Origin: Changchengzhania lutea
Lineage (GTDB): Bacteria; Bacteroidota; Bacteroidia; Flavobacteriales; Flavobacteriaceae
NCBI RefSeq assembly: GCF_006974145.1
Contig: NZ_CP039456.1
Coordinates: 3,534,499-3,598,498 of the forward strand
Direction: 5' to 3'
DNA: 64,000 bases
The position numbers and the translations under genes are program-made. Shown here in pieces: positions 1-64,000 of the stretch. The stretch's first letter is position 1; every line of letters begins with the position of its first letter. The notes under the pieces are model-generated. The model did no database searches. It was given only the letters and a program-made list of their open reading frames with translations, and was not told the DNA's origin.

Positions 1-889
1 AATAATCTGCAACAGCTTGTAAATTATAACTTCTGGCTATATAGACTAGGTTCAAAATATCTTTTTGAAAGCATGAGCCACCAAAACCAACTGAAGATTT
101 AAGGAATTTAGAGCCAATTCTTGAATCCATACCTATTGCGTTTGCAACTTCATTAACGTTAGCTTCTGTTTTTTCACATAACTCAGAAATAGCGTTAATG
201 GAAGATATACGTTGTGCTAAAAAGGCATTAGCTGTAAGTTTCGATAACTCTGAAGACCAAACATTGGTTCTTAAAATTTGATCTTGGGGTACCCAACTCC
301 CATATATAGTAGCTAAACTTTCTATGGCGTCCTTAGATTCTCCACCTATTAAAACGCGATCAGGGTTTAATAAATCTTGAATTGCAGTACCTTCGGCTAA
401 AAATTCAGGGTTTGATAAAATATCGAAATTAACATCACTTCCTGTATTATCTAATATACTTTTAATAGCTTGAGCTGTTCTTACTGGTAATGTAGATTTT
501 TCAACAACGATTTTGTCAGTTTTAGCAACATCTGCTATGTTTCTAGCACAAAGCTCAACATATTTTAAATCTGCAGCCATACCTTTACCTTTACCGTAAG
601 TTTTGGTTGGGGTATTTACTGATATAAAGATCATTTCAGATTCATCAATAGCCTTATCAATTTCTGTAGAGAAGAAAAGGTTTCTACCTCTGGTTTCCTC
701 TACAATTTCAGCTAAACCTGGCTCGTAAATAGGTAGTTTTGACACATCTGAATCATTCCAAGCATCAATTCTAGCTTGATTTATATCAACGATAGTGACT
801 TTAATATTCGGATTTTTCTTAGCGATAACTGCCATTGTAGGACCGCCAACATACCCGGCTCCAATACAACAAATTTTTGTTACTTTCAT
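1..889 (-). CDS. ugd: UDP-glucose 6-dehydrogenase, 3' part outside window
   Basis: Oxidises UDP-glucose to UDP-glucuronate with two NAD+, supplying the precursor used by the neighbouring 4-epimerases. The minus-strand frame starts with ATG at 889 and stays open to the window edge, about 296 residues visible. It shows the NAD-binding GAGYVG near residues 10-15, a TGKGKG-like region, and the catalytic cysteine in [10 protein letters not shown] (about Cys273, close to its place in animal UGDH). The sequence looks like the eukaryote-type subfamily found in many Bacteroidota rather than the short TuaD type. The start codon is the last part of a repeated leader shared with two other genes. The C-terminal UDP-binding domain is beyond the window. 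Confidence 0.93.
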
Positions 890-984
890 GTGTTTATTTT
901 ATTGCTTTTTAATGGTCACATGTAGCATCCATATAATCATTGTCCTTAGGTATCGAACTTTTAGTTATGGATGTTTCATGTTAT
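890..984 (-). repeat. Hairpin leader repeat, copy A, ending at the ugd start codon
   Basis: Read on the minus strand this stretch matches 14398-14494 and 28724-28821 at most positions. It has inverted arms CATGAAACATCCAT and a degenerate partner of the form ATGGATG..CATG, about 35 nt of loop, then a shared tail (ACCATTAAAAAG...ATAAACAC) directly followed by ATGAAA. Copy A is the most diverged in the second arm (GGATGCTACATG). Probably transcribed as the 5' leader of ugd; function is inferred only. Confidence 0.75.
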
Positions 985-987
985 TGA

Positions 988-1983
988 TTATAAATGTTTC
1001 CAATACCATTTGACAGCTTCTTTTATACCGTCATTAATATTGTATTTAGGGTTATAGTTTAATAATTTTCTAGCTTTATCTACAGAAGCCAGCGAGTGAG
1101 GGATATCGCCAACTCTATTTTCGCGATGTTTTATTTCTATATTTTGGATTGAATCATCAAATGTAGAAAGGTGTTCTTTTAATAATGTTGTTAATTCTAA
1201 TAATGTTGTTCTGTCTCCGTAAGCTACATTATAAACTGTATTTAATGCATTTTCGTTATTAGTTGTTATAGCAAGGATATTCATTTGTATAACATTCTCT
1301 ATATAAGTAAAATCTCTTGAGTAACTACCATCTCCATTTATTATAGGAGATTCATGATTAATAAATTGCTTTACAAAGAGAGGAATTACAGCAGCATATG
1401 CACCATTTGGGTCTTGTCTTCTACCAAATACGTTAAAATAACGTAGTCCAATAGTATCTAATCCGTAGGCCTTTTGAAAAATATCTGCATAAAGCTCATT
1501 AACATATTTTGTAATGGCGTAGGGAGATAGTGGTTTACCTATAATATCTTCAACTTTTGGTAAGGCTTCATGATCTCCATAAGTTGAGGAACTAGCAGCA
1601 TAAATAAAACGTTTAACTCCCGCATCTCTAGCCGCAACAAGCATATTGAGAAAGCCAGAAATATTAACATCATTAGTTGTAATAGGGTCATTAATTGATC
1701 TTGGTACAGATCCTAAAGCTGCTTGATGTAATACATAATCGACATTTTTGCAAGCTTTTTTACAATCGTCTAAATTCCTTATATCGCCTTCTATTAATTT
1801 AAAGGAATTATTAGTTAAGAAAGGTTCAATATTTTTTCTTTTGCCTGTAGAAAAATTATCAAGACAAACAACCGAGATATTATTATTCAATAATATTTCA
1901 CATAAGTTAGAACCAATAAAACCAGCTCCTCCAGTAACTAGAATTTGTTTGCCACTTAAAATTTTTATTTGTTCTTCAGTCAT
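988..1983 (-). CDS. WbpP/TviC-type UDP-N-acetylglucosamine (uronate) 4-epimerase
   Basis: Short-chain dehydrogenase/reductase of the extended type, 331 aa, expected to interconvert UDP-GlcNAc/UDP-GalNAc or their uronic acids for capsule or O-antigen. Visible are the NAD-binding GGAGFIG (residues 18-24), the catalytic SSSTYGD serine/threonine region (131-137) and YAITK (Tyr155, Lys159). The YGDHxxLPKxExxIGxPLSPYA signature resembles WbpP of Pseudomonas and TviC of Salmonella. It is followed downstream on the same strand by ugd, separated by the hairpin leader repeat, and preceded by another epimerase with a similar upstream region. Precise substrate cannot be told from sequence alone. Confidence 0.85.
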   Translation of the reverse strand: MTEEQIKILSGKQILVTGGAGFIGSNLCEILLNNNISVVCLDNFSTGKRKNIEPFLTNNSFKLIEGDIRNLDDCKKACKNVDYVLHQAALGSVPRSINDPITTNDVNISGFLNMLVAARDAGVKRFIYAASSSTYGDHEALPKVEDIIGKPLSPYAITKYVNELYADIFQKAYGLDTIGLRYFNVFGRRQDPNGAYAAVIPLFVKQFINHESPIINGDGSYSRDFTYIENVIQMNILAITTNNENALNTVYNVAYGDRTTLLELTTLLKEHLSTFDDSIQNIEIKHRENRVGDIPHSLASVDKARKLLNYNPKYNINDGIKEAVKWYWKHL

Positions 1984-2040
1984 TTATTTAGATTTGGGGT
2001 TTTATTAATCTGGCGCAAATATGTAAAAAATTAATCAAAG
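1984..2040 (-). promoter_or_regulatory. Probable promoter/leader of the 4-epimerase, similar to the one at 3188-3240
   Basis: Read on the minus strand, the two epimerase genes have alike upstream regions: both contain TTTTACATATTTGC-like or TTTTTTACATATTTGC-like sequence about 35-45 nt before the ATG, then a CCCAAATCTAA segment just before the start. TATTTGC resembles the TAnnTTTG -7 box of Bacteroidota. A matching -33 TTG was not clear, so this is a weak promoter call supported mainly by the similarity of the two leaders. Confidence 0.35.
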
Positions 2041-2131
2041 AAATTTTATTATTATACCAAGTAAGCCTTTTTAACGATAAAAACAATTTACTGGATGCAT
2101 TTAAAAATATCCCATCGATAATAAGCCAATA

Positions 2132-3187
2132 TTATAGATAATAACTCTTATACCAATCTACAAAATTTCTTACACCATCTCGCACTGGGGTGTTAGGGCT
2201 ATAATCATAATCTCTGATTAAATCATCAACATTCGCCCACGTACGTTCCACATCACCAGGCTGCATAGGCAACATTTCTTTTTTTGCATTTACTTCAAGA
2301 CTATTTTCTATTTCTTTGATAAAATCTAAAAGCTTTACGGAATTGTTATTTCCAATATTATATAGTTTATAGTAATCTTTATTTTCTTTTCTTTCTACTA
2401 TTGGTTTTTCAATGATTCGCAGAATACCCTCAACGATATCATCTATATAAGTAAAATCGCGCTCCATATCACCATGATTAAAAACCTTTATTGGTTTTTT
2501 ATTTATTATAGCGTCTGTAAATAAAAACATAGCCATATCAGGACGCCCCCATGGACCATAGACGGTAAAGAAACGTAAGCCAGTGGTAGGGATTTTAAAT
2601 AAATGACTATAAGTGTGAGCCATTAATTCGTTGCTCTTTTTTGTAGCAGCATAAATACTTATTGGATGGTCTACATTGTCTTTAGTAGAAAAAGGGACTT
2701 TTTTATTTAACCCGTAAACACTAGAGCTACTAGCATATACTAAGTGTTTTATATTAAAATTCCTGCAACATTCAAGAATATTTAGATAACCAACGATATT
2801 TGAATCAATGTATGTTTCGGGGTTTTCAAGACTATATCGAACTCCCGCCTGTGCAGCCAAATTACAGACAATGTCAAAATTTTCCTTTTTAAATAACTCA
2901 GGTAGGTTTTCCCGATCTTCTATATTCATTTTTACGAAAGCAAAATTTTGATATTGTTTGCTTTGACAAAGTTCATTATAGACTGAGGCCTCTTTTCTGT
3001 TAACCCCAAGTAAATTAAGTCTGGAGTACTTCAGATTGATGTCATAATAATCATTGATATTATCCACACCAATAACTTTATGACCTCGTTTTATTAAAAT
3101 GTCACATAAATGAAAGCCTATGAAGCCTGCTGCCCCAGTAACTAGAATTTTTTCTCCCGATATTTTTTTATCTTCTTGATTGGTCAT
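2132..3187 (-). CDS. UDP-glucuronate 4-epimerase family protein (CapI-like)
   Basis: Extended SDR epimerase, 351 aa, expected to convert UDP-glucuronate to UDP-galacturonate. The NAD motif GAAGFIG is at residues 18-24, and YAATK at Tyr179/Lys183. The D-N-IN-DYYD segment after the first strand and the conserved RFFTVYGPWGRPDMA motif are typical of the CapI/GAE subfamily. With ugd and the WbpP-like epimerase it forms a UDP-uronic acid branch. It has its own upstream region with a TAnnTTTG-like box, so it need not be cotranscribed with the next gene (about 150 nt gap). Length is normal for the family. Confidence 0.87.
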   Translation of the reverse strand: MTNQEDKKISGEKILVTGAAGFIGFHLCDILIKRGHKVIGVDNINDYYDINLKYSRLNLLGVNRKEASVYNELCQSKQYQNFAFVKMNIEDRENLPELFKKENFDIVCNLAAQAGVRYSLENPETYIDSNIVGYLNILECCRNFNIKHLVYASSSSVYGLNKKVPFSTKDNVDHPISIYAATKKSNELMAHTYSHLFKIPTTGLRFFTVYGPWGRPDMAMFLFTDAIINKKPIKVFNHGDMERDFTYIDDIVEGILRIIEKPIVERKENKDYYKLYNIGNNNSVKLLDFIKEIENSLEVNAKKEMLPMQPGDVERTWANVDDLIRDYDYSPNTPVRDGVRNFVDWYKSYYL

Positions 3188-3847
3188 ATTAGATTTGGGA
3201 TTTCATTTAACAGAGCAAATATGTAAAATAAATAACGAATTCAACGAACAAATATACTAAGGTTTCATTTTTCCCGACGAAATCCAAGTATTTGTAAAAT
3301 TTCTCGATTAACGTAAGCGTTCTTTTAACTTACCATAGTGATTTACCCAAAAAATGACGCTGTAGTATAATGTAAATTATAAGGTGTGTCATAACTTGTT
3401 AAAATTGAAATTGGCAGGACTTTTGGCTAATATCAAATCGATGATTTGCATGTTTAACAGTTAATAAAAAACTAAAATGTATTTAACCGATTTTAATCAC
3501 TCTTTTGGCGAAATATACGTTAACAAATCATTTTGCTTTAAAACAATTACTAAATTTACACCTGTAAAACAACAGTTGAATTGATTAATAGCATTATTGA
3601 TTTAATAGTAAATGATTACAATAATATTTTAAAAATCCCTCAATTAAACTAAATACTATTTATGTTTAATTAAATATTGTTAAAGCGTCGTTTAACGTTA
3701 AGTGAAAATTAAAAGTTATTAATTATGAAGATCAAAGTGTTTTAACGTCCATGGGGAATCATCAAAATTAATTTAGTATCCATTAAAGAAGTAAATATTA
3801 TACTTCTCTAAGTTGAATATGTAATAATATTAGATATAAAAAGTAAA
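3188..3847. other. 660-nt intergenic region between divergent polysaccharide genes
   Basis: No convincing coding frame on either strand. It separates the leftward epimerase from the rightward capsule operon and so should carry both promoters. TATATTTG (minus strand, 3256-3249) fits the Bacteroidota -7 box, but I find no well-spaced -33 TTG. The region is AT-rich throughout and its length suggests regulatory input to capsule expression; I see no clear operator. Confidence 0.5.
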
Positions 3848-4978
3848 ATGTTAACTAAAACAAAAATATATTTATCGTCACCACATATGGGAGGCTCAGA
3901 GCAAAAGTATGTTGCTGAAGCTTTCAATACCAATTGGATTGCACCATTGGGACCAAATGTTGATGGCTTTGAAAAAGATATCGAAAATTATCTTGGTGAG
4001 CAGGTGCATGCAGCGGTTTTAAGTTCAGGTACGGCAGCTATCCATTTGGCGCTTGAAGTTTTGGGAGTGTCTAAAGGTGATGAAGTTTTATGTCAAAGTT
4101 TTACATTTTCGGCATCAGCCAATCCAATCTTGTATCAAGGCGCCACACCTGTTTTTATAGATAGTGAGCCCGAGACATGGAACATGTCTCCAGAGTTACT
4201 TGAGATTGCAATAAAGGATAGAATTGAAAAATATAAAAAGCCAAAAGCAATCATCGCAGTACACTTATATGGCATGCCTTATAAGTCCCGTGAAATCAAT
4301 GCTATAGCCAAAAAATATGAGATCCCAGTAGTAGAAGATAGTGCTGAAGCTTTAGGGAGTACTTATTTTGGGAAACCATGTGGCACGCTTTCTGATATAG
4401 GTATATTATCCTTTAATGGAAATAAAATAATAACAACGTCTGGTGGTGGCGCTTTTATAGCAGCTAATGAGGCGTATAAAAAAAGAGCTATTTATTTGTC
4501 CACTCAAGCCAGAGATAACGCACCACACTATCAACATTCATCTGTAGGGTTTAATTACAGAATGAGTAATGTTTTAGCAGGTATTGGAAGAGGCCAAATG
4601 GAAGTGTTAGATGATCGGGTAGCAGCCAGAAGAAAAAACCATGAGTTTTATAAAGAGCAGCTATCTCATTTTGATAATATTGAGTTTTTAGAAGAACCCG
4701 AAGGGTTTTACTCTAATAGATGGCTTACATGTATCAAGACATCATCTTACGAATTAAGAGAAGAAATTAGATCAGTATTATTAAAAGAAGATATAGAATC
4801 CAGACCGCTATGGAAACCCATGCATATGCAACCTGTTTTTGAAAACTGCTTGCACTTTACAAATGGTACATCTGAAGACTTATTTAGTAAAGGCCTTTGC
4901 TTACCGAGCGGTTCCAATCTAGATATAAAAGACCTAAAAAGAATAACCTATTTAATATCAAAAATCCCCCAATTATGA
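3848..4978 (+). CDS. DegT/DnrJ/EryC1/StrS-family sugar aminotransferase (PglE/EpsN-like)
   Basis: PLP-dependent aminotransferase, 376 aa, that adds an amino group to a nucleotide-linked 4-keto sugar. The PLP lysine is Lys193 in SFNGNKIITTSGGG, the cofactor-binding aspartate lies in VVEDSAEALGS (Asp164), and the SSGTAAIHLAL phosphate-binding turn is near residue 60. The N-terminal IYLSSPHMGGSE and NTNWIAPLGP are typical of the PglE/EpsN group making UDP-4-amino-4,6-dideoxy-GlcNAc. The following gene is the CapD-like dehydratase that would supply the 4-keto substrate, and the two overlap by ATGA, indicating translational coupling. Confidence 0.9.
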   Translation: MLTKTKIYLSSPHMGGSEQKYVAEAFNTNWIAPLGPNVDGFEKDIENYLGEQVHAAVLSSGTAAIHLALEVLGVSKGDEVLCQSFTFSASANPILYQGATPVFIDSEPETWNMSPELLEIAIKDRIEKYKKPKAIIAVHLYGMPYKSREINAIAKKYEIPVVEDSAEALGSTYFGKPCGTLSDIGILSFNGNKIITTSGGGAFIAANEAYKKRAIYLSTQARDNAPHYQHSSVGFNYRMSNVLAGIGRGQMEVLDDRVAARRKNHEFYKEQLSHFDNIEFLEEPEGFYSNRWLTCIKTSSYELREEIRSVLLKEDIESRPLWKPMHMQPVFENCLHFTNGTSEDLFSKGLCLPSGSNLDIKDLKRITYLISKIPQL

Positions 4979-6915
4979 TAAAGAATTACTTTGCCTATTA
5001 CTCTCAAAAATACGCCTCAAAATGGCTTGTTTTCGGCATAGATTTAACAATGGTGCTGATAACATTTTTTATGGCCTACTTTATTAGGTTCAATTTCACG
5101 TTAAACTTTGACGTAAATCAATTCTTATACCAAGTCCCATTTATAATGCTTGTTACTGCAATTAGTTTTTTAATTGTGGGATCGTTTAAAAGTGTGATTA
5201 GACATACAGGATTTACAGATGTTGTGAATCTGTTCAAAGCCATATTACTAGCTTCAATATTGACTATTTCATTTGTTTTATTCAATAGAATAACGGGGTT
5301 AATTGACGGGTTTACTATTCCGCTTTCTATATTAATTATCCATTCCCTTCTAAGTTTCGTAGCATTAGGGGCAAGCAGATTGATTTTCAAGATGGCCTAT
5401 AAACATCTTAAATGCAAATTAATTCCTGCTAAAAAAGTTATTATATATGGTGCAGGTGATGCTGGCATAGTGACTTACAATGCGCTTGTGAGCAATATTA
5501 ATTCAGTATTCGCGATTATTGGGTTTATAGATGATAACGCACAGAAAAACGGTAAGTCTATAAATGGAATAACTATTTTTCCTAAAAGTAAAATCACTAA
5601 AGAGTATATAGAATCAAATGAGATTGATGAAATCATCATTTCCTCTCAAAATATTGAAAAAGATAACCTGATTGATTTAGTAGATTTAGATGTTAAAATC
5701 ACTAAAGTACCACCAATTGAGCAATGGATTAATGGTGAATTAAACGTCAAACAAATCAAGCAAGTACAAATTGAAGATTTGTTGGGACGTGCGCCTATAC
5801 AAATTGATAACCCAAATCTATTAAATGAATTTAGAGGGGAAACCGTTTTAGTAACAGGTGCAGCGGGATCTATTGGTAGTGAATTGGTTAAACAATTGTC
5901 TCATTTTGATGTGGCAAAACTTATTCTAGTAGATCAAGCAGAATCTCCTTTGTATGATTTACAGCAAGATTTAAAGCAAGATAAGAAATTTAATTTCACA
6001 GCCATAGTAGCAGATATTAGAGATGGTTTGAGGATTGATACTATTTTTCAACAGCATAAACCTACTATGGTATTTCATGCCGCTGCTTACAAGCATGTGC
6101 CGTTGATGGAAAAATCGCCTTATGAATCCATCAAGATTAATGTTAATGGGACAAAACTTCTTGCGGATACTGCCTCTAGATATAATGTGAAGAAATTTGT
6201 GTTTATTTCTACCGATAAAGCTGTAAACCCAACAAGCGTCATGGGTGCTACAAAGAGATTGGCAGAGATGTACATAAGCTGTCTTCAAAAAGAAAGTAAG
6301 ACAAAATTTATAACCACAAGATTTGGAAATGTATTAGGTTCTAACGGTTCTGTAATTCCTTTATTTAAAAAACAAATTGAAAATGGTGGCCCATTAACCT
6401 TAACACATAAAGACATTACGCGTTATTTCATGACGATTCCAGAAGCTTCACAATTGGTTTTAGAAGCTGGAACCATGGGTAAAGGTGGTGAGATATTTAT
6501 ATTTGATATGGGAGAATCCGTTCAAATTTACGATCTTGCCAAAAATATGATTAAATTATCGGGACTAAGGTTTCCAGAAGATATCGATATTCAAATAACG
6601 GGGCTTAGACCTGGCGAAAAATTATACGAAGAATTATTGGCCAATGGCGAAAACACACTTTCAACATATCATAAAAAAATCCTGATTAGTAAAACCAGAG
6701 CGTTAGATGTTGTCAAAATAAAAGCTGATATTGAAGAACTGTGTATCACCAATCGTTTTCAGAATAATAATATTGTTATGAAAATGAAAAATTTGATACC
6801 CGAATACAAATCAAATAATTCTGATTATGAGAAATTTGATAAGCGTGTTCAAATTTATAAAAAAGCTAAAGGCTTGAGGAATGATAGATCTGATAAAAAA
6901 TTCATTGACTTATAG
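4975..6915 (+). CDS. CapD/PglF-type membrane-bound UDP-sugar 4,6-dehydratase
   Basis: Membrane nucleotide-sugar dehydratase, 646 aa. Four hydrophobic segments fill about the first 115 residues, then a CoA-binding-like Rossmann domain (IYGAGDAG, about 159-164) and the catalytic SDR domain (TGAAGSIGSEL, about 295-303). The usual Tyr-x-x-x-Lys is replaced by VMGATKR, as in the FlaA1/PglF group. ATG at 4975 is chosen because it overlaps the previous stop as ATGA and gives the family's usual N-terminus; an in-frame upstream ATG at 4897 lies inside the aminotransferase. Likely makes UDP-2-acetamido-2,6-dideoxy-4-keto-hexose for the aminotransferase. Confidence 0.9.
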   Translation: MIKNYFAYYSQKYASKWLVFGIDLTMVLITFFMAYFIRFNFTLNFDVNQFLYQVPFIMLVTAISFLIVGSFKSVIRHTGFTDVVNLFKAILLASILTISFVLFNRITGLIDGFTIPLSILIIHSLLSFVALGASRLIFKMAYKHLKCKLIPAKKVIIYGAGDAGIVTYNALVSNINSVFAIIGFIDDNAQKNGKSINGITIFPKSKITKEYIESNEIDEIIISSQNIEKDNLIDLVDLDVKITKVPPIEQWINGELNVKQIKQVQIEDLLGRAPIQIDNPNLLNEFRGETVLVTGAAGSIGSELVKQLSHFDVAKLILVDQAESPLYDLQQDLKQDKKFNFTAIVADIRDGLRIDTIFQQHKPTMVFHAAAYKHVPLMEKSPYESIKINVNGTKLLADTASRYNVKKFVFISTDKAVNPTSVMGATKRLAEMYISCLQKESKTKFITTRFGNVLGSNGSVIPLFKKQIENGGPLTLTHKDITRYFMTIPEASQLVLEAGTMGKGGEIFIFDMGESVQIYDLAKNMIKLSGLRFPEDIDIQITGLRPGEKLYEELLANGENTLSTYHKKILISKTRALDVVKIKADIEELCITNRFQNNNIVMKMKNLIPEYKSNNSDYEKFDKRVQIYKKAKGLRNDRSDKKFIDL

Positions 6916-6953
6916 TCTACTAATATTTTATAACTCACAACCTATACTCCCTA

Positions 6954-7730
6954 ATGAAATATTTATTTCCTAAGAAATATTTTAAGATATTATTTGCATT
7001 ATCATGCCTTGTTATCTTAAATTCATGTGCTACGAAAAAAGATGTCGTTTATTTTCAGAATGCAAAAAACTTTGAAACCATTGTAGACACAGACACCTTT
7101 AAAGCGAAACTAAAAACAGGTGATATTGTAAGTATATATGTTTCCACCTTAGACTTAACGGTTACTCAACCATATAACATAATAAGAAATACAGGTAATA
7201 ATGGATCCTTAATTGATTATTTAATTGATAGTGAGGGTAACATTGATTTTCCTGTTTTAGGCAAAGTAAAATTAGTTGGGCTTACCGTTGAGGAGGCCAA
7301 AGAACTGTTCAAGACGAAATTTGCTGAAGGAGATTTATTGAAAGATCCAGTTATTATAATTAGAATTCTTAACTTTAGAGTTACTATTGCTGGTGCTGTT
7401 AGTAACCCTGGTGTTTATATGGTTTCTGGGGAACGTATTTCTATATTAGAAGCACTCACTCTTGCAGGGGATTTAACCATAAAAGGACGAAGAGATAATG
7501 TTCTTGTGGTTAGAGATTTTAATGGAACGAAAACATATACTAGAGTAGATTTAACGAATAAGGAAGTTTTCAATTCCCCCGTGTATTATTTAACTCAAAA
7601 CGATTATATTTATGTGGAGCCAAATAACTCATCCATTAGCAATGCTTCTGGAGATTCAAGAATTGGCACTATTATTTCGATATCATCATTTGTTCTAACA
7701 ACAGCCCTCATATTTGTAACTCGAAGATAG
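6954..7730 (+). CDS. Polysaccharide export outer-membrane lipoprotein (Wza-like, SLBB)
   Basis: Outer-membrane export component of a Wzy-dependent capsule machinery, 258 aa. A lipoprotein signal ends in LNSC (Cys25). It is followed by the poly_export/Wza domain with LKTGDIVSIYV and DSEGNIDFPVLGKVKLVGLT, then an SLBB domain starting at VTIAGAVSNPGVY. A C-terminal hydrophobic stretch (about 240-254) may be a membrane helix. It lies 5 nt before the tyrosine kinase gene, the usual Wza-Wzc partner. Shorter than E. coli Wza, as is common in Bacteroidota. Confidence 0.92.
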   Translation: MKYLFPKKYFKILFALSCLVILNSCATKKDVVYFQNAKNFETIVDTDTFKAKLKTGDIVSIYVSTLDLTVTQPYNIIRNTGNNGSLIDYLIDSEGNIDFPVLGKVKLVGLTVEEAKELFKTKFAEGDLLKDPVIIIRILNFRVTIAGAVSNPGVYMVSGERISILEALTLAGDLTIKGRRDNVLVVRDFNGTKTYTRVDLTNKEVFNSPVYYLTQNDYIYVEPNNSSISNASGDSRIGTIISISSFVLTTALIFVTRR

Positions 7731-7735
7731 AATTT

Positions 7736-10123
7736 ATGAACACAGATCAAAATAAAATACAATCTAGCAAGACATCTAAAGATTTTAATCTTAAAACTGC
7801 AATATATACTTATACCAAACAATGGAAATGGTTTATATTAAGTTGTATTATATTCATGACATTAGCATATGTCTATATTAGATATACCACACCTCAATAC
7901 GCTGCTTCTGCAAAAATAATGCTCATTGACGAGAATGAAGGCGCTGCAGGAACCTCTGCATTAAATGACTTATCCATTTTTAGCGAAAGTGATGATGCGA
8001 TGGTAGAAGATGAAATTCAAGTTATAAAGTCAAGAAAGACCTTACAGGATGTAGTAAAAAAATTAAATCTAAATCTCCAGTATTTTAAATTAGGTAGAAT
8101 TTATGAAACCGAACTATATAAAAATGCTCCATTTCAAGTTAGTTTTGTGGCATCTGATTCCATAATTAATCGAACTAGTTTTAATTTTTTTATCGAAATT
8201 CTTTCTCAAACAGAATTTGAGTATAAAGTAAATGAAGACGATTCACCCAAGAAAGCTACTTTTGGTGAAAATATTCCAACTCCTTTTGGAGGTATAATTA
8301 TTACCCCAGAATCCAATATAAAATCTGCATCAGGAAACACATTCAGGGTTAAGTTAATCTCTGTTGAAAGAGTTGCAGATTATATTAAAAACCGCATATC
8401 TATATCTCCTTATGGTAAATCCTCAAAAGTTATTGATATTTATTTGAACGATCCAATTCAGGAAAAAGCAAAAGAAATTATTAATACATTAATTGAAGAG
8501 TACAATTTATCTACGATAGAAAAGAAGAATACAAGGTCAAAGAATACTGCAGACTTTATTGATGAGCGTGTTGAACTGATTGCTTCTGATTTGGTAAACG
8601 TTGATGATAGTATTGTTCGATTTAAAACAGGAAACAAAATTACCGATGTTACTTCTGAAGCCGGTCAGTTTTTGAATTCCAGTATGCAAAATCAACAACA
8701 ATTGGATGCATCAAAAACGCAATTACGCGTTTTAAATTATATGAAAGAATCTTTGGATAATAGTTCTGATAGTTATAGCAGTATTCCATCAAATTTAGGT
8801 TTGGGAGACGCATCTATCAGTTCCATGTCATCGAAATACAATGAGTTATTAGCCAATAGAGAGCGATTGCTACAAAGTGCGGGAAAAAATAACTCTGTTG
8901 TTGTTCAACTTGACCAGACCTTGGATGGTATCAGAAATAATTTAGCGCAAAGCATTGATAATGCATCACGGTCTTTAAATATTCAAATTGGTAGTCTACA
9001 AAATCAATCACAACGGATTAATTCCAAAATCTACTCAGTTCCCGGGCAAGAGAGTGAGCTTCGATCTATTGAAAGAAAACAAGGGATTAAGGAATCACTT
9101 TATCTTTACTTATTACAAAAAAGGGAAGAAGCAACAATTTCTTTAACAGCGACATCTCCAAGTGTAAAAGTAATAGATACAGCATTTAGTACTAGTGAAG
9201 ATCCTGTATCGCCAAATAAAAGGGTTGTTTATCTTTCAGGGTTATTTTTAGGTCTTTTAATACCTTTTGGTATTTTTTATGTAAAGGATTTATTGGACAC
9301 CAAGATCCATAATAAGGAAGACTTAGAAAATGAGATAAAAAACATTACTGTATTAGGTGAAATTCCGAGAGTTAATATCAAAAAAGATGATGCTTTAATT
9401 AAAAGAAATGACAGATCCATACTTGCAGAATCTTTCCGAATTATAAGAACGAATTTTGATTATATTAGACGTGGTCGAGATATCAAAGATAACGACAATG
9501 TGATTTTTGTGACATCAACCATTAATGGAGAAGGGAAGTCGTTTTTTAGTCAAAATTTAGCTTTAACACTTGCTAATACAGATAAAAGAGTATTATTAAT
9601 TGGGGCTGACATTAGAAACCCTCAAATTAATACCGCCGTTAAAAAGGATATTAAAAACCAAAAGAGTCTACCAAAAATTGGGCTTACAGAGTATTTGGTT
9701 GATAAATCAGTAATTATAGGTGAAGCTATAAACACTTATGAAATTAATGGCAATAAGATTGATATTCTTCTTTCCGGAAAAGTGCCACCAAATCCGGCAG
9801 AGCTTTTAATGAGCGACAGAATGAAACCGCTATTTGATACAGTGTCAGCGCAATATGATTTCGTAATTGTGGATACTGCACCAGCAATGCTGGTTACAGA
9901 TACGCTTTTATTTAGTCAATACGCAGGTCATACCATTTACTTAACAAGAGCTGGTTATACAGAGAAGCGTATTTTGAACTTTGCTCAAGAGTTGCATGCT
10001 GAGAATAAATTAAACGGTATGATGCTCGTTGTTAATGATGTCAATCAATCTAATTTTGGATATGGTGCGAAATATGGCTACTATGGAGCTCCAGAAAAGA
10101 AAAGCATTTTTAAGAGGCGTTAG
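7736..10123 (+). CDS. Wzc-like polysaccharide co-polymerase / BY-kinase
   Basis: Inner-membrane chain-length regulator with a cytoplasmic bacterial tyrosine kinase, 795 aa. The Wzz domain starts with a transmembrane helix near residues 34-52, a GNVR domain and long coiled coil follow, and a second helix lies around 497-517. The kinase domain has Walker A STINGEGKS (about 594-602), Walker A' LLIGADIRNP and Walker B FVIVDTAP. The C-terminus is tyrosine-rich (YGAKYGYYG), the usual autophosphorylation cluster. The convergent PHP phosphatase gene is the likely antagonist. Confidence 0.93.
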   Translation: MNTDQNKIQSSKTSKDFNLKTAIYTYTKQWKWFILSCIIFMTLAYVYIRYTTPQYAASAKIMLIDENEGAAGTSALNDLSIFSESDDAMVEDEIQVIKSRKTLQDVVKKLNLNLQYFKLGRIYETELYKNAPFQVSFVASDSIINRTSFNFFIEILSQTEFEYKVNEDDSPKKATFGENIPTPFGGIIITPESNIKSASGNTFRVKLISVERVADYIKNRISISPYGKSSKVIDIYLNDPIQEKAKEIINTLIEEYNLSTIEKKNTRSKNTADFIDERVELIASDLVNVDDSIVRFKTGNKITDVTSEAGQFLNSSMQNQQQLDASKTQLRVLNYMKESLDNSSDSYSSIPSNLGLGDASISSMSSKYNELLANRERLLQSAGKNNSVVVQLDQTLDGIRNNLAQSIDNASRSLNIQIGSLQNQSQRINSKIYSVPGQESELRSIERKQGIKESLYLYLLQKREEATISLTATSPSVKVIDTAFSTSEDPVSPNKRVVYLSGLFLGLLIPFGIFYVKDLLDTKIHNKEDLENEIKNITVLGEIPRVNIKKDDALIKRNDRSILAESFRIIRTNFDYIRRGRDIKDNDNVIFVTSTINGEGKSFFSQNLALTLANTDKRVLLIGADIRNPQINTAVKKDIKNQKSLPKIGLTEYLVDKSVIIGEAINTYEINGNKIDILLSGKVPPNPAELLMSDRMKPLFDTVSAQYDFVIVDTAPAMLVTDTLLFSQYAGHTIYLTRAGYTEKRILNFAQELHAENKLNGMMLVVNDVNQSNFGYGAKYGYYGAPEKKSIFKRR

Positions 10124-10129
10124 AAAACT

Positions 10130-10876
10130 CTAACTCACAGAGAATACACATTTTGTATGCTCTAAGATTTTAGATAAAGGCTCGCTAATTTTACTATCCA
10201 TAGTAATTTTAGCGAGTTTTTTAATATGTTCCATTCTGTGGGTATCAGTGCCTGCAAAATCTATCAAATTATTAGCAATTAAATATTGTGCTGTCTTTTC
10301 CGTAGTGCTGCCATAATGGTCACTAAGGGATAATAAATTGAGTTGAAATAAGCACCCAAGGTCTTTTAACCTCTTATAATACCCAAGATTATCACTATAA
10401 TACACATAGCGTTCAGGATGCGCTAAAACTGGAATATACCCCTGCATCTTTATATTGAATATTAGTTCCTCCAAATTGATGGGTGGTTGAAAATATGATA
10501 ATTCAACCAACACATAATTTTTTTTAAGTGTAAAGAGATGCTTTTCTTTTAGAAGGGTTTCAAAATGGGTGTCCAGCATGTATTCTGCTGCGGGATTAAT
10601 ATCAATAGCTCTTCGTGTCTGGGAACTTATTGATTCTAATAAATTTTCATAGGATTTGCTTATAGTTTCTGCATTGTTTGGATAAAAATCCTGCATAATA
10701 TGTGGGGTAGCGATAAATTCTTTAATTCCTAGTTTTCTGAGACCCTTGATTAAATCAAGAGATTCTTGCATATTAGCTGCACCGTCATCAATACTAGGAA
10801 GGATATGACAATGAATGTCAACAAAATCTTCTAAAAGATCTTTAAGATATATTTTCTTTTTGAAGAAATTAAACAT
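10130..10876 (-). CDS. PHP-family tyrosine-protein phosphatase (CpsB/CapC/YwqE type)
   Basis: Metal-dependent phosphatase that dephosphorylates BY-kinases, 248 aa. PHP motifs are visible: VDIHCHILPSIDDGA (His22, His24), ATPHIMQDFYPN, VLAHPERY and DFAGTDTHR, which together coordinate the metal cluster. It is transcribed toward the Wzc-like kinase gene with only 6 nt between their stops, so the pair is convergent rather than in one operon. Together with that neighbour it makes a phosphorylation/dephosphorylation cycle for capsule export. Upstream on the same strand, 16 nt away, is aroB. Confidence 0.9.
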   Translation of the reverse strand: MFNFFKKKIYLKDLLEDFVDIHCHILPSIDDGAANMQESLDLIKGLRKLGIKEFIATPHIMQDFYPNNAETISKSYENLLESISSQTRRAIDINPAAEYMLDTHFETLLKEKHLFTLKKNYVLVELSYFQPPINLEELIFNIKMQGYIPVLAHPERYVYYSDNLGYYKRLKDLGCLFQLNLLSLSDHYGSTTEKTAQYLIANNLIDFAGTDTHRMEHIKKLAKITMDSKISEPLSKILEHTKCVFSVS

Positions 10877-10892
10877 TCATTAATAAGTGTAG

Positions 10893-11960
10893 TTATTCAC
10901 GATAGTATTCAAAAGCCTCTAAAATAATGGCATCATCAACTAAGCAATCAATTATAGGGTTTCCAATAGACTCTAATAAAACAAAGTTAATATTTCCGTG
11001 ATGGTTCTTTTTATCATACTTAAGTAAATCGAGTATGGGCTTATGGTCGTCTTCTAGAATCTCTACCTTTCCATAATAATTAATTAGTGATTCCTTGATC
11101 ATATCCGCTTGATTCAGATTAAGTTCCGATAATTTTGTTGAAATATAACAAGCTAAAATCATACCAATTACGATAGCCTCTCCATGAAGCAGCGTTTGTT
11201 TATCCGCTTTGCTCAGAAAGTACGATTCAATGGCATGACCCAATGTATGTCCGAAATTCAAGGTTTTTCTCAAATTGTTTTCAAAAGGGTCTTTTTCGAC
11301 GACATCTTTCTTTATAAGTACAGATTCATAGATTAATTCATCTAAATCATCGAAAGCCAATTGAGATAAATTTTTAAGTTTATTCCAATAATTGGCATCT
11401 TTTATCAAACCATGTTTGAGCATTTCGGCTAAGCCAGAACGCATTTGATTTTGGGCTAAGGTTTCTAAATAAGATGTATCAATTAAAACGAGGTTTGGTA
11501 AACTAATAACGCCAATCTGGTTTTTTAAATGTCCCAAATCAACTCCAGTTTTACCACCAACAGAAGCATCAACCATGGAAAGTAGCGTCGTTGGTAAATT
11601 TATATAATCAATACCACGTTTGAAGGTACAGGCCACGAATCCGCCTAAATCGGTCACAACGCCACCGCCAACATTAATTAACAAACTCTTTCTATCTGCA
11701 TCTAATTCCGATAGTGCATTCCAAACCCCAACACAGGTGTCAATATTTTTATTAATTTCCCCAGATTCAATTTCTATTATCTCAACAACACATGCTGTCT
11801 CTAGTTTTTCTAAAAGATTTGGTAAGCAATGCACATGAGTATTCTCATCAACTAAAATGAATATTTTAGAAAAGTTAAATTCTTTAATATGTTCATTTAA
11901 AGCAGGGTAGCATACCTCATTAAAATGGATAGTACAGCTTTCGTAAGTGATAGAATTCAT
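10893..11960 (-). CDS. aroB: 3-dehydroquinate synthase
   Basis: Second step of the shikimate pathway, converting DAHP to 3-dehydroquinate with NAD+ and a divalent metal. Conserved segments include INVGGGVVTDLGGFVACTFKRGI, LPTTLLSMVDASVGGKTGVDL, LRKTLNFGHTLGHAIES (metal-binding histidines) and LLHGEAIVIGM. The start at 11960 (MNSITYESC) matches usual family N-termini; an in-frame ATG at 11984 would add eight residues. It is followed 16 nt downstream by the PHP phosphatase and is divergent from proline dehydrogenase. Confidence 0.94.
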   Translation of the reverse strand: MNSITYESCTIHFNEVCYPALNEHIKEFNFSKIFILVDENTHVHCLPNLLEKLETACVVEIIEIESGEINKNIDTCVGVWNALSELDADRKSLLINVGGGVVTDLGGFVACTFKRGIDYINLPTTLLSMVDASVGGKTGVDLGHLKNQIGVISLPNLVLIDTSYLETLAQNQMRSGLAEMLKHGLIKDANYWNKLKNLSQLAFDDLDELIYESVLIKKDVVEKDPFENNLRKTLNFGHTLGHAIESYFLSKADKQTLLHGEAIVIGMILACYISTKLSELNLNQADMIKESLINYYGKVEILEDDHKPILDLLKYDKKNHHGNINFVLLESIGNPIIDCLVDDAIILEAFEYYRE

Positions 11961-12030
11961 GTATAGATAATTGGTATTTTGCATTGTAAAATTAAGTAGA
12001 TTTTATATAAAATGATAGGATAGGTATAAT

Positions 12031-12038
12031 TATATTTG
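12031..12038 (+). promoter_or_regulatory. -7 box of the proline dehydrogenase promoter
   Basis: TATATTTG matches the Bacteroidota -7 consensus TAnnTTTG exactly and sits 23 nt before the ATG. I see no good -33 TTG at the expected distance, so confidence is moderate. Confidence 0.4.
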
Positions 12039-12060
12039 TTTAAATTTTATCATATACTAA

Positions 12061-13230
12061 ATGGAAAGAATCTTTGATAATACTGAAATTGCATTCGCGC
12101 TTAAAAGTGATTCCGAACTAGAACGTGCGTATTTTCTTTTTAAGATGATTTCAATTGAACCTTTGGTTCGTATTGGGACAGCTGCCACTAATTTTGCAAT
12201 AAAAGCCCATTTGCCTATCGAGGGCTTAATTCGGTCCACTGTTTTTGACCATTTTTGTGGTGGTGTTAATGAAGAGGATTGTTTACCGGTTATAGATAAA
12301 ATGTATGAGAAGGGCGTGAGTTCTGTATTAGATTATTCGGTGGAAGGGAAAGAGAATAATACAGAGTTTGACAATGCCATGCATAAAGTGATTGAACTGA
12401 TTAATTTTTCTAAAGAAAAAGAAGCCATGCCTATTGCCGTTTTTAAGCCCACTGGATTTGGTGCTTTTCATATTTATGAAAAAGTGAGTCAAGGTTTACA
12501 ATTATCGGAAACAGACAAGAACGAATGGAATATGATTAAAAATCGATTTGATGTCGTATGCAAAAGAGCCAAAGCATGTGATGTCGCTATTTTAATTGAT
12601 TCTGAAGAAAGCTGGATGCAAGATGCCGCTGACGAGTTAGTTTCGGCCATGATGCAAAAATACAATACAGAGAAACCTATAGTATTCAATACGCTACAGA
12701 TGTATAGACACGACAGATTAGCGTATTTAAAACAGCAACATCAACATGGTTTAGAACATAATTACCATATAGGTTTCAAATTGGTTCGTGGTGCTTACTT
12801 GGAAAAAGAAAATGATAGGGCAGAGGAGCGCGGTTATATTTCGCCTATATGTGAAAATAAGGAAGCCACTGATGTTAACTATAATAAGGCAGTAGAATAT
12901 ATGCTTGACCATTTAGATGATATGGCATTATTCGCTGGAACACATAATGAAGAGAGCTCTTATTTATTAATGGAAATGATGAAAGAAAAAGGCTTGAATC
13001 CTAAAGATGATCGTATTTGGTTTGGGCAATTATATGGCATGAGCGACCATATTAGTTTTAATTTATCACATAGAGGTTATAATGTAGCTAAATATATTCC
13101 TTTTGGTCCTGTAAAAGATGTGATGCCGTATCTTATTAGAAGAGCCGAAGAAAACACATCGGTCGCCGGACAAACGGGTAGAGAATTAAATCTTTTGAGT
13201 AAAGAAAAGAAACGTAGAAAGCGCCTTTAA
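12061..13230 (+). CDS. Proline dehydrogenase
   Basis: FAD enzyme oxidising proline to pyrroline-5-carboxylate, 389 aa; a stand-alone enzyme rather than the PutA fusion. The beta/alpha barrel shows VFDHFCGG near residue 60, FKPTGFGA, LIDSEESWMQDAAD, GFKLVRGAYLEKEN (family LVRGAY signature), FAGTHNEES, FGQLYGMSD and the C-terminal RRAEENTS motif that binds substrate and flavin. A TATATTTG box at 12031-12038 lies 23 nt before the start. Monocistronic. Confidence 0.95.
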   Translation: MERIFDNTEIAFALKSDSELERAYFLFKMISIEPLVRIGTAATNFAIKAHLPIEGLIRSTVFDHFCGGVNEEDCLPVIDKMYEKGVSSVLDYSVEGKENNTEFDNAMHKVIELINFSKEKEAMPIAVFKPTGFGAFHIYEKVSQGLQLSETDKNEWNMIKNRFDVVCKRAKACDVAILIDSEESWMQDAADELVSAMMQKYNTEKPIVFNTLQMYRHDRLAYLKQQHQHGLEHNYHIGFKLVRGAYLEKENDRAEERGYISPICENKEATDVNYNKAVEYMLDHLDDMALFAGTHNEESSYLLMEMMKEKGLNPKDDRIWFGQLYGMSDHISFNLSHRGYNVAKYIPFGPVKDVMPYLIRRAEENTSVAGQTGRELNLLSKEKKRRKRL

Positions 13231-13262
13231 GTTTTATAACAGTAAATCAGAAGATTGTTATC

Positions 13263-14020
13263 CTATTTTGAAATAACTCTAATCACGCTGAGAAAGATAA
13301 GTTTCATATCAAATAAAAGATTTCGTTTTTCAATATAAATTTTATTATAAGTTAGCTTGTCAGGAATGACCGTGTTTATATAGAATTCTTCTGGATTTTC
13401 GGCTGCTTTTAAAAGTTCTACTTCATTTCTATATTTTAATGATGCTAAACCTGTAATACCGGGTCTCACTGAAAAAATTATATAATCTTCTTTCTTGTAG
13501 AAATTCATATAATGAACTCGTTTAAACTTTTTTAATTCGCTAAAAAATTTTCCTCTTTCACCCATGTTTTGTTTTTCTTTCATTCCATAGCGATGCTATG
13601 CAACTCAAAAAGAACCTTCAACTGGTCACAAAATGACTAATTTTCGCCTCAATCCAAAAAGTTTAAACGAGTTTAATAGCGCAGTTCGGGTCTTGGGCCT
13701 ACAAAACTCATATCGCCAATTAAAATATTAATTAGTTGTGGAAACTCATCAATCTTATAACGCCTTAAAAAGTAGCCTACTTTCGTAATCCTAGAATCAC
13801 TATTGCCTATAGTTAACAAACCTTCAGCTTCAGACTTGGCGCGCATGGTCCTAAACTTAAAAATTTTGAAATCCTTATTGTTTTTTCCAACTCTATTCTG
13901 AATAAATAATACAGATTCCTTAGAATCTATTATAATGATTATCGCTATAACTATTAAAAGCGGGGCAAGAATGATTAAGAATAAAAATGAAAAAAAGATG
14001 TCAAAAATGCGTTTCGCCAT
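13263..14020 (-). pseudogene. Initiating sugar transferase (PglC/WcaJ-like), split by a MITE-like insertion
   Basis: Membrane phosphoglycosyl transferase that loads the first sugar phosphate on undecaprenyl phosphate. The 5' part (14020-13673) has an N-terminal membrane helix, FIQNRVGKNNKDFKIFKFRTM, RRYKIDEFPQL with the catalytic Asp-Glu, and GDMSFVGPRPELRY, then meets a TAA made by the inserted element. The 3' part (to 13263) continues with MNFYKKEDY and SVRPGITGLASLKYRNE. Removing the 161-bp element plus one AAT copy rejoins ELRY-YMNFY in frame, giving an intact ~200-aa enzyme. The gene is therefore recently broken. The 3' fragment has an in-frame ATG inside the element, but the catalytic half ends early. 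Confidence 0.85.
13514..13674. mobile_element. MITE-like element, copy 1 (161 bp), inside the sugar transferase gene
   Basis: Terminal inverted repeats begin GAACTCGTTTAAAC at the left and end GTTTAAACGAGTTT at the right, extended by a run of five T/A. AAT flanks both ends (13511-13513 and 13675-13677), a fitting 3-bp target duplication. The centre has the palindrome CATAGCGATGCTATG. No transposase is encoded. Its internal layout matches copy 2 at 41749-41908. The 3-bp ANT duplication is reminiscent of some IS5-family groups, which is only a suggestion. Confidence 0.85.
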
Positions 14021-14025
14021 GTGTA

Positions 14026-14397
14026 TTACTGAAATTGGAAGGAAGCTATAGTCACAAGACTATCACAATTTTCAACAGTTAACATGATCTCCCTATCATC
14101 AATTTCTCCTTCTATAGCGTACACACCACAAGGAACTTGCCTAGTATTACTTTTAGAAAAGTCAACATCTCCTTTTTTTAATATATATATGATGGACGCC
14201 GAATCAATGATACTATTGTTTATTTGATTCCTGATATCTGAACTAAAAACATGTGGTTTAGAATTGATGTTTTTTAACACTCGAGATTCTGGTCCATAGC
14301 TACAAGATGTTCTTTTTCCATTTAGAAAAAATGCTAAAATCACAAGTCCGATTGAGAAGCCGCCAAGATAGTAGCCAATACGCTGAATTAATTTCAT
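14026..14397 (-). CDS. DUF4258-like small protein with N-terminal membrane anchor
   Basis: 123 aa, unknown function. Residues about 8-26 form a hydrophobic segment (YYLGGFSIGLVILAFFL) and could be a signal anchor. A conserved NGKRTSCSYGPESRVLKNI block follows. The C-terminal half, with one Cys near 110 and ending in TVENCDSLVTIASF, resembles the DUF4258 fold, recognised from memory only. It lies 5 nt upstream of the broken sugar transferase on the same strand, and its start codon is the end of hairpin leader copy B. Confidence 0.6.
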   Translation of the reverse strand: MKLIQRIGYYLGGFSIGLVILAFFLNGKRTSCSYGPESRVLKNINSKPHVFSSDIRNQINNSIIDSASIIYILKKGDVDFSKSNTRQVPCGVYAIEGEIDDREIMLTVENCDSLVTIASFQFQ

Positions 14398-14494
14398 GTG
14401 TTTATTCTTACCGTTTTTTATTGGTCACATGCGACATCCATTTAATCATTTCACTTGGATATCAAGTTTTAGTTATGGATGTTTCATGTTATTA
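14398..14494 (-). repeat. Hairpin leader repeat, copy B, ending at the DUF4258-like start codon
   Basis: On the minus strand it begins AATAACATGAAACATCCATAA, has the partner arm ATGGATGTCGCATG, and ends ACCAATAAAAAAC...ATAAACAC followed by ATGAAA. Nearly identical to copy C at 28724-28821 in the arms and tail; the loop differs most. Positioned as the 5' leader of the gene. Confidence 0.78.
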
Positions 14495-14527
14495 TTTAGA
14501 GGAGCGAATTCGGGGAATCTATTCTTT

Positions 14528-15727
14528 TTAAAATACAAGTAAATTAATATCACTGTAATTTAAATCGAACCATTCACCAACAGATTTACTCGTTAGAATG
14601 CCGTGGTAAAAGTACAATCCATTTTTTAAACCACGATCAAATCTCAATGAATTTTCAAGGCCACCATCTTCAGCAATCTTTAATAGGTAAGGGGTGAAAA
14701 TATTGCTAATAGAAACGGAAGCGGTTCTGGAATATCGGGCTGGAATATTTGGAACACAGTAATGCACTACATCATGCTTTATAAATGTAGGGTTCTTATG
14801 TGTTGTCACCTCACTAGTCTCAAAGCAACCACCCATATCAATACTAACATCGATAATAATGGCTCCCTTCTTCATATGTTCCACCATATTTTCTGTCACG
14901 AGAATTGGTGATCTATTCGTGCCTCTAACGGCTCCAATAACCACGTCACAGCGCTTTAAGGCTTTCATTAAATTTTTTGGTTGAATGGTGGATGTAAATA
15001 AAGGTCTACCTAAATTTGTTTGAATACTTCTTAACTTAGTAATAGAACTATCAAAAACCTTCACATTGGCACCTAGGCCAATAGAACTTCTTGCAGCAAA
15101 TTCTCCCACAGTTCCAGCACCCAGAATAACCACTTCTAGAGGTGGTACGCCACTTATATTTCCAAACATGAGTCCGTTACCATCACGATTATCCGATAGC
15201 AACTCTGATGCAATAAGCACAGATGCTGTTCCCGCAATTTCACTTAAAGACCTTACAGCAGGATAGGTGCCATCTGCATCACGGATAAACTCAAATGCTA
15301 AAGCGGTAATACGCTTTGATGCTAAAGCTTCAAAGTATGCCTTAGACTGGGTTTTTAGTTGAAGCGCAGATATTAATATGGTCTGCGGGTTTATAAGCTT
15401 GATTTGCTCTAAGCTTGGGGGTTCAACCTTTAAAATCATTGGACATGAAAATACCTTCGAGGTGTCTTTCGATATTTCGGCTCCAGCCTCGCTATAATCC
15501 CTATCGCTATATCTGGCTCCATCTCCAGCGCCAGATTCTAAAAGTACGCGATGGCCATTGCTAACTAGAGCAGATACTGCGTCTGGTGTTAAACAGACAC
15601 GTTTTTCCTGAAAAGCCGTTTCTTTCGGAATTCCAATAAAAAGTTCTCCTTTTCGTTTATAAACTTCTAAGGTTTCTTCCTGTGGTAATAGTTGCTGTTT
15701 AGAAAAAGGCGAAAGTGATTTAGACAT
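14528..15727 (-). CDS. ald: Alanine dehydrogenase
   Basis: NAD-dependent oxidative deamination of L-alanine to pyruvate, 399 aa. Conserved AlaDH/PNT features include IGIPKE..FQEKRVCLTP near residue 33, the substrate lysine segment MILKVEPPS, the NAD fold VVILGAGTVGEFAARS (about 195), VIIDVSIDMGGCFETSE and the late VHYCVPNIPARYSRTAS. Longer than the classical ~370-aa enzyme because of an N-terminal extension common in Flavobacteriaceae homologues. The gene stands alone, divergent from the outer-membrane receptor. Confidence 0.93.
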   Translation of the reverse strand: MSKSLSPFSKQQLLPQEETLEVYKRKGELFIGIPKETAFQEKRVCLTPDAVSALVSNGHRVLLESGAGDGARYSDRDYSEAGAEISKDTSKVFSCPMILKVEPPSLEQIKLINPQTILISALQLKTQSKAYFEALASKRITALAFEFIRDADGTYPAVRSLSEIAGTASVLIASELLSDNRDGNGLMFGNISGVPPLEVVILGAGTVGEFAARSSIGLGANVKVFDSSITKLRSIQTNLGRPLFTSTIQPKNLMKALKRCDVVIGAVRGTNRSPILVTENMVEHMKKGAIIIDVSIDMGGCFETSEVTTHKNPTFIKHDVVHYCVPNIPARYSRTASVSISNIFTPYLLKIAEDGGLENSLRFDRGLKNGLYFYHGILTSKSVGEWFDLNYSDINLLVF

Positions 15728-15921
15728 ACTGAATTCATTTTATAAAAAATCAAATTACAAATAAATTTTGTATTGGTTGTATTATGATTACATAAACTTC
15801 ACCGTAGTTAAGAACGTTTGAGAGGTTCATTGAATACGTAAGAAAAAACTTTTTATTTATTATGGTTTACCCGTAAATTCGTTTGGATTAATTATTTTAA
15901 GTTTGCAATAGATATATATTT

Positions 15922-18345
15922 ATGAATTCAAAATTACTATTCTTTTTTCTGCTCTCATTTTCCTTTCTAGGTTTATCTCAAAATATAGAACTAACAGGCC
16001 TTGTAAAGGATACGAACAACCAACCTATTGCTTATGCCAATGTCACTTTACATGATGCGGAGGATGCCGGTTTTATTTCAGGAACCATCACAAATGTATC
16101 TGGTGAATTCAAATTGGAAAATATAAATACAGGTAATTACAACTTAAAAATAAGCTTTTTAACATTTGAAGCGTATCAAATTTCGATATTTTTAAATAAA
16201 AACAAATCTATAGATGCGATTGTTTTGAAAGACAAAATACAGACTCTTGATGGCGTTACTATAATTGCAACGCGGCCTACCGTAAAACGATTTGTAGATC
16301 GATTGGTTTTTAATGTGGAAAACTCAACACTATCTGATAATAACGTACTTGATGTTTTAAAGCATACACCTGGGGTCTTGGTGAATCAAGATGCTATTAC
16401 GGTGAGAAATTCTACACCTACAATTTATATCAATGACAGAAAGGTGCATCTTTCTGCGGATGAAATACAACAACTTTTAGAAGGCGCATCTGCTTCAAAT
16501 GTTAAATCGATTGAAGTGATAACCAATCCGCCTGCAAAGTATGAGGCTGAGGGTGGGGCAGTCCTCAATATAATAACCAGTAAAAATATTGCCGCAGGTT
16601 ATAATGGTCGTGTTTTCGGTAACTATAAACAAGGATTTGAGTATCCAAAATATGCAGTCGGGACATCCCATTTTTTTAAAACAAAAAAATTAAACACCTA
16701 TTTTAACTACAGTCTTAGTCCCAGAAAAGATTATCGACATAATGATGAATTTGTCAATTTTATTGAAAATGACCAAGTCGTATCGAGTTGGGAAACTGAT
16801 TTTAAACGAACAAGGGAGTCATCAAACCATAACATAAACACCAATTTAGACTATCAAATCAATGCTAATAATTCTATTGGTATTTCTGCCAATGCATTAA
16901 TTGCACCAAGAGCGAACACGGGCACCAAAGTAAATGCTTTTACTGAAGTTTATGGTGCAGATACTGCTTTAGACTCCATCTTTAACACAAAAAATAATAT
17001 TGATGAGGAGCGCACCAATTTAGCATTTACGGTAGATTATATTCATAAATTCAAACGTGCAGGAGAGAAGCTTTCAATCAGCGCGCATCACACAAATTAT
17101 GATTTTAAAAATGACCAGATTGTAAACACAGATTATTTTTTAGCGAATAACAATTTTATAAGAAACAATACATTTCAAACCTTATCTAGTCAAGATATAC
17201 AGTTATTTACAGCTCAAATGGATTATGAATTGCCCATTAATGATTCTGAGCATTTTGAAAGTGGATTAAAAATCACTGAGATTGAATCAAAAAGCATCCT
17301 AACCCAAAATAATTTAGAGAACGGTGCATTTGTTTTAGACGATCTAAACTCTGATATATTTCTATATAAAGAACTCAATTATGCTGCTTATTCCAGTTAT
17401 ACAAAAGATTGGGAGTCGTGGAGCCTAAAAGCGGGGTTAAGAGCAGAGTACACCGATATACAAAGTAATTCTTTATCGACAACTCAAGTTAACGATAATG
17501 ATTATCTCAAATTTTTTCCTTCTATGTATGTCTTACATAATTTGAACGATAAAAATGTGTTGTATTTAAGTTATAATAAAAGGATCCAGCGACCAAGATA
17601 CAGTCAACTAAACCCGTTTAAGTATTTTATAAATGATAATGCCTATAGCACGGGTGATCCCAATTTAAAGCCTCAAATAGATGATATCGTCACTTTAGGA
17701 TATACACTCAATGACACCTATACATTTGAATTATATTATCGTTATGAAAATGATCCTGCAATGGAAATTTCGTTCCAAGACAATGATTCAAGAATATTAA
17801 AAAATATTGATACCAATATAGATAGAAACATATCCTATGGGTTGGATTTTATTACGTATACGAAAATAATCCCGCGGTGGAACTTGTATGCATTATCCTC
17901 TGTGTTCTATTATGAAAACAGGTTTTTTGCGCTTGAAAGTAATAATGAACTCTATACTACAGATGAATGGTCTGTGTACTTACAACTCATTAATTATTTT
18001 ACTCTATTAAAGGATAAAAGCCTTAACATAGATGTTTCTTTCAATTATATCTCACCCATAGTCGATGGACCACGTATAATAAGTGATAGGTCTGGATTAA
18101 ATATCAATTTAAGGAAAACATTTTGGAACAATAGAGCATCTTTAAGTCTGGGTGTCAATGATATGTTTAATTCACAAAACTTCACCCAAATCACTAAATA
18201 TCTTAATCAAGATTCATTTTTGAAATCCAGAATGGAAAACAGGTTGGTCACTTTTGGGTTTAACTATAAATTTGGAAATTTCAGATTGCAAAACAATAGC
18301 AAAGCCATTGATAATGATGAACGTGATCGTTTAGGTAGTAATTAG
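15922..18345 (+). CDS. Outer-membrane beta-barrel protein (TonB-receptor-like) with carboxypeptidase-regulatory-like domain
   Basis: 807 aa. An N-terminal signal peptide (about 1-19, ending near GLS) is followed by a carboxypeptidase-D regulatory-like beta-sandwich (about 24-105), a plug-like region with NVLDVLKHTPGVLVNQDAI and SIEVITNPPAKYEAEG, and a long barrel ending in an aromatic-rich FGFNYKFGNFRLQN. This is the 'outer membrane beta-barrel family / OMP_b-brl_3' architecture. No SusD-like partner is adjacent, so the substrate is unknown. A TAAGTTTG -7-like box lies at 15898-15905. Confidence 0.87.
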   Translation: MNSKLLFFFLLSFSFLGLSQNIELTGLVKDTNNQPIAYANVTLHDAEDAGFISGTITNVSGEFKLENINTGNYNLKISFLTFEAYQISIFLNKNKSIDAIVLKDKIQTLDGVTIIATRPTVKRFVDRLVFNVENSTLSDNNVLDVLKHTPGVLVNQDAITVRNSTPTIYINDRKVHLSADEIQQLLEGASASNVKSIEVITNPPAKYEAEGGAVLNIITSKNIAAGYNGRVFGNYKQGFEYPKYAVGTSHFFKTKKLNTYFNYSLSPRKDYRHNDEFVNFIENDQVVSSWETDFKRTRESSNHNINTNLDYQINANNSIGISANALIAPRANTGTKVNAFTEVYGADTALDSIFNTKNNIDEERTNLAFTVDYIHKFKRAGEKLSISAHHTNYDFKNDQIVNTDYFLANNNFIRNNTFQTLSSQDIQLFTAQMDYELPINDSEHFESGLKITEIESKSILTQNNLENGAFVLDDLNSDIFLYKELNYAAYSSYTKDWESWSLKAGLRAEYTDIQSNSLSTTQVNDNDYLKFFPSMYVLHNLNDKNVLYLSYNKRIQRPRYSQLNPFKYFINDNAYSTGDPNLKPQIDDIVTLGYTLNDTYTFELYYRYENDPAMEISFQDNDSRILKNIDTNIDRNISYGLDFITYTKIIPRWNLYALSSVFYYENRFFALESNNELYTTDEWSVYLQLINYFTLLKDKSLNIDVSFNYISPIVDGPRIISDRSGLNINLRKTFWNNRASLSLGVNDMFNSQNFTQITKYLNQDSFLKSRMENRLVTFGFNYKFGNFRLQNNSKAIDNDERDRLGSN

Positions 18346-18361
18346 AAATAATTATTGGTTA

Positions 18362-18904
18362 TTAGAAGTACTCTTTAATTTTGTCCCAAAAGTTTTTAGG
18401 TGAGATTTTAAATTCATCTTCCAGATCTTCTAAAGATTTATTGGCATCATTAATTTTGTTGAAAATTTGGGCTCTAATTAAATAAATTGATGGCACAATA
18501 ATAGCCATAAGAGGAATTAAGTAAATTAATTGATTTGAATCTACAATAGCCTTATCCGTTCTAATTGTGTTTAGTATTTGGTAAGAATACATGGATATAG
18601 GTACTAATAATGTATGATACCACCAATGCCGGCAGGTGAAAAACCAAATAAACAATAAAAAAAGTGGAATAATCTTCCCTGCTAATGTCCAAGCTAATAC
18701 AAATATGCTTTCATAGAATTTACTCTCATATCTACCAAAAAAAGTGTCCCAAATTTTTACATCTGGAACACTTTCGTATAAATAAAATAAATAAGGTGTT
18801 GTAGCTATTAAGGTAGCAACAATACTACCAATAATTAAGCCTCTCTTATCCGCAAGGCGCGACTTTAATCCTTGATTTTTCGATTTTTGCAGTTGTTTGC
18901 TCAT
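18362..18904 (-). CDS. Conserved membrane protein of unknown function
   Basis: 180 aa from ATG at 18904 (an upstream in-frame ATG at 18928 lies inside the overlapping small gene). The start is basic (KQLQKSKNQGLKSRLADKRG), followed by four hydrophobic segments near residues 25-42, 60-83, 88-105 and 128-146, and a charged C-terminal tail. I recognise no domain. It overlaps the preceding small secreted-peptide gene by 59 nt in a different frame, suggesting coupled expression. Confidence 0.65.
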   Translation of the reverse strand: MSKQLQKSKNQGLKSRLADKRGLIIGSIVATLIATTPYLFYLYESVPDVKIWDTFFGRYESKFYESIFVLAWTLAGKIIPLFLLFIWFFTCRHWWYHTLLVPISMYSYQILNTIRTDKAIVDSNQLIYLIPLMAIIVPSIYLIRAQIFNKINDANKSLEDLEDEFKISPKNFWDKIKEYF

Positions 18905-18989
18905 CTTGGTCCATTGTGTTAGCAGCATACGCTGTAAACAACATACCTCCGAAAATTGCTATTGCAATTAAGTACTTTTTAGTTTTCAT
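18846..18989 (-). CDS. Small secreted peptide (47 aa)
   Basis: A short frame from ATG at 18989 to TAA at 18846. It has a clear signal peptide (basic MKTKK, hydrophobic LIAIAIFGGMLF, then TAYA) and a short mature part ending RIKVAPCG. Similar tiny secreted peptides ending in K(I/V)xP.xG occur in Flavobacteriaceae, from memory. The 3' end overlaps the start of the following membrane protein gene. Function unknown. Confidence 0.6.
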   Translation of the reverse strand: MKTKKYLIAIAIFGGMLFTAYAANTMDQDEQTTAKIEKSRIKVAPCG

Positions 18990-19164
18990 AATATTAGGGA
19001 TTTAATTAATTAATTACCCAAATGTAACTAAAGAGTATATTGAAGATTTTACTTAAATGTTAAAATTATGTTAAAAACAGTGTTTTTCAACTTTTCCGCT
19101 GTGGGTTTCCCGTAAACCTTCAAAATTCGAAGTTTTTTATGTCATTTATTGTCTTTATTAATTC

Positions 19165-19578
19165 TTAAATTAATTGTTTTAAAGTGATTATTCTTTTATT
19201 TTCTGAATCCATTTCTAACCAAATAGCATCATAATTGCCATCTAATATCGGTTCAATTTTTTCTGGCCATTCTATAATTTTCCAATTTTTAGAATATAAA
19301 TAATCTTCAATTCCAAAATTATAGGCTTCTTCTAAATCTTTAACTCTGTATAAATCGAAATGGTAAATCGATTCATGATCTAATTCATATTCATTAACTA
19401 TCGAAAATGTTGGACTGCTCACAGCATCATCACTTCCGAGCTGCTTTACCAAAGCACGAACCAATGTCGTTTTTCCCACGCCCATAGAACCATAAAGCAG
19501 TAAGGTCTTGCTAGTGAGATGACTAATTAGCTGTCTGGCCACATCATCAACCTCATTCAAACTATAACGTACGTTCAA
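19165..19578 (-). CDS. tsaE: tRNA threonylcarbamoyladenosine biosynthesis ATPase TsaE
   Basis: ATPase required with TsaB, TsaC and TsaD for t6A37 modification of tRNA, 137 aa. The P-loop GSMGVGKTT is at residues 30-38. Family motifs SSPTFSIVNEY, IYHFDLYRV and GIEDYL...IIEWPE follow. Length is normal. It is downstream of porX on the same strand with 89 nt between them. Confidence 0.93.
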   Translation of the reverse strand: MNVRYSLNEVDDVARQLISHLTSKTLLLYGSMGVGKTTLVRALVKQLGSDDAVSSPTFSIVNEYELDHESIYHFDLYRVKDLEEAYNFGIEDYLYSKNWKIIEWPEKIEPILDGNYDAIWLEMDSENKRIITLKQLI

Positions 19579-19667
19579 CTTTCAATTCTTTTATGCAATA
19601 TTAAGAATATATTTTGGGAAAAACTAATAAAAAAGGTATTTCGTCGATGTTTTTTGTATTACATCTA

Positions 19668-21221
19668 TTATTTTGGACTGAAAACCGCAAAAGGAATTAT
19701 CATTTCTTCTAGCGAAACGCCACCATGTTGATAGGTATTTCTGTAATAACTAACGTAATGATTGTAGTTGTTGGGATAAGCGAAGAACAAGTCATTTTTA
19801 GCAAATATATAAGAACTGCTCATATTAATTGAAGGCAGGTGAATTTCTTGCGGATCTTTAGCCACCAAAACATCTTTAGTATCGTAGGTTAAACTTCTTC
19901 CCGTTTTATACCGAAGGTTTAAGCTCGTCTCTCTATCTCCAATAACTTTTGATGGGTTCTTAACATTAATAGTACCGTGATCGGTGGTGAGTATTAACTT
20001 GAAGCCTAAATTTTGTGCAAGATGTATCATTTCCAAAAGCGGGGAATTTTTAAACCAACTTACTGTTAAAGACCGGTAGGCTTTGTCGTTAGATGCTAAT
20101 TCCTTAACCACTTCCATTTCTGTTTTAGAGTGGGACAGCATATCAACAAAATTATAGACCACGACAGTGAGATCATTGTTTTTAAGTGTGTTGAAATTTT
20201 CAACTAATTTCTTTCCAGATTTAAGGTTGGTAATCTTGTAATACTCGTGAGACAAATGGTTTAACCCTAAGCGCTTCATTTGCGTTTGTAAAAATTCAGC
20301 TTCGTATAAATTTTTACCACCTTCATCGGTATCATTTCGCCAGTATTCTGGAAATAATTTTTCCATGTCACTTGGCATGAGTCCAGAGAAAATGGCATTT
20401 CGTGCATATTGCGTAGCTGTTGGTAAAATGCTGAAAAAGGCTTCTTCTTTTTCCTTTTTATAATAGTTGTTGATAATGGGTTCAAAAACCTTCCATTGGT
20501 CGTATCTTAAATTATCAATGACTAGCAATAATGTTGGCTGTTCCTTACTTAATTCTGGAGCAATTTTTTCTTTAAATAGCGTATGTGACAGAATAGGCGC
20601 TTCGGTATGTGGTTTAAACCAGTTTGAATAATTTTTATCAATATATTTCCCAAATTGCGTATTCGCTTCATTTTTTTGGGATTCCAATATTTCGAACATA
20701 CCTGCATCTTCGATATCTTCCAATTGTAATTCCCAGTAAATAAGTTTTTGGTATAAAGAAACCCACTCTTCATAGGAATTTACCATAGACAGATCCATGG
20801 CTATTTTTCTAAATTCCTGCTGATAGTTAGACGTTGTTTTTTCCGAAACCAATCTAGAATGATCTAAGTTCTTTTTTAAACTTAAAAGGATTTGATTTGG
20901 ATTTACCGGTTTTATAAGGTAGTCTGCTATTTTGTTGCCAATAGCTTCTTCCATAATATACTCTTCCTCACTTTTGGTTATCATAACTACAGGAAGATTA
21001 TCTTTTTTTTCCTTAATTTCATTCAGGGTTTCCAAACCAGTGAGTCCTGGCATATTTTCATCTAAGAAGACGATATCAAAATTAGTATCATCTAAAATAT
21101 CAAGAGCTTCCGTGCCGCTTTGACAAGTCGTTACCACATAGTTTCGTTGTTCAAGAAATAAAATATGAGGTTTTAGTAAATCAATTTCATCATCTACCCA
21201 AAGTATTTGTATTGTATTCAT
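19668..21221 (-). CDS. porX: PorX: response regulator with PglZ/alkaline-phosphatase-like output domain
   Basis: Regulator of type IX secretion and gliding genes in Bacteroidota, partner of the histidine kinase PorY. 517 aa. The receiver domain (1-120) has the acidic pair Asp10/Asp11, phospho-acceptor Asp54 in FLDENMPG, and Lys104 in LIKPVNP. The C-terminal PglZ domain (about 200-517) has LLVIDNLRYDQW, the zinc-site LTTDHGTINVK and YQHGGVSLEEMIIPF, as in the known PorX phosphatase fold. Transcribed divergently from the HD-domain gene. Confidence 0.93.
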   Translation of the reverse strand: MNTIQILWVDDEIDLLKPHILFLEQRNYVVTTCQSGTEALDILDDTNFDIVFLDENMPGLTGLETLNEIKEKKDNLPVVMITKSEEEYIMEEAIGNKIADYLIKPVNPNQILLSLKKNLDHSRLVSEKTTSNYQQEFRKIAMDLSMVNSYEEWVSLYQKLIYWELQLEDIEDAGMFEILESQKNEANTQFGKYIDKNYSNWFKPHTEAPILSHTLFKEKIAPELSKEQPTLLLVIDNLRYDQWKVFEPIINNYYKKEKEEAFFSILPTATQYARNAIFSGLMPSDMEKLFPEYWRNDTDEGGKNLYEAEFLQTQMKRLGLNHLSHEYYKITNLKSGKKLVENFNTLKNNDLTVVVYNFVDMLSHSKTEMEVVKELASNDKAYRSLTVSWFKNSPLLEMIHLAQNLGFKLILTTDHGTINVKNPSKVIGDRETSLNLRYKTGRSLTYDTKDVLVAKDPQEIHLPSINMSSSYIFAKNDLFFAYPNNYNHYVSYYRNTYQHGGVSLEEMIIPFAVFSPK

Positions 21222-21287
21222 ATAGAATTAATTAATAGCAGTTAGCGTAATTTGTATTTTGAATGGACTTTATAGACCGCATATAAT

Positions 21288-21295
21288 TATATTTG
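21288..21295 (+). promoter_or_regulatory. -7 box upstream of the HD-domain gene
   Basis: TATATTTG matches TAnnTTTG and sits 27 nt before the TTG start. No clear -33 TTG at usual spacing. Confidence 0.4.
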
Positions 21296-21322
21296 TGTCT
21301 ATAAATCATTAATTATTAAAGT

Positions 21323-22543
21323 TTGAACAAACTTAAGATATTAAACGACCCAATTTACGGTTTTATTACTATTCCAAATACGCTAATTTTCGACTTAATA
21401 CAGCACAAGTATTTTCAAAGGTTACGTAGAATCACTCAAATGGGGATGTCTTATTTAGTTTACCCTGGTGCGCATCATACGCGTTTTCATCATGCTATAG
21501 GTTGCGTACATTTAATGCAACAAGCGGTTAAAGTGCTTCGTTTTAAAGGGGTTAGTATTAGTAATGAAGAAGAGGGAGCTTTATATATAGCGATATTGCT
21601 GCACGATATTGGTCATGGTCCCTTCTCTCATGCCATGGAACATAGTATTGTAAATAACGTATCTCACGAAGCCATTTCGTTGCTTTTCATGGAGCATCTT
21701 AATGAAGAATTTAACGGAAGTTTAACGCTTGCCATCCAAATATTCAAAGGCGAATACCCCAGGGAATTCATGTGTCAGCTAATATCTGGTCAACTGGATA
21801 TGGATAGGGCAGATTATTTAAAACGAGATAGTTTTTATACCGGTGTTGCAGAAGGCAATATTAATAGCGAGCGTTTAATAACGATGCTTCATGTGGTTAA
21901 TGATAAACTTGTAGTAGAGGAGAAAGGCATTTATAGCGTCGAAAAATTCATCATAGCAAGACGGCTTATGTATTGGCAGGTCTATTTGCATAAAACGGGT
22001 TTGGTTGCGGAGCAATTACTGATTAGAGTATTAAAGCGCGCTAAGGAACTGCATGTAAAAGGTGATAAGTTAAAGGCCAGCGCTGCACTCCAACATTTTT
22101 TAAATAATGAAGTCTCATTGAAAGATTTTAATTCTGAAACTTTAGGTGTGTTTGCAAATTTGGATGATTATGATATTATTTCAGCAATGAAAGATTGGCA
22201 ATACCATGACGATTTTGTATTGGGTAATTTATCTGAAATGATTATCAATAGGAATCTATTGAAAATTAAGCTCAAAAATAAAAACATAAAAAGTCAAAGT
22301 CTTGAAAAACATATTCACGCACTCATTAAAACATATCATATTAGTGATTACGAAGCAAGATATTTTGTATTTAGTGGTAGCATATCCAATCAAGCCTATC
22401 AGTTAAAGCACAATAGTATTAATATTTTGCACAAATCGGGAAAGATAGAAGATATCGTAAAAGCATCAGATCAACTTAATTTAAAAGCCCTATCCAAACC
22501 TGTTACTAAATATTATATCTGTTATCCTAAGGAAATCTTATAG
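21323..22543 (+). CDS. HD-domain phosphohydrolase (dGTPase/SAMHD1-like)
   Basis: 406 aa. Metal-binding HD motifs are RFHHAIGCVHL (His near residue 54), LLHDIGHGPFSHAMEH (about 94-109) and the later DMDRADYLKRDS. This is the arrangement of dNTP triphosphohydrolase-like HD proteins. The best start is TTG at 21323 (MNKLKILNDPIYG), which matches the family N-terminus; no ATG lies close by. It is just before the lipid A genes but separated by about 140 nt. Substrate cannot be stated. Confidence 0.85.
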   Translation: MNKLKILNDPIYGFITIPNTLIFDLIQHKYFQRLRRITQMGMSYLVYPGAHHTRFHHAIGCVHLMQQAVKVLRFKGVSISNEEEGALYIAILLHDIGHGPFSHAMEHSIVNNVSHEAISLLFMEHLNEEFNGSLTLAIQIFKGEYPREFMCQLISGQLDMDRADYLKRDSFYTGVAEGNINSERLITMLHVVNDKLVVEEKGIYSVEKFIIARRLMYWQVYLHKTGLVAEQLLIRVLKRAKELHVKGDKLKASAALQHFLNNEVSLKDFNSETLGVFANLDDYDIISAMKDWQYHDDFVLGNLSEMIINRNLLKIKLKNKNIKSQSLEKHIHALIKTYHISDYEARYFVFSGSISNQAYQLKHNSINILHKSGKIEDIVKASDQLNLKALSKPVTKYYICYPKEIL

Positions 22544-22684
22544 TTACATTCACATTACATAAAAACCTGTAACGTTTTAATATTACAATCAGCTATTAAA
22601 TGGATAAAGCAGGAGCACATGAAAAACTTTAGTACATTTTTCCTATTTTTGCGAAGATTAATCAAGAAACAACAAACCTAACTA

Positions 22685-23698
22685 GTGAAATTTACAGCAC
22701 AACAAATTGCAGGGATTCTTGAAGGAGATGTAGTTGGAAATCCGGATGCAGAAGTGTCTAAACTTTCCAAAATTGAAGAAGGTTTTGATGGGTCTTTAAC
22801 GTTTTTGGCAAATCCAAAATATACGTCTTACATTTATTCTACTAAAGCTTCAATAACTATTGTCAATCGGAGCTTTCAGCCTGAAGATGATATTAACACC
22901 ACGCTTATAAAAGTTGATGATGCTTATTTAGCATTTTCCAAAATATTAGAGTTTTATAATGCAGTAAAATTGAATAAAGCAGGTGTAGAACAACCGTCTT
23001 ATATTTCAGATTCTGCTAAATATGGTGAGGGTGTCTACGTCGGTGCTTTTTCATATATAGGTGATAATGTAATGTTAGGCAGAAATGTTAAAGTCTTCCC
23101 GAGTGCTTATATTGGAGATAACGTAACCATAGGGGATGATACCATTGTTTTTTCAGGCGCTAAAATTTATTCTGAAACCATTATAGGAAACCATTGTATT
23201 ATAAATTCAGGAGCTATTGTAGGAGCCGATGGTTTTGGTTTTGCACCTAACGAAAATGGTGGTTATAATAAGATCCCACAAACTGGAAATGTCATTATTG
23301 AAGATTATGTAGATATTGGTGCTGCTACAACTATAGATCGAGCAACCTTAGGATCAACGATTATAAGACAAGGTGTTAAACTGGATAATCAAATACAAAT
23401 AGCTCACAACGTTGAAATTGGAAAAAATACGGTAATTGCTGCACAAACTGGAATTGCCGGTTCTACTAAAATAGGAGAAAACTGCCAAATAGGAGGACAG
23501 GTCGGTATTGCTGGTCATATAGTTATTGGAAATAACGTGAAGATTCAAGCGCAGTCTGGTATAGCGCGTAATATTAAAGATGATGAAATATTACAAGGCT
23601 CTCCCGCAATAGCGCTTAGCGATTACAATAAATCTTATGTTCATTTTAAAAACCTGCCTAAGATTGTTAAAAAAATTAATGATTTAGAAAAAAAATAA
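22685..23698 (+). CDS. lpxD: UDP-3-O-(3-hydroxyacyl)glucosamine N-acyltransferase
   Basis: Third step of lipid A synthesis, 337 aa. The N-terminal uridine-binding domain (1-100) is followed by a left-handed beta-helix of hexapeptide repeats such as IGDNVT, with the catalytic-His region [12 protein letters not shown] (His near 241) and GADGFGFAP. Start is GTG at 22685. The next gene begins 2 nt after the stop. A second, diverged lpxD-like gene lies at 26550-27479. Confidence 0.94.
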
Positions 23699-23699
23699 A

Positions 23700-25106
23700 A
23701 TGGGAATAGTTAATACAGAAATAAAGCAAAAAACCATTGAAAAACCGGTGTCATTAACTGGTGTTGGTTTGCATACTGGTAAAAATGTTACCCTAACATT
23801 CAAACCAGCGCCAGCAAATTTCGGATTGGTCTTTAAAAGAATTGATTTAGAAGGCGAACCCGTTATTGAGGCCGATGCCAACTACGTTACTAATACGCAA
23901 AGAGGAACATGCTTGGAGAAAAATGGTGTAGTCATTCAAACCTCAGAGCACGTACTTGCGGCATTAGTGGGTTTAGATATTGATAATGCTATTATAGAAT
24001 TAAATGAGTCCGAGCCACCAATCATGGATGGTTCAGCAAAGTTTTTTGTAGCATCTTTAGAAAAAGCAGGATCAGTAGATCTTGATGCTTATAGGGAAGA
24101 GTATGTTGTGAATGAAATTGTTTCATATAAAGATGAGAAATCTGGAAGTGAGATTTTGGTGATGCCTTCAACGGAATATCAAATTACAACTATGGTAGAT
24201 TTTGGAACGAAAGTTTTAGGAACCCAAAATGCCACTTTAGATCATATTTCAGATTTTAAAAAAGATATATCTGATGCTAGAACATTCAGCTTTCTACATG
24301 AAATTGAAATGCTTTTAGAGCACGGTTTAATTAAAGGAGGTGATTTAAATAATGCTATTGTGTATGTGGACAAAGCGTTGTCAAAAGAAACCATGGAGAA
24401 ATTGAGAGTCGCTTTTAAAAAAGACTCTATAGCTGTCAAACCAAATGGCATATTAGATAACCTAACTTTACATTACCCTAATGAGGCCGCAAGACATAAA
24501 TTATTAGATGTTTTAGGAGATTTAGCTTTGGTGGGCACTCGCATACGTGGAAAGGTTATCGCCAATAAACCCGGACATTTTGTGAATACTGAATTTGCAA
24601 AGAAACTGTCAAAATTAATTAAGAATGAAAGACGGAATAATGTCCCATGTATTGATTTAAATCAAGAACCTTTGATGGATGTCAATCAAATCATGGCTAT
24701 GTTACCGCATAGACAACCGTTTCTTCTAATTGATAAAGTTTTCGAACTTACAGACAGTCATGTCGTAGGGATGAAAAATGTGACCATGAACGAATCTTTT
24801 TTTAAAGGTCATTTCCCAGGAGCACCAGTTATGCCAGGTGTTCTAATTGTTGAAGCCATGGCTCAAACAGGAGGTATTTTAGTATTAAATACGGTGCCAG
24901 ACCCTGAAAACTACTTAACCTTTTTTATGAAAATGGACAATGTGAAGTTCAAAAGGAAAGTTGTACCTGGAGATACCTTAATTTTTAAATGTTCGTTAAT
25001 AACACCCATTCGTCGCGGTATTTGTCACATGCAAGGCTATGCCTATGCGAATGGTAAACTTTGTGCTGAAGCAGAACTAATGGCTCAAATTTCTAAAGTA
25101 AAATAA
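23700..25106 (+). CDS. lpxC/fabZ: Bifunctional UDP-3-O-acyl-GlcNAc deacetylase / 3-hydroxyacyl-ACP dehydratase (LpxC-FabZ)
   Basis: A fusion characteristic of Bacteroidota, 468 aa. The N-terminal LpxC domain (1-305) has GVGLHTGKNV, the zinc-ligand SEHVLAAL, SDARTFSF and a HKLLDVLGDLAL motif with the other zinc residues. The C-terminal FabZ hotdog domain (about 320-468) has LPHRQPFLLIDKV and the catalytic GHFPGAPVMPGVLIVEAMAQ. The first half commits to lipid A, the second dehydrates hydroxyacyl-ACP. Tight spacing with lpxD and lpxA shows one operon. Confidence 0.96.
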   Translation: MGIVNTEIKQKTIEKPVSLTGVGLHTGKNVTLTFKPAPANFGLVFKRIDLEGEPVIEADANYVTNTQRGTCLEKNGVVIQTSEHVLAALVGLDIDNAIIELNESEPPIMDGSAKFFVASLEKAGSVDLDAYREEYVVNEIVSYKDEKSGSEILVMPSTEYQITTMVDFGTKVLGTQNATLDHISDFKKDISDARTFSFLHEIEMLLEHGLIKGGDLNNAIVYVDKALSKETMEKLRVAFKKDSIAVKPNGILDNLTLHYPNEAARHKLLDVLGDLALVGTRIRGKVIANKPGHFVNTEFAKKLSKLIKNERRNNVPCIDLNQEPLMDVNQIMAMLPHRQPFLLIDKVFELTDSHVVGMKNVTMNESFFKGHFPGAPVMPGVLIVEAMAQTGGILVLNTVPDPENYLTFFMKMDNVKFKRKVVPGDTLIFKCSLITPIRRGICHMQGYAYANGKLCAEAELMAQISKVK

Positions 25107-25108
25107 TT

Positions 25109-25894
25109 ATGAACCAACCACTCGCATACGTTCACCCCGGCGCTAAAATTGCTAAAAATGTTGTTATTGAACCTTTTACCACTATTCATAATAATGTAAA
25201 AATAGGTGAAGGTACTTGGATAGGAAGCAACGTCACCATTATGGAGGGTGCACGAATTGGAAAGAATTGTAGTATTTTCCCTGGTTCGGTCATTTCAGCA
25301 GTGCCACAAGATTTGAAGTATAACGATGAGGACACGACAGTCGAGATAGGTGATAATGTTACCATTCGAGAATGTGTTACTATAAATAGGGGTACGGCAG
25401 ATAGAATGAAAACCGTTATTGGTAATAATTGCCTCATTATGGCTTATTGTCACATCGCTCATGATTGTATTGTAGGTAATAATTGTATTTTTTCAAATAA
25501 TAGCACACTCGCTGGGCATATAACCATTGGAGATTACGTCGTTTTAGCCGGTATGACCGCCGTTCATCAATTTGTTTCGATAGGTAATCATGCCTTTGTT
25601 ACCGGTGGATCTTTGGTAAGAAAAGATGTTCCGCCTTACGTTAAAGCTGCACGTGAGCCATTATCTTATGTTGGTATTAACTCCGTAGGATTAAGACGAA
25701 GAGGCTATACAACAGAAAAAATTAGGGAAATTCAAAATATATTTAGAATTCTCTATCAGCAAAATTATAATAATACCCAAGCCTCAGAAATTATTGAAGC
25801 TGAAATGGAAGCAACTCCAGAGCGCGATGAAATTCTTCAATTTATTAAGAATTCGCATCGAGGCATCATGAAAGGATATTTTAAATCAAATTAA
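25109..25894 (+). CDS. lpxA: Acyl-ACP:UDP-N-acetylglucosamine O-acyltransferase
   Basis: First acylation of lipid A synthesis, 261 aa. N-terminal hexapeptide beta-helix repeats (IGEGTWIGSNVTIMEG, IGDNVTIRECVTINRGT), the catalytic-His region MAYCHIAHDCIVGNN, and the C-terminal helical domain with GINSVGLRRRG, the LpxA signature. It begins 2 nt after lpxC/fabZ and ends 4 nt before efp. Confidence 0.96.
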   Translation: MNQPLAYVHPGAKIAKNVVIEPFTTIHNNVKIGEGTWIGSNVTIMEGARIGKNCSIFPGSVISAVPQDLKYNDEDTTVEIGDNVTIRECVTINRGTADRMKTVIGNNCLIMAYCHIAHDCIVGNNCIFSNNSTLAGHITIGDYVVLAGMTAVHQFVSIGNHAFVTGGSLVRKDVPPYVKAAREPLSYVGINSVGLRRRGYTTEKIREIQNIFRILYQQNYNNTQASEIIEAEMEATPERDEILQFIKNSHRGIMKGYFKSN

Positions 25895-25898
25895 TTAT

Positions 25899-26465
25899 AT
25901 GGCAACTACAAGTGATATTAGAAACGGATTATGCATTCGTTACAACAATGATATTTATAAAATAATAGAATTTTTACACGTTAAACCTGGAAAAGGGCCT
26001 GCGTTCGTAAGAACAAAAATGAAAAGCGTTACCAGCGGAAAAGTGTTGGATAATACCTTTTCGGCGGGACATAAATTAGAAGATGTTCGTGTGGAAACAC
26101 ATAAGTTTCAGTTTTTATATCATGATGGAGAATTTTATCATTTTATGAACACCGAAGATTACACCCAGATAAGATTATTGGAGGCTGCGCTTGATAGTCC
26201 CGGACTAATGAAGGAAGGCGAAGTTGTCACAGTGATTATTAACACAGAAGACAACATGCCACTATCTGTAGAAATGCCTGCGAGTGTTGTGTTAGAAGTT
26301 ACAGCTACAGAACCTGGTGTTAAAGGAAACACAGCTACCAACGCCACAAAGCCTGCTACTGTTGAAACAGGAGCCGAAGTTAATGTGCCATTATTTATTA
26401 ATGAGGGCGATAAAATTAAAGTTGAAACCGATAAAGGGACTTACAAAGAACGTGTTAAGGAATAA
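25899..26465 (+). CDS. efp: Translation elongation factor P
   Basis: 188 aa with the three-domain EF-P pattern. Domain I contains the KPGKGPAFVRTKMKSV loop, whose Lys at the tip (about residue 32) relieves polyproline stalling. The C-terminal OB domain ends with PLFINEGDKIKVETDKGTYKERV. It sits inside the lipid A operon, an arrangement common in Bacteroidota. Confidence 0.96.
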   Translation: MATTSDIRNGLCIRYNNDIYKIIEFLHVKPGKGPAFVRTKMKSVTSGKVLDNTFSAGHKLEDVRVETHKFQFLYHDGEFYHFMNTEDYTQIRLLEAALDSPGLMKEGEVVTVIINTEDNMPLSVEMPASVVLEVTATEPGVKGNTATNATKPATVETGAEVNVPLFINEGDKIKVETDKGTYKERVKE

Positions 26466-26467
26466 TA

Positions 26468-26548
26468 AACTAGTCCACAGTTGCCAGTATTCAGTAAGCA
26501 GTAATTACGGAACCCTGAACACTGAAAACTGTATACTGAAAACTGAAT
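26468..26548. repeat. CAGT-rich imperfect inverted repeat between efp and lpxD2
   Basis: The spacer is almost wholly a repeat. The left arm CAGTTGCCAGTATTCAGTAAGC is matched, inverted, by the right arm ACTGTATACTGAAAACTG. The unit ACTGAAAACTG occurs twice with small change. It looks like a dispersed palindromic (REP-like) sequence filling an intergenic gap, not a standard terminator. Confidence 0.6.
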
Positions 26549-26549
26549 C

Positions 26550-27479
26550 ATGAAGTTTCCTAAGCCACATACTTTAAAAAAAATCTCCCAACTAATTGAT
26601 TGTGCTTTTATTGGGGATGACCATTTTCCAGTTCTGGGTATGAATGAAATTCATGTCGTGGAACCTGGAGATATCGTTTTTGTAGATCATCCCAAATATT
26701 ACGACAAAGCCTTAAGTTCTGCAGCAACAATAATCCTTATTAATAAAAAGGTAGACTGTCCAGAAGGTAAAGCCTTACTCATAAGCGATGATCCGTTTAG
26801 GGATTTCAACAAGTTGACCAGTCATTTTAAACCGTTCCACGCTGCGAATACTCAAATTTCAGATTCAGCCGTTATTGGTAAAAACACAATTATTCAGCCC
26901 AATTGTTTTATAGGCCATAATGTTACTATTGGCGATCATTGTGTGATACATTCTAATGTGAGCATTTATGATGATACCATCATTGGCAATCATGTCACCA
27001 TTCATGCGGGAACTGTTTTAGGTGCTAACGCGTTTTACTACAAAAAAAGAATGGAAGGCTACGATCGATTAAAATCGGGCGGACGAGTGGTTATTGAAAA
27101 CCACGTAGATATCGGTGCAGCATGTACTATAGATAGAGGCGTTACAGGAGACACAACTATTGGTGAAGGGTCTAAATTGGATAATCAAATCCAAATCGGC
27201 CATGACACTTTAATTGGAAAAAACTGTTTAATTGCTTCCCAAACGGGTATTGCTGGCTGCGTAGTGGTGGAAGACGACGTGACTATTTGGGGACAAGTGG
27301 GTGTAAAAAGTGGGATTACCATTGCCAAAGGGACTGTGCTTTATGCACAATCTGGTTTAGGACATTCCACCGATGAAAATAAAAGCTACTTTGGTTCTCC
27401 GGCGGTCGAAGCGAGAGAGCGGTTCAAGGAAATGGCATATCTCAAAAAACTTCCAGAAATATTTAAAAAAATAAAATAA
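26550..27479 (+). CDS. LpxD-like N-acyltransferase, second copy
   Basis: 309 aa, of the left-handed beta-helix acyltransferases. It has the LpxD N-terminal domain with [15 protein letters not shown], hexapeptide repeats ([20 protein letters not shown]), [10 protein letters not shown] and the catalytic-type [12 protein letters not shown] His. It differs from the copy at 22685-23698 in the GADGFGF region, which here reads GANAFYY. It may act on another substrate or chain length; the true role is unknown. Confidence 0.85.
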
Positions 27480-27485
27480 CTAAGC

Positions 27486-27515
27486 TTGAAAAGTGTGTGC
27501 AAAATGCTACTTTTG
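27486..27515 (+). promoter_or_regulatory. Bacteroidota-type promoter of sucD
   Basis: TTG at 27486-27488, a 19-nt spacer, then TACTTTTG at 27508-27515. Both parts and the spacing match the Bacteroidota TTG-N19-TAnnTTTG consensus, and the box is 31 nt before the start codon. The best promoter match in the window. Confidence 0.75.
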
Positions 27516-27546
27516 CAAAGCTTTATTTAAATAAAATATAACCCAT

Positions 27547-28419
27547 ATGAGTGTTTTAGTAAACAAAGATTCAAAAATTATAGTCCAAGGTTTTACAGGA
27601 AGTGAAGGGACGTTCCATGCTAGTCAAATGATTGAATATGGAACCAATGTTGTTGGTGGAGTAACACCAGGAAAGGGTGGCCAAACACACCTTGATAAGC
27701 CCGTTTTTAATACAGTTAAAGATGCTGTAGATGAAGCTGGTGCAGATACTACAATTATTTTCGTTCCGCCGGCATTTGCGGCCGATGCGATTATGGAAGC
27801 TGCTGATGCTGGTATAAAAGTAATTATTGCTATTACTGAAGGAATCCCAGTTGCGGATATGATTCAGGCTTCTAACTATATAAAAAATAAAGATTGCAGA
27901 TTAATAGGTCCTAATTGCCCAGGTGTTATAACACCCGGAGAAGCGAAAGTTGGTATCATGCCCGGTTTTGTTTTTAAAACTGGAAAAGTAGGTATTGTTT
28001 CTAAATCGGGGACATTGACTTACGAAGCTGCCGACCAAGTGGTTAAACAAGGCTTAGGTATAACAACGGCTATTGGTATTGGAGGAGACCCTATTATTGG
28101 AACCACAACAAAGGAAGCGGTTGAGCTATTAATTAATGATCCAGAAACTGAAGCTGTCGTTATGATTGGTGAAATAGGCGGTCAATTAGAAGCAGATGCT
28201 GCCAATTGGTATAAAGCAAGCGGTAGTAAAAAGCCTATTATTGGTTTTATAGCTGGTGAAACTGCGCCTGCCGGACGTACTATGGGACATGCTGGTGCCA
28301 TTGTAGGCGGTAGTGACGACACAGCACAGGCAAAAAAGAAAATTATGAGAGCTTGTGGTATTCATGTGGTAGAATCACCTGCCGAAATAGGAAAGAAAGT
28401 AGCTGAAGTTTTGGCTTAA
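27547..28419 (+). CDS. sucD: Succinyl-CoA synthetase subunit alpha
   Basis: TCA-cycle enzyme subunit, 290 aa, carrying the CoA-binding domain ([26 protein letters not shown]) and the phospho-histidine loop near residue 247 ([11 protein letters not shown]). IGPNCPGVI and [14 protein letters not shown] are conserved. The beta subunit is not next to it. It has its own promoter and a strong terminator. Confidence 0.96.
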
Positions 28420-28442
28420 AAATCTAAATATATTTATAAAAG

Positions 28443-28470
28443 ACCTCACAAGAATTTGTGAGGTTTTTTT
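28443..28470 (+). terminator. Intrinsic terminator after sucD
   Basis: ACCTCACAA, loop GAAT, TTGTGAGGT: a perfect 9-bp stem followed by a run of T, 24 nt after the stop codon. Confidence 0.9.
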
Positions 28471-28539
28471 ATTTGTTGCCATCAGTATTTGCTATATTTG
28501 AATTCAACTTTTTTTCAAATAAGCCTTTTGGAAAGAATA

Positions 28540-28703
28540 ATACCAATTATAATTTAAAATGGGCTTGAAACAATTTGAGTTATAGTGTGCCCAGATGAGA
28601 TAGAAAATCAAAGCATAGCCTTAGAGCTACGGTTTTATTTTATAGTGATATATGGGTGCAATAGAAACGAATTTTTAAGCGTATTTTATGTTGTAATTGG
28701 TAT
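28540..28703. mobile_element. MITE-like element with ATACCAATTA termini (164 bp)
   Basis: The left end ATACCAATTATAATTTAAAAT is matched, inverted, by the right end ATTTTATGTTGTAATTGGTAT with a few mismatches. TAA flanks both inner TACC/GGTA ends, consistent with a 3-bp duplication. No coding frame. I recall very similar dispersed sequences in other Flavobacteriaceae genomes, including the internal AAAATCAAAGCATAGCC, so this is probably a family-wide non-autonomous element. Confidence 0.75.
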
Positions 28704-28723
28704 AACACCAACTAAATTTTACA

Positions 28724-28821
28724 TAACTACATGAAACATCCATAACTAAAAGTTCGATACATAAGGGCAATGATTAAATGGATGTCGCATGTGACCAATA
28801 AAAAACAATAGATATAAACAC
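28724..28821 (+). repeat. Hairpin leader repeat, copy C, ending at the fabG start codon
   Basis: Arms CATGAAACATCCAT (28730-28743) and ATGGATGTCGCATG (28778-28791) pair with two central mismatches around a 34-nt loop. The shared tail ACCAATAAAAAAC...ATAAACAC ends at the fabG ATG. Copy C is the clearest member; copies A and B lie on the other strand. Confidence 0.78.
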
Positions 28822-29568
28822 ATGAAACTATTAGAAGGAAAAACAGCTATTATCACGGGAGCCAGTCGAGGAATTGGTAAAGGCATTGCTCAAGTATTTG
28901 CAGCTCAAGGCGCAAACGTCGCGTTCACGTATAGCTCATCTGTTGAAGCAGCTAATGCATTAGAAAAAGAATTAAATGACTTGGGCATCAAGTCGAAAGG
29001 TTATAAAAGTAACGCGGCAAGCTTTGATGAAGCCCAGCAATTAGCCGAAGATGTTTTAAAGGAATTTGGCAACATTGACATATTGGTTAATAATGCAGGA
29101 ATTACCAAAGACAATTTATTAATGCGTATGGGTGAGGAAGATTTTGATACGGTAATAGAAGTGAATTTAAAATCAGTCTTTAATATGACTAAAGCTGTGC
29201 AACGCACGATGCTTAAGCAGCGAAAAGGGTCCATTATCAATATGAGTTCGGTTGTTGGTGTTAAAGGCAATGCAGGTCAAACCAATTACGCGGCTTCAAA
29301 GGCGGGTATTATTGGGTTTTCAAAATCTGTAGCGTTAGAATTGGGTTCAAGAAACATAAGAAGTAACGTTGTTGCTCCTGGTTTTATTGAAACCGAGATG
29401 ACTGCAAAATTAGATGAAGAGGTAGTAAAAGGTTGGAGAGCAGCTATACCCTTAAAACGCGGCGGAACTCCAGAAGATATTGCCAATGTGTGTGTGTTTT
29501 TAGCCAGCGATATGAGTGCCTATGTTACAGGGCAAACACTTCATGTTGATGGTGGCATGCTAACATAA
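28822..29568 (+). CDS. fabG: 3-oxoacyl-[acyl-carrier-protein] reductase
   Basis: NADPH-dependent SDR of fatty acid synthesis, 248 aa. TGASRGIGKG (about 12-21), NNAGIT (about 90), catalytic Ser in NMSSVVG (about 140), YAASK (Tyr154/Lys158) and VAPGFIETEMT are all present. Its upstream region carries the hairpin leader shared with ugd and a DUF4258-like gene, and a MITE lies beyond that. Confidence 0.95.
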   Translation: MKLLEGKTAIITGASRGIGKGIAQVFAAQGANVAFTYSSSVEAANALEKELNDLGIKSKGYKSNAASFDEAQQLAEDVLKEFGNIDILVNNAGITKDNLLMRMGEEDFDTVIEVNLKSVFNMTKAVQRTMLKQRKGSIINMSSVVGVKGNAGQTNYAASKAGIIGFSKSVALELGSRNIRSNVVAPGFIETEMTAKLDEEVVKGWRAAIPLKRGGTPEDIANVCVFLASDMSAYVTGQTLHVDGGMLT

Positions 29569-29615
29569 TAATTTATAGATTGACCATTTTAGTTATCTAA
29601 AAGCGTCAAGAATAC

Positions 29616-31649
29616 ATGCAAACTGAAACACTATTCTATATTATAATTGCAGGAATAATAGCGCTATTTTTAGCGCTTTTTCAGTATTGGTACAAATCAA
29701 AAAATAAATCAAATTTACAAATTGCTTTTACGGTTTTAAGATTTGTGACCTATTTTTCGATGCTTTTACTCATTATTAACCCTAAGTTTGAACAAAACAC
29801 ACTTTCCATAGAGAAACCTAATCTGGCTGTAGCAATAGATAATTCTGCCTCTGTAGAACACCTTGGAAGAAGTCATCAAGTTTCTGCTTTTCTAAATGAA
29901 ATAAAAGAAAATAAAGATTTACAAAGCAAATTTAATATTGAATTTTACACCTTTGGGGAAGCTTTAAAAGCATCAGATTCTACGACATTCATAGAAGAAC
30001 AAACCAATATCTCAGAGGTCTTTACTGAGCTGTCCCAAATTTACAAAAAAACGATAGCACCAATTCTGTTAATTTCAGATGGCAATCAAACTTATGGTGA
30101 TGATTATGAATATACATCTCTAGTTCATAATCAAGCAATCTTTCCCGTTATTCTGGGTGATACCGTAAATTACACCGACTTAAAAATCGAACAGCTTAAT
30201 GTTAATAAGTATGGCTATTTAAAAAACCGCTTTCCCGTTGAAGCCATAGTGGTTTATAATGGTAGCAAGTCTTTGAATTCACAATTTGAAGTAAAACAAA
30301 ATGGTATTAAAATTTATAGCGAGACCGTCACTTTTTCAAAGAGCAACAATTCCAAAACTATCAATTTTACATTACCAGCAAATAGGGTAGGAGTTTCAAG
30401 CTATAAAGCCACGATTGTTCCTATTCAAAATGAAAAGAATAAAATAAACAACTCGCAAAATTTTGCTATTGAAATCATAAATGAACAAACCAAAATTGCG
30501 GTTATTAGTGATTTATTGCATCCAGATTTAGGTGTTTTAAAAAAGAGCATTGAAACAAACGAACAGCGTTCAATTCAATCCATGAATCCAAAAAAGGCTT
30601 TGTCTCAAATAAATGATTTTCAATTATTTATACTTTATCAACCAAACAATTCATTTAAAAAATTAATTCAAAGTTTAGATAGGGAAAATAAAAACCGATT
30701 TGTTATTGCCGGATCTAAAACCGATTTAAGCTTTCTTAATACAGTAAATAAAATTTATCAGTTTGAAACCACGAGCCAATATGAAGATTATCAAGCTGCA
30801 TTAAATCCTTCCTATGCACCATTTATTATAGACGATATTAATTTTGAATCTTTTCCGCCAATAGTATCTAATTACGGTCGAGTTGATTTTTCAATTCCGT
30901 TTGATGTAATTTTGAACAAAACACTAAATGGTATTTCAATTGATCAACCACTATTGGCCACATTTGAAACCAATGGCAGGAGGGAAGCCGTGCTGTTTGG
31001 AGAAAATGTATGGAAATGGCGCGCCCAAAGCTATCTCAATTCCAAATCGTTTAACGGGTTTGATGATTTTTTCGGTAAGCTAATTCAGTATTTGGCATCT
31101 AATAAACAACGCGATCGGCTCAATGTAGACTACGAATCCTTTTATAATGGCAATACGAATATCATCATTAAGGCGCAGTACTTTGATGCCAATTATGTTT
31201 TTGATGGTAGGGAAACTATTGAAATGGTTCTAAAAGATGAGTCGTCAAAAGAAACAAAAACCCTCCCTTTTGTATTAAAAAACAATAGCTATCAACTGAA
31301 TTTAAACGGAATGGCTCCCTCATCATATAGTTTTACTGTCAGAACCCAGAACAACAAAATGTCGAAATCAGGACGGTTTCAAATTTTAGATTACAATGTT
31401 GAGCAAAAGTTTTTGAATGCCAATGTAACAAAGTTGCACCAAGTAGCAACTAACAGTCAAGGTAAAAGCTATTTTATTGACAAGATTGAGGGTTTAATAC
31501 CTGAATTATTAAAGGATAATCGTTTCCAATCCATCCAAAAAAACAATAAAAATATCATACCTTTGATAGATTGGAAATACCTACTTATACTCATCATACT
31601 AAACCTCACTTTAGAGTGGTTTTTACGGAAATATAACGGATTAATTTAA
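29616..31649 (+). CDS. Membrane-anchored VWA-like protein
   Basis: 677 aa. Two N-terminal transmembrane segments (about 6-25 and 36-57) and one near the C-terminus (about 656-672) frame a periplasmic region. The first part has AVAIDNSASV and LLISDGNQTYGDDYEY, the DxSxS-type pattern of a von Willebrand A domain. Aerotolerance-type and glutamine-amidotransferase-like membrane proteins of Bacteroidota share this design. No further domain is recognised. It follows fabG by 47 nt and precedes the prohibitin gene by 10 nt, so the three may be cotranscribed. Confidence 0.7.
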   Translation: MQTETLFYIIIAGIIALFLALFQYWYKSKNKSNLQIAFTVLRFVTYFSMLLLIINPKFEQNTLSIEKPNLAVAIDNSASVEHLGRSHQVSAFLNEIKENKDLQSKFNIEFYTFGEALKASDSTTFIEEQTNISEVFTELSQIYKKTIAPILLISDGNQTYGDDYEYTSLVHNQAIFPVILGDTVNYTDLKIEQLNVNKYGYLKNRFPVEAIVVYNGSKSLNSQFEVKQNGIKIYSETVTFSKSNNSKTINFTLPANRVGVSSYKATIVPIQNEKNKINNSQNFAIEIINEQTKIAVISDLLHPDLGVLKKSIETNEQRSIQSMNPKKALSQINDFQLFILYQPNNSFKKLIQSLDRENKNRFVIAGSKTDLSFLNTVNKIYQFETTSQYEDYQAALNPSYAPFIIDDINFESFPPIVSNYGRVDFSIPFDVILNKTLNGISIDQPLLATFETNGRREAVLFGENVWKWRAQSYLNSKSFNGFDDFFGKLIQYLASNKQRDRLNVDYESFYNGNTNIIIKAQYFDANYVFDGRETIEMVLKDESSKETKTLPFVLKNNSYQLNLNGMAPSSYSFTVRTQNNKMSKSGRFQILDYNVEQKFLNANVTKLHQVATNSQGKSYFIDKIEGLIPELLKDNRFQSIQKNNKNIIPLIDWKYLLILIILNLTLEWFLRKYNGLI

Positions 31650-31659
31650 ACTAAAAAGA

Positions 31660-32475
31660 ATGGAAAGATTACCAAAAATTGCATTGCCAATAATTATAGC
31701 AATTATTGCTTTAATAATATTAATAACCAAATCAGCAGTAACCATAGATTCTGGAGAGGCTGGAGTACTTTTTAAAACCTTTGGGGAAGGTGTTGTTATT
31801 GATGAACCACCAATGGGAGAAGGTTTTCATATTGTTGCTCCTTGGAACAAGGTATTTGTTTACGAAGTACGTCAGCAAGAACTTTTTGAAAAAATGAAAG
31901 TGTTATCTTCAAACGGATTGGAAATTCAAATTGATGCTTCGGCTTGGTACGAACCTGTTTATAAGGATCTGGGAAATTTACACCAATCTCTTGGTCAAGA
32001 TTATTTGCAGCGAGTTATTCAACCTGCAATTCGTAGCGCCGCTCGTAGTGTAGTAGGTCGATATACGCCTGAGCAATTATATTCAAGCAAGCGGGACGCT
32101 ATTCAAGATGAGATTTTTGAGGAAACAAAAAAAATTCTTGAAAAGCAGTTTGTACAGTTAAACGAAGTACTTGTTCGTGATGTCACTTTACCAAATACCA
32201 TTAAGGACGCTATTGAGCGTAAATTAAAGCAAGAGCAAGAATCTTTAGAATATGAGTTTAGATTGGTAACGGCAGCAAAAGAAGCAGAAAAAGTAATTAT
32301 TGAGGCTGAAGGAAAAGCAGAGTCAAACCGGATTTTAAGTGCCTCTTTAACCGATAAAATTTTACAGGATAAAGGTATCGATGCGACTATGAAATTAGCA
32401 GAATCACCTAATAGTAAAATAATTGTTATTGGTTCGGGAGATAGTGGTTTACCTATTATTTTAGGAAATCAATAA
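31660..32475 (+). CDS. Prohibitin-family (SPFH/Band 7) protein
   Basis: 271 aa. A single N-terminal transmembrane helix (about 8-28), then the SPFH domain (VDSGEAGVLFKTFGEG..DEPPMGEGFHIVAPW) with VFVYEVRQQE and SYQ-like LHQSLGQDYLQRVIQPAIRSAAR. The C-terminal coiled coil is rich in E and K (KEAEKVIIEAEGKAES), as in prohibitins. Thought to form membrane-bound rings; its partners here are unknown. Confidence 0.92.
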   Translation: MERLPKIALPIIIAIIALIILITKSAVTIDSGEAGVLFKTFGEGVVIDEPPMGEGFHIVAPWNKVFVYEVRQQELFEKMKVLSSNGLEIQIDASAWYEPVYKDLGNLHQSLGQDYLQRVIQPAIRSAARSVVGRYTPEQLYSSKRDAIQDEIFEETKKILEKQFVQLNEVLVRDVTLPNTIKDAIERKLKQEQESLEYEFRLVTAAKEAEKVIIEAEGKAESNRILSASLTDKILQDKGIDATMKLAESPNSKIIVIGSGDSGLPIILGNQ

Positions 32476-32559
32476 GAAGCACTCAAGATTTTCGATTGTT
32501 TTTGATTTTAAATACCAAAAACAATGAAATCACTAATAATCTGAAAAAAGATAACAATC

Positions 32560-32592
32560 TTTGGAATTGTTAGATATAATTTCAGATATTTG
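32560..32592 (+). promoter_or_regulatory. Probable promoter of the his operon
   Basis: TTTG at 32560-32563 and GATATTTG at 32585-32592 (one mismatch to TAnnTTTG) with a 21-nt spacer. It lies just before the His leader peptide, as needed for attenuation. Confidence 0.45.
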
Positions 32593-32609
32593 TAACACAA
32601 AATCAAAAC

Positions 32610-32663
32610 ATGAACTTTATTCAAATCCATCATCATTTTCATATTTGCCCTCAAGCGAAGTGA
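32610..32663 (+). CDS. hisL: his operon leader peptide (17 aa)
   Basis: A short frame MNFIQIHHHFHICPQAK ending in TGA at 32661. Four His codons among five residues (32628-32642) fit a ribosome-stalling leader of an amino-acid attenuator. It lies directly before a strong hairpin with T-run and 107 nt before hisG. The end of this frame, CTCAAGCG (32650-32657), can pair with CGTTTGAG in the terminator's 5' arm, giving the antiterminator when the ribosome stalls on His codons. Too short for normal gene finding. Confidence 0.88.
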   Translation: MNFIQIHHHFHICPQAK

Positions 32664-32693
32664 AAATGTATTGAATAAATTCAAAATATATTT

Positions 32694-32727
32694 AAACCCG
32701 TTTGAGACAATCAAGCGGGTTTTTTAA
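32694..32727 (+). terminator. Attenuator terminator of the his operon
   Basis: 5' arm AAACCCGTTTGA and 3' arm TCAAGCGGGTTT pair over 12 bp with one G-U, with loop GACAA and then a T-run. It forms when the leader is translated to its stop. The 5' arm also pairs with 32650-32657. Confidence 0.88.
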
Positions 32728-32769
32728 TTTTAGTTCGCATAAATTGTTTCAAACTCATAAAAATGAAAA

Positions 32770-33627
32770 ATGAGTAAATTAAAAATTGCAGTACAAAAAT
32801 CAGGACGTTTACATGACGATTCCATGGCTTTATTAAAGGATATTGGTATTTCTATAGATAATGGAAAAGATCAATTAAAGGCTTCCGCAAAAAATTTCCC
32901 AGTCGAAGTCTTTTATTTAAGAAATGGTGATATTCCACAATATTTAAAAGATGGCGTTGTTGATGTGGCCATAATTGGCGAAAACGTATTGATTGAAAAA
33001 GGCAATGATATTCTTATTGCAGAAAAATTAGGATTCTCAACGTGTAGAGTGTGTATTGCGGTTCCTAAAGCCATGACATACAATAGTATGAATGATTTGG
33101 AAGGTAAGCGTATTGCTACCTCGTATCCAAATACGGTCAATCAATATCTTAAAGAAAAGGGCATCAATGCGAACCTTCATATTATTAATGGTTCCGTAGA
33201 AATAGCGCCTAATATTGGCTTAGCAGATGCTATTTGCGATATTGTGTCTAGCGGAAGTACCTTATTCAAAAATAATCTGAAGGAGGTTGAAACTATTTTA
33301 AAATCTGAAGCGGTACTAGCTGTTTCCCCTCTTTTAAGTATAGAAAAGCAAGCCATATTAGATAAAATTCAATTTAGAATTCAATCCGTTCTAAAAGGCA
33401 GGCAATCCAAATACATATTGTTGAATGCACCTAACAACAAATTACAAGATATTATAAACGTTCTTCCAGGAATGAAAAGCCCGACGGTATTGCCACTTGC
33501 CGAGGCCGGTTGGAGTTCTGTGCATTCCGTTATAAATAAAAACCAGTTTTGGGATGTGATTGACGAACTGAAAAACAAAGGTGCCCAAGGTATTTTGGTT
33601 TGTCCAATCGAAAAAATGGTGCTTTAA
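32770..33627 (+). CDS. hisG: ATP phosphoribosyltransferase, long form
   Basis: First committed step of histidine synthesis, 285 aa. The catalytic domain opens with KIAVQKSGRL and has DVAIIGENVL, RIATSYPN and the PRPP-binding ADAICDIVSSGSTL. The C-terminal ACT-like regulatory domain (about 215-285) contains LPGMKSPTVLPLAEAGW, showing the long form that is feedback-inhibited by histidine. First structural gene after the attenuator. Confidence 0.96.
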   Translation: MSKLKIAVQKSGRLHDDSMALLKDIGISIDNGKDQLKASAKNFPVEVFYLRNGDIPQYLKDGVVDVAIIGENVLIEKGNDILIAEKLGFSTCRVCIAVPKAMTYNSMNDLEGKRIATSYPNTVNQYLKEKGINANLHIINGSVEIAPNIGLADAICDIVSSGSTLFKNNLKEVETILKSEAVLAVSPLLSIEKQAILDKIQFRIQSVLKGRQSKYILLNAPNNKLQDIINVLPGMKSPTVLPLAEAGWSSVHSVINKNQFWDVIDELKNKGAQGILVCPIEKMVL

Positions 33628-33637
33628 AGCAAAGGCT

Positions 33638-34921
33638 ATGCAAATTATAGATAATCCTAATAGAAGTGAATGGTCAGATATTTTAAAACGGCCTACGCAG
33701 ACAGTCTATGCTATTGAAGCGACAGTAAATCAGATTTTTGATGACGTAAAGCGAGAAGGTGATGTGGCTATTAAAAAATATACATCGCAGTTTGATAAGG
33801 TTGATTTAAATTCAAACATGGTTTCAGAAGAAGAGATTGAAACTGCCATTTCCCGTGTTCCCAAAAAGCTACAGAATGCCATAAAAACTGCAAAACAAAA
33901 TATAGAAGTTTTTCATGCTGCCCAGAAAACATCAAGAATAGAAGTAGAAACCACTGCAGGCGTACAATGTTGGCAAGAAAAACGTCCCATTGAAAAAGTG
34001 GGATTATATATTCCAGGAGGCACTGCACCCTTGTTTTCAACGGTTTTAATGCTTGCTGTTCCAGCACAAATTGCAGGTTGTAAAACGATTGTATTATGCT
34101 CGCCACCAAATAAAAAAGGTGCCCTAGCACCAGAAATTCTATTCGCGGCAAAATTGTGCGGGGTGACTAAAATTATAAAAGTTGGTGGCATTCAAGCCAT
34201 AGCCGGTTTAACATTTGGAACCGATACGATTCCCCAAGTATATAAAATTTTTGGTCCAGGAAATCAGTTTGTCACAGTAGCAAAACAATTGGCAACTAAG
34301 TATGGTGTTGCTATTGATATGCCTGCTGGCCCAAGTGAATTATTAATAGTTGCAGATGCCAACGCCAATGCAGCCTATATCGCTTCGGATTTGTTGAGTC
34401 AAGCTGAACACGGCACAGACAGTCAGGTTATTTTAGTGGCCACATCAAGAAAGTTAATTGATTTGGTTTCAAGAGAAGTCGAGAAGCAATTAAAGGTGCT
34501 TCCGCGTAAAGCGATTGCAGCAAAAGCAATAGTGAATTCCAAACTGATCTTTGTTGGAAATGATGAAATAGCATTACAACTCATAAATGAATATGGCCCA
34601 GAACACTTCATTATTTGCAGCAAAAACGAATCTTTTTTTGTGGATGGTATTTCCAATGCGGGTTCAGTTTTTATAGGAGATTATACGCCAGAGAGTGCCG
34701 GCGATTATGCATCAGGAACCAATCATACCCTACCCACTAACGGATTTAGTAAAGCCTATTCTGGAGTGAATTTAGATAGTTTTCTAAAGGCTATGACCTT
34801 TCAAAAGATTTCAAAAGAAGGCTTGTTAAATATTGGTGAAACTATAGAACTGATGGCTGAGGCAGAAGGTTTACAGGCTCACAAAAACGCGGTGTCAATC
34901 CGATTAAAAGATTTGAAATAA
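33638..34921 (+). CDS. hisD: Histidinol dehydrogenase
   Basis: Last two steps of histidine synthesis with NAD+ and zinc, 427 aa. Visible are GLYIPGGTAPLFSTVLM, KVGGIQAIAGLTFGT, PAGPSELLIVADANA, the zinc-binding QAEHGTDSQV, NEYGPEHFII and GDYASGTNHTLPT. Start at 33638 (MQIIDNPNR) gives the normal N-terminus; an earlier in-frame ATG lies inside hisG. It begins 10 nt after the hisG stop and overlaps hisC by one base (TAATG). Confidence 0.96.
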   Translation: MQIIDNPNRSEWSDILKRPTQTVYAIEATVNQIFDDVKREGDVAIKKYTSQFDKVDLNSNMVSEEEIETAISRVPKKLQNAIKTAKQNIEVFHAAQKTSRIEVETTAGVQCWQEKRPIEKVGLYIPGGTAPLFSTVLMLAVPAQIAGCKTIVLCSPPNKKGALAPEILFAAKLCGVTKIIKVGGIQAIAGLTFGTDTIPQVYKIFGPGNQFVTVAKQLATKYGVAIDMPAGPSELLIVADANANAAYIASDLLSQAEHGTDSQVILVATSRKLIDLVSREVEKQLKVLPRKAIAAKAIVNSKLIFVGNDEIALQLINEYGPEHFIICSKNESFFVDGISNAGSVFIGDYTPESAGDYASGTNHTLPTNGFSKAYSGVNLDSFLKAMTFQKISKEGLLNIGETIELMAEAEGLQAHKNAVSIRLKDLK

Positions 34922-35955
34922 TGGATATTCAAAACTTGATAAGGCCTTCAATAAAAGCACTTAAACCGTACTCTTCTGCACGTGATGAATTTCAAGGTAG
35001 TAATGAGACTATGGTGTTTTTAGATGCCAATGAAAACCCATTTAATAATGGAATCAATAGATATCCAGATCCACAGCAGGGAGCACTTAAGTCAGTATTA
35101 TCAGATATTAAAGGTATTGCTCCGGCAAATATTCTATTAGGCAATGGCAGTGATGAAGTTCTTGATTTAATTTACAGAGCATTCTGTGAACCCAATCAAG
35201 ATAATGTCATCATTTTGCCTCCAACTTACGGTATGTATGAGGTGTTGGCCAATCTGAATGCCGTTGAGATTCGTAAGGTAAATTTACTTGAGAACTTTCA
35301 ACCCAATGCCGAAGCTATTCTAAGTATTATAGATAATAATAGCAAAGTACTTTTTCTATGTTCGCCCAATAATCCCACCGGAAATAGTTTCAGTCAAGAA
35401 AGTGTAGAAGTACTTTTAACGAATTTTAAAGGCATCGTTGTTATTGATGAAGCGTATATTGATTTTTCAAAAGGAGCAAGTTGGTTAAAGCGATTAGAAG
35501 AATTCCCTAATTTAATTATCACCCAGACCTTATCCAAAGCTTATGGTATGGCGGGAATACGCCTAGGTATTTGTTATGCTTCGGCAGATATAATCTCCGT
35601 TTTGAATACCATAAAACCGCCATATAATATCAATGAACTAACGCAGCAAAAAGCAATAGAACAGTTGGGTGTAGTGGATTTGGCAAAAAACCAAATAGCG
35701 GCTATTCTTGAGGAACGTGAGAAATTGATAGCCGAATTAAATCAGGTTACCTTTGTTTCAAAAATTCATCCTTCTGATGCCAATTTCATATTAATAAAAG
35801 TCGATGACGCCACACTGCGTTATAATCAATTGATCGAACAGGGTATTGTGACTAGAAACCGAACCACGCAACCTGGATGCAATAATTGCTTAAGATTAAC
35901 GATTGGCACTTCAGATGAGAATAAAAAACTAATAAAAACCTTAAAGTCTATATAA
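34921..35955 (+). CDS. hisC: Histidinol-phosphate aminotransferase
   Basis: PLP enzyme, 344 aa, class I/II fold. [38 protein letters not shown] and the PLP lysine in [14 protein letters not shown] (about 204) are present. TAATG overlaps with hisD upstream and hisB downstream show translational coupling. Confidence 0.96.
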
Positions 35956-37088
35956 TGAAACGCGTACTTTTTATTGATAGAGATGGCACAATAATTAAAG
36001 AACCTGCAGATGAGCAAATTGACTCGTTGGATAAGTTGGGGTTCTACCCAAAAGTATTCGAATATTTGGGGAAAATTGCTAGAGAATTAGATTTTGAAAT
36101 GGTTATGATTACTAATCAAGATGGATTAGGGACTACAGATTTCCCTGAAACTGATTTCTGGCCCATTCATAATTTTATCATTAAGTGTTTTAAAGATCAA
36201 GGCATCGACTTCAAAGAACAGTTTATTGACAGAACATTTGCAAAAGACAATGCGCCAACAAGAAAGCCGAATACAGGTTTATTGACAAAATATTTCTCTG
36301 ATGATTATGATTTAGAAAACTCATTTGTTATTGGCGATCGATTAACCGATATAGAGTTGGCGAAAAACTTAGGTGCAAAGGGTGTTTTCATAAACGACGA
36401 TACACACTTGGGCACCAATGAAATAACGGTTAAGCGCGAAGCATTAGATAGTTTTATTGCTTTAGAATCTAATGATTGGGAGAACATCTATGCTTTTTTA
36501 AAAACTAAAGAAAGAACAGGTCGTATTGTTAGAAATACAAATGAAACAAAAATTGCCATTGACCTGAATTTAGATGGCACCGGAAAAAGTCAGATGGATA
36601 CGGGATTAGCATTTTTCGATCATATGTTGGATCAAATTGCACGTCACGGTCAGTTAGACCTAACTATAAAAGTAGATGGCGATCTGGATGTCGATGAGCA
36701 TCACACTATAGAGGATACAGCCATTGCTTTAGGCGAATTATTCAATACGGTTTTAGGCAATAAATTGGGCATTGAACGTTATGGCTTTTGCTTGCCAATG
36801 GACGATTGCTTGTCTCAAGTTGCCATTGATTTTGGAGGTAGAAATTGGCTGGTCTGGGAAGTCGATTTTAAACGTGAAATGATTGGTAAAATGCCTACTG
36901 AAATGTTTTATCATTTTTTTAAATCATTCACAGACGGAGCAAAATGTAATCTAAACATCAAAGCAGAAGGCACCAATGAGCACCATAAAATTGAAGCCAT
37001 ATTTAAAGCCTTCGCAAAAGCAATTAAAATGGCCGTAAAACGCGATGTTGAAAAAATGATCCTGCCTTCAACGAAAGGCATGCTATAA
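35955..37088 (+). CDS. hisB: Bifunctional histidinol-phosphatase / imidazoleglycerol-phosphate dehydratase
   Basis: 377 aa fusion. The N-terminal HAD phosphatase has FIDRDGTI (nucleophile near Asp8) and [17 protein letters not shown]. The C-terminal dehydratase (about 180-377) has [31 protein letters not shown] and the final [17 protein letters not shown] with metal-binding histidines. Bifunctional form as in enterobacteria and Bacteroidota. The spacer after it carries a CCCC..GGGG repeat. Confidence 0.96.
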
Positions 37089-37117
37089 GCCCCCTAGCCC
37101 CCAAAGGGGGAATTTCA
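37087..37117 (-). repeat. CCCCTTTGGGG-TAGGGG dispersed repeat, copy 1 (hisB-hisH spacer)
   Basis: Read on the minus strand: TTCCCCCTTTGGGGGCTAGG and a further GGGG tail. Starts at the hisB stop. It is the inverse orientation of copies 2-4. GC-rich against an AT-rich background. Confidence 0.75.
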
Positions 37118-37164
37118 AGATTTGTTTAAAATGCAAATTGAAATTTTAATGAAATTTAAAAAAA

Positions 37165-37806
37165 ATGAGTAAATCTATAGGTTTGAGTAAGCGTCCTTCC
37201 CCTTTGGGGAAGCTAGAAGGGGCTTCTTCTTTAGTCATTATTAATTACGGCGCTGGCAACATAAAAAGTATCCAATTTGCTTTTAAACGATTGGGTTATG
37301 ACGCGGTATTGTCCAACAATCCAGATGAAATATCAGCTGCAGATAAAATTATCTTTCCCGGCGTAGGTGAAGCAAACTCTGCCATGAAGATGTTGAAAGA
37401 AAGTGGTCTCGATCAATTGGTTCCCACCTTAAAGCAACCTGTATTGGGCATTTGTTTAGGCATGCAATTATTATGTAATACTACAGAAGAAGGCGATACG
37501 AAAGGTCTTGGCGTCTTTGATACGGAAGTAAAAAGGTTTTCAAGCGATGTGAAAGTTCCTCATATGGGATGGAATGTCATAAAGGATTTAAAATCCGATT
37601 TATTTAAGGGCATCAAAGAAAATGAATATATGTATTTGGTACATAGCTATTATGCCGAACTTTGCGACCAAGCCATAGCCACAACAGATTATCAGGTAAA
37701 TTATGCTTCAGCCTTACAACATGATAACTTTTATGGCGTTCAATTTCATCCAGAAAAGAGTAGTATTGCAGGAGCACAAATTTTAAGGAATTTTTTAAAT
37801 TTATAA
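37165..37806 (+). CDS. hisH: Imidazole glycerol phosphate synthase, glutaminase subunit
   Basis: Glutamine amidotransferase feeding ammonia to HisF, 213 aa. Catalytic Cys in LGICLGMQLL, and HPEKS with the His-Glu pair near 194. Normal HisH begins at about VIINYGAGNIKS. Here some 20 extra residues (SKRPSPLGKLEGASS) precede it, and they are encoded by a CCCC..GGGG dispersed repeat at 37195-37229. The start might instead be internal, but no closer ATG is seen before VIINYGAGN. Confidence 0.94.
   Translation: MSKSIGLSKRPSPLGKLEGASSLVIINYGAGNIKSIQFAFKRLGYDAVLSNNPDEISAADKIIFPGVGEANSAMKMLKESGLDQLVPTLKQPVLGICLGMQLLCNTTEEGDTKGLGVFDTEVKRFSSDVKVPHMGWNVIKDLKSDLFKGIKENEYMYLVHSYYAELCDQAIATTDYQVNYASALQHDNFYGVQFHPEKSSIAGAQILRNFLNL
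37195..37229 (+). repeat. Dispersed GC-rich repeat, copy 2, in frame at the HisH N-terminus
   Basis: CCTTCCCCTTTGGGGAAGCT followed by AGAAGGGGCTT: same pattern as copies 1, 3 and 4. Translated as part of HisH (RPSPLGKLEGAS). Confidence 0.75.
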
Positions 37807-37813
37807 CAAATAA

Positions 37814-37846
37814 ATTCCCTCTCTTTTGGAGAGGGTTAGGGAGAGG
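37814..37846 (+). repeat. Dispersed GC-rich repeat, copy 3, immediately before hisA
   Basis: TTCCCTCTCTTTTGGAGAGG then GTTAGGGAGAGG, ending at the hisA ATG. The purine-rich end may act as a ribosome-binding site, an inference. Confidence 0.7.
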
Positions 37847-38581
37847 ATGAGAATTATACCAGCCATAGATATTATTGACGGAAAATGTGTGCGTTTAACC
37901 AAAGGCGATTATGGCACTAAAAAAATATATAGTGAAAGTCCGTTAGAAATTGCTAAAGCCTTTGAGGCCTCAGGTATTGAATATTTGCATCTGGTGGACT
38001 TAGATGGAGCTAAAGCGCAACACATTGTGAATTTTAAGGTTTTAGAACAGATTGCCTCTAAAACAATGCTCAAGATTGATTTTGGTGGTGGATTAAAAAC
38101 AAATGAAGATTTGCACATTGCATTTAATTCTGGCGCAAGGCAAATTACTGGTGGCAGTATCGCCGTAAAAGACCCACAAACGTTTGAAGGATGGATTTCT
38201 AAATATGGCGCCGCTAAAATTATTTTAGGTGCCGATAGTGACGATGGTAAAGTGTCCATAAGCGGATGGTTAGAGCAGAGTAAAGAAGAGTTGATTCCGT
38301 TTATAAAGAAATATCAAAAGAAGAGCATCCAGTACGTCATTTGTACTGATATTTCCAAAGATGGCATGCTAGAAGGACCATCTGTAGATTTATACAAAAA
38401 TATTATCTCAGAATGTTCTAACAGTAGTAGCGGTCAGTCTATTAAACTGATAGCTTCTGGTGGTATTTCCTCTATTCAAGAACTACCTATTTTAAAGGAC
38501 ATTGGTTGTGAAGGCGTGATTATTGGGAAAGCTATTTATGAAAATAGAATTAGTTTAAAAGAATTGGAGAAATTTGTGTAG
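37847..38581 (+). CDS. hisA: Phosphoribosylformimino-AICAR phosphate isomerase
   Basis: Ring-opening isomerase, 244 aa, beta/alpha barrel. [22 protein letters not shown] opens at 37847; an in-frame ATG at 37826 would add residues encoded by the repeat and is less likely. Catalytic Asp in AIDI(I/L)DG and in [19 protein letters not shown] near the end binds phosphate. Stop overlaps directly with hisF start (TAGATG). Confidence 0.95.
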
Positions 38582-39349
38582 ATGCTAACAAAACGAATCA
38601 TCCCCTGCTTAGATATAAAAAATGGTCGTACCGTGAAAGGCGTTAATTTTATTGATTTACGTGATGCTGGTGACCCAGTGGAACTGGCAAAACAATACGC
38701 CGATATAGGCGCGGACGAATTGGTCTTTTTGGACATCTCTGCCACTTTGGAAGGCCGTGCTACGACTTTGGATATGGTTTTACATGTGGCTGAACAGGTC
38801 AACATTCCATTTACTGTAGGCGGCGGCATTTCCAGTGTCGAAGATGTTGATGCGCTTTTACAATGCGGCGCAGATAAGGTATCTATTAATTCATCTGCCA
38901 TAAAAAGACCTGATTTGGTAAATGAATTGGCCAATAAATTTGGAAGCCAATGTATCGTGGTCGCCATCGATGCAAAACAAGTTGATGGAAACTGGAAAGT
39001 GCATATAGCGGGCGGTAGCATTCCAACAGATCTTGATTTGTTTGAATGGGCAAAAGAAGTGGAGCAACGCGGTGCCGGTGAAATTTTATTCACGTCCATG
39101 AATCACGATGGTACTAAAAATGGTTTTGCCAATAAAGCTTTGTCCCAATTGTCAGAACTATTGAACATTCCAATTATAGCATCAGGAGGTGCGGGTAACG
39201 TTCAACATTTTATTGATACATTTAAAATTGGTAAAGCAGATGCTGCATTAGCTGCCAGCGTATTTCATTTTGGTGAAATACCAATTTCAGAATTAAAAAA
39301 AGAATTAAAAGCAAATCATATCGAAGTGCGATTAGCCCCTAGTTCTTAA
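38582..39349 (+). CDS. hisF: Imidazole glycerol phosphate synthase, cyclase subunit
   Basis: 255 aa barrel partner of His[69 protein letters not shown] and IIASGGAGN are family motifs, with catalytic Asp near 11 and 130. Normal length. Confidence 0.96.
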
Positions 39350-39382
39350 AGGATGGACTAACATTGAATTAAATATTTAAAC

Positions 39383-40009
39383 ATGAAAAACGAAATAAAT
39401 ACAGGTGTTATTTCTCCCCCTTGGGAGGAGTTAGAGGGGGCGTTGGTACCCGCAATCATTCAAGATGCCATCACCAATAATGTGTTGATGTTGGGTTATA
39501 TGAATGAAGAAGCCTACTCGAAAACGATAGAGACAAAACAAGTTACTTTTTTTAGTAGAAGTAAACAGCGCTTATGGACCAAAGGCGAAGAAAGCGGTAA
39601 TTTTTTAAACCTAGTCAGTATAAAGAACGACTGTGACAATGACACTTTATTAATTCAAGTCAATCCAGTAGGCCCAACCTGTCATAAAGGCACAGACACT
39701 TGTTGGAATGAATCAAATACGGTGAATTATGGTTTTCTCTCTCAGCTCGAAGATGTTATAAAAAACAGAAAAGAGAATGCAGATTCAGAAGAGTCTTATG
39801 TGGCTTCCTTATTTAAAAAAGGTATTAATAAAATAGCTCAGAAAGTAGGCGAAGAGGCCGTTGAAGTTGTGATTGAGTCGAAGGACAATAATGATGATTT
39901 GTTTTTAGATGAAAGTGCTGATTTGCTGTTTCATTATTTAATATTGTTACAAGCTAAAGGGTTCACCTTAAATGATATTGCATCTGTTTTAAAAAAACGC
40001 CATAAATAA
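39383..40009 (+). CDS. hisIE: Bifunctional phosphoribosyl-AMP cyclohydrolase / phosphoribosyl-ATP pyrophosphohydrolase
   Basis: 208 aa fusion. The HisI part has MLGYMNEEAY, DCDNDTLLIQV and GPTCHKGTDTCW (zinc cysteines); the HisE part (about 125-208) has KVGEEAVEVVIE and the DLLFHYLILL helix. The N-terminus contains an extra VISPPWEELEGA segment encoded by dispersed repeat copy 4. Last gene of the operon. Confidence 0.95.
   Translation: MKNEINTGVISPPWEELEGALVPAIIQDAITNNVLMLGYMNEEAYSKTIETKQVTFFSRSKQRLWTKGEESGNFLNLVSIKNDCDNDTLLIQVNPVGPTCHKGTDTCWNESNTVNYGFLSQLEDVIKNRKENADSEESYVASLFKKGINKIAQKVGEEAVEVVIESKDNNDDLFLDESADLLFHYLILLQAKGFTLNDIASVLKKRHK
39411..39443 (+). repeat. Dispersed GC-rich repeat, copy 4, in frame at the HisIE N-terminus
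   Basis: TCTCCCCCTTGGGAGGAGTT followed by AGAGGGGGCG. Read as SPPWEELEGA in HisIE, close in form to the SPLGKLEGA of HisH. Confidence 0.72.
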
Positions 40010-40048
40010 AAAACGAAACACTATGTTTTCATATAATGCTTCGTTTTA
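40008..40048. terminator. Bidirectional terminator after hisIE
   Basis: AAAACGAA (40010-40017) pairs with TTCGTTTT (40040-40047) around a 22-nt loop. A/T-rich sides could serve both hisIE and the convergent gene. No long T-run, so moderate confidence. Confidence 0.5.
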
Positions 40049-40053
40049 ATTAT

Positions 40054-40473
40054 TTAAGATAGCCAACCTTTAGCATTGGCGTGCCTAGAAAATAAAAGAA
40101 ATAGAATGGCAAATACAATAATCATGATGGTCATTACCATACTGGACTCGTATCCATTAGTTAATACGTAACCCATTTGAAAAATCACGGCAACTAATGA
40201 AATAAGCCATAAAGTTGTGGCCCATTTTTTTCTAATGAGCAAGGCAATGCCAGCCAATGCCCCACTAAATACAGCAATTGCAAATGCCGCAGTTACCCAT
40301 GCCGGTGTATTAGCGACCATATTTAATTGCTCCTCACTGTACATAGCACGAAAGCTGTCCGTATCAAAAGCTTGTTGTAGGTAGGCATTAACGCCCATTA
40401 AGTTCCAGATAAGAGCAATGACGCTAATGATCCAAAACCAAATTGGTGGTTTGTTTGAAGGTGTAGTATTCAT
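40054..40473 (-). CDS. Conserved membrane protein, four helices
   Basis: 139 aa from ATG at 40473 (MNTTPSNKPPIW); an in-frame upstream ATG at 40509 is less likely. Four hydrophobic segments are near 13-32, 58-80, 86-106 and 110-128. It resembles small 'sugar transporter-like' proteins of Bacteroidota, though I recognise no specific domain. Function unknown. Convergent with the his operon. Confidence 0.65.
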   Translation of the reverse strand: MNTTPSNKPPIWFWIISVIALIWNLMGVNAYLQQAFDTDSFRAMYSEEQLNMVANTPAWVTAAFAIAVFSGALAGIALLIRKKWATTLWLISLVAVIFQMGYVLTNGYESSMVMTIMIIVFAILFLLFSRHANAKGWLS

Positions 40474-40567
40474 AATAAAGCGTGTTAGGTTGGTTAATAA
40501 TGTATACAAGGTATAATTTTTTGCTATAATAATAAAATATCATACTTTCCGAATCTTTAAAATAGTT

Positions 40568-41344
40568 ATGAAGAAATACTTTTACCTTATAAAAATTCAA
40601 TATTTAGGCTACCGTTTTCACGGGTGGCAAAAGCAACCTAATGTAAAAACCGTACATCTTATGGTTGACAGAACATTGAATTTTATTCTTGAGGGCAAGT
40701 ATTTTAAAAGTTTAAGTTCCGGCAGAACCGATGCTATGGTGTCCGCAGAATCGGCGGCGTTCGAATTATTTTTAAGAGCGCCCATTGTGGATTTAAAAGA
40801 CTTTTTAGCATTATTTAATCATAATTTGCCACAGGATATTCGTGCTTTGGATATCGTGGAAGTGGATGCCGGTTTTAATATTATTCAAAGTTCAAAAATT
40901 AAAGAATATTTATATTTATTTACACATGGCGAAAAGTGCCATCCCTTTTGTGCGCCCATTATGACAACGATTCTGGATGATTTAGATATAGCGCTTATGA
41001 AAAAGGGTGCGAAATTATTTGAAGGGACTCATAATTTTAAAGCCTATTGCTTTCGCCCGACGGATAACGGAATCTATCAACGTGAAGTCTTATGCTGCGA
41101 ATTGGTAGAAAACACGGTATATACAGCGAGTTATTTCCCTAAGGACACCTACTTCCTTAGGGTGAAGGGCAAGGGCTTTATGCGCAATCAAATCCGACTT
41201 ATGATGGGCACCTTAATCGATTTAGGCAAAGGGAACATCACCATAAAAAGTATTGAAGAAAGCCTACTTCCTAACTACGATGAGCAAATGAATTATATAG
41301 CTCCAGCATCTGGTTTAATACTTCATAGTGTAGAGTTTCAGTAG
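40568..41344 (+). CDS. TruA-family tRNA pseudouridine synthase
   Basis: 258 aa. YLGYRFHGWQKQPN, SGRTDAMVSAESA (catalytic Asp in GRTD, about residue 56), and the C-terminal RVKGKGFMRNQIRLMMGTLIDLGKG are TruA-family motifs. The catalytic region is less canonical than the usual GRTDxGVHA (the usual H is here an E/S), so it could be a paralogue of the main tRNA U38-40 enzyme rather than TruA itself. Confidence 0.82.
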   Translation: MKKYFYLIKIQYLGYRFHGWQKQPNVKTVHLMVDRTLNFILEGKYFKSLSSGRTDAMVSAESAAFELFLRAPIVDLKDFLALFNHNLPQDIRALDIVEVDAGFNIIQSSKIKEYLYLFTHGEKCHPFCAPIMTTILDDLDIALMKKGAKLFEGTHNFKAYCFRPTDNGIYQREVLCCELVENTVYTASYFPKDTYFLRVKGKGFMRNQIRLMMGTLIDLGKGNITIKSIEESLLPNYDEQMNYIAPASGLILHSVEFQ

Positions 41345-41517
41345 CGACCCAAAAGGCCGTATTTCCCGTTTTAATCTTTATAAAGGCAATCTAGTTCTCT
41401 GGAAATCAGACCACAAATAATATACTATGGTGATTTGAGCACGCATTTAGTTGGAATGAGCTAGGGCCTCTTTTTTATTTCCCTTAAATTTGCCATAGAT
41501 GTATTAAACATAAAATT

Positions 41518-41733
41518 ATGAAAAAAATAATAGTAACATTCGTATTCTTATTTACACTTTCAACAGTTTTTACAGGTTGTAGAGATGAAAAAACGCCTGA
41601 CGAGAAAATTGAAGAAGCTATGGAAGACATGGGTGAAGATTTAGAAGATGCTTCTGATGACGTAAAAGATGCTGCTGAAGATTTACAAGATGAAATTGAA
41701 GAGGCCAGAGAAGAAGCTAACGATGATAATTAG
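41518..41733 (+). CDS. Small acidic lipoprotein
   Basis: 71 aa. Lipoprotein signal with FTGC (Cys near residue 21), then a very acidic, Ala/Asp/Glu-rich helix (EEAMEDMGEDLEDASDDVKD) with heptad-like spacing. Probably periplasmic-facing on a membrane. No known domain. Confidence 0.7.
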   Translation: MKKIIVTFVFLFTLSTVFTGCRDEKTPDEKIEEAMEDMGEDLEDASDDVKDAAEDLQDEIEEAREEANDDN

Positions 41734-41748
41734 CATTTAGGATATATT

Positions 41749-41908
41749 GAACTCATCTTGACTTTTTCTATTTCCTAAAAAATGGCCGAAATCTGACCAT
41801 ATTTCGTTACTTTTTTTATCCGTAGCGATGCTATGACTTTCAAAAAGTGCCTAATCTGGATAAATTTCATCTCATTTTCGGTTAAACACAAAAAGTCAAG
41901 ATGAGTTC
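41749..41908. mobile_element. MITE-like element, copy 2 (160 bp)
   Basis: Terminal repeats GAACTCATCTTGACTTTTT and the inverse AAAAAGTCAAGATGAGTTC match perfectly. ATT flanks both ends (41746-41748 and 41909-41911), a 3-bp target duplication. The centre holds GTAGCGATGCTATG, as in copy 1 at 13514-13674. Non-coding; lies between a lipoprotein gene and a secreted protein gene, so it harms neither. Confidence 0.85.
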
Positions 41909-41953
41909 ATTTTGAAAAAATAAATTAAGTATAAATAGTTAAAATTTAAAATT

Positions 41954-42505
41954 ATGAAGCATTTATTATATGTATTTGCATTACTAATTGCTGGTAATGT
42001 GGTTGCACAGGAAAAACCTACAGAGGTAAAGGAAGAAACTGAAACTAAGACTGTTAAGGTTAAGGACGATGAAAAAACCACTGAAAGAAAGGTTAAAGTT
42101 ATCACTAGAGAAACTTCTGAAGTAGAATTGGATAAAAGCCAAAAAGAAAAGGTAAATCAGGATCGCGTAAAATCAAGTGCAAAAGTTGAAAAACTGGTGC
42201 TTGTTGACAATGATGGAGACTCAGAATATGATGCGATTACTAAAGAAAGTTATTTTAGTCTTAATGACGAGAAATACTTATTCAAACCAACTAACAGAGG
42301 TTTTGATATTAATTATAATACAGAAGCTGACGAATTTGAAAGCTTCGGAAATGCTTTAAGCACCAAATCTGATGGGTATTATATTGTAAACGGAAAATCC
42401 CATGCTGGCATTGGGTATTTTGACAAGGAAGGGAACTTTGTTGTGGAATACTATAATCAGGAAGCTGATCAGATTGAAGTTAAAACATACATGAAAAGAA
42501 AATAA
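41954..42505 (+). CDS. Secreted protein of unknown function
   Basis: 183 aa. Signal peptide (hydrophobic LLYVFALLIAG, cleavage likely after VVAQ), then a highly charged Lys/Glu-rich region (about 20-70) and a folded C-terminal part with VLVDNDGDSEYDAI, a Ca-binding-like DNDGDSEYD loop. No domain recognised. A terminator follows. Confidence 0.65.
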   Translation: MKHLLYVFALLIAGNVVAQEKPTEVKEETETKTVKVKDDEKTTERKVKVITRETSEVELDKSQKEKVNQDRVKSSAKVEKLVLVDNDGDSEYDAITKESYFSLNDEKYLFKPTNRGFDINYNTEADEFESFGNALSTKSDGYYIVNGKSHAGIGYFDKEGNFVVEYYNQEADQIEVKTYMKRK

Positions 42506-42524
42506 AATAGAGTTAATTGCATTT

Positions 42525-42553
42525 AAAAAGTCCCAATTTAATTGGGACTTTTT
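42525..42553 (+). terminator. Intrinsic terminator after the secreted protein gene
   Basis: AAAAAGTCCCAATT, TA, AATTGGGACTTTTT: near-perfect stem with A-tract on the left and T-tract on the right, 19 nt after the stop. Confidence 0.88.
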
Positions 42554-42589
42554 GTATTTTACATACTTTATAAATATAAGATCTTTAAT

Positions 42590-43273
42590 ATGAAAGAAAC
42601 CGTACCAAAGTCAGTTTTCAATTTTCTAAAAAAGTTAGAAAAAAATAATAATAGGGAATGGTTTAATGATAACAAAAGCGAATTCAAAGCCCTCGAAAAT
42701 GAAGTAAAATTGGTTTATCAGGCTGTTTATAATAATTTAAACAAGCACGATGAACTGGACAAACTCAAGTTGTTCAGAATTTACAGGGATGTGCGGTTCT
42801 CTAAAAATAAAGCACCCTATAAAACACACTTTGGTGGATCATTCCACAGAATAAAACCAAGACTAAGAGGTGGTTATTATTTACACCTGCAACCCAACAA
42901 TGAAAGTTTTATTGCGACCGGTTTTTGGGAGCCAGCAAAAGAAGACCTACACAGAATTAGAAAAGAGTTCGAAATGGATGACGAAGAGATTAGAGCTATT
43001 TTAGATAACGAGAATTTTAAAAGTATTTGGGGTGGTTTTGTTGGCGATGAATTAAAAACGGCGCCCAGAGGTTTTGATAAAAACCATAAATCTATCGATT
43101 TAATAAAACGAAAACAATTCATATTCACCAAAAAATTCACTGATAAGGACGTTTTTGATGAAGATTTTATACAGGTAGTCGATAAAGCTTTTCAGGCTAT
43201 TCGCCCATATTTCAATTATATGAGCGATGTCTTAACAACTGATTTGAATGGGATGTCAACGCTTAAAGATTAA
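42590..43273 (+). CDS. DUF2461 family protein
   Basis: 227 aa from ATG at 42590; an upstream in-frame ATG at 42542 lies in the terminator. The family signature NNNREWFNDNKSEF, LFRIYRDVRFSKNKAPYKTHFG and YYLHLQPNNESFIATGFWEP is clear. Function of the family is unknown. The last codons overlap the convergent gene by 4 nt. Confidence 0.88.
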   Translation: MKETVPKSVFNFLKKLEKNNNREWFNDNKSEFKALENEVKLVYQAVYNNLNKHDELDKLKLFRIYRDVRFSKNKAPYKTHFGGSFHRIKPRLRGGYYLHLQPNNESFIATGFWEPAKEDLHRIRKEFEMDDEEIRAILDNENFKSIWGGFVGDELKTAPRGFDKNHKSIDLIKRKQFIFTKKFTDKDVFDEDFIQVVDKAFQAIRPYFNYMSDVLTTDLNGMSTLKD

Positions 43274-43686
43274 ACTGCTTTAAGCAATTCGGGTTTTACA
43301 AAAAGCTGAACATTACTCAGTAAACGTTCTTTTACAATATTCATCATCCGCTTATTCAAAGCTGATGAATTTTCGATATATAGCAGATATTCTTCAACGG
43401 TAAATTGTCCCATAATCATACCCTTTAAAGAATTTCGAAATTTCATATCTCTTTGAATTGAATTTTCAATATAAACCAGACGTTTTTCCAAAGTTAAATT
43501 ATGGAAAACGGATTTATGCTTTACAATATAATTTTTAAAAGCCTCAACCAATAAGTCATTCTGAAATTTAATGATGGGGCGCAACACTAAGTTTTGAAAT
43601 CGTTCATCGCTACTCATATAATCATTAATGGTGGCGCTAGGAATTTCCGGTCTAATACTCTTTAAGCTAAACTGTCTCGTGTTCAT
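43270..43686 (-). CDS. Conserved protein of Flavobacteriaceae, function unknown
   Basis: 138 aa, cytoplasmic, mostly helical. Contains SSDERFQNLVLRPIIKFQNDLLVEAFKNYI and LEKRLVYIENSIQRDMKFRNSLKGMIMGQFT, which I recall as a conserved Bacteroidota family sometimes labelled 'glyoxalase', a name the sequence does not support. Convergent with the DUF2461 gene. Confidence 0.65.
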   Translation of the reverse strand: MNTRQFSLKSIRPEIPSATINDYMSSDERFQNLVLRPIIKFQNDLLVEAFKNYIVKHKSVFHNLTLEKRLVYIENSIQRDMKFRNSLKGMIMGQFTVEEYLLYIENSSALNKRMMNIVKERLLSNVQLFVKPELLKAV

Positions 43687-43804
43687 AATGTATGGTTTTT
43701 ACTAAAAATATATATAAATGAAGCACGTATGTCGATGACCAACTATAATTATCAACTATATTATTAACAATAAATAATACTATCTTTATTTTAAAAATAT
43801 TCAT

Positions 43805-44692
43805 ATGAAATTTGGAAGCGTAGATAATCCAGAAACTGTTGACTTTACTTTACCTCAGGATCACCCAGATACAAAGCGAGTATTGAATTTGGTAAAGGAC
43901 GATAATTTACCAGAAATATACGTAGGATGTGCTAAATGGAATCGGGCAGACCTAAAAGGATTTTATCCCAGAGGCACGAAGGACGAATTGGCGTATTATT
44001 CAAGACAATTTAATTCTATTGAATTAAATGCTACTTTTTACAGAATTTTCCCTTCTGATCAATTTGCAACATGGTACGATAAAACCCCAGAAGGGTTCAA
44101 GTTCTTTCCTAAATTAAATCAAGAAATTAGTCATTGGAAACGATTGAATGGGACGAATGAAGTTGTTCAAAACTATTTAAATAATGCTTCGAATTTAAAA
44201 GATAAATTAGGTACTATTTTTCTTCAAATGCACAGTAATTTTGCTCCAAAGGATTTTGACAGGGTTATTGCTTTTGTCGAAAACTGGCCAAAAGAATTCC
44301 CACTAGCCATTGAATTCAGACACACAAATTGGTACAATGACGACTCTGTAGCCAATGAATTATATCAACTTTTAGAATCAAATAACATATCCAACGTAAT
44401 TGTCGATACAGCAGGAAGACGGGGTTTAATGCATATGTGTTTAACAAATTCAACAGCTTTCATTAGATATGTAGGAGCAAATCACCCATCGGATTACACG
44501 CGTTTGGATGATTGGGTTGCGCGTTTAAAAACATGGAAAGATCAAGGGATAAAAGAAATTGACTTTTTTATTCATCAAAACATTGAAAAAGAGTCTCCGC
44601 TTTTATCAGCCTATTTTATAAGAAAACTTAATTCTGAATTAGGCTATGCGTTAACCATCCCAAATGACAATTCACAACAAACATTATTATAG
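43805..44692 (+). CDS. DUF72 family protein
   Basis: 295 aa. YVGCAKWNRADLKGFYP, FNSIELNATFYRIFP, KFFPKLNQEISH, AIEFRHTNWY and AFIRYVGA are the DUF72 pattern, a TIM-barrel family with unknown reaction. It is 2 nt before the thioesterase gene, so the two are probably cotranscribed. Confidence 0.88.
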   Translation: MKFGSVDNPETVDFTLPQDHPDTKRVLNLVKDDNLPEIYVGCAKWNRADLKGFYPRGTKDELAYYSRQFNSIELNATFYRIFPSDQFATWYDKTPEGFKFFPKLNQEISHWKRLNGTNEVVQNYLNNASNLKDKLGTIFLQMHSNFAPKDFDRVIAFVENWPKEFPLAIEFRHTNWYNDDSVANELYQLLESNNISNVIVDTAGRRGLMHMCLTNSTAFIRYVGANHPSDYTRLDDWVARLKTWKDQGIKEIDFFIHQNIEKESPLLSAYFIRKLNSELGYALTIPNDNSQQTLL

Positions 44693-44694
44693 TT

Positions 44695-45081
44695 ATGAGA
44701 TTTCACACTAGAAAATGGGTAAAACCTGAAGATTTAAATCCAAATGGAACATTATTTGGTGGCCGTTTATTAGAATGGATTGATGAAGAAGCGGCTTTAT
44801 ATACCATCATTCAATTAGAAAATCAGCGTGTTGTTACAAAATACATGAGTGAAATAGATTTTAAATCGAGTGCTAAACAAGGAGATATTATTGAAATCGG
44901 TATAGAAATCGTAAAATTTGGAAAAGCTTCAATCGTACTGAGCAGTGAAGTGAGAAATAAGATGACTAGGGAAACCATTATTACTATTTCCAACATCGTT
45001 ATGGTTAATTTAGGAGATGATGGCAAAGCGAAACCACATGGAAAAAACCACATCGAATTTGTAAAAGATCGGTTGGATTAA
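44695..45081 (+). CDS. Acyl-CoA thioesterase (hotdog, YciA-like)
   Basis: 128 aa single hotdog domain. NPNGTLFGGRLLEWIDEEAALY carries the family's catalytic Asp helix, and VTKYMSEIDFKSSAKQGDIIEIG follows. Likely hydrolyses acyl-CoA; physiological substrate unknown. Confidence 0.85.
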   Translation: MRFHTRKWVKPEDLNPNGTLFGGRLLEWIDEEAALYTIIQLENQRVVTKYMSEIDFKSSAKQGDIIEIGIEIVKFGKASIVLSSEVRNKMTRETIITISNIVMVNLGDDGKAKPHGKNHIEFVKDRLD

Positions 45082-45233
45082 ATAGTAAAAATAGCCTGTT
45101 TAAAAATTATAAGCAATTTCATAATTCTGTTGCATTAAATTCATTAAAACTCGTATCTGTTAGTAATTTTATAAAAGTTTCTAAGCAAAGCATCTTAAAC
45201 TTTGAATTAACTTCAAAAAAATGCTGTTTTTTA

Positions 45234-45241
45234 TAAATTTG
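45234..45241 (+). promoter_or_regulatory. -7 box of the leuCDAB promoter
   Basis: TAAATTTG fits TAnnTTTG and would start transcription about 15 nt before the putative leader peptide. No well-spaced -33 TTG is seen. Confidence 0.4.
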
Positions 45242-45260
45242 TGAAGTATTATGATGTAAA

Positions 45261-45293
45261 ATGCTACTGCTTTTTTGGTGCATCATAGTTTAA
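45261..45293 (+). CDS. Possible leu operon leader peptide (10 aa)
   Basis: A short frame [10 protein letters not shown] ending TAA at 45291, three Leu codons (CTA CTG CTT), two Ile and one Val, right before leuC. The sequence around it can also form TATGATG/CATCATA (7 bp). No T-run terminator is present, so if regulatory it would work by a different route from the his attenuator. It could be chance; the amino-acid bias is the main support. Confidence 0.45.
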
Positions 45294-45313
45294 AATTTAA
45301 ATTCAGCTTATTT

Positions 45314-46708
45314 ATGAGTCATACATTGTTTGATAAAGTTTGGGATGCGCATGTTGTGAAAAAAATTGAAGATGGTCCAGATGTGTTTTTTATAGACCGT
45401 CACTTTATCCATGAAGTCACAAGTCCTGTGGCGTTTTTAGGTCTAAAGAGCCGTGGCCTTGGTGTTCTTTATCCTGAGCGTACGTTTGCTACAGCAGATC
45501 ATAATACACCTACTATAAACCAGCACCTTCCAGTAGTAGATCCCTTATCTGCAAAACAGTTAAAAGCGTTAGAAGATAATTCAAACGAATATGGCATTAG
45601 CCATTGGGGTTTGGGCCATCAAAAAAATGGGATAGTCCATGTTGTTGGCCCTGAAAATGGAATTACTTTTCCTGGTGCCACCATAGTTTGTGGTGATTCA
45701 CACACCTCTACGCATGGTGCGTTTGGAGCTATTGCCTTTGGTATTGGGACTTCTGAGGTTGAAATGGTTTTGGCTACACAATGTATCATGCAGCCCAAAC
45801 CTAAAAAAATGCGCATTAATGTCAACGGCCTTTTAGGAAAAGGTGTGACGTCAAAAGACGTTGCTTTATATATCATATCGAAGCTTTCGACATCTGGTGC
45901 TACTGGCTATTTTGTTGAATATGCTGGAAATGTATTTGAAAACATGAGTATGGAAGGCCGGATGACAGTTTGTAACCTCTCTATCGAGATGGGCGCACGT
46001 GGAGGCATGATCGCTCCAGACGAAACTACCTTTAATTACTTAAAAGGACGTCCGTTATCGCTAACTGGTGAAGCTTGGGATAAAGCGGTGGTATATTGGT
46101 CTACTCTAAAGACTGATAAAGATGCAACATTTGATAAAGAGCTACATTTTGACGCCAGCGATATTGAACCAATGATTACTTACGGTACAAATCCAGGCAT
46201 GGGTATGGGCATTTCTAAAAATATTCCTGAAGCAGGGAAAGCTAAAGGAGGTGAAGCTACTTACAAAAAATCATTGGATTACATGGGCTATCATGAAAAT
46301 GACAGCATGATTGGCAAACAAGTGGATTATGTATTTTTAGGCAGCTGTACCAATGGGAGAATTGAAGATTTTAGAGCCTTTGCATCCATTGTTAAAGGGA
46401 AGAAAAAAGCGGATAATGTGACAGCTTGGTTGGTTCCAGGGTCTCATGAAGTAGAAGCAAAAATTATAGAAGAAGGTATTTTAGATATTATTACAGAAGC
46501 AGGTTTTGCACTAAGACAACCGGGTTGTTCGGCTTGTCTAGCAATGAATGATGATAAAGTCCCTGCTGGTAAATATGCTGTGAGTACCTCTAATAGAAAC
46601 TTTGAAGGAAGACAAGGCCCAGGTTCTAGAACCTTGCTTGCTAGTCCCTTAGTAGCCGCCGCTGCTGCGGTAACAGGTGTGGTGACAGATCCAAGAGACT
46701 TACTTTGA
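45314..46708 (+). CDS. leuC: 3-isopropylmalate dehydratase large subunit
   Basis: Aconitase-family isomerase, 464 aa. The 4Fe-4S cysteines are in [12 protein letters not shown] and [22 protein letters not shown]-like ATADHNTPT and [14 protein letters not shown] are conserved. Start at 45314 ([13 protein letters not shown]) is the family's N-terminus; an upstream non-ATG start would run into the leader. Confidence 0.96.
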
Positions 46709-46782
46709 AAATAGCTATTAGCTAAAACTTAATAATAAAATATGCCAATAGCCAAAAGCTAAAGGCCAAAAGCAAATTAAAA
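46709..46782. repeat. AGCTAAAAGC-type repeat in the leuC-leuD spacer
   Basis: The spacer is built from variants of a 6-10 nt unit: AGCTATTAGCTAAAAC, GCCAATAGCCAAAAGC, TAAAGGCCAAAAGC. It looks like another class of dispersed or simple repeat used as intergenic filler. No terminator is seen. Confidence 0.55.
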
Positions 46783-47379
46783 ATGGCTTACGATAAATTT
46801 CATATCCTCACAAGTACAGCGGTGCCTCTACCTTTAGAAAATGTAGATACCGATCAAATTATTCCAGCACGTTTTCTTAAAGCGACAGAGCGTAAAAATT
46901 TTGGCGATAATTTATTCAGGGATTGGCGTTACAATCCTGATAATTCACCAAAAGAAAATTTCGTATTGAATAATCCAATATATAGTGGTAAAATTTTGGT
47001 AGGAGGAAAAAATTTCGGTTCAGGATCTTCGAGAGAACATGCCGCTTGGGCAGTGTATGATTATGGATTTCGTTGTGTGGTTTCCAGTTTTTTTGCAGAT
47101 ATTTTCCGAAATAACTGCTTAAATATTGGCGTATTACCAGTGCAGGTAACTGATGCGTTTTCTGAGAAAATATTTGAGGCCATTTATAATGATCCAAATA
47201 CCGAAATTGAAATCAATCTACCTAATCAAACCATTACGATTCTATCTACTGGTGATCAAGAGAGTTTTGATATAAACACATATAAGAAAGATAATATGCT
47301 GAATGGTTTTGATGATATTGATTATTTACAAAATATTAAAGGCGATATAGAAACATTTGCAAGCAAGCTATTGCTATAA
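46783..47379 (+). CDS. leuD: 3-isopropylmalate dehydratase small subunit
   Basis: 198 aa. VDTDQIIPARFL, VGGKNFGSGSSREHAAWA and FADIFRNNCLNIGVLP are LeuD motifs. The stop shares a base with the next gene's start (TAATG), showing coupling. Confidence 0.96.
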   Translation: MAYDKFHILTSTAVPLPLENVDTDQIIPARFLKATERKNFGDNLFRDWRYNPDNSPKENFVLNNPIYSGKILVGGKNFGSGSSREHAAWAVYDYGFRCVVSSFFADIFRNNCLNIGVLPVQVTDAFSEKIFEAIYNDPNTEIEINLPNQTITILSTGDQESFDINTYKKDNMLNGFDDIDYLQNIKGDIETFASKLLL

Positions 47380-48899
47380 TGACTTCAAAACATATTGAAA
47401 TAATGGACACGACATTGCGCGATGGTGAGCAAACCTCGGGTGTGTCTTTTTCTGCTTCAGAAAAATTAACCATTGCCAAACTGCTATTAGAGGAATTAAA
47501 AGTTGACCGCATTGAAATTGCTTCAGCCAGAGTATCTGAAGGTGAATTTCAAGCAGTAAAGGGCATTACGAATTGGGCAACAGAAAATAATTATATCAAT
47601 GCTATTGAAGTGTTGAGTTTTGTAGATAATGGCGTTTCAATAAAATGGATGGTAGATGCTGGGGCAAAAGTTCAAAATTTATTGACTAAAGGCTCATTAA
47701 ATCATTTAACTCATCAGCTTAAAAAGACTCCAAATCAGCATTTTAAAGATATTTCAGAAGCTATTCATTTAGCGCAAGAAAGTAATATTGACACCAATAT
47801 TTATTTGGAAGATTGGAGTAATGGCATGCGAAATTCTAAAGACTATGTTTTCGAATTTTTAGACTTTTTGTCTGGACAAGCTGTGAAGCGTATTATGCTT
47901 CCAGACACTTTAGGCATTATGACTCCTAAAGAGTCTTTTGAATTTGTTTCAGAAATAAAAAATAAACACTCTAGTTTGCATTTCGATTTCCATGCGCATA
48001 ACGACTATGATCTTGGCGTTTCGAATGTTATGGAAGCATTAAAAGCCGGAGCAGATGGTTTACACTTAACCATCAATGGGATGGGTGAGCGTGCTGGAAA
48101 TGCACCTATGGCTAGCACTATTGCGGTCATCAATGATTTTTTACCGCACCTTAAAATTGGTGTAAATGAAAAAATGCTCTATACCGTTAGTAAGTTGGTA
48201 GAGACGTTTTCTGGTGTTTTGATTCCAGCGAATAAACCTATTATTGGTGCCAATGTGTTTACTCAAACTGCTGGGATTCATGCAGATGGTGACAACAAAA
48301 AAAATCTATATTTTAGCGATTTATTACCCGAGCGATTCGGTAGAACCCGAAAATATGCTTTAGGAAAATCCTCTGGGAAGGCCAATATTCAAAAGAACTT
48401 GCAGGAACTCGGTTTGCAACTCAATGATGCCGACTTAAAAAAGGTCACTCAAAAAATTATTGATTTAGGCGATAAAAAACAGGTGGTTACCAAAGAGGAT
48501 TTGCCCTATATTATTTCGGATGTTTTGGATAGAACTTATGAAGAAAAGGTAAAGGTTAACTCCTACGTACTTACACATTCAAAAGGATTAAAACCTTCTA
48601 CTACTGTTTCCGTCTCAATCAATAATGAAATGTTTGAAGAACATGAGCAGGGTGATGGGCAGTTTGATGCTTTTATGAATGCCATTAGAAGTATTTTTAT
48701 AACGAAAAATATGGTATTACCAGATTTAATCGACTATGCCGTTCGTATTCCTCCTGGCAGTCGTTCTGACGCCTTGTGCGAAACCATTATCACTTGGAAA
48801 AGTATAGAAAAAGAATTTAAAACCCGTGGCTTGGATTCCGATCAAACGGTATCTGCAATAAAGGCTACTGAGAAGATGTTAAATATTATAATAAACTAG
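47379..48899 (+). CDS. 2-isopropylmalate synthase family protein
   Basis: 506 aa. The HMGL-like catalytic barrel has IMDTTLRDGEQTSGVSF, and FHAHNDYDLGVSNVMEALKAGADGLH with metal-binding His; C-terminal region (about 375-506) is an allosteric LeuA dimer-like domain. It sits between leuD and leuB, so it probably makes 2-isopropylmalate (LeuA). Citramalate synthase (CimA) belongs to the same family and cannot be excluded from sequence alone. Confidence 0.88.
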   Translation: MTSKHIEIMDTTLRDGEQTSGVSFSASEKLTIAKLLLEELKVDRIEIASARVSEGEFQAVKGITNWATENNYINAIEVLSFVDNGVSIKWMVDAGAKVQNLLTKGSLNHLTHQLKKTPNQHFKDISEAIHLAQESNIDTNIYLEDWSNGMRNSKDYVFEFLDFLSGQAVKRIMLPDTLGIMTPKESFEFVSEIKNKHSSLHFDFHAHNDYDLGVSNVMEALKAGADGLHLTINGMGERAGNAPMASTIAVINDFLPHLKIGVNEKMLYTVSKLVETFSGVLIPANKPIIGANVFTQTAGIHADGDNKKNLYFSDLLPERFGRTRKYALGKSSGKANIQKNLQELGLQLNDADLKKVTQKIIDLGDKKQVVTKEDLPYIISDVLDRTYEEKVKVNSYVLTHSKGLKPSTTVSVSINNEMFEEHEQGDGQFDAFMNAIRSIFITKNMVLPDLIDYAVRIPPGSRSDALCETIITWKSIEKEFKTRGLDSDQTVSAIKATEKMLNIIIN

Positions 48900-48910
48900 A
48901 TTACAAATAG

Positions 48911-49969
48911 ATGAAATTAAAAATAGCACTTTTAGCAGGAGATGGTATTGGACCAGAAGTTATAGAACAAGCCGTTAAAGTTAGTGACGCCGTGGCTAAA
49001 AAATTTGGACATGAGATTACATGGACACCAGCCTTAACGGGTGCTGCAGCTATAGATGCCGTTGGTGCACCTTATCCGGATGAGACGCATGAGATATGCA
49101 TGAATGCTGACGCTGTATTATTTGGAGCCATTGGTCACCCGAAATACGATAATGATCCTAGTGCCCAAGTGAGACCAGAACAAGGGCTTCTAAAAATGCG
49201 TAAAAAATTAGGCTTGTTTGCTAATATTAGGCCAACCTTTACGTTTCCTTCGTTAATTGATAAGTCACCTCTAAAAAGAGAGCGTATTGAAGGCACAGAT
49301 TTGGTGTTTTTACGTGAATTAACTGGAGGAATTTACTTTGGGGAAAAGGGGAGGAGAGATAGTGGTGAAACGGCTTATGACAACTGTGTTTATACAAGAG
49401 CCGAAGTACAGCGTTTAGCTAAAAAAGGATTTGAATTAGCGATGACGCGTTCTAAAAAATTATGCTGTGTTGATAAAGCCAATGTTTTGGAAACCTCCAG
49501 ACTATGGCGTGAAACGGTACAAGCGATGGAGAAAGATTATCCAGAAGTTGAAGTGAGTTACGAATTTGTTGATGCCGTGGCGATGCGCTTGGTACAATGG
49601 CCCAATAGCTATGATGTGTTAATTACTGAAAACCTTTTTGGAGATATTTTAACAGATGAAGCGTCTGTAATTTCGGGATCTATGGGTTTAATGCCATCGG
49701 CGTCTGTAGGAACAAATAATCAATTATTTGAACCCATTCATGGGTCGTATCCACAGGCAACAGGTTTAAACATAGCAAACCCTTTAGCAACCGTATTATC
49801 AGCAGCCATGATGTTTGAAACAGCATTCGATTTGAAGGAAGAAGGTCAGGTCATTCGGGATGTGGTTAATAAGTCCTTAGAAGCAGGCATGGTTACAGAA
49901 GATTTAGCTAACGGTGGAAAATCATACGGTACAAAAGAAGTCGGGGACTGGTTAGTCGATAATATATAA
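48911..49969 (+). CDS. leuB: 3-isopropylmalate dehydrogenase
   Basis: NAD-dependent oxidative decarboxylase, 352 aa. [70 protein letters not shown] and FEPIHGSYP are all present. Last gene of the operon, followed by a strong terminator. Confidence 0.96.
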
Positions 49970-49997
49970 GTCTTAACGATTTCATTACCATGACTTT

Positions 49998-50033
49998 AAA
50001 TGGATTTAGTACTTTTAACTAAATCCATTTTTT
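49998..50033 (+). terminator. Intrinsic terminator after leuB
   Basis: AAATGGATTTAGT (49998-50010) pairs perfectly with ACTAAATCCATTT (50018-50030), 7-nt loop, followed by TTT. Confidence 0.9.
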
Positions 50034-50055
50034 CGTTTTAATCAACCACCTTGCT

Positions 50056-50354
50056 ATGAAAACCTTTAAAATTGCGCTTCCAATATTGTTATTTCTAATC
50101 ACAATAAATTCTCAATCACAGGATATTTGGGACTTTACTTCAATTACTCCTACCACTCAAACTGACAGGTTTATTATTGCTTCCAGTCACACGTTTCAAA
50201 AGATATTAAAAGTTTATTCTCCTTGCTTGGAGAACTCTATAATAAGGACTATAATAGCTTAAGTGAAGTCGAGATCGATTTAAACACGTTTTCATCAGGC
50301 TTTTATATCGTAAGATTAAATGATGCGATATCACAAAAACCAGTGATTAATTAG
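50056..50354 (+). pseudogene. Remnant of a type IX-secreted protein, frameshifted
   Basis: Signal peptide (MKTFKIALPILLFLI, cleavage near SQSQ), then only about 35 residues before a type IX sorting-like tail. The tail KILKVYS-LLGELYNKDYN and FSSGFYIVRLND appears in two frames: the first frame stops at 50262 while the second runs to TAG at 50352. The break is near 50220 (TTATTCTCCTTG), where about two extra bases disrupt the reading. The body is also missing, so this is a deleted and frameshifted gene. Confidence 0.75.
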
Positions 50355-51606
50355 GTGGCACATTGGCTTTAAAATTAGAACTGCTCGGCAGTTCGAAAAT
50401 TTCCAAACCAAAATAGGGGAGTGCCGCAATAAGATGATCAAATATATCCGACATGATATATTCATAATTTTCCCAGCGTTTATCACTACTAAAGGCATAG
50501 ATTTCCAAAGGAATGCCTTGATTGGTTGGTGCTAATTGCCGCGCCATGATCATCATATCTTTATTAATGGCAGAATGATTTTTTAAATAAGTATCAATAT
50601 ACTTTCTAAACACGCCCATATTGGTGAGGTTTCTTCCGTTGAGCAATAAGGATTTATCAATGGCATTGGCGTTGTTATAATCTAGAATATCAGACTGTCT
50701 GCTTTCTAAATAGCTTGAAATAAGCTGTATTCTTTTCAAATCATCGACAGCATCCTGAGTCAAATAGATGACACTGTCCTGTTTGATAAATAAGGCTCGT
50801 TTAATACGGCGACCATCTGAATCCATCATACCACGCCAATTCTTAAAGGAATCAGAAATCAAGGCATAGGTGGGAATAGTGGTTATGGTCTTATCAAAAT
50901 TTTGAACTTTCACGGTGGCTAAATTGATTTCAATAACATCACCATCAGCGCCATATTTTTCAAAAGTAATCCAATCGCCAATGCGAACCATATCATTTAT
51001 AGAGACCTGGATACTGGCCACGAAACCCAAAATAGTATCTTTAAAAATAAGGATAATTATGGCCGAAGCTGCTCCCATCGCCGTTAAAAATGAGGTAAGC
51101 GAGGTTCCGGTGACAATGGCTACGGCAGAGAGAAAACCACCAAGCCATGCAAAAATCATAAAAACCTGGATATAACTATCAATGGGCTTGTCCCTTAAGC
51201 TGGGAAGCGTTTTTAAATAATCTTTTAAAGTATTTAATAGACTTCTAACAATCCACAGTGTTAAAATTATGGCGAAAATCTGTAAGCCTTTTTCAACAAT
51301 GTTTTCAAAATAGAGAAAGTCCCTAAAAACAATAGGGAAAAATTCCAACGCAATTAAGAGTGGGATAATATGAGCGATATTTCTTGGTACTTTATTGGAA
51401 ATAAGAAAGTCATCAAAATTAGTTTTAGTACGTGTGGCAAAATTTGTAAATGCACCAATTAAGATTTTTCTAATTAAAAAATCGATCACTAATATGCCCA
51501 TAAGCATGATGACAAGCAAGGCCAACATGTTTATGTACACTGCAACGTTTTCAGGCGTGCCGTTTGCAACTAAATAATCATGTAGATAATGCTGAAATTT
51601 GCTCAT
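50347..51606 (-). CDS. MscS-family mechanosensitive channel
   Basis: 419 aa, YbdG-like. Several N-terminal transmembrane segments, then the MscS pore helix with GAASAIIILIFKDTILGFVASIQVS, the beta domain (MVRIGDWITFEKYGADGDVIEINLATVKVQNFD) and a C-terminal alpha/beta domain. Releases solutes on osmotic downshock. Its start overlaps the upstream DUF3817 gene by ATGA. Confidence 0.9.
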   Translation of the reverse strand: MSKFQHYLHDYLVANGTPENVAVYINMLALLVIMLMGILVIDFLIRKILIGAFTNFATRTKTNFDDFLISNKVPRNIAHIIPLLIALEFFPIVFRDFLYFENIVEKGLQIFAIILTLWIVRSLLNTLKDYLKTLPSLRDKPIDSYIQVFMIFAWLGGFLSAVAIVTGTSLTSFLTAMGAASAIIILIFKDTILGFVASIQVSINDMVRIGDWITFEKYGADGDVIEINLATVKVQNFDKTITTIPTYALISDSFKNWRGMMDSDGRRIKRALFIKQDSVIYLTQDAVDDLKRIQLISSYLESRQSDILDYNNANAIDKSLLLNGRNLTNMGVFRKYIDTYLKNHSAINKDMMIMARQLAPTNQGIPLEIYAFSSDKRWENYEYIMSDIFDHLIAALPYFGLEIFELPSSSNFKANVPPN

Positions 51607-51893
51607 GATTCTTTGGGTTTTAAATATTTATTATCCACATAAAATGTTCCGAACGGAATGATGGATGCTGCCAGAGCTACGAATAATGTTTTCCTTGACC
51701 AATTTAATTCCTTTGCTATCATAAAAGCTAAAATAATATACGCCATAAAGAGCAAGCCATGGGGCATCCCTAGCATTTTGACATACTGAGGGTCTTGAGA
51801 AAGATATTTAATAGGAGTCGCGATAAACAATAAAAGGATATATGAAAGGCCTTCTAACAAGGCAACAATCCTGAAAATATTAAGAAATGACAT
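51603..51893 (-). CDS. DUF3817 small membrane protein
   Basis: 96 aa. Three hydrophobic segments and the family's LLEGLSYILLLF..PHGLLFMAYI pattern. Function unknown. Overlaps the MscS gene by 4 nt, so the two are coupled. Confidence 0.8.
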   Translation of the reverse strand: MSFLNIFRIVALLEGLSYILLLFIATPIKYLSQDPQYVKMLGMPHGLLFMAYIILAFMIAKELNWSRKTLFVALAASIIPFGTFYVDNKYLKPKES

Positions 51894-51960
51894 GGGAATC
51901 TTATTTTCGTCAAAAATAGGACAGAAAATGGAATATTCTATTGGATTTAAAAACTAATTA

Positions 51961-52431
51961 CTATAAAGCACTAAATATAATAAACCCATAAACGGCATAT
52001 CTTACAAGGCGCAAGGAACCATAAAGCACGACATTTTTAAAAGGAAATTCGATAATACCAGCAGTCATGCAGGCCATTGAAAATGGAAGTGGAAGAATCG
52101 CACCAACCATAATTAGGAAACCACCCCATTTTTTTGAATTTTTGAGTTGTTTTTGAAGTTTATTTACAATATAATCGTGGACCTTAGGTAAATTGGTAAT
52201 GTATATTCCAATCCAGTATGAAATTAAGCCACCCACGTAAGACAAAACAGCCAAGTAGCTAAGAAATAGCCAAGGAGAATTCATTTTACTAGACCAGGCG
52301 ATGAATATCTCTGGAGGAATAAGACCTAATACTATTTCAGAAACAAAAAAGAAAACTAAAACACCATAGCTAGGAAGCACTTCGGTAAGATGAACTAATG
52401 CTTTATTAATTCCGAAAAAATAATCGAGCAA
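51961..52431 (-). CDS. DedA/VTT-family membrane protein, 5' end probably lost
   Basis: 156 aa from a TTG start. LIPPEIFIAWSSKM and GAILPLPFSMACMTAGIIEFPF are VTT-domain motifs with the usual membrane helices. The frame remains open for 25 more codons (up to a TAA at 52507-52509), translating FDYTFVWGAVKKALPYITLF, which resembles the family N-terminus but has no ATG/GTG/TTG. The native start seems missing at about 52505, right where accessory sequence begins, so the gene may be truncated or use a weak start. Confidence 0.65.
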   Translation of the reverse strand: MLDYFFGINKALVHLTEVLPSYGVLVFFFVSEIVLGLIPPEIFIAWSSKMNSPWLFLSYLAVLSYVGGLISYWIGIYITNLPKVHDYIVNKLQKQLKNSKKWGGFLIMVGAILPLPFSMACMTAGIIEFPFKNVVLYGSLRLVRYAVYGFIIFSAL

Positions 52432-52534
52432 ATATATTGCGCCAACAAATAGCGTGATATAAGGAAGCGCCTTTTTAACAGCTCCCCAAACAAAGGTATA
52501 ATCAAATTACGGATTTAACGCTATTAAATAAATT

Positions 52535-52696
52535 ATGATAACATTCACACTTTGTGTTTTCCCAAATTACAATAAGGATGAATCTGAAGAGTTTAAGATT
52601 GAAGGGAAAGGAGATTTAGATATTGTTAATGAAAAAGATCCTAAAATTAAAAATCCATCTAAAATTGTTAATACTATTTTAGCAGAAGAATTTTGA
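52535..52696 (+). CDS. Short open frame (53 aa), possible gene remnant
   Basis: Starts ATGATAACATTC and ends TGA at 52694. The product is charged and low in complexity (ESEEFKIEGKGDLDIVNEKD...KNPSKIVNTILAEEF). No domain is recognised and nothing nearby supports expression. It could be the fragment of a gene lost when the island entered. Confidence 0.3.
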   Translation: MITFTLCVFPNYNKDESEEFKIEGKGDLDIVNEKDPKIKNPSKIVNTILAEEF

Positions 52697-52972
52697 TAAC
52701 TTATTTTTAGCTTCAATAACTGGCTTAATCATTCAGATCTAAAGAGTTGTAGTCTAAAGAGTTAAAAATATTCTATTTGACATAATATAAATTATAGTAC
52801 AAATGTATTGTTTAGTTAATAAGAGTGGTTATCCATTTGATAGCTATAATGTAGTATTATGTAAAATATCCCAGAAGCATTCGTTTTCATTAGAATAATT
52901 GGAACTTGGGTCATTAAACTATTAATCGGTTTGCTTCGCAGAGTTTTTTAAAACATTTGTATCTATAATTTG

Positions 52973-53507
52973 TTGTTATGTAAAATAGCCGCTACCAAGC
53001 GCTCGATTGTTTTATAAAATCAAATTGCTCTGGCAATTTATTTTACACACAATTATCCATCGCTTGCCAACGCCAAAATAAAAGCTAACCTTTTTGCGCT
53101 TATTAAAAATCGCGTATTCGATAAAATGTACGTAATAAAAAATTTTAAGCGATTCTCGTCAACTTGCCACAAGAGCATAAATTTTAAGAAAAATAAAATT
53201 CCATGCACTTGTTATATTTAATCTACTAATTGAAGTTTTCTTTTTAAAGTTTCATTGTCTTTTGTCTTGAAACAAAAGAAACAAAAATTCAAGGCTGCAT
53301 ATAATTTTGGAAACAATTAACGGTTCATTCGCTATATTTTAGGAAACATTGTAACTATTAACATTGCTTTGAAATCCCTTGTATAATTAAAACTCTAAAG
53401 AAACTGTATTACTAAACCCCTAAAATATACACGCTCACTTCACCTTATTGTTTTACCAAAATTTTATGAGGCCAAGGTAAACATCGAGGTTCTATTTTAC
53501 ATAACAA
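52973..53507. repeat. 16-bp inverted repeat enclosing ~500 nt of non-coding DNA
   Basis: TTGTTATGTAAAATAG (52973-52988) is perfectly inverted at 53492-53507. A third, imperfect inverse, TTTATTTTACACACAA, lies near 53038. The right arm ends 9 nt before the stop codon of the island's last gene. Could be a non-autonomous element or recombination site. Confidence 0.5.
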
Positions 53508-53515
53508 ATAAAATA

Positions 53516-55840
53516 TTAAGATGAAAAATCTGTAATTAAATCATGTCTAACATAAAATTCTTTTGTTCCTTCTGTAATATCAAAAAAGTCTATCAATTCA
53601 TGTATAACAGGTACAAAAATCCTGTTTTTAGTACGAATTGTTGTTGTAGGAACTGCAATTCCACCAGTAGATTCTGCACTTAACTTTTGCTTCAATTCTA
53701 TATCATAATATAACGATATTCTATTAGAAGCATGAGTAAATATATATACAATCCTATGCATTCCCCAAATAACTTTTGTTGTATGAGGTTCTAAAAAGAA
53801 ATCTAAATGTTTTTTAAATACTCTGTCAGAAATTCCAATAAACATTTTAAAATTATTCAAATGATCATAAGATTCGGCAGTTTTAAGTATTTTCATATTT
53901 GTAATATCATCCGACCTATCCAAAGAAGGTAATGCTCCGTAAATATCAAGTTTTGGTTTTTCTTCAGCAGAACTGGCAGCGGTTATACTTGGTACCTCTT
54001 GTTCTACGTTACCAATTTGGTTAAGACGAACAGATTGTGAATGCGTTCTTATTATGCTAGAAGATTGCTTTAATAATTCAGAAAATTCTATTTTTTCTGA
54101 AACCCATTCACTTATTAAAGATTCAACATCTCCTAAATCAGAATATTCATATTTATAGAGTTCTTTATTCTTCATCAAAATTTTATGTAATGCTTCGGCT
54201 CCTTGTCTTGTAGAAGACGGAACATATTGAGCAAATTTTTGATAAAGATGATTTCTAACAAAATCCTTTACAAATCCATTATAAATCTCATGTGCAGTCT
54301 CGTAAGCTTTCAAAACTTGTTGTACTGCTCCAGATTCTCTAGATAAGTATACTTCTAATGTTGACCCATTAATTTCTACCATACTTGGTACTTGATGGCT
54401 AATTTCTGCAATAAATACTTTGTTGTCCGGAATAAGGTAGTCATCACTCAATACATTAGTAATTCTTAAAATTAACGACGCTTCTGGAAGACTCAATTCT
54501 GTCCTATTAAATACTTTAAGCCTTCTTGGACTATCTGGTACTTCAGTTATGCCTTTTTGTTTGATTAATTTATTCTGTATATTTCTTCTAGGATTAGATT
54601 GACTTAAATGTATTAGGCTTGAGTTCTCATTTGCGAATGCTAATATTGTTTGTGGATCTCTACCACCATAAAAATATGTGTCTCTATCATGAATTTTTGT
54701 TGTTATTTCTTCAAGAGCTATCATTTCGTTAAATGGTTTAACCTCTACTTTAATTTTACCAGCTAAATCAAACCTATTAAACCTAGTAATATAGTTTAAG
54801 AAATTAGGATTTAAATCTGAACTTGACAATTTACTTAATTCTGTAGCAGTAATCTGTTCAATAACATTAATGATTTGAGTTACTATTGAAATACTTTCTC
54901 TGCTCAAAGCTTCTCTGCCAGCTGTTGGGTGTAAGATAGATAAGTTCACAATCCCACCAAAATTAAATATACTACTAACTGGGATTTGGGCAAGACCAAA
55001 ATAGTTTCTTAACCCCATAACGCTTCCTCTTCCTTGCAACAAAGAAATATCTCCCATTAAGGGCGTATTTTGAAACACTATTTTGTCTAATTTAATTGAT
55101 ACATATCCAGTTTTGTTAACTTCAATAATTAAATCACCAATTAAATTACCTTGATTTATTTTGCCTTTGTAAGTGTCTAAAATTGTTGTTTCTGGCAATC
55201 TAAATATTGATAAATATTCTTTTTGACTAGCAACTTTATTATTAATCAAAATAGGCACTTTTACATATTGTATGTAAGAACTTAAATAATTTAAAGCTCC
55301 TTGTTCATTCATAGAATTGCTATTGTCTAAAACGGCAATAACAGTTGTTCCTGGTTCTCTAGTTTCATCACTAGTTTTTATTTCAATACATTTTTCTGAT
55401 ATTGATAATGATTCTCTTTCTGCATAAGTTTCTATTGTCTCGTTACCTTCAATTGAATGCGTTATTACTCTTAATGAGGTGCAAACTCCAAAATTTGCCA
55501 TTGCCCCTATTCCAAAAGTTCCAACAACACCAGCTTTTTTTGCAGCTTCATTATTTTTACCACTAGAACCTGCTTTCCAAAAGTTATTTGCCACTACTTC
55601 TCTATCCATACCAATACCATTATCAGAAATTGTAACAATTCCATCTTTCAATGTAACTTCAATTTTTGGGATAAAACCTTCCGATGTATCAATTGCGATT
55701 CTCATCAAAATAGCATCATATGCATTTTGAATATTCTCTCTTAAAAGCGCATAGGGCGAATCATAAATATCATTGGATAAAATTTCCAATACTCTTTTTA
55801 TCTCAACCTGAAATGCTAGTTTATCAACTCCTTCACTCAT
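53516..55840 (-). CDS. Hsp90-like GHKL ATPase
   Basis: 774 aa. N-terminal Bergerat-fold ATPase: N box RENIQNAYDA (Glu35, Asn39, Asp42), G1 DNGIGM (73-78), and G2 GVVGTFGIGAMANF (about 104-117). A middle domain with HPTAGREALSRES recalls Hsp90's SRE catalytic-loop region. The C-terminal 250 residues (after about 520) are unfamiliar and end with a beta-rich part. The upstream phosphoesterase stop and this start share a base (TAATG), implying coupled expression and joint function. Not HtpG itself: the lid sequence and C-terminus differ. Confidence 0.8.
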   Translation of the reverse strand: MSEGVDKLAFQVEIKRVLEILSNDIYDSPYALLRENIQNAYDAILMRIAIDTSEGFIPKIEVTLKDGIVTISDNGIGMDREVVANNFWKAGSSGKNNEAAKKAGVVGTFGIGAMANFGVCTSLRVITHSIEGNETIETYAERESLSISEKCIEIKTSDETREPGTTVIAVLDNSNSMNEQGALNYLSSYIQYVKVPILINNKVASQKEYLSIFRLPETTILDTYKGKINQGNLIGDLIIEVNKTGYVSIKLDKIVFQNTPLMGDISLLQGRGSVMGLRNYFGLAQIPVSSIFNFGGIVNLSILHPTAGREALSRESISIVTQIINVIEQITATELSKLSSSDLNPNFLNYITRFNRFDLAGKIKVEVKPFNEMIALEEITTKIHDRDTYFYGGRDPQTILAFANENSSLIHLSQSNPRRNIQNKLIKQKGITEVPDSPRRLKVFNRTELSLPEASLILRITNVLSDDYLIPDNKVFIAEISHQVPSMVEINGSTLEVYLSRESGAVQQVLKAYETAHEIYNGFVKDFVRNHLYQKFAQYVPSSTRQGAEALHKILMKNKELYKYEYSDLGDVESLISEWVSEKIEFSELLKQSSSIIRTHSQSVRLNQIGNVEQEVPSITAASSAEEKPKLDIYGALPSLDRSDDITNMKILKTAESYDHLNNFKMFIGISDRVFKKHLDFFLEPHTTKVIWGMHRIVYIFTHASNRISLYYDIELKQKLSAESTGGIAVPTTTIRTKNRIFVPVIHELIDFFDITEGTKEFYVRHDLITDFSS

Positions 55841-57315
55841 TATATTAAGCTTTTAGCTTTATTTTTAGTAATAATTACACTTGGATCAGTAGAATTTTCT
55901 ATAATAGGCTGAACCAATAATTTACCGATAGTTACTCTATCCTTTAATTCAAATGCCGCATTCAAAACATGTATGGACTCTTCTTCATTTATTGGGTTAC
56001 TAAAATACTTCAATATTCCCGTGCTATCCTCCAATTCGACAAGGCACTTTAAAGTATATTTTCGAACAAAGACATCACTTGTATCTAATTTAGTAAGAAG
56101 GATTAAAGCATTCTCATAATTATTTTCTAAAACCAACGTATCTATTTCCGCTAATTTTTGATCCAAACTTGCACCTACTTTTTGATAATTTATTTTATAT
56201 TCAAAATAACTATTATTAGTATTATCAATATTACCTTTTGTCCAAACAGGTAATTCTAATGACGAAGCTGCTGTTTGTAATCTATTATGTATTACTACGT
56301 TAAGTTCTTTATCTAATTCTTCTATAGTGACAAAATTATATTGACGACTTTGGCCAACAGGTAATTCCCATTCACCTGCGCAAAGAGTACCTGTGCTAAA
56401 AATTAGCATTTTTTTCTCTTCTATAATATTTTTCTCTTCTCTAATAATCTCTGTCTTGTGTTGATGCCCATGAAAACCAAGTATAAAATTTGAATCAATA
56501 AGGTTTTTAATAAAACTATTTTCCATGTAATCATTGCAATAAGGTGTTCCTTTAGTGTTATGATGCCATACAGCTATTAATTTCCGATTCTGCTTTTTAT
56601 ATTTCCTAGAATTCATTATTGCATTGCCAATACATTCTGGATGTATAGCGCCAGCCTTATTTAAATGGTCATTATTGTAACAACTATTGAAACCAACAAT
56701 TGCAATATTAAATTTGGGTATGTCAAATATGTCAAATTGCTCATTTGGTCGTAAAGAGTAACTTCTATTCCCTTCATAAAATCTTGAGTAAAAATCACAA
56801 AATGCTTTTAACCGATTAGCATATAATTCAATATCAGTAACTTCGTAAAAGCTTAAATCATCCCAATTCCATTTGATATTTGAATGAGTATTTATTGAAT
56901 CTTCAAGAACAGACGATTTTACATTTCCAGTTTCATTAAGGACATTTGCAGTCTCAACCTTCTCCATACTCTCTTTTGATATACTCCAGGATACATCATG
57001 ATTTCCTGGTATAATAATGATGCGACTTTTATCGCCATCAAGGAGCTTATTGGTAATACTATTCAAAAACTCAAATGCTTCATTATATTGTTCATTTATT
57101 TCATCATTAGAAGCATCAGCATCAATATGATGTGATCCGCGAATAATATCGCCACTTACAATAATAATATCTGGTTTTTTAATTGATGGAGTCTCTCCTT
57201 TTATTCTATCAATATCAATAATTAAAGAAGAAAGAAGTGCTGCGTTATTTAATGGGTTTGCCCTACTTCTATGCAAATCTGATAAGTGCAATATTGATAC
57301 AATTTCATTATTCAT
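55840..57315 (-). CDS. Calcineurin-like metallophosphoesterase with C-terminal extension
   Basis: 491 aa. Motifs for two-metal binding: SDLHRS (Asp13, His15), VSGDII (Asp56), PGNHDV (Asn105, His106), WHHN (about 249) and GFHGHQHKTE (about 285). The last about 170 residues look helical (DTLVLENNYENALILLTKL...), resembling a repeat domain. Could be a nuclease, phosphatase or nucleotide hydrolase. Tightly coupled to the Hsp90-like ATPase gene; 118 nt from the upstream GHKL gene, where a weak promoter could lie. Confidence 0.83.
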   Translation of the reverse strand: MNNEIVSILHLSDLHRSRANPLNNAALLSSLIIDIDRIKGETPSIKKPDIIIVSGDIIRGSHHIDADASNDEINEQYNEAFEFLNSITNKLLDGDKSRIIIIPGNHDVSWSISKESMEKVETANVLNETGNVKSSVLEDSINTHSNIKWNWDDLSFYEVTDIELYANRLKAFCDFYSRFYEGNRSYSLRPNEQFDIFDIPKFNIAIVGFNSCYNNDHLNKAGAIHPECIGNAIMNSRKYKKQNRKLIAVWHHNTKGTPYCNDYMENSFIKNLIDSNFILGFHGHQHKTEIIREEKNIIEEKKMLIFSTGTLCAGEWELPVGQSRQYNFVTIEELDKELNVVIHNRLQTAASSLELPVWTKGNIDNTNNSYFEYKINYQKVGASLDQKLAEIDTLVLENNYENALILLTKLDTSDVFVRKYTLKCLVELEDSTGILKYFSNPINEEESIHVLNAAFELKDRVTIGKLLVQPIIENSTDPSVIITKNKAKSLI

Positions 57316-57433
57316 TTAAGGCTATCTTATTGTTTATAATCCTTCTACTTAAAACAGAGTTTAAATTTACAAAATATTGTAGGAATTATTTTAGGTCAAA
57401 ACCGTAAAATAAATAGAATACTTTTTTAAATAA

Positions 57434-59836
57434 TTATTCAACAAAAGCATGCTTCTCCATTTGATAATTTTCATAAAGTAAAAAGTTAGCATATGGTTTG
57501 ATTAAATTTGAAACAAAATCTTCCATCTCAATTTCATTCAGCTTCTTGTCATCCTTCTGCATTTTTTGCATAATACTAAATAAGAATAATGAATGTAAGT
57601 ATATAGATAGAAAGTACTTATCTTTTATAAATTTTATTTCTTTTTCCGTTTTTATACTATTCTTTGATATGAAATTTAACAATACATAGGAGTCCATGTT
57701 AATTATTATACCTTCAACAACCATTTCATTATTATCTTCACTTCTAATAACTTTCACAATATCATGACCATTCCATTTCAAGTTATCATTATCCCATGAT
57801 AAACTATTCTCGTCTGTTGGTTTTTTATAAGCTTTTTTTGGCGTTGGAAGATTAGGAAAGGTTTCAGTTGCTTTCTTTTCTTTTGTTTTTGGCTTACTTA
57901 TTTTCTCATCAACTTTAACATTAAAAATGCATTCAAAATCTTGACCTGGAGCACTTAATTTGGCTTTTATTTCTACTTCATCTCCAATTTGAGCTTGTTC
58001 ATTCGGTTTAATTAACAGTTTAATTGTTCCATCTGTTGGACCTTCTTTATTTATTGTTAGAATATCAGTAACATCATTTGGAAAAAGGTTTAAAACTGGG
58101 TTCACTGGAATATCTGTTTTCTTTTTCTTTTGTAAAACTTGAATTTCAAATTTGCCCTTTTCTACTGGTCTAAATAAGTAATCATCTTCAACATCGGTTT
58201 CAATTGTGATGTTCCCATTAGAATTTAAAGGTATTGTTTTGTAAATTTTACCATTTTTTTGTTCCTTTAAATTAAGTTTAAAAATTGATGGGAACCTATC
58301 TAGTTTCCTTTGAACATCTTTTTTCGATTGTTGTTTACCATTAACTTTACTCCCACTTAATTTTAGAAAATCTAAAGACCCATTCTTTTTTAATAAGTTG
58401 ACAACATCTTTGTCTACTGGTAAATTTGATAAAAATGTTTCTAGTAAATCTTTGTCAGTTTTACTATCTCTTAATAAAGAATCTTTACGTTCATTATTCA
58501 GCTTTCTTAATTCTGTACTGGATTTTAAAAGAGATACGATTTCACTTTTCAAAGTTTCAGTTTTTGGACCCTCGCGTAAATGAGTTCTGTTTGACATGAA
58601 AAGATCTTGTCTAATTTCCGTTGGAATATTAGTGCAATCAACATGTACTAGAGTGTGTTTTTTAATTAATGGAAATCCTAAATCTTGTGAAATAAAGGAT
58701 TGACCTCCAAATCCATGAACTTGTCCGTTTTGAGTGTAAATAATGGATTTGTTTTTTATAAACTCTCTATGATCTACATTTGAATTGAAAATAATAACAT
58801 CTATTGGGATACTAAAGTTTCCTAAACTTGAATTTAAATCAAATCGAATATTCTTTTCTACATTTTCCTTCGCGTTATTGACTATTCTAGTTCTGTTTCC
58901 AACTACAACTTTATTTACATTTTTTACTTTATAATGCTCTCTTTTTTCATAGACCGTAATTGGTATTGGTAAATGATATAAATACTGATTCAAATCTCTA
59001 TATAAATCTGTAGATATATCTCCTTTAGAACCGGTAGGTAACTGATAAGAATACATTTTTACAATGGTTCCGAACTGAAAATTTCTATTTAATAAACCAA
59101 GGTCTAAAGTATCAATAGAAAAAGAAGCTATATTTTGATCTGGGCAAAAGTATTCATACCAAGTAGTTGTGACATTATTATCGATATCGTAATTATCTAA
59201 TGGGTGTCTTCTAACAAGTGTAAAACCGAATTCATTAGCATTTCCATTACATAAATTGCTATCTCTTTTTGAACCTATAAGTTGATATTTTTTTTCACCA
59301 CAAAAAACAACTGCTCCAGTTGAACCCATATTGTATTTTCCTTGTACAAAATGAATATTGGCTTTATTACCTCTATGTAAAGAAAGGAATGTGTTTTCAA
59401 ACTCTTTTGGGACTTGACCTTCTCCAGCATCATATATCAAAATCGATGGTGTTTTTTGGTCTCCGGAAGCTATAATTTGAATATTTTCAGCTAGTTCTCT
59501 TCTTTTAACTGGACCTAATTCACTTATTTCTCCATTGGGTACTTGATAGAACTTCTCAACAGCTTCTATCATTGTTTTTGGTGCTTCTTTAGATTTTGGA
59601 TCAATGCCAGAAATTCTACATTCTTTTATTAATGTAGCATCAATTGAATTTGTGATTTTTTCAACTAAAGCAGGTATGGCATTATTTTGTTGTGCTTCAA
59701 AGGTTCCGAAATTCCCTTCAATACCACCATATGGTTTCCAATTATTTCTATCTTTAAAAATCGCTTTACTATTAATTATTGTAGTTAGTTCATCTTCTGA
59801 ATTAGCATTGAAAATTCTCCAAAAAAGTTCTTTCAT
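57434..59836 (-). CDS. GHKL (MutL/MORC-like) ATPase of a restriction-modification island
   Basis: 800 aa. N-terminal ATPase: N box EKITNSIDA (Glu59, Asn63, Asp66), G1 IYDAGEG (136-140), G2 GKYNMGSTG (166-174). The middle part has SGSKVNGKQQ and then long Lys/Glu-rich stretches; the C-terminus is helical. GHKL ATPases related to MutL and MORC are known partners of prokaryotic R-M systems (Iyer, Abhiman and Aravind 2008), and this one sits with a C5 methylase and a MutH-fold nuclease. It follows a 76-aa gene by 9 nt. It may move or load the nuclease on DNA; that is inference. Confidence 0.8.
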   Translation of the reverse strand: MKELFWRIFNANSEDELTTIINSKAIFKDRNNWKPYGGIEGNFGTFEAQQNNAIPALVEKITNSIDATLIKECRISGIDPKSKEAPKTMIEAVEKFYQVPNGEISELGPVKRRELAENIQIIASGDQKTPSILIYDAGEGQVPKEFENTFLSLHRGNKANIHFVQGKYNMGSTGAVVFCGEKKYQLIGSKRDSNLCNGNANEFGFTLVRRHPLDNYDIDNNVTTTWYEYFCPDQNIASFSIDTLDLGLLNRNFQFGTIVKMYSYQLPTGSKGDISTDLYRDLNQYLYHLPIPITVYEKREHYKVKNVNKVVVGNRTRIVNNAKENVEKNIRFDLNSSLGNFSIPIDVIIFNSNVDHREFIKNKSIIYTQNGQVHGFGGQSFISQDLGFPLIKKHTLVHVDCTNIPTEIRQDLFMSNRTHLREGPKTETLKSEIVSLLKSSTELRKLNNERKDSLLRDSKTDKDLLETFLSNLPVDKDVVNLLKKNGSLDFLKLSGSKVNGKQQSKKDVQRKLDRFPSIFKLNLKEQKNGKIYKTIPLNSNGNITIETDVEDDYLFRPVEKGKFEIQVLQKKKKTDIPVNPVLNLFPNDVTDILTINKEGPTDGTIKLLIKPNEQAQIGDEVEIKAKLSAPGQDFECIFNVKVDEKISKPKTKEKKATETFPNLPTPKKAYKKPTDENSLSWDNDNLKWNGHDIVKVIRSEDNNEMVVEGIIINMDSYVLLNFISKNSIKTEKEIKFIKDKYFLSIYLHSLFLFSIMQKMQKDDKKLNEIEMEDFVSNLIKPYANFLLYENYQMEKHAFVE

Positions 59837-59845
59837 AATTATACC

Positions 59846-60076
59846 CTAAAATTTAAATTCATTATTTTTCCCTTTATCAAGCTCTTTATTAAAAGATTTC
59901 AATACATCACTTACTTTATCTCTTAAAGCTTTTTCCATTTTCCTTATATCATTCGAATTATATTCATAATTGTTTTTATTTGAGCATTTTTCTAGACTTT
60001 CTAGTCCTTTTAATATGTTAGCGACTCTATTTGCCGCTACTTTTTCAAATCTTGCTCTTCTAGGAGAATCTTTCAT
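59846..60076 (-). CDS. Small helical protein paired with the GHKL ATPase
   Basis: 76 aa, strongly basic N-terminal RRARFEKVAANRVANILKGLE followed by EKCSNKNNYEYNSNDIRKMEKALRDKV. The RFEKVA..RV..IL...E.L..CSN..NYEY pattern recalls a small family I have seen near mobile and R-M genes, but I cannot name it. Helical and possibly DNA-binding. It begins just downstream of a palindrome that could be its own operator. Confidence 0.65.
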   Translation of the reverse strand: MKDSPRRARFEKVAANRVANILKGLESLEKCSNKNNYEYNSNDIRKMEKALRDKVSDVLKSFNKELDKGKNNEFKF

Positions 60077-60141
60077 TATACTATATAATTATATTACGAG
60101 TCATCCAAAATACTACATAATTATTAGATATGCAACTTATT

Positions 60142-60169
60142 ATACTATATTTTATGAAATATAGTATAC
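60142..60169. promoter_or_regulatory. Perfect 12-bp palindrome in the island's internal gap
   Basis: TATACTATATTT, spacer TATG, AAATATAGTATA: 12 of 12 pairs. It lies 65 nt upstream of the 76-aa gene's start, in the only non-coding gap (198 nt) of the island. TATACTATA-like half sites recur at 60078-60086, next to the start codon. Probable operator; a short hairpin in RNA is the alternative. Confidence 0.6.
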
Positions 60170-60274
60170 AAACAAGTGTGTTTGTGTTCGTTTTGTTCTA
60201 TTGTAATGAACTCTCAAGAGCAGATGCGTATTGAGTTTTTATTAAAATTATATGATAGTTTTGTATATAATACT

Positions 60275-60994
60275 CTATCTAGTAAGATTCCTTGCTGAAC
60301 TATTCATTTCAACTCCCCAAGGGAAAATTCTAGTTGCGAAGTAAGCAATTGGCATAGCTGCACCTAATTGAGTTGTTTTAGATTCATCTTTCCTAATTAT
60401 TCTAGAAAACCACCTATCTCCTCTATTTGATTCTTCACAGATCAAAAGTCCAGCAAATGTGAAAGCCAAAACTATTGCAGGTATTTCTCCTTTTGAAGTT
60501 TGCAATGGCTGATAAGATGAATTATTATTTAGTGGAAAAAAATTATTAATAACCTTTATTAGTTCATCAAAAATCAAATCTATAGTAGTTGGTGTAATTC
60601 CTGTATGAACAGTTTTTCCTGCCAAAGTAGAAACGTCTGGCACATTACCGAGAGTATTAAATGATAGACTTGAAAAGAAAGGTAATAAACCAAAATTTCT
60701 TGAGGAGGACCAATTAATTAGTGCATCAATTATATCTTTGTGAGAAGGTGCTCCTATTAAAATACCATTATTTCTTAATTCTAACAGTAAATCATGTTCA
60801 TGTTCAACATGCGTATCACATAAGCCCGAAGTTCTATTGATTCTTATCGGATTACTACATCCATCTATCTTACAAGTCCTATCGTTTGCCAAAAAATTTA
60901 ATTTATTTGGATTAGGCTTGTTTCTTCCAGCGGTTCCATTATCCAATATTCTAATTTCCCAACCAGAAATTGGTCTATTTACAGTAATAATCAT
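60275..60994 (-). CDS. Zinc-knuckle protein of unknown function in the R-M operon
   Basis: 239 aa. Cys41-x4-Cys46-x12-Cys59-x2-His62 (CKIDGCSNPIRINRTSGLCDTH) resembles the small zinc knuckle often found beside HNH domains, but no HNH motif is visible. The rest has mixed helices with a hydrophobic segment near 178-196 (EIPAIVLAFTFAGLLI). It overlaps the endonuclease gene by ATGA, so it belongs to the same operon and could be an accessory DNA-recognition factor. Unknown function. Confidence 0.7.
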   Translation of the reverse strand: MIITVNRPISGWEIRILDNGTAGRNKPNPNKLNFLANDRTCKIDGCSNPIRINRTSGLCDTHVEHEHDLLLELRNNGILIGAPSHKDIIDALINWSSSRNFGLLPFFSSLSFNTLGNVPDVSTLAGKTVHTGITPTTIDLIFDELIKVINNFFPLNNNSSYQPLQTSKGEIPAIVLAFTFAGLLICEESNRGDRWFSRIIRKDESKTTQLGAAMPIAYFATRIFPWGVEMNSSARNLTR

Positions 60995-62424
60995 TTACTT
61001 ATTTGTTTTAGAATGTATCTACTATTAAGCCAATAACATTTCTTTTTTTCTAATGTCCCTTGTGGTGTTTCCATCAAATCTTTTGCATTTACTCCTTTTG
61101 GTCTTACATGGCATATTTTATGATCTTTTAATTTCCAGAAATTATCATAATTACCATTTTGAATGTTTGTTTTAGTGTGCTTCCAAAACTTTTCTGCTAT
61201 TTCTAAATCTTTAGTAGACATTGTCCAAAACATTACTTTTTTAAGTCTCGCAATGTTCTTTTCATCTTTCTGAAATACTACAAAGAAAAAGCGTTTTGTG
61301 AGTTTATTATACCAATAAGATTCTTCCCAGACTTCATTGATGATTTCTTTATACTTTATCTGTGCAAAAGACATACTTTCTTTTAAAGTTCCTGTTGCTT
61401 CAAGCTTAATAGTTTTTAATTCTATTTCCGCTTTTTCAAATTCTTCAATTTTGTCTTTATTAATTCCCAAAATAGATTTTGCAAACACATAATTTTTATT
61501 CTTTGCTCTTAAATTAATTTCGAGCTTAAAATGATCTATTAATTGTTGCTCTGAATAACCATAATATTTAGAAAATTTTTCTATAATGACATCTTCAAAA
61601 GTTTGACCTTTTTTGTAGTCAGATATATCCTTAATTATTGCTTCGTGGTCATCAAATAAGTTTCCATAGCCAGTTTTAGGTTCTTTGAAGACATCACTAT
61701 CATCTTCTAAAAACTGTAGATATTCATTGTCTAACTTCGTTAAATTATAATCTCCTTTCAAGCTTTTGGAAATAATAAAATTTAGATACTTTGATTTTAA
61801 GGAAAATGCTCTTTGTTGTGCTTTCTTATTCGAAAACGGTTGAGTTCTTTTTGATTTTGCTGCTGTAGAACCTTTTGTGCAAGCACCAAGATATAATGTG
61901 TCTCCTTCGGAGATTTCATGAGCTTTACCTGATTTAATTTTACTAACAATAGTAATCCAATCGTCTTTTATAATTTTTAAGTCTGTTAGAGGAAAACGCC
62001 AAAGTCTAGCGATTTTAAAAATGTAATCAATATCTATTTTATCATTTTCATATAAATAAAAAAGCAGAAGTAAAAGACTGTTTTTTTTCCAAAAGCTACT
62101 TTCTCTAAAAGTATATTTATACTCCTCATTAAAGTCTATAATGTTGAAAACTAATCGCTCTTTAGAAACAAGCCCTTTTGAGTTTTTTTTTATTGGAGTT
62201 GTTTTTAATTCAACACCAGCTTCTGGAAAATCAGGTTCAGGATTGGAGTTTGGTTTATATCCAAAATATAAGAATTCGACTAACTGTCCTAGTTTTCCTT
62301 TTCCAGAATATGCATTTTCTAAATCTTTGCCGTATAAATTTCTTAATGATTTATTTAATAATCCTTTGGCATAATTTTCAATTGATATAGGATCTTTTTT
62401 ATCGTATGGTAATTCTTTATGCAA
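60991..62424 (-). CDS. Sau3AI/MutH-type restriction endonuclease
   Basis: 477 aa, close to the length of Sau3AI. GKGKLGQLVEFLYFG has catalytic Glu50, and PDFPEAGVELKTTP gives Asp65-x6-Glu72-x-Lys74, the same D-x6-E-x-K spacing as MutH. A second MutH-like half occupies about 250-477, as in Sau3AI, where the C-terminal copy is an allosteric DNA-binding domain. Sau3AI cuts GATC; this relative may as well, but specificity is not proven. It overlaps the methylase gene by 8 nt. Confidence 0.88.
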   Translation of the reverse strand: MHKELPYDKKDPISIENYAKGLLNKSLRNLYGKDLENAYSGKGKLGQLVEFLYFGYKPNSNPEPDFPEAGVELKTTPIKKNSKGLVSKERLVFNIIDFNEEYKYTFRESSFWKKNSLLLLLFYLYENDKIDIDYIFKIARLWRFPLTDLKIIKDDWITIVSKIKSGKAHEISEGDTLYLGACTKGSTAAKSKRTQPFSNKKAQQRAFSLKSKYLNFIISKSLKGDYNLTKLDNEYLQFLEDDSDVFKEPKTGYGNLFDDHEAIIKDISDYKKGQTFEDVIIEKFSKYYGYSEQQLIDHFKLEINLRAKNKNYVFAKSILGINKDKIEEFEKAEIELKTIKLEATGTLKESMSFAQIKYKEIINEVWEESYWYNKLTKRFFFVVFQKDEKNIARLKKVMFWTMSTKDLEIAEKFWKHTKTNIQNGNYDNFWKLKDHKICHVRPKGVNAKDLMETPQGTLEKKKCYWLNSRYILKQISK

Positions 62425-63706
62425 ATTGCTCTTGGTTTACATCTACGTTAATTCTTTCGCTTAATTCTTCTCCTAATTTTCTAACTATTCCAACAACTAG
62501 TGCATTTCCCATAAAAAAAGCTCTTTTAGTGTCTGTTATTCCATCTAATTCAGTGTGGTTATCTGGAAACATGTTTAGACGCTCAAGCTCTTTTGGTGTC
62601 AGTCTTCTTAATCTTCCATTTTGTTCTACAACATGCTTAAATCTAGATGGAGACTTCCCTCCTTCTCCAGTTATTATTGTTCTAGAAGCATTATCCAATG
62701 CATCCGGAAAAATCATTCTTCCTTCACCATAATTATATTCAAAACCTTCTCTAGTCCTTCTTATCTCCTTTTTTGCTCCTTTTAGATAATTCCAACCTCT
62801 AGGCCTATGTATATCTTCATTTTCTATAAAAAATTCTTCGGGAACTTCTTCTGTATTAATTAACTTACTACCAAGAGTTTGCTTTAGTCCATTATAATAT
62901 GGTTTAGTTTTTACAGTAATAAACTCTCCATTAATCATTAAACCACAATTCTCAAATGGACTATTTTTTTCTCCTAAATTAAATTCTTCTGAAATATTAA
63001 TTAAATCACCTTCTACATTACCTCTTTTGATTTGTTCACTTATCTCGCGAACTGGAAAAGCAGTTGCGATGATTCCATCAGAATCTAACCAATCTTCTCT
63101 GTTTTCAGTTTCTAAAATTCTATTATATATTTCAGTATCGTTACGATAAGCTAAAAAGAAAACTCTTCTTCGTCTTTGTGGCATTCCATATTCTGCAGCA
63201 TTTATAACTCTCCATTCTACTGCATAACCAAGGTTATTTAAGGAAGCTAACATAACTGCAAAATCTCTACCTCTTTGTTTTGATGGAGACTTTAGTAGTC
63301 TATCAACATTCTCTAGCATAAGATATCGTGGTCTATTTTCTGCTTTTCTGCGTAATATAGCTTCAATACTCCACCATAAAACTCCTTTTTTTCCAATTAA
63401 ACCTTTAGAGTTTTTTAAAGTTGTTGCAACAGAATAATCTTGACAAGGAAATCCACCAACTAATAAATCATGATTTGGTATCTCATCAAATTTGTTTTCT
63501 ATTACATCTTCAATGTTTTCACCACAATGATTTGCATTTGGCCAACGATTCTCATATACCATATTTGCGTGTTGCGTTTTGGTACTCGGTTCCCATTGGT
63601 TACTCCATACAACATTATAATTAGCGTCATCTCTTCTTGGATACCCTTCTAACCCTATTCTAAATCCTCCTACTCCAGCAAAAAGTTCAACAACTCTAAT
63701 TGGCAT
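62417..63706 (-). CDS. DNA cytosine-5 methyltransferase
   Basis: 429 aa C5-MTase with all main motifs: I VVELFAGVGGFRIGL (5-19), IV GGFPCQDYSVA (catalytic Cys88), VI LENVDRLL (131-138), VIII PQRRRRVFFLA (176-186), IX RLTPKELERLNMFP, X FFMGNALVVGIV. The target-recognition domain is about 190-330. First gene of the R-M operon and partner of the MutH-fold endonuclease. If the pair recognises GATC the product is GAT(m5)C. Much lower GC than the host genes suggests transfer. Confidence 0.93.
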   Translation of the reverse strand: MPIRVVELFAGVGGFRIGLEGYPRRDDANYNVVWSNQWEPSTKTQHANMVYENRWPNANHCGENIEDVIENKFDEIPNHDLLVGGFPCQDYSVATTLKNSKGLIGKKGVLWWSIEAILRRKAENRPRYLMLENVDRLLKSPSKQRGRDFAVMLASLNNLGYAVEWRVINAAEYGMPQRRRRVFFLAYRNDTEIYNRILETENREDWLDSDGIIATAFPVREISEQIKRGNVEGDLINISEEFNLGEKNSPFENCGLMINGEFITVKTKPYYNGLKQTLGSKLINTEEVPEEFFIENEDIHRPRGWNYLKGAKKEIRRTREGFEYNYGEGRMIFPDALDNASRTIITGEGGKSPSRFKHVVEQNGRLRRLTPKELERLNMFPDNHTELDGITDTKRAFFMGNALVVGIVRKLGEELSERINVDVNQEQFA

Positions 63707-64000
63707 ATATTAATAATCTTTAATGTGAATTATAAAAAAATAAAAATATCATATTTAATCCTAATAAGTAAGGTTTTCGAATTAATTTGATTAAGTATTT
63801 TTCAACAATTTAAATATTAATCCATTTCACACACATTACGCTTCCCTCCTACGTCGTCGCATAAAAAGTGTTCCATTAACTTTAGTAGAAGAAACTTTTA
63901 GATATAAATTTTTTGAAGAAACTATAGAAATACTTTCGCTTTTAGCCAAAGCTCAAGTTACATAACACGGAACATTATAGTACAAAGTTGATTATCAATG
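63707..64000. other. Upstream region of the R-M operon
   Basis: No gene with a start codon. It should hold the methylase promoter on the minus strand. On the + strand an open stretch ending TAA near 63960 reads ...LTLVEETFRYKFFEETIEIL..., possibly a gene fragment without start. ATTATAGTACAAA (63974-63986) also occurs at 52791-52803, on the far side of the island. Confidence 0.45.

What the first reader, a model, noticed from the sequence alone, without database searches (positions are those of the whole stretch)
53516..63706. Candidate undescribed defence system: Sau3AI-like R-M with two GHKL ATPases, a phosphoesterase and small helper proteins
Seven genes on one strand: C5 methylase (62417-63706), MutH/Sau3AI endonuclease (60991-62424), zinc-knuckle protein (60275-60994), 76-aa helical protein (59846-60076), 800-aa MutL/MORC-like ATPase (57434-59836), calcineurin-like phosphoesterase (55840-57315) and Hsp90-like ATPase (53516-55840). 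Gene overlaps (8 nt, ATGA, TAATG) tie the first three together and the last two together. Known: GHKL ATPases occur with R-M genes (Iyer, Abhiman and Aravind 2008). Inference: the ATPases sense or process invading or cut DNA, and the phosphoesterase/Hsp90-like pair adds a second effector. I do not know of this combination being described.
Basis: partly seen in the sequence, partly recalled or inferred. Interest (0 to 1): 0.85.

Follow-up and report, generated by a model that had tools for sequence, protein, structure and literature searches.

The report
Defence island with Hsp90–phosphoesterase gene pair
The seven genes are real but are not one system: they look like three defence modules collected on a foreign island, one of them an ordinary restriction enzyme set and one a rare, travelling gene pair that joins an Hsp90-type chaperone ATPase to a phosphate-cutting enzyme, which may be an undescribed bacterial immune system.

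Summary
All seven genes and overlaps are confirmed. A single seven-gene system is not supported; relatives resolve it into modules. (A) 60275-63706: Sau3AI-family R-M (known kind) plus a 239-aa gene of unknown role. (B) 57434-60076: a 76-aa protein plus an 800-aa GHKL ATPase. In 20 relatives the ATPase lies near SspBCD phosphorothioation genes in 8 and beside a DNA methylase in 4, never with Sau3AI-type genes or module C. (C) 53516-57315: metallophosphoesterase (MPE) plus Hsp90-like ATPase. MPE lies directly before the ATPase in 12 of 12 relatives with upstream DNA; the genes overlap by 0-13 nt and co-evolve in 11 pairs (r=0.895, 0 of 10,000 permutations). None of the 12 shows A or B. One pair lies inside a Mu-like phage, one on another phage contig, four near ABC-3C/Lamassu-like, PtuA-like or AbiD genes. 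Catalytic residues checked are invariant; a predicted model follows Hsp90 NTD-MD-CTD. Seven full-text searches gave no description of the pair. Best reading: acquired island with one probably new two-gene defence module, an Hsp90-type ATPase switch controlling a phosphoesterase effector. Antiphage function is inferred, not tested.

The parts
53516..55840 (-). Module C, gene 2: Hsp90-like ATPase, 774 aa (GHKL NTD, middle domain with the Hsp90-type catalytic Arg R309, CTD-like region to about 560, extra conserved C-terminal domain about 600-774)
   Evidence: PDB Hsp90s, best E 2e-20; model, mean pLDDT 81; full-length TRAP1/Hsp90 rows, Z about 20-24, residues 11 to about 560; 11 of 11 keep E35, N39, D73, G75, G77, G107, G110, G112, G164, T165, R309
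55840..57315 (-). Module C, gene 1: calcineurin-like metallophosphoesterase, 491 aa; C-terminal tail 379-491 possibly TPR-like (weak)
   Evidence: DS9_1_antiphage 58.4 bits, below its cut-off of 420; D13, H15, D56, N105, H106, D107, H251, H252, H284, H286 in 11 of 11; tail, weak
57434..59836 (-). Module B, gene 2: 800-aa GHKL ATPase (MORC/Hsp90-like NTD plus S5-type domain, residues about 38-457)
   Evidence: model, mean pLDDT 74; Hsp90, Morc3 and others, Z about 15-20; neighbours
59846..60076 (-). Module B, gene 1: 76-aa small protein, 9 nt before the GHKL gene
   Evidence: Homologue directly upstream of a GHKL800 relative in L118, L174 and L175; upstream of other GHKL-like ORFs, recognised by motif only, in L215, L217 and L218
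60275..60994 (-). Module A, gene 3: 239-aa protein with a CxxxxC...CxxH motif, coupled to the endonuclease gene by a 4-nt overlap
   Evidence: no family; relatives almost absent (2 of 375 genomes, own included, the other a weak match to residues 18-82)
60991..62424 (-). Module A, gene 2: Sau3AI-family endonuclease (two MutH-type stretches), TTG start
   Evidence: NF040973 453.7 bits over a cut-off of 300
62417..63706 (-). Module A, gene 1: C5-cytosine DNA methyltransferase
   Evidence: a relative adjoins the Sau3AI-like gene in 3 of 4 relatives and lies about 1.2 kb away, in pieces, in the fourth
52749..53507 (.). Left edge: non-coding repeat ending 9 nt before the Hsp90-like stop codon; 91% identical to the equivalent place in relative G399. 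In two further own copies a group II intron lies between its two halves
   Evidence: no Rfam hit in this stretch itself
63809..63986 (.). Right edge: repeat with similar stretches elsewhere in the own chromosome and in relatives (G410, G412)

Best explanation
The stretch is an acquired defence island that holds three separable modules. A is a Sau3AI-type restriction-modification operon (methylase, MutH-type endonuclease, small coupled 239-aa protein). B is a two-gene unit, a 76-aa protein plus an 800-aa GHKL ATPase clamp of a family that often lives next to DNA-modification systems; here it may assist module A. C is an independent two-gene system: a binuclear-metal phosphoesterase and an Hsp90-family ATPase. 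Proposed working of C: the Hsp90-like dimer binds and holds the phosphoesterase; a phage cue acting on the chaperone clamp (a phage client protein, or a change of nucleotides) drives ATP-dependent closing and opening that activates or releases the phosphoesterase, which then cuts a phosphodiester or phosphate essential to phage growth or cell survival. Shown by computation: the pair, its tight coupling, conserved catalytic residues in both proteins, co-evolution, Hsp90 architecture (predicted model), defence or phage surroundings in half of the relatives, absence from three relatives at the same site. Inferred: physical complex, gating, substrate, trigger, antiphage activity.
For: Modules: MPE directly upstream of the Hsp90-like gene in 12 of 12 relatives with upstream DNA, none of which shows A or B; GHKL800 in 20 relatives with no Sau3AI-type or C genes; Sau3AI-like with a C5 methylase in 4 of 4 and nothing of B or C. 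Start and stop overlap by 0-13 nt in 11 of 11, and Mantel r=0.895 with 0 of 10,000 permutations reaching it. Ten probable MPE active-site positions and eleven GHKL/Hsp90 positions invariant in 11 of 11; R309 falls on the HtpG catalytic-Arg loop by profile alignment. Hsp90 N-M-C architecture in the model. Defence context: L154 lies in a Mu-like phage with Portal_Mu, terminase, Gam, GemA and Mu transposase; L167 on a phage contig; L020 and L022 by ABC-3C/LmuA and DUF3732 genes, L024 by patatin and PtuA-like genes, L026 by AbiD. Same phosphoesterase class tied to other switches: metallophosphoesterase-NACHT-FGE proteins in 3 of 3 ORFs scanned from the same phylum, and a WD40-Roc-metallophosphoesterase protein in Nostoc; experimentally antiphage DS-8 (MPP-NACHT) and DS-9 (MPP plus HAD) (PMC13092281). 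Island: lower GC than the near flank and absence in three relatives with the same flank.
Against: No experiment. Defence or phage surroundings were seen in 6 of 12 pair relatives; L019, L023 and L027 show none in the gene lists I read (L023 and L027 were not family-scanned), L021 and L025 are too short and L153 was not family-scanned; no control count with random genes was made. The pair is rare (among 395 genomes of the window's phylum only the own one had a full-length MPE match). The DS9_1 model is matched at 58 bits against an equivalog cut-off of 420. A and B may act together, and the whole 10 kb is on one strand, so one long transcript is possible; the promoter-like matches in the gaps (for example 60104-60075 and 60281-60252 before the 76-aa gene) are no more than chance in number (63 against 59.1, sd 7.1) and no terminator-like site falls in the gaps.
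Confidence: 0.66

Rival explanations
1. One reading: all seven genes form one integrated system, R-M cutting plus two ATPases and a phosphoesterase as second effector.
For: One strand, short gaps, overlaps within two groups; GHKL proteins with R-M genes are known (PMC2292703) and the GHKL800 family does sit near DNA modification genes.
Against: No relative of any module shows the others within the DNA held: 0 of 12 pair loci, 0 of 20 GHKL800 loci, 0 of 4 Sau3AI loci.
Confidence: 0.07
2. Modules A and B form one R-M system of the paraMORC kind (methylase, Sau3AI-type endonuclease, 239-aa protein, 76-aa protein, GHKL clamp), and C is a separate neighbour.
For: p76-GHKL units occur beside methylases: L118 (N6/N4 methylase downstream), L174 (N6/N4) and L175 (C5 methylase and Vsr) for GHKL800, and with other GHKL-like ORFs near C5 methylase and Vsr in L217 and L218. 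Published association of GHKL ATPases with R-M (PMC2292703, PMC8011034).
Against: No Sau3AI-type gene in any of 20 GHKL800 loci; 198-nt gap between A and B; in 8 of 20 the GHKL is near SspBCD instead; no SFII helicase among the seven genes.
Confidence: 0.4
3. The MPE/Hsp90-like pair is a phage or plasmid maintenance or toxin-antitoxin unit (MPE toxic, Hsp90-like its keeper), not antiphage defence.
For: Carried on a Mu-like phage, another phage contig and large conjugative plasmids; enzyme plus tightly coupled partner.
Against: Gene order is effector first and the partner is a 770-aa ATPase, unusual for antitoxins (recalled); neighbours include defence genes in four relatives. A toxin-keeper pair could still be an abortive-infection system, so the two readings overlap.
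Confidence: 0.2
4. The pair is a stress or nucleotide-signalling module, a specialised chaperone maturing a metabolic phosphoesterase.
For: Hsp90 family normally matures client enzymes (recalled); the host has a separate ordinary HtpG.
Against: Patchy spread over Bacteroidota, alpha- and gammaproteobacteria, partly on phages and plasmids; no third gene family is shared by three or more of the 14 loci compared, window included.
Confidence: 0.1

Closest known systems
DS-8 and DS-9 (DefensePredictor, PMC13092281; passages read)
   Same: Defence metallophosphatase essential for protection (mutants lose defence); the window MPE hits the DS9_1 NCBIfam model at 58.4 bits; metallophosphoesterase-NACHT proteins are also relatives of the window MPE.
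   Different: DS-8 combines MPP with NACHT in one protein, DS-9 pairs MPP with a HAD phosphatase; here the partner is an Hsp90-family ATPase, and the match is far below the equivalog cut-off (420 bits).
Hsp90/HtpG chaperones
   Same: N-M-C order, GHKL motifs, catalytic Arg loop.
   Different: Extra conserved C-terminal domain about 600-774, linked to a phosphoesterase gene, mobile; the ordinary HtpG is elsewhere in the genome. NCBIfam HSP90 cut-offs are not reached.
MORC/paraMORC R-M systems (Iyer, Abhiman and Aravind 2008, PMC2292703; abstract and sections 4 and 5 read)
   Same: GHKL plus S5-type ATPase next to DNA methylases, sometimes with Vsr (module B and relatives).
   Different: No SFII helicase; Sau3AI/MutH-type endonuclease as neighbour; a 76-aa partner; in relatives frequently near SspBCD.
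Sau3AI type II R-M
   Same: Module A: NF040973 equivalog passed, adjacent C5 methylase.
   Different: An extra coupled 239-aa gene not seen near the four other loci.
Ssp phosphorothioation systems (search listing with abstract starts only)
   Same: Relatives of module B lie within 10 kb of SspB, SspC or SspD in 8 of 20 loci.
   Different: No Ssp gene among the seven window genes.
PP5-Hsp90 (recalled; PDB titles 8gae and 8gft appear)
   Same: A calcineurin-fold phosphatase that works on an Hsp90 platform.
   Different: Only an analogy: different phosphatase subclass; the TPR-like tail here is weakly supported.

Membership tests
Sau3AI type II R-M (module A) | Sau3AI equivalog endonuclease | tested here: met
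   NF040973 453.7 bits, cut-off 300
Sau3AI type II R-M (module A) | Adjacent C5 methyltransferase | tested here: met
   62417-63706, 8-nt overlap
Sau3AI type II R-M (module A) | GATC specificity | not testable with these tools
   GATC is depleted in the window (0.62 of expected) but similarly in relatives (0.64, 0.67, 0.64, 0.87 and 0.49 in five stretches), so not diagnostic
MORC/paraMORC R-M (module B) | GHKL ATPase plus S5-type domain | tested here: met
   Predicted model matches Hsp90, MORC and other GHKL ATPase modules over residues 38 to about 457, Z about 15-20; sequence hit below Pfam cut-off
MORC/paraMORC R-M (module B) | Linked DNA methylase or endonuclease | tested here: met
   Window: Sau3AI-like and C5 methylase genes 1.1-3.9 kb away; relatives: methylase beside it in 4 of 20, Ssp genes in 8 of 20
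MORC/paraMORC R-M (module B) | SFII helicase (about 70% of MORC neighbourhoods in the paper) | tested here: not met
   None among the seven genes
MORC family proper | GhXhhpXXRhl motif in the S5 domain | not tested
   Motif read in PMC2292703, not searched for
Hsp90 family (module C ATPase) | GHKL ATP-binding motifs and catalytic Arg of the middle domain | tested here: met
   Invariant in 11 of 11; R309 aligned to the HtpG arginine loop, in a part of low alignment confidence
Hsp90 family (module C ATPase) | N-M-C architecture | tested here: met
   Predicted model aligned over residues 11 to about 560 to full-length TRAP1/Hsp90, Z about 20-24, rmsd 7-10 over about 460-500 residues
HtpG (orthologue) | NCBIfam equivalog cut-off | tested here: not met
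   HtpG 64.1 bits (cut-off 371), PRK14083 93.9 (cut-off 455)
DS-9 | DS9_1 phosphoesterase equivalog | tested here: not met
   58.4 bits, cut-off 420
DS-9 | HAD phosphatase partner | tested here: not met
   Partner is Hsp90-like
DS-8 | NACHT in the same protein as the metallophosphatase | tested here: not met
   No NACHT in the MPE
Ssp phosphorothioation system | SspBCD genes present | tested here: not met
   No Ssp family hit among the seven genes (for the methylase the best 25 of 64 families were shown)
Tiamat (TmtA) | TmtA protein | tested here: inconclusive
   17.3 bits in PADLOC over residues 13-119 only

The most novel reading that the evidence does not exclude
Module C is an undescribed class of bacterial immunity in which a dedicated, mobile Hsp90-family chaperone ATPase is itself the infection sensor or switch that holds and then releases a phosphoesterase effector: a bacterial counterpart, in principle, of Hsp90-dependent control of immune receptors in eukaryotes and of Hsp90-phosphatase (PP5) pairs. 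It is spread by phages (one Mu-like) and conjugative plasmids, and its phosphoesterase is exchangeable with NACHT- and Roc-gated versions.
Probability: 0.35. Interest if true: 0.85.

Novelty: new variant of a known kind. Interest (0 to 1): 0.6.

Why it matters
Defence phosphoesterases with unknown substrates (DS-8, DS-9) have just been reported; a further, tightly coupled version gated by an Hsp90-type clamp gives a two-protein, clonable handle on how such enzymes are switched on. A chaperone ATPase dedicated to one effector would extend the link between chaperones and immunity (DnaJ-bNACHT25 and the Hsp90-NLR work cited there, PMC12169576, passages read) to a case where the chaperone is part of the system. 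Separately, the 76-aa/GHKL unit and its link to SspBCD and methylases gives a testable partner for phosphorothioation and R-M systems.

Tried and rejected
Single seven-gene system: rejected on neighbourhood counts. Homologues of the 239-aa protein: none on plasmids or viral contigs, 2 of 375 genomes including the own one, so its role stays open. GATC depletion as proof of Sau3AI specificity: rejected, relatives are depleted too. Promoter and terminator scans: numbers no more than chance (63 promoter-like against 59.1, 3 terminator-like against 2.6); a Bacteroidetes-type promoter pattern (recalled consensus) no more than chance (8 against 6.45). Rfam on 52000-64000: nothing, so I do not call the left repeat a group II intron; in two other own copies Rfam-confirmed introns lie between its halves. 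TPR reading of the MPE tail: weak only (best PDB E 0.013; ANAPC3 in 2 of 10 members, best 1.5e-4, window member none). PDB by sequence for GHKL800: nothing up to E 1. MPE in the phage collection: none; the Hsp90-like protein there has 16 matching records, none covering 80% (10 listed, among them htpG and rIIA genes). Dropped before counts: L168 and L169 (cut at the contig end before the MPE position), L165 and L166 (same contigs as L154 and L153), L176 (partial GHKL), a 19-bit Sau3AI match in G372, a 21.7-bit p76 match in G031. Kept although imperfect: L021's MPE is split in two ORFs and L025's Hsp90-like gene runs off its contig (both in the 12 of 12, not in the 11 used for co-evolution); L114's GHKL is short, with an in-frame stop, and L173's is near a contig end. 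A fourth relative fetched for the insertion site (L192) does not keep the flank and says nothing. For L019 the plasmid annotation shows three small pieces although one open frame of 490 aa is present. Fold tables: a family not listed there is not excluded. Literature: (15 of 678 papers listed), 60, 61, 69, 103 and 115 on Hsp90 or phosphoesterase in defence, 11 (R-M plus GHKL, 20 of 27 listed) and 114 (Ssp plus GHKL, 10 of 15 listed) showed no paper describing the pair; one search was on Sau3AI; PMC12839542 was searched for GHKL, MORC, Hsp90, calcineurin and MutL and holds none of them. Supplementary tables, preprints not in PMC and most subscription papers were not searchable.


Full report
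What is there. Family scans agree with the naming: C5 methylase, Sau3AI-family endonuclease (NF040973, 453.7 bits over a cut-off of 300), Metallophos, HATPase_c_3 for the 774-aa protein; the 800-aa protein is below the Pfam cut-off, the 76-aa and 239-aa proteins have no convincing family. The block is GC-poor (0.28-0.32) against 0.35-0.38 at 46-52 kb; two windows at 41.5-44.5 kb are also at 0.32, so GC alone is a modest argument. Three relatives (G399, G410, G412) keep the left flank (leuA, leuB, MscS-like, a small gene, a DedA-like gene; names from my reading) and then carry other genes: in the 12.6-14 kb read beyond that flank no ORF matches the seven. A repeat at 52749-53507 ends 9 nt before the last gene; it is 91% identical to the same place in G399. 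Its halves recur at two places further along the own chromosome, in both cases on either side of a group II intron. So the stretch is a variable, acquired island.

Module C: the pair travels alone. Twelve relatives have DNA upstream of the Hsp90-like gene: L019, L020, L021, L022, L023, L024, L025, L026, L027, L153, L154 and L167. In 12 of 12 an MPE relative is the gene directly before it; two viral loci cut at the contig end (L168, L169) cannot be judged. None of the 12 shows the methylase, endonuclease, 239-aa, 76-aa or 800-aa protein; held DNA is short in L021 (5.2 kb in all) and L025 (4.2 kb). Hosts named in the records: Rhizobium, Oceanibaculum, a Rhodospirillaceae bin, Pseudomonas aeruginosa (plasmid), Methylobacter, a Bacteroidales bin, a Paludibacteraceae bin and a Prevotellaceae bin; the three viral contigs are unnamed.

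Module C: why I think it is one functional unit. Across 11 complete pairs the stop and start overlap by 0 to 13 nt, 4 nt in 7 of them. Pairwise distances of the two proteins correlate at r=0.895; 0 of 10,000 permutations reach that (this shows co-inheritance, without correction for species history). In those 11, the probable MPE active-site positions D13, H15, D56, N105, H106, D107, H251, H252, H284 and H286 (assigned from recalled calcineurin-fold motifs) and the Hsp90-like positions E35, N39, D73, G75, G77, G107, G110, G112, G164, T165 and R309 are all invariant; R314 is kept in 10 of 11. A profile alignment against 30 HtpG-type proteins gives E 9.6e-23, with R309 in the place of the arginine loop of HtpG; the alignment is of high confidence only in the N-terminal part. 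The predicted model (mean pLDDT 81) aligns to full-length TRAP1 and Hsp90 over residues 11 to about 560 with Z about 20-24, rmsd 7-10 over about 460-500 residues; the last 170 residues are an additional conserved domain that I could not test alone. The ordinary HtpG of this genome lies elsewhere.

Module C: why defence. L154 sits in a Mu-like phage: Portal_Mu, terminase, Gam, GemA, an AAA protein and Mu transposase are encoded on the other strand around it. L167 is on a contig with phage portal and DUF2213 genes. L022 is followed by ABC-3C CTD7 (PADLOC LmuA 194.6 bits) and DUF3732 genes, L020 has a three-component ABC set 3-7 kb upstream, L024 is beside a patatin-like and a PtuA-like gene (780.3 bits), L026 has AbiD 2.5 kb upstream. 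That is 6 of 12; L019, L023 and L027 showed nothing of this kind in the annotation or gene lists I read, L021 and L025 are too short, L153 was not family-scanned. I made no control count with random genes. The same phosphoesterase class also occurs with NACHT and FGE-sulfatase domains in one protein: 5 such loci of the 23 genomes were fetched, each with an ORF of about 1180 aa, and 3 of 3 scanned have Metallophos, NACHT and FGE-sulfatase; in Nostoc it is joined to WD40 and Roc. DS-8 (MPP-NACHT) and DS-9 (MPP plus HAD) are experimentally antiphage and lose activity when the phosphatase site is mutated (PMC13092281, passages read). The window MPE reaches the DS9_1 model at 58.4 bits, far below its cut-off of 420: related, not the same system.

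Proposed mechanism for C. MPE is the effector, the Hsp90-like ATPase its holder and switch. This follows by analogy from metallophosphoesterase-NACHT proteins, where an ATPase switch accompanies the same kind of enzyme, and from Hsp90 biology (recalled), where ATP-driven clamp closure changes the state of bound clients. The MPE tail 379-491 is weakly TPR-like, a possible contact. Complex, trigger and substrate are inferences. My rough probabilities: separate modules 0.85; C is antiphage 0.7; ATPase gates MPE 0.45.

Module B. GHKL800 was found in 10 of 395 genomes including the own one, on 5 plasmids and in 7 viral loci; 20 loci were used for the neighbour table, L176 being left out as partial. 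SspB, SspC or SspD relatives lie within 10 kb in 8 (L014, L015, L016, L110-L114; identified by PADLOC in L110, and by tblastn with the L110 proteins elsewhere). A DNA methylase is next to it in 4 (N6/N4 type in L118, L172, L174; C5 type plus Vsr in L175; Pfam for the first three, C5 and Vsr in L175 from motifs and similarity, with the Vsr family confirmed by Pfam only in L217); in L171 a D12-type methylase lies 2 kb away. In 7 of 20 I saw neither. None shows a Sau3AI-type gene, the pair or the 239-aa gene. The 76-aa protein has relatives directly upstream of GHKL800 in L118, L174 and L175. A wider search found it in 7 of 385 genomes including the own one (one match of 21.7 bits dropped): besides the own genome and G154 (L118), in L215, L217 and L218 it precedes other GHKL-like ORFs recognised by motif only (no Pfam hit), in L217 and L218 near a C5 methylase and Vsr; in L216 no such ORF was seen. 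Of 5 viral loci, two are the contigs of L174 and L175 again, L212 ends just after the gene, and L213 and L214 have no such ATPase nearby. The fold model (mean pLDDT 74) matches Hsp90, MORC, topoisomerase VI and MutL ATPase modules, Z about 15-20. I read B as a modification-linked clamp of the MORC/paraMORC kind (PMC2292703, abstract and sections 4 and 5; PMC8011034, abstract and section 8). Whether it works with module A here is open (0.4).

Module A. Six of 395 genomes including the own one have a Sau3AI-like match, one of them a 19-bit fragment; in the four others a C5 methylase relative adjoins (3) or lies about 1.2 kb away in pieces (L121), and none has the 239-aa gene or modules B or C in about 9 kb on each side. 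It is an ordinary type II R-M with an extra small gene.

Comparison and verdict. I found no paper that describes an MPE/Hsp90-like defence pair, with the limits of that library (no supplements, few preprints) and of the listings. The pair is best filed as a probable new variant among metallophosphatase defence systems; if the Hsp90-like protein proves to be the sensor or switch it would be a new principle.

Noticed in passing
L002 13193-16345 (own chromosome, beyond the methylase; window end is L002 10498): Genes for virion structural proteins and an endolysin (PHROGs 20547, 20088, 19410, 21890): a phage-like element beside the island.
   Followed up: partly
L002 17154-19309 and L003 8619-9757: Two group II intron copies (Rfam RF02012 and RF00029), the first with a reverse transcriptase ORF at L002 17691-19196; each seems to sit between the two halves of the repeat found whole at window 52749-53507.
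   Followed up: partly
   Followed up: partly
L118 2757-8819: Apparent operon p76, GHKL800, N6/N4 methylase, a 262-aa gene and a second HATPase_c_3 gene; resembles the response-regulator-like and paraMORC pairs of PMC8011034, though the 262-aa protein had no Pfam hit.
   Followed up: partly
L217 3016-9353 and L218 1754-7380: Vsr, C5 methylase, p76 and a GHKL-like ORF without Pfam hit form a recurring set.
   Followed up: partly
   Followed up: partly
L213 5983-6213 and L214 5983-6213: Relatives of the 76-aa protein on contigs of the viral collection, without a GHKL gene nearby.
   Followed up: no
L021 570-2029: The MPE gene is split into two ORFs in this metagenome contig (true break or assembly error).
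   Followed up: no
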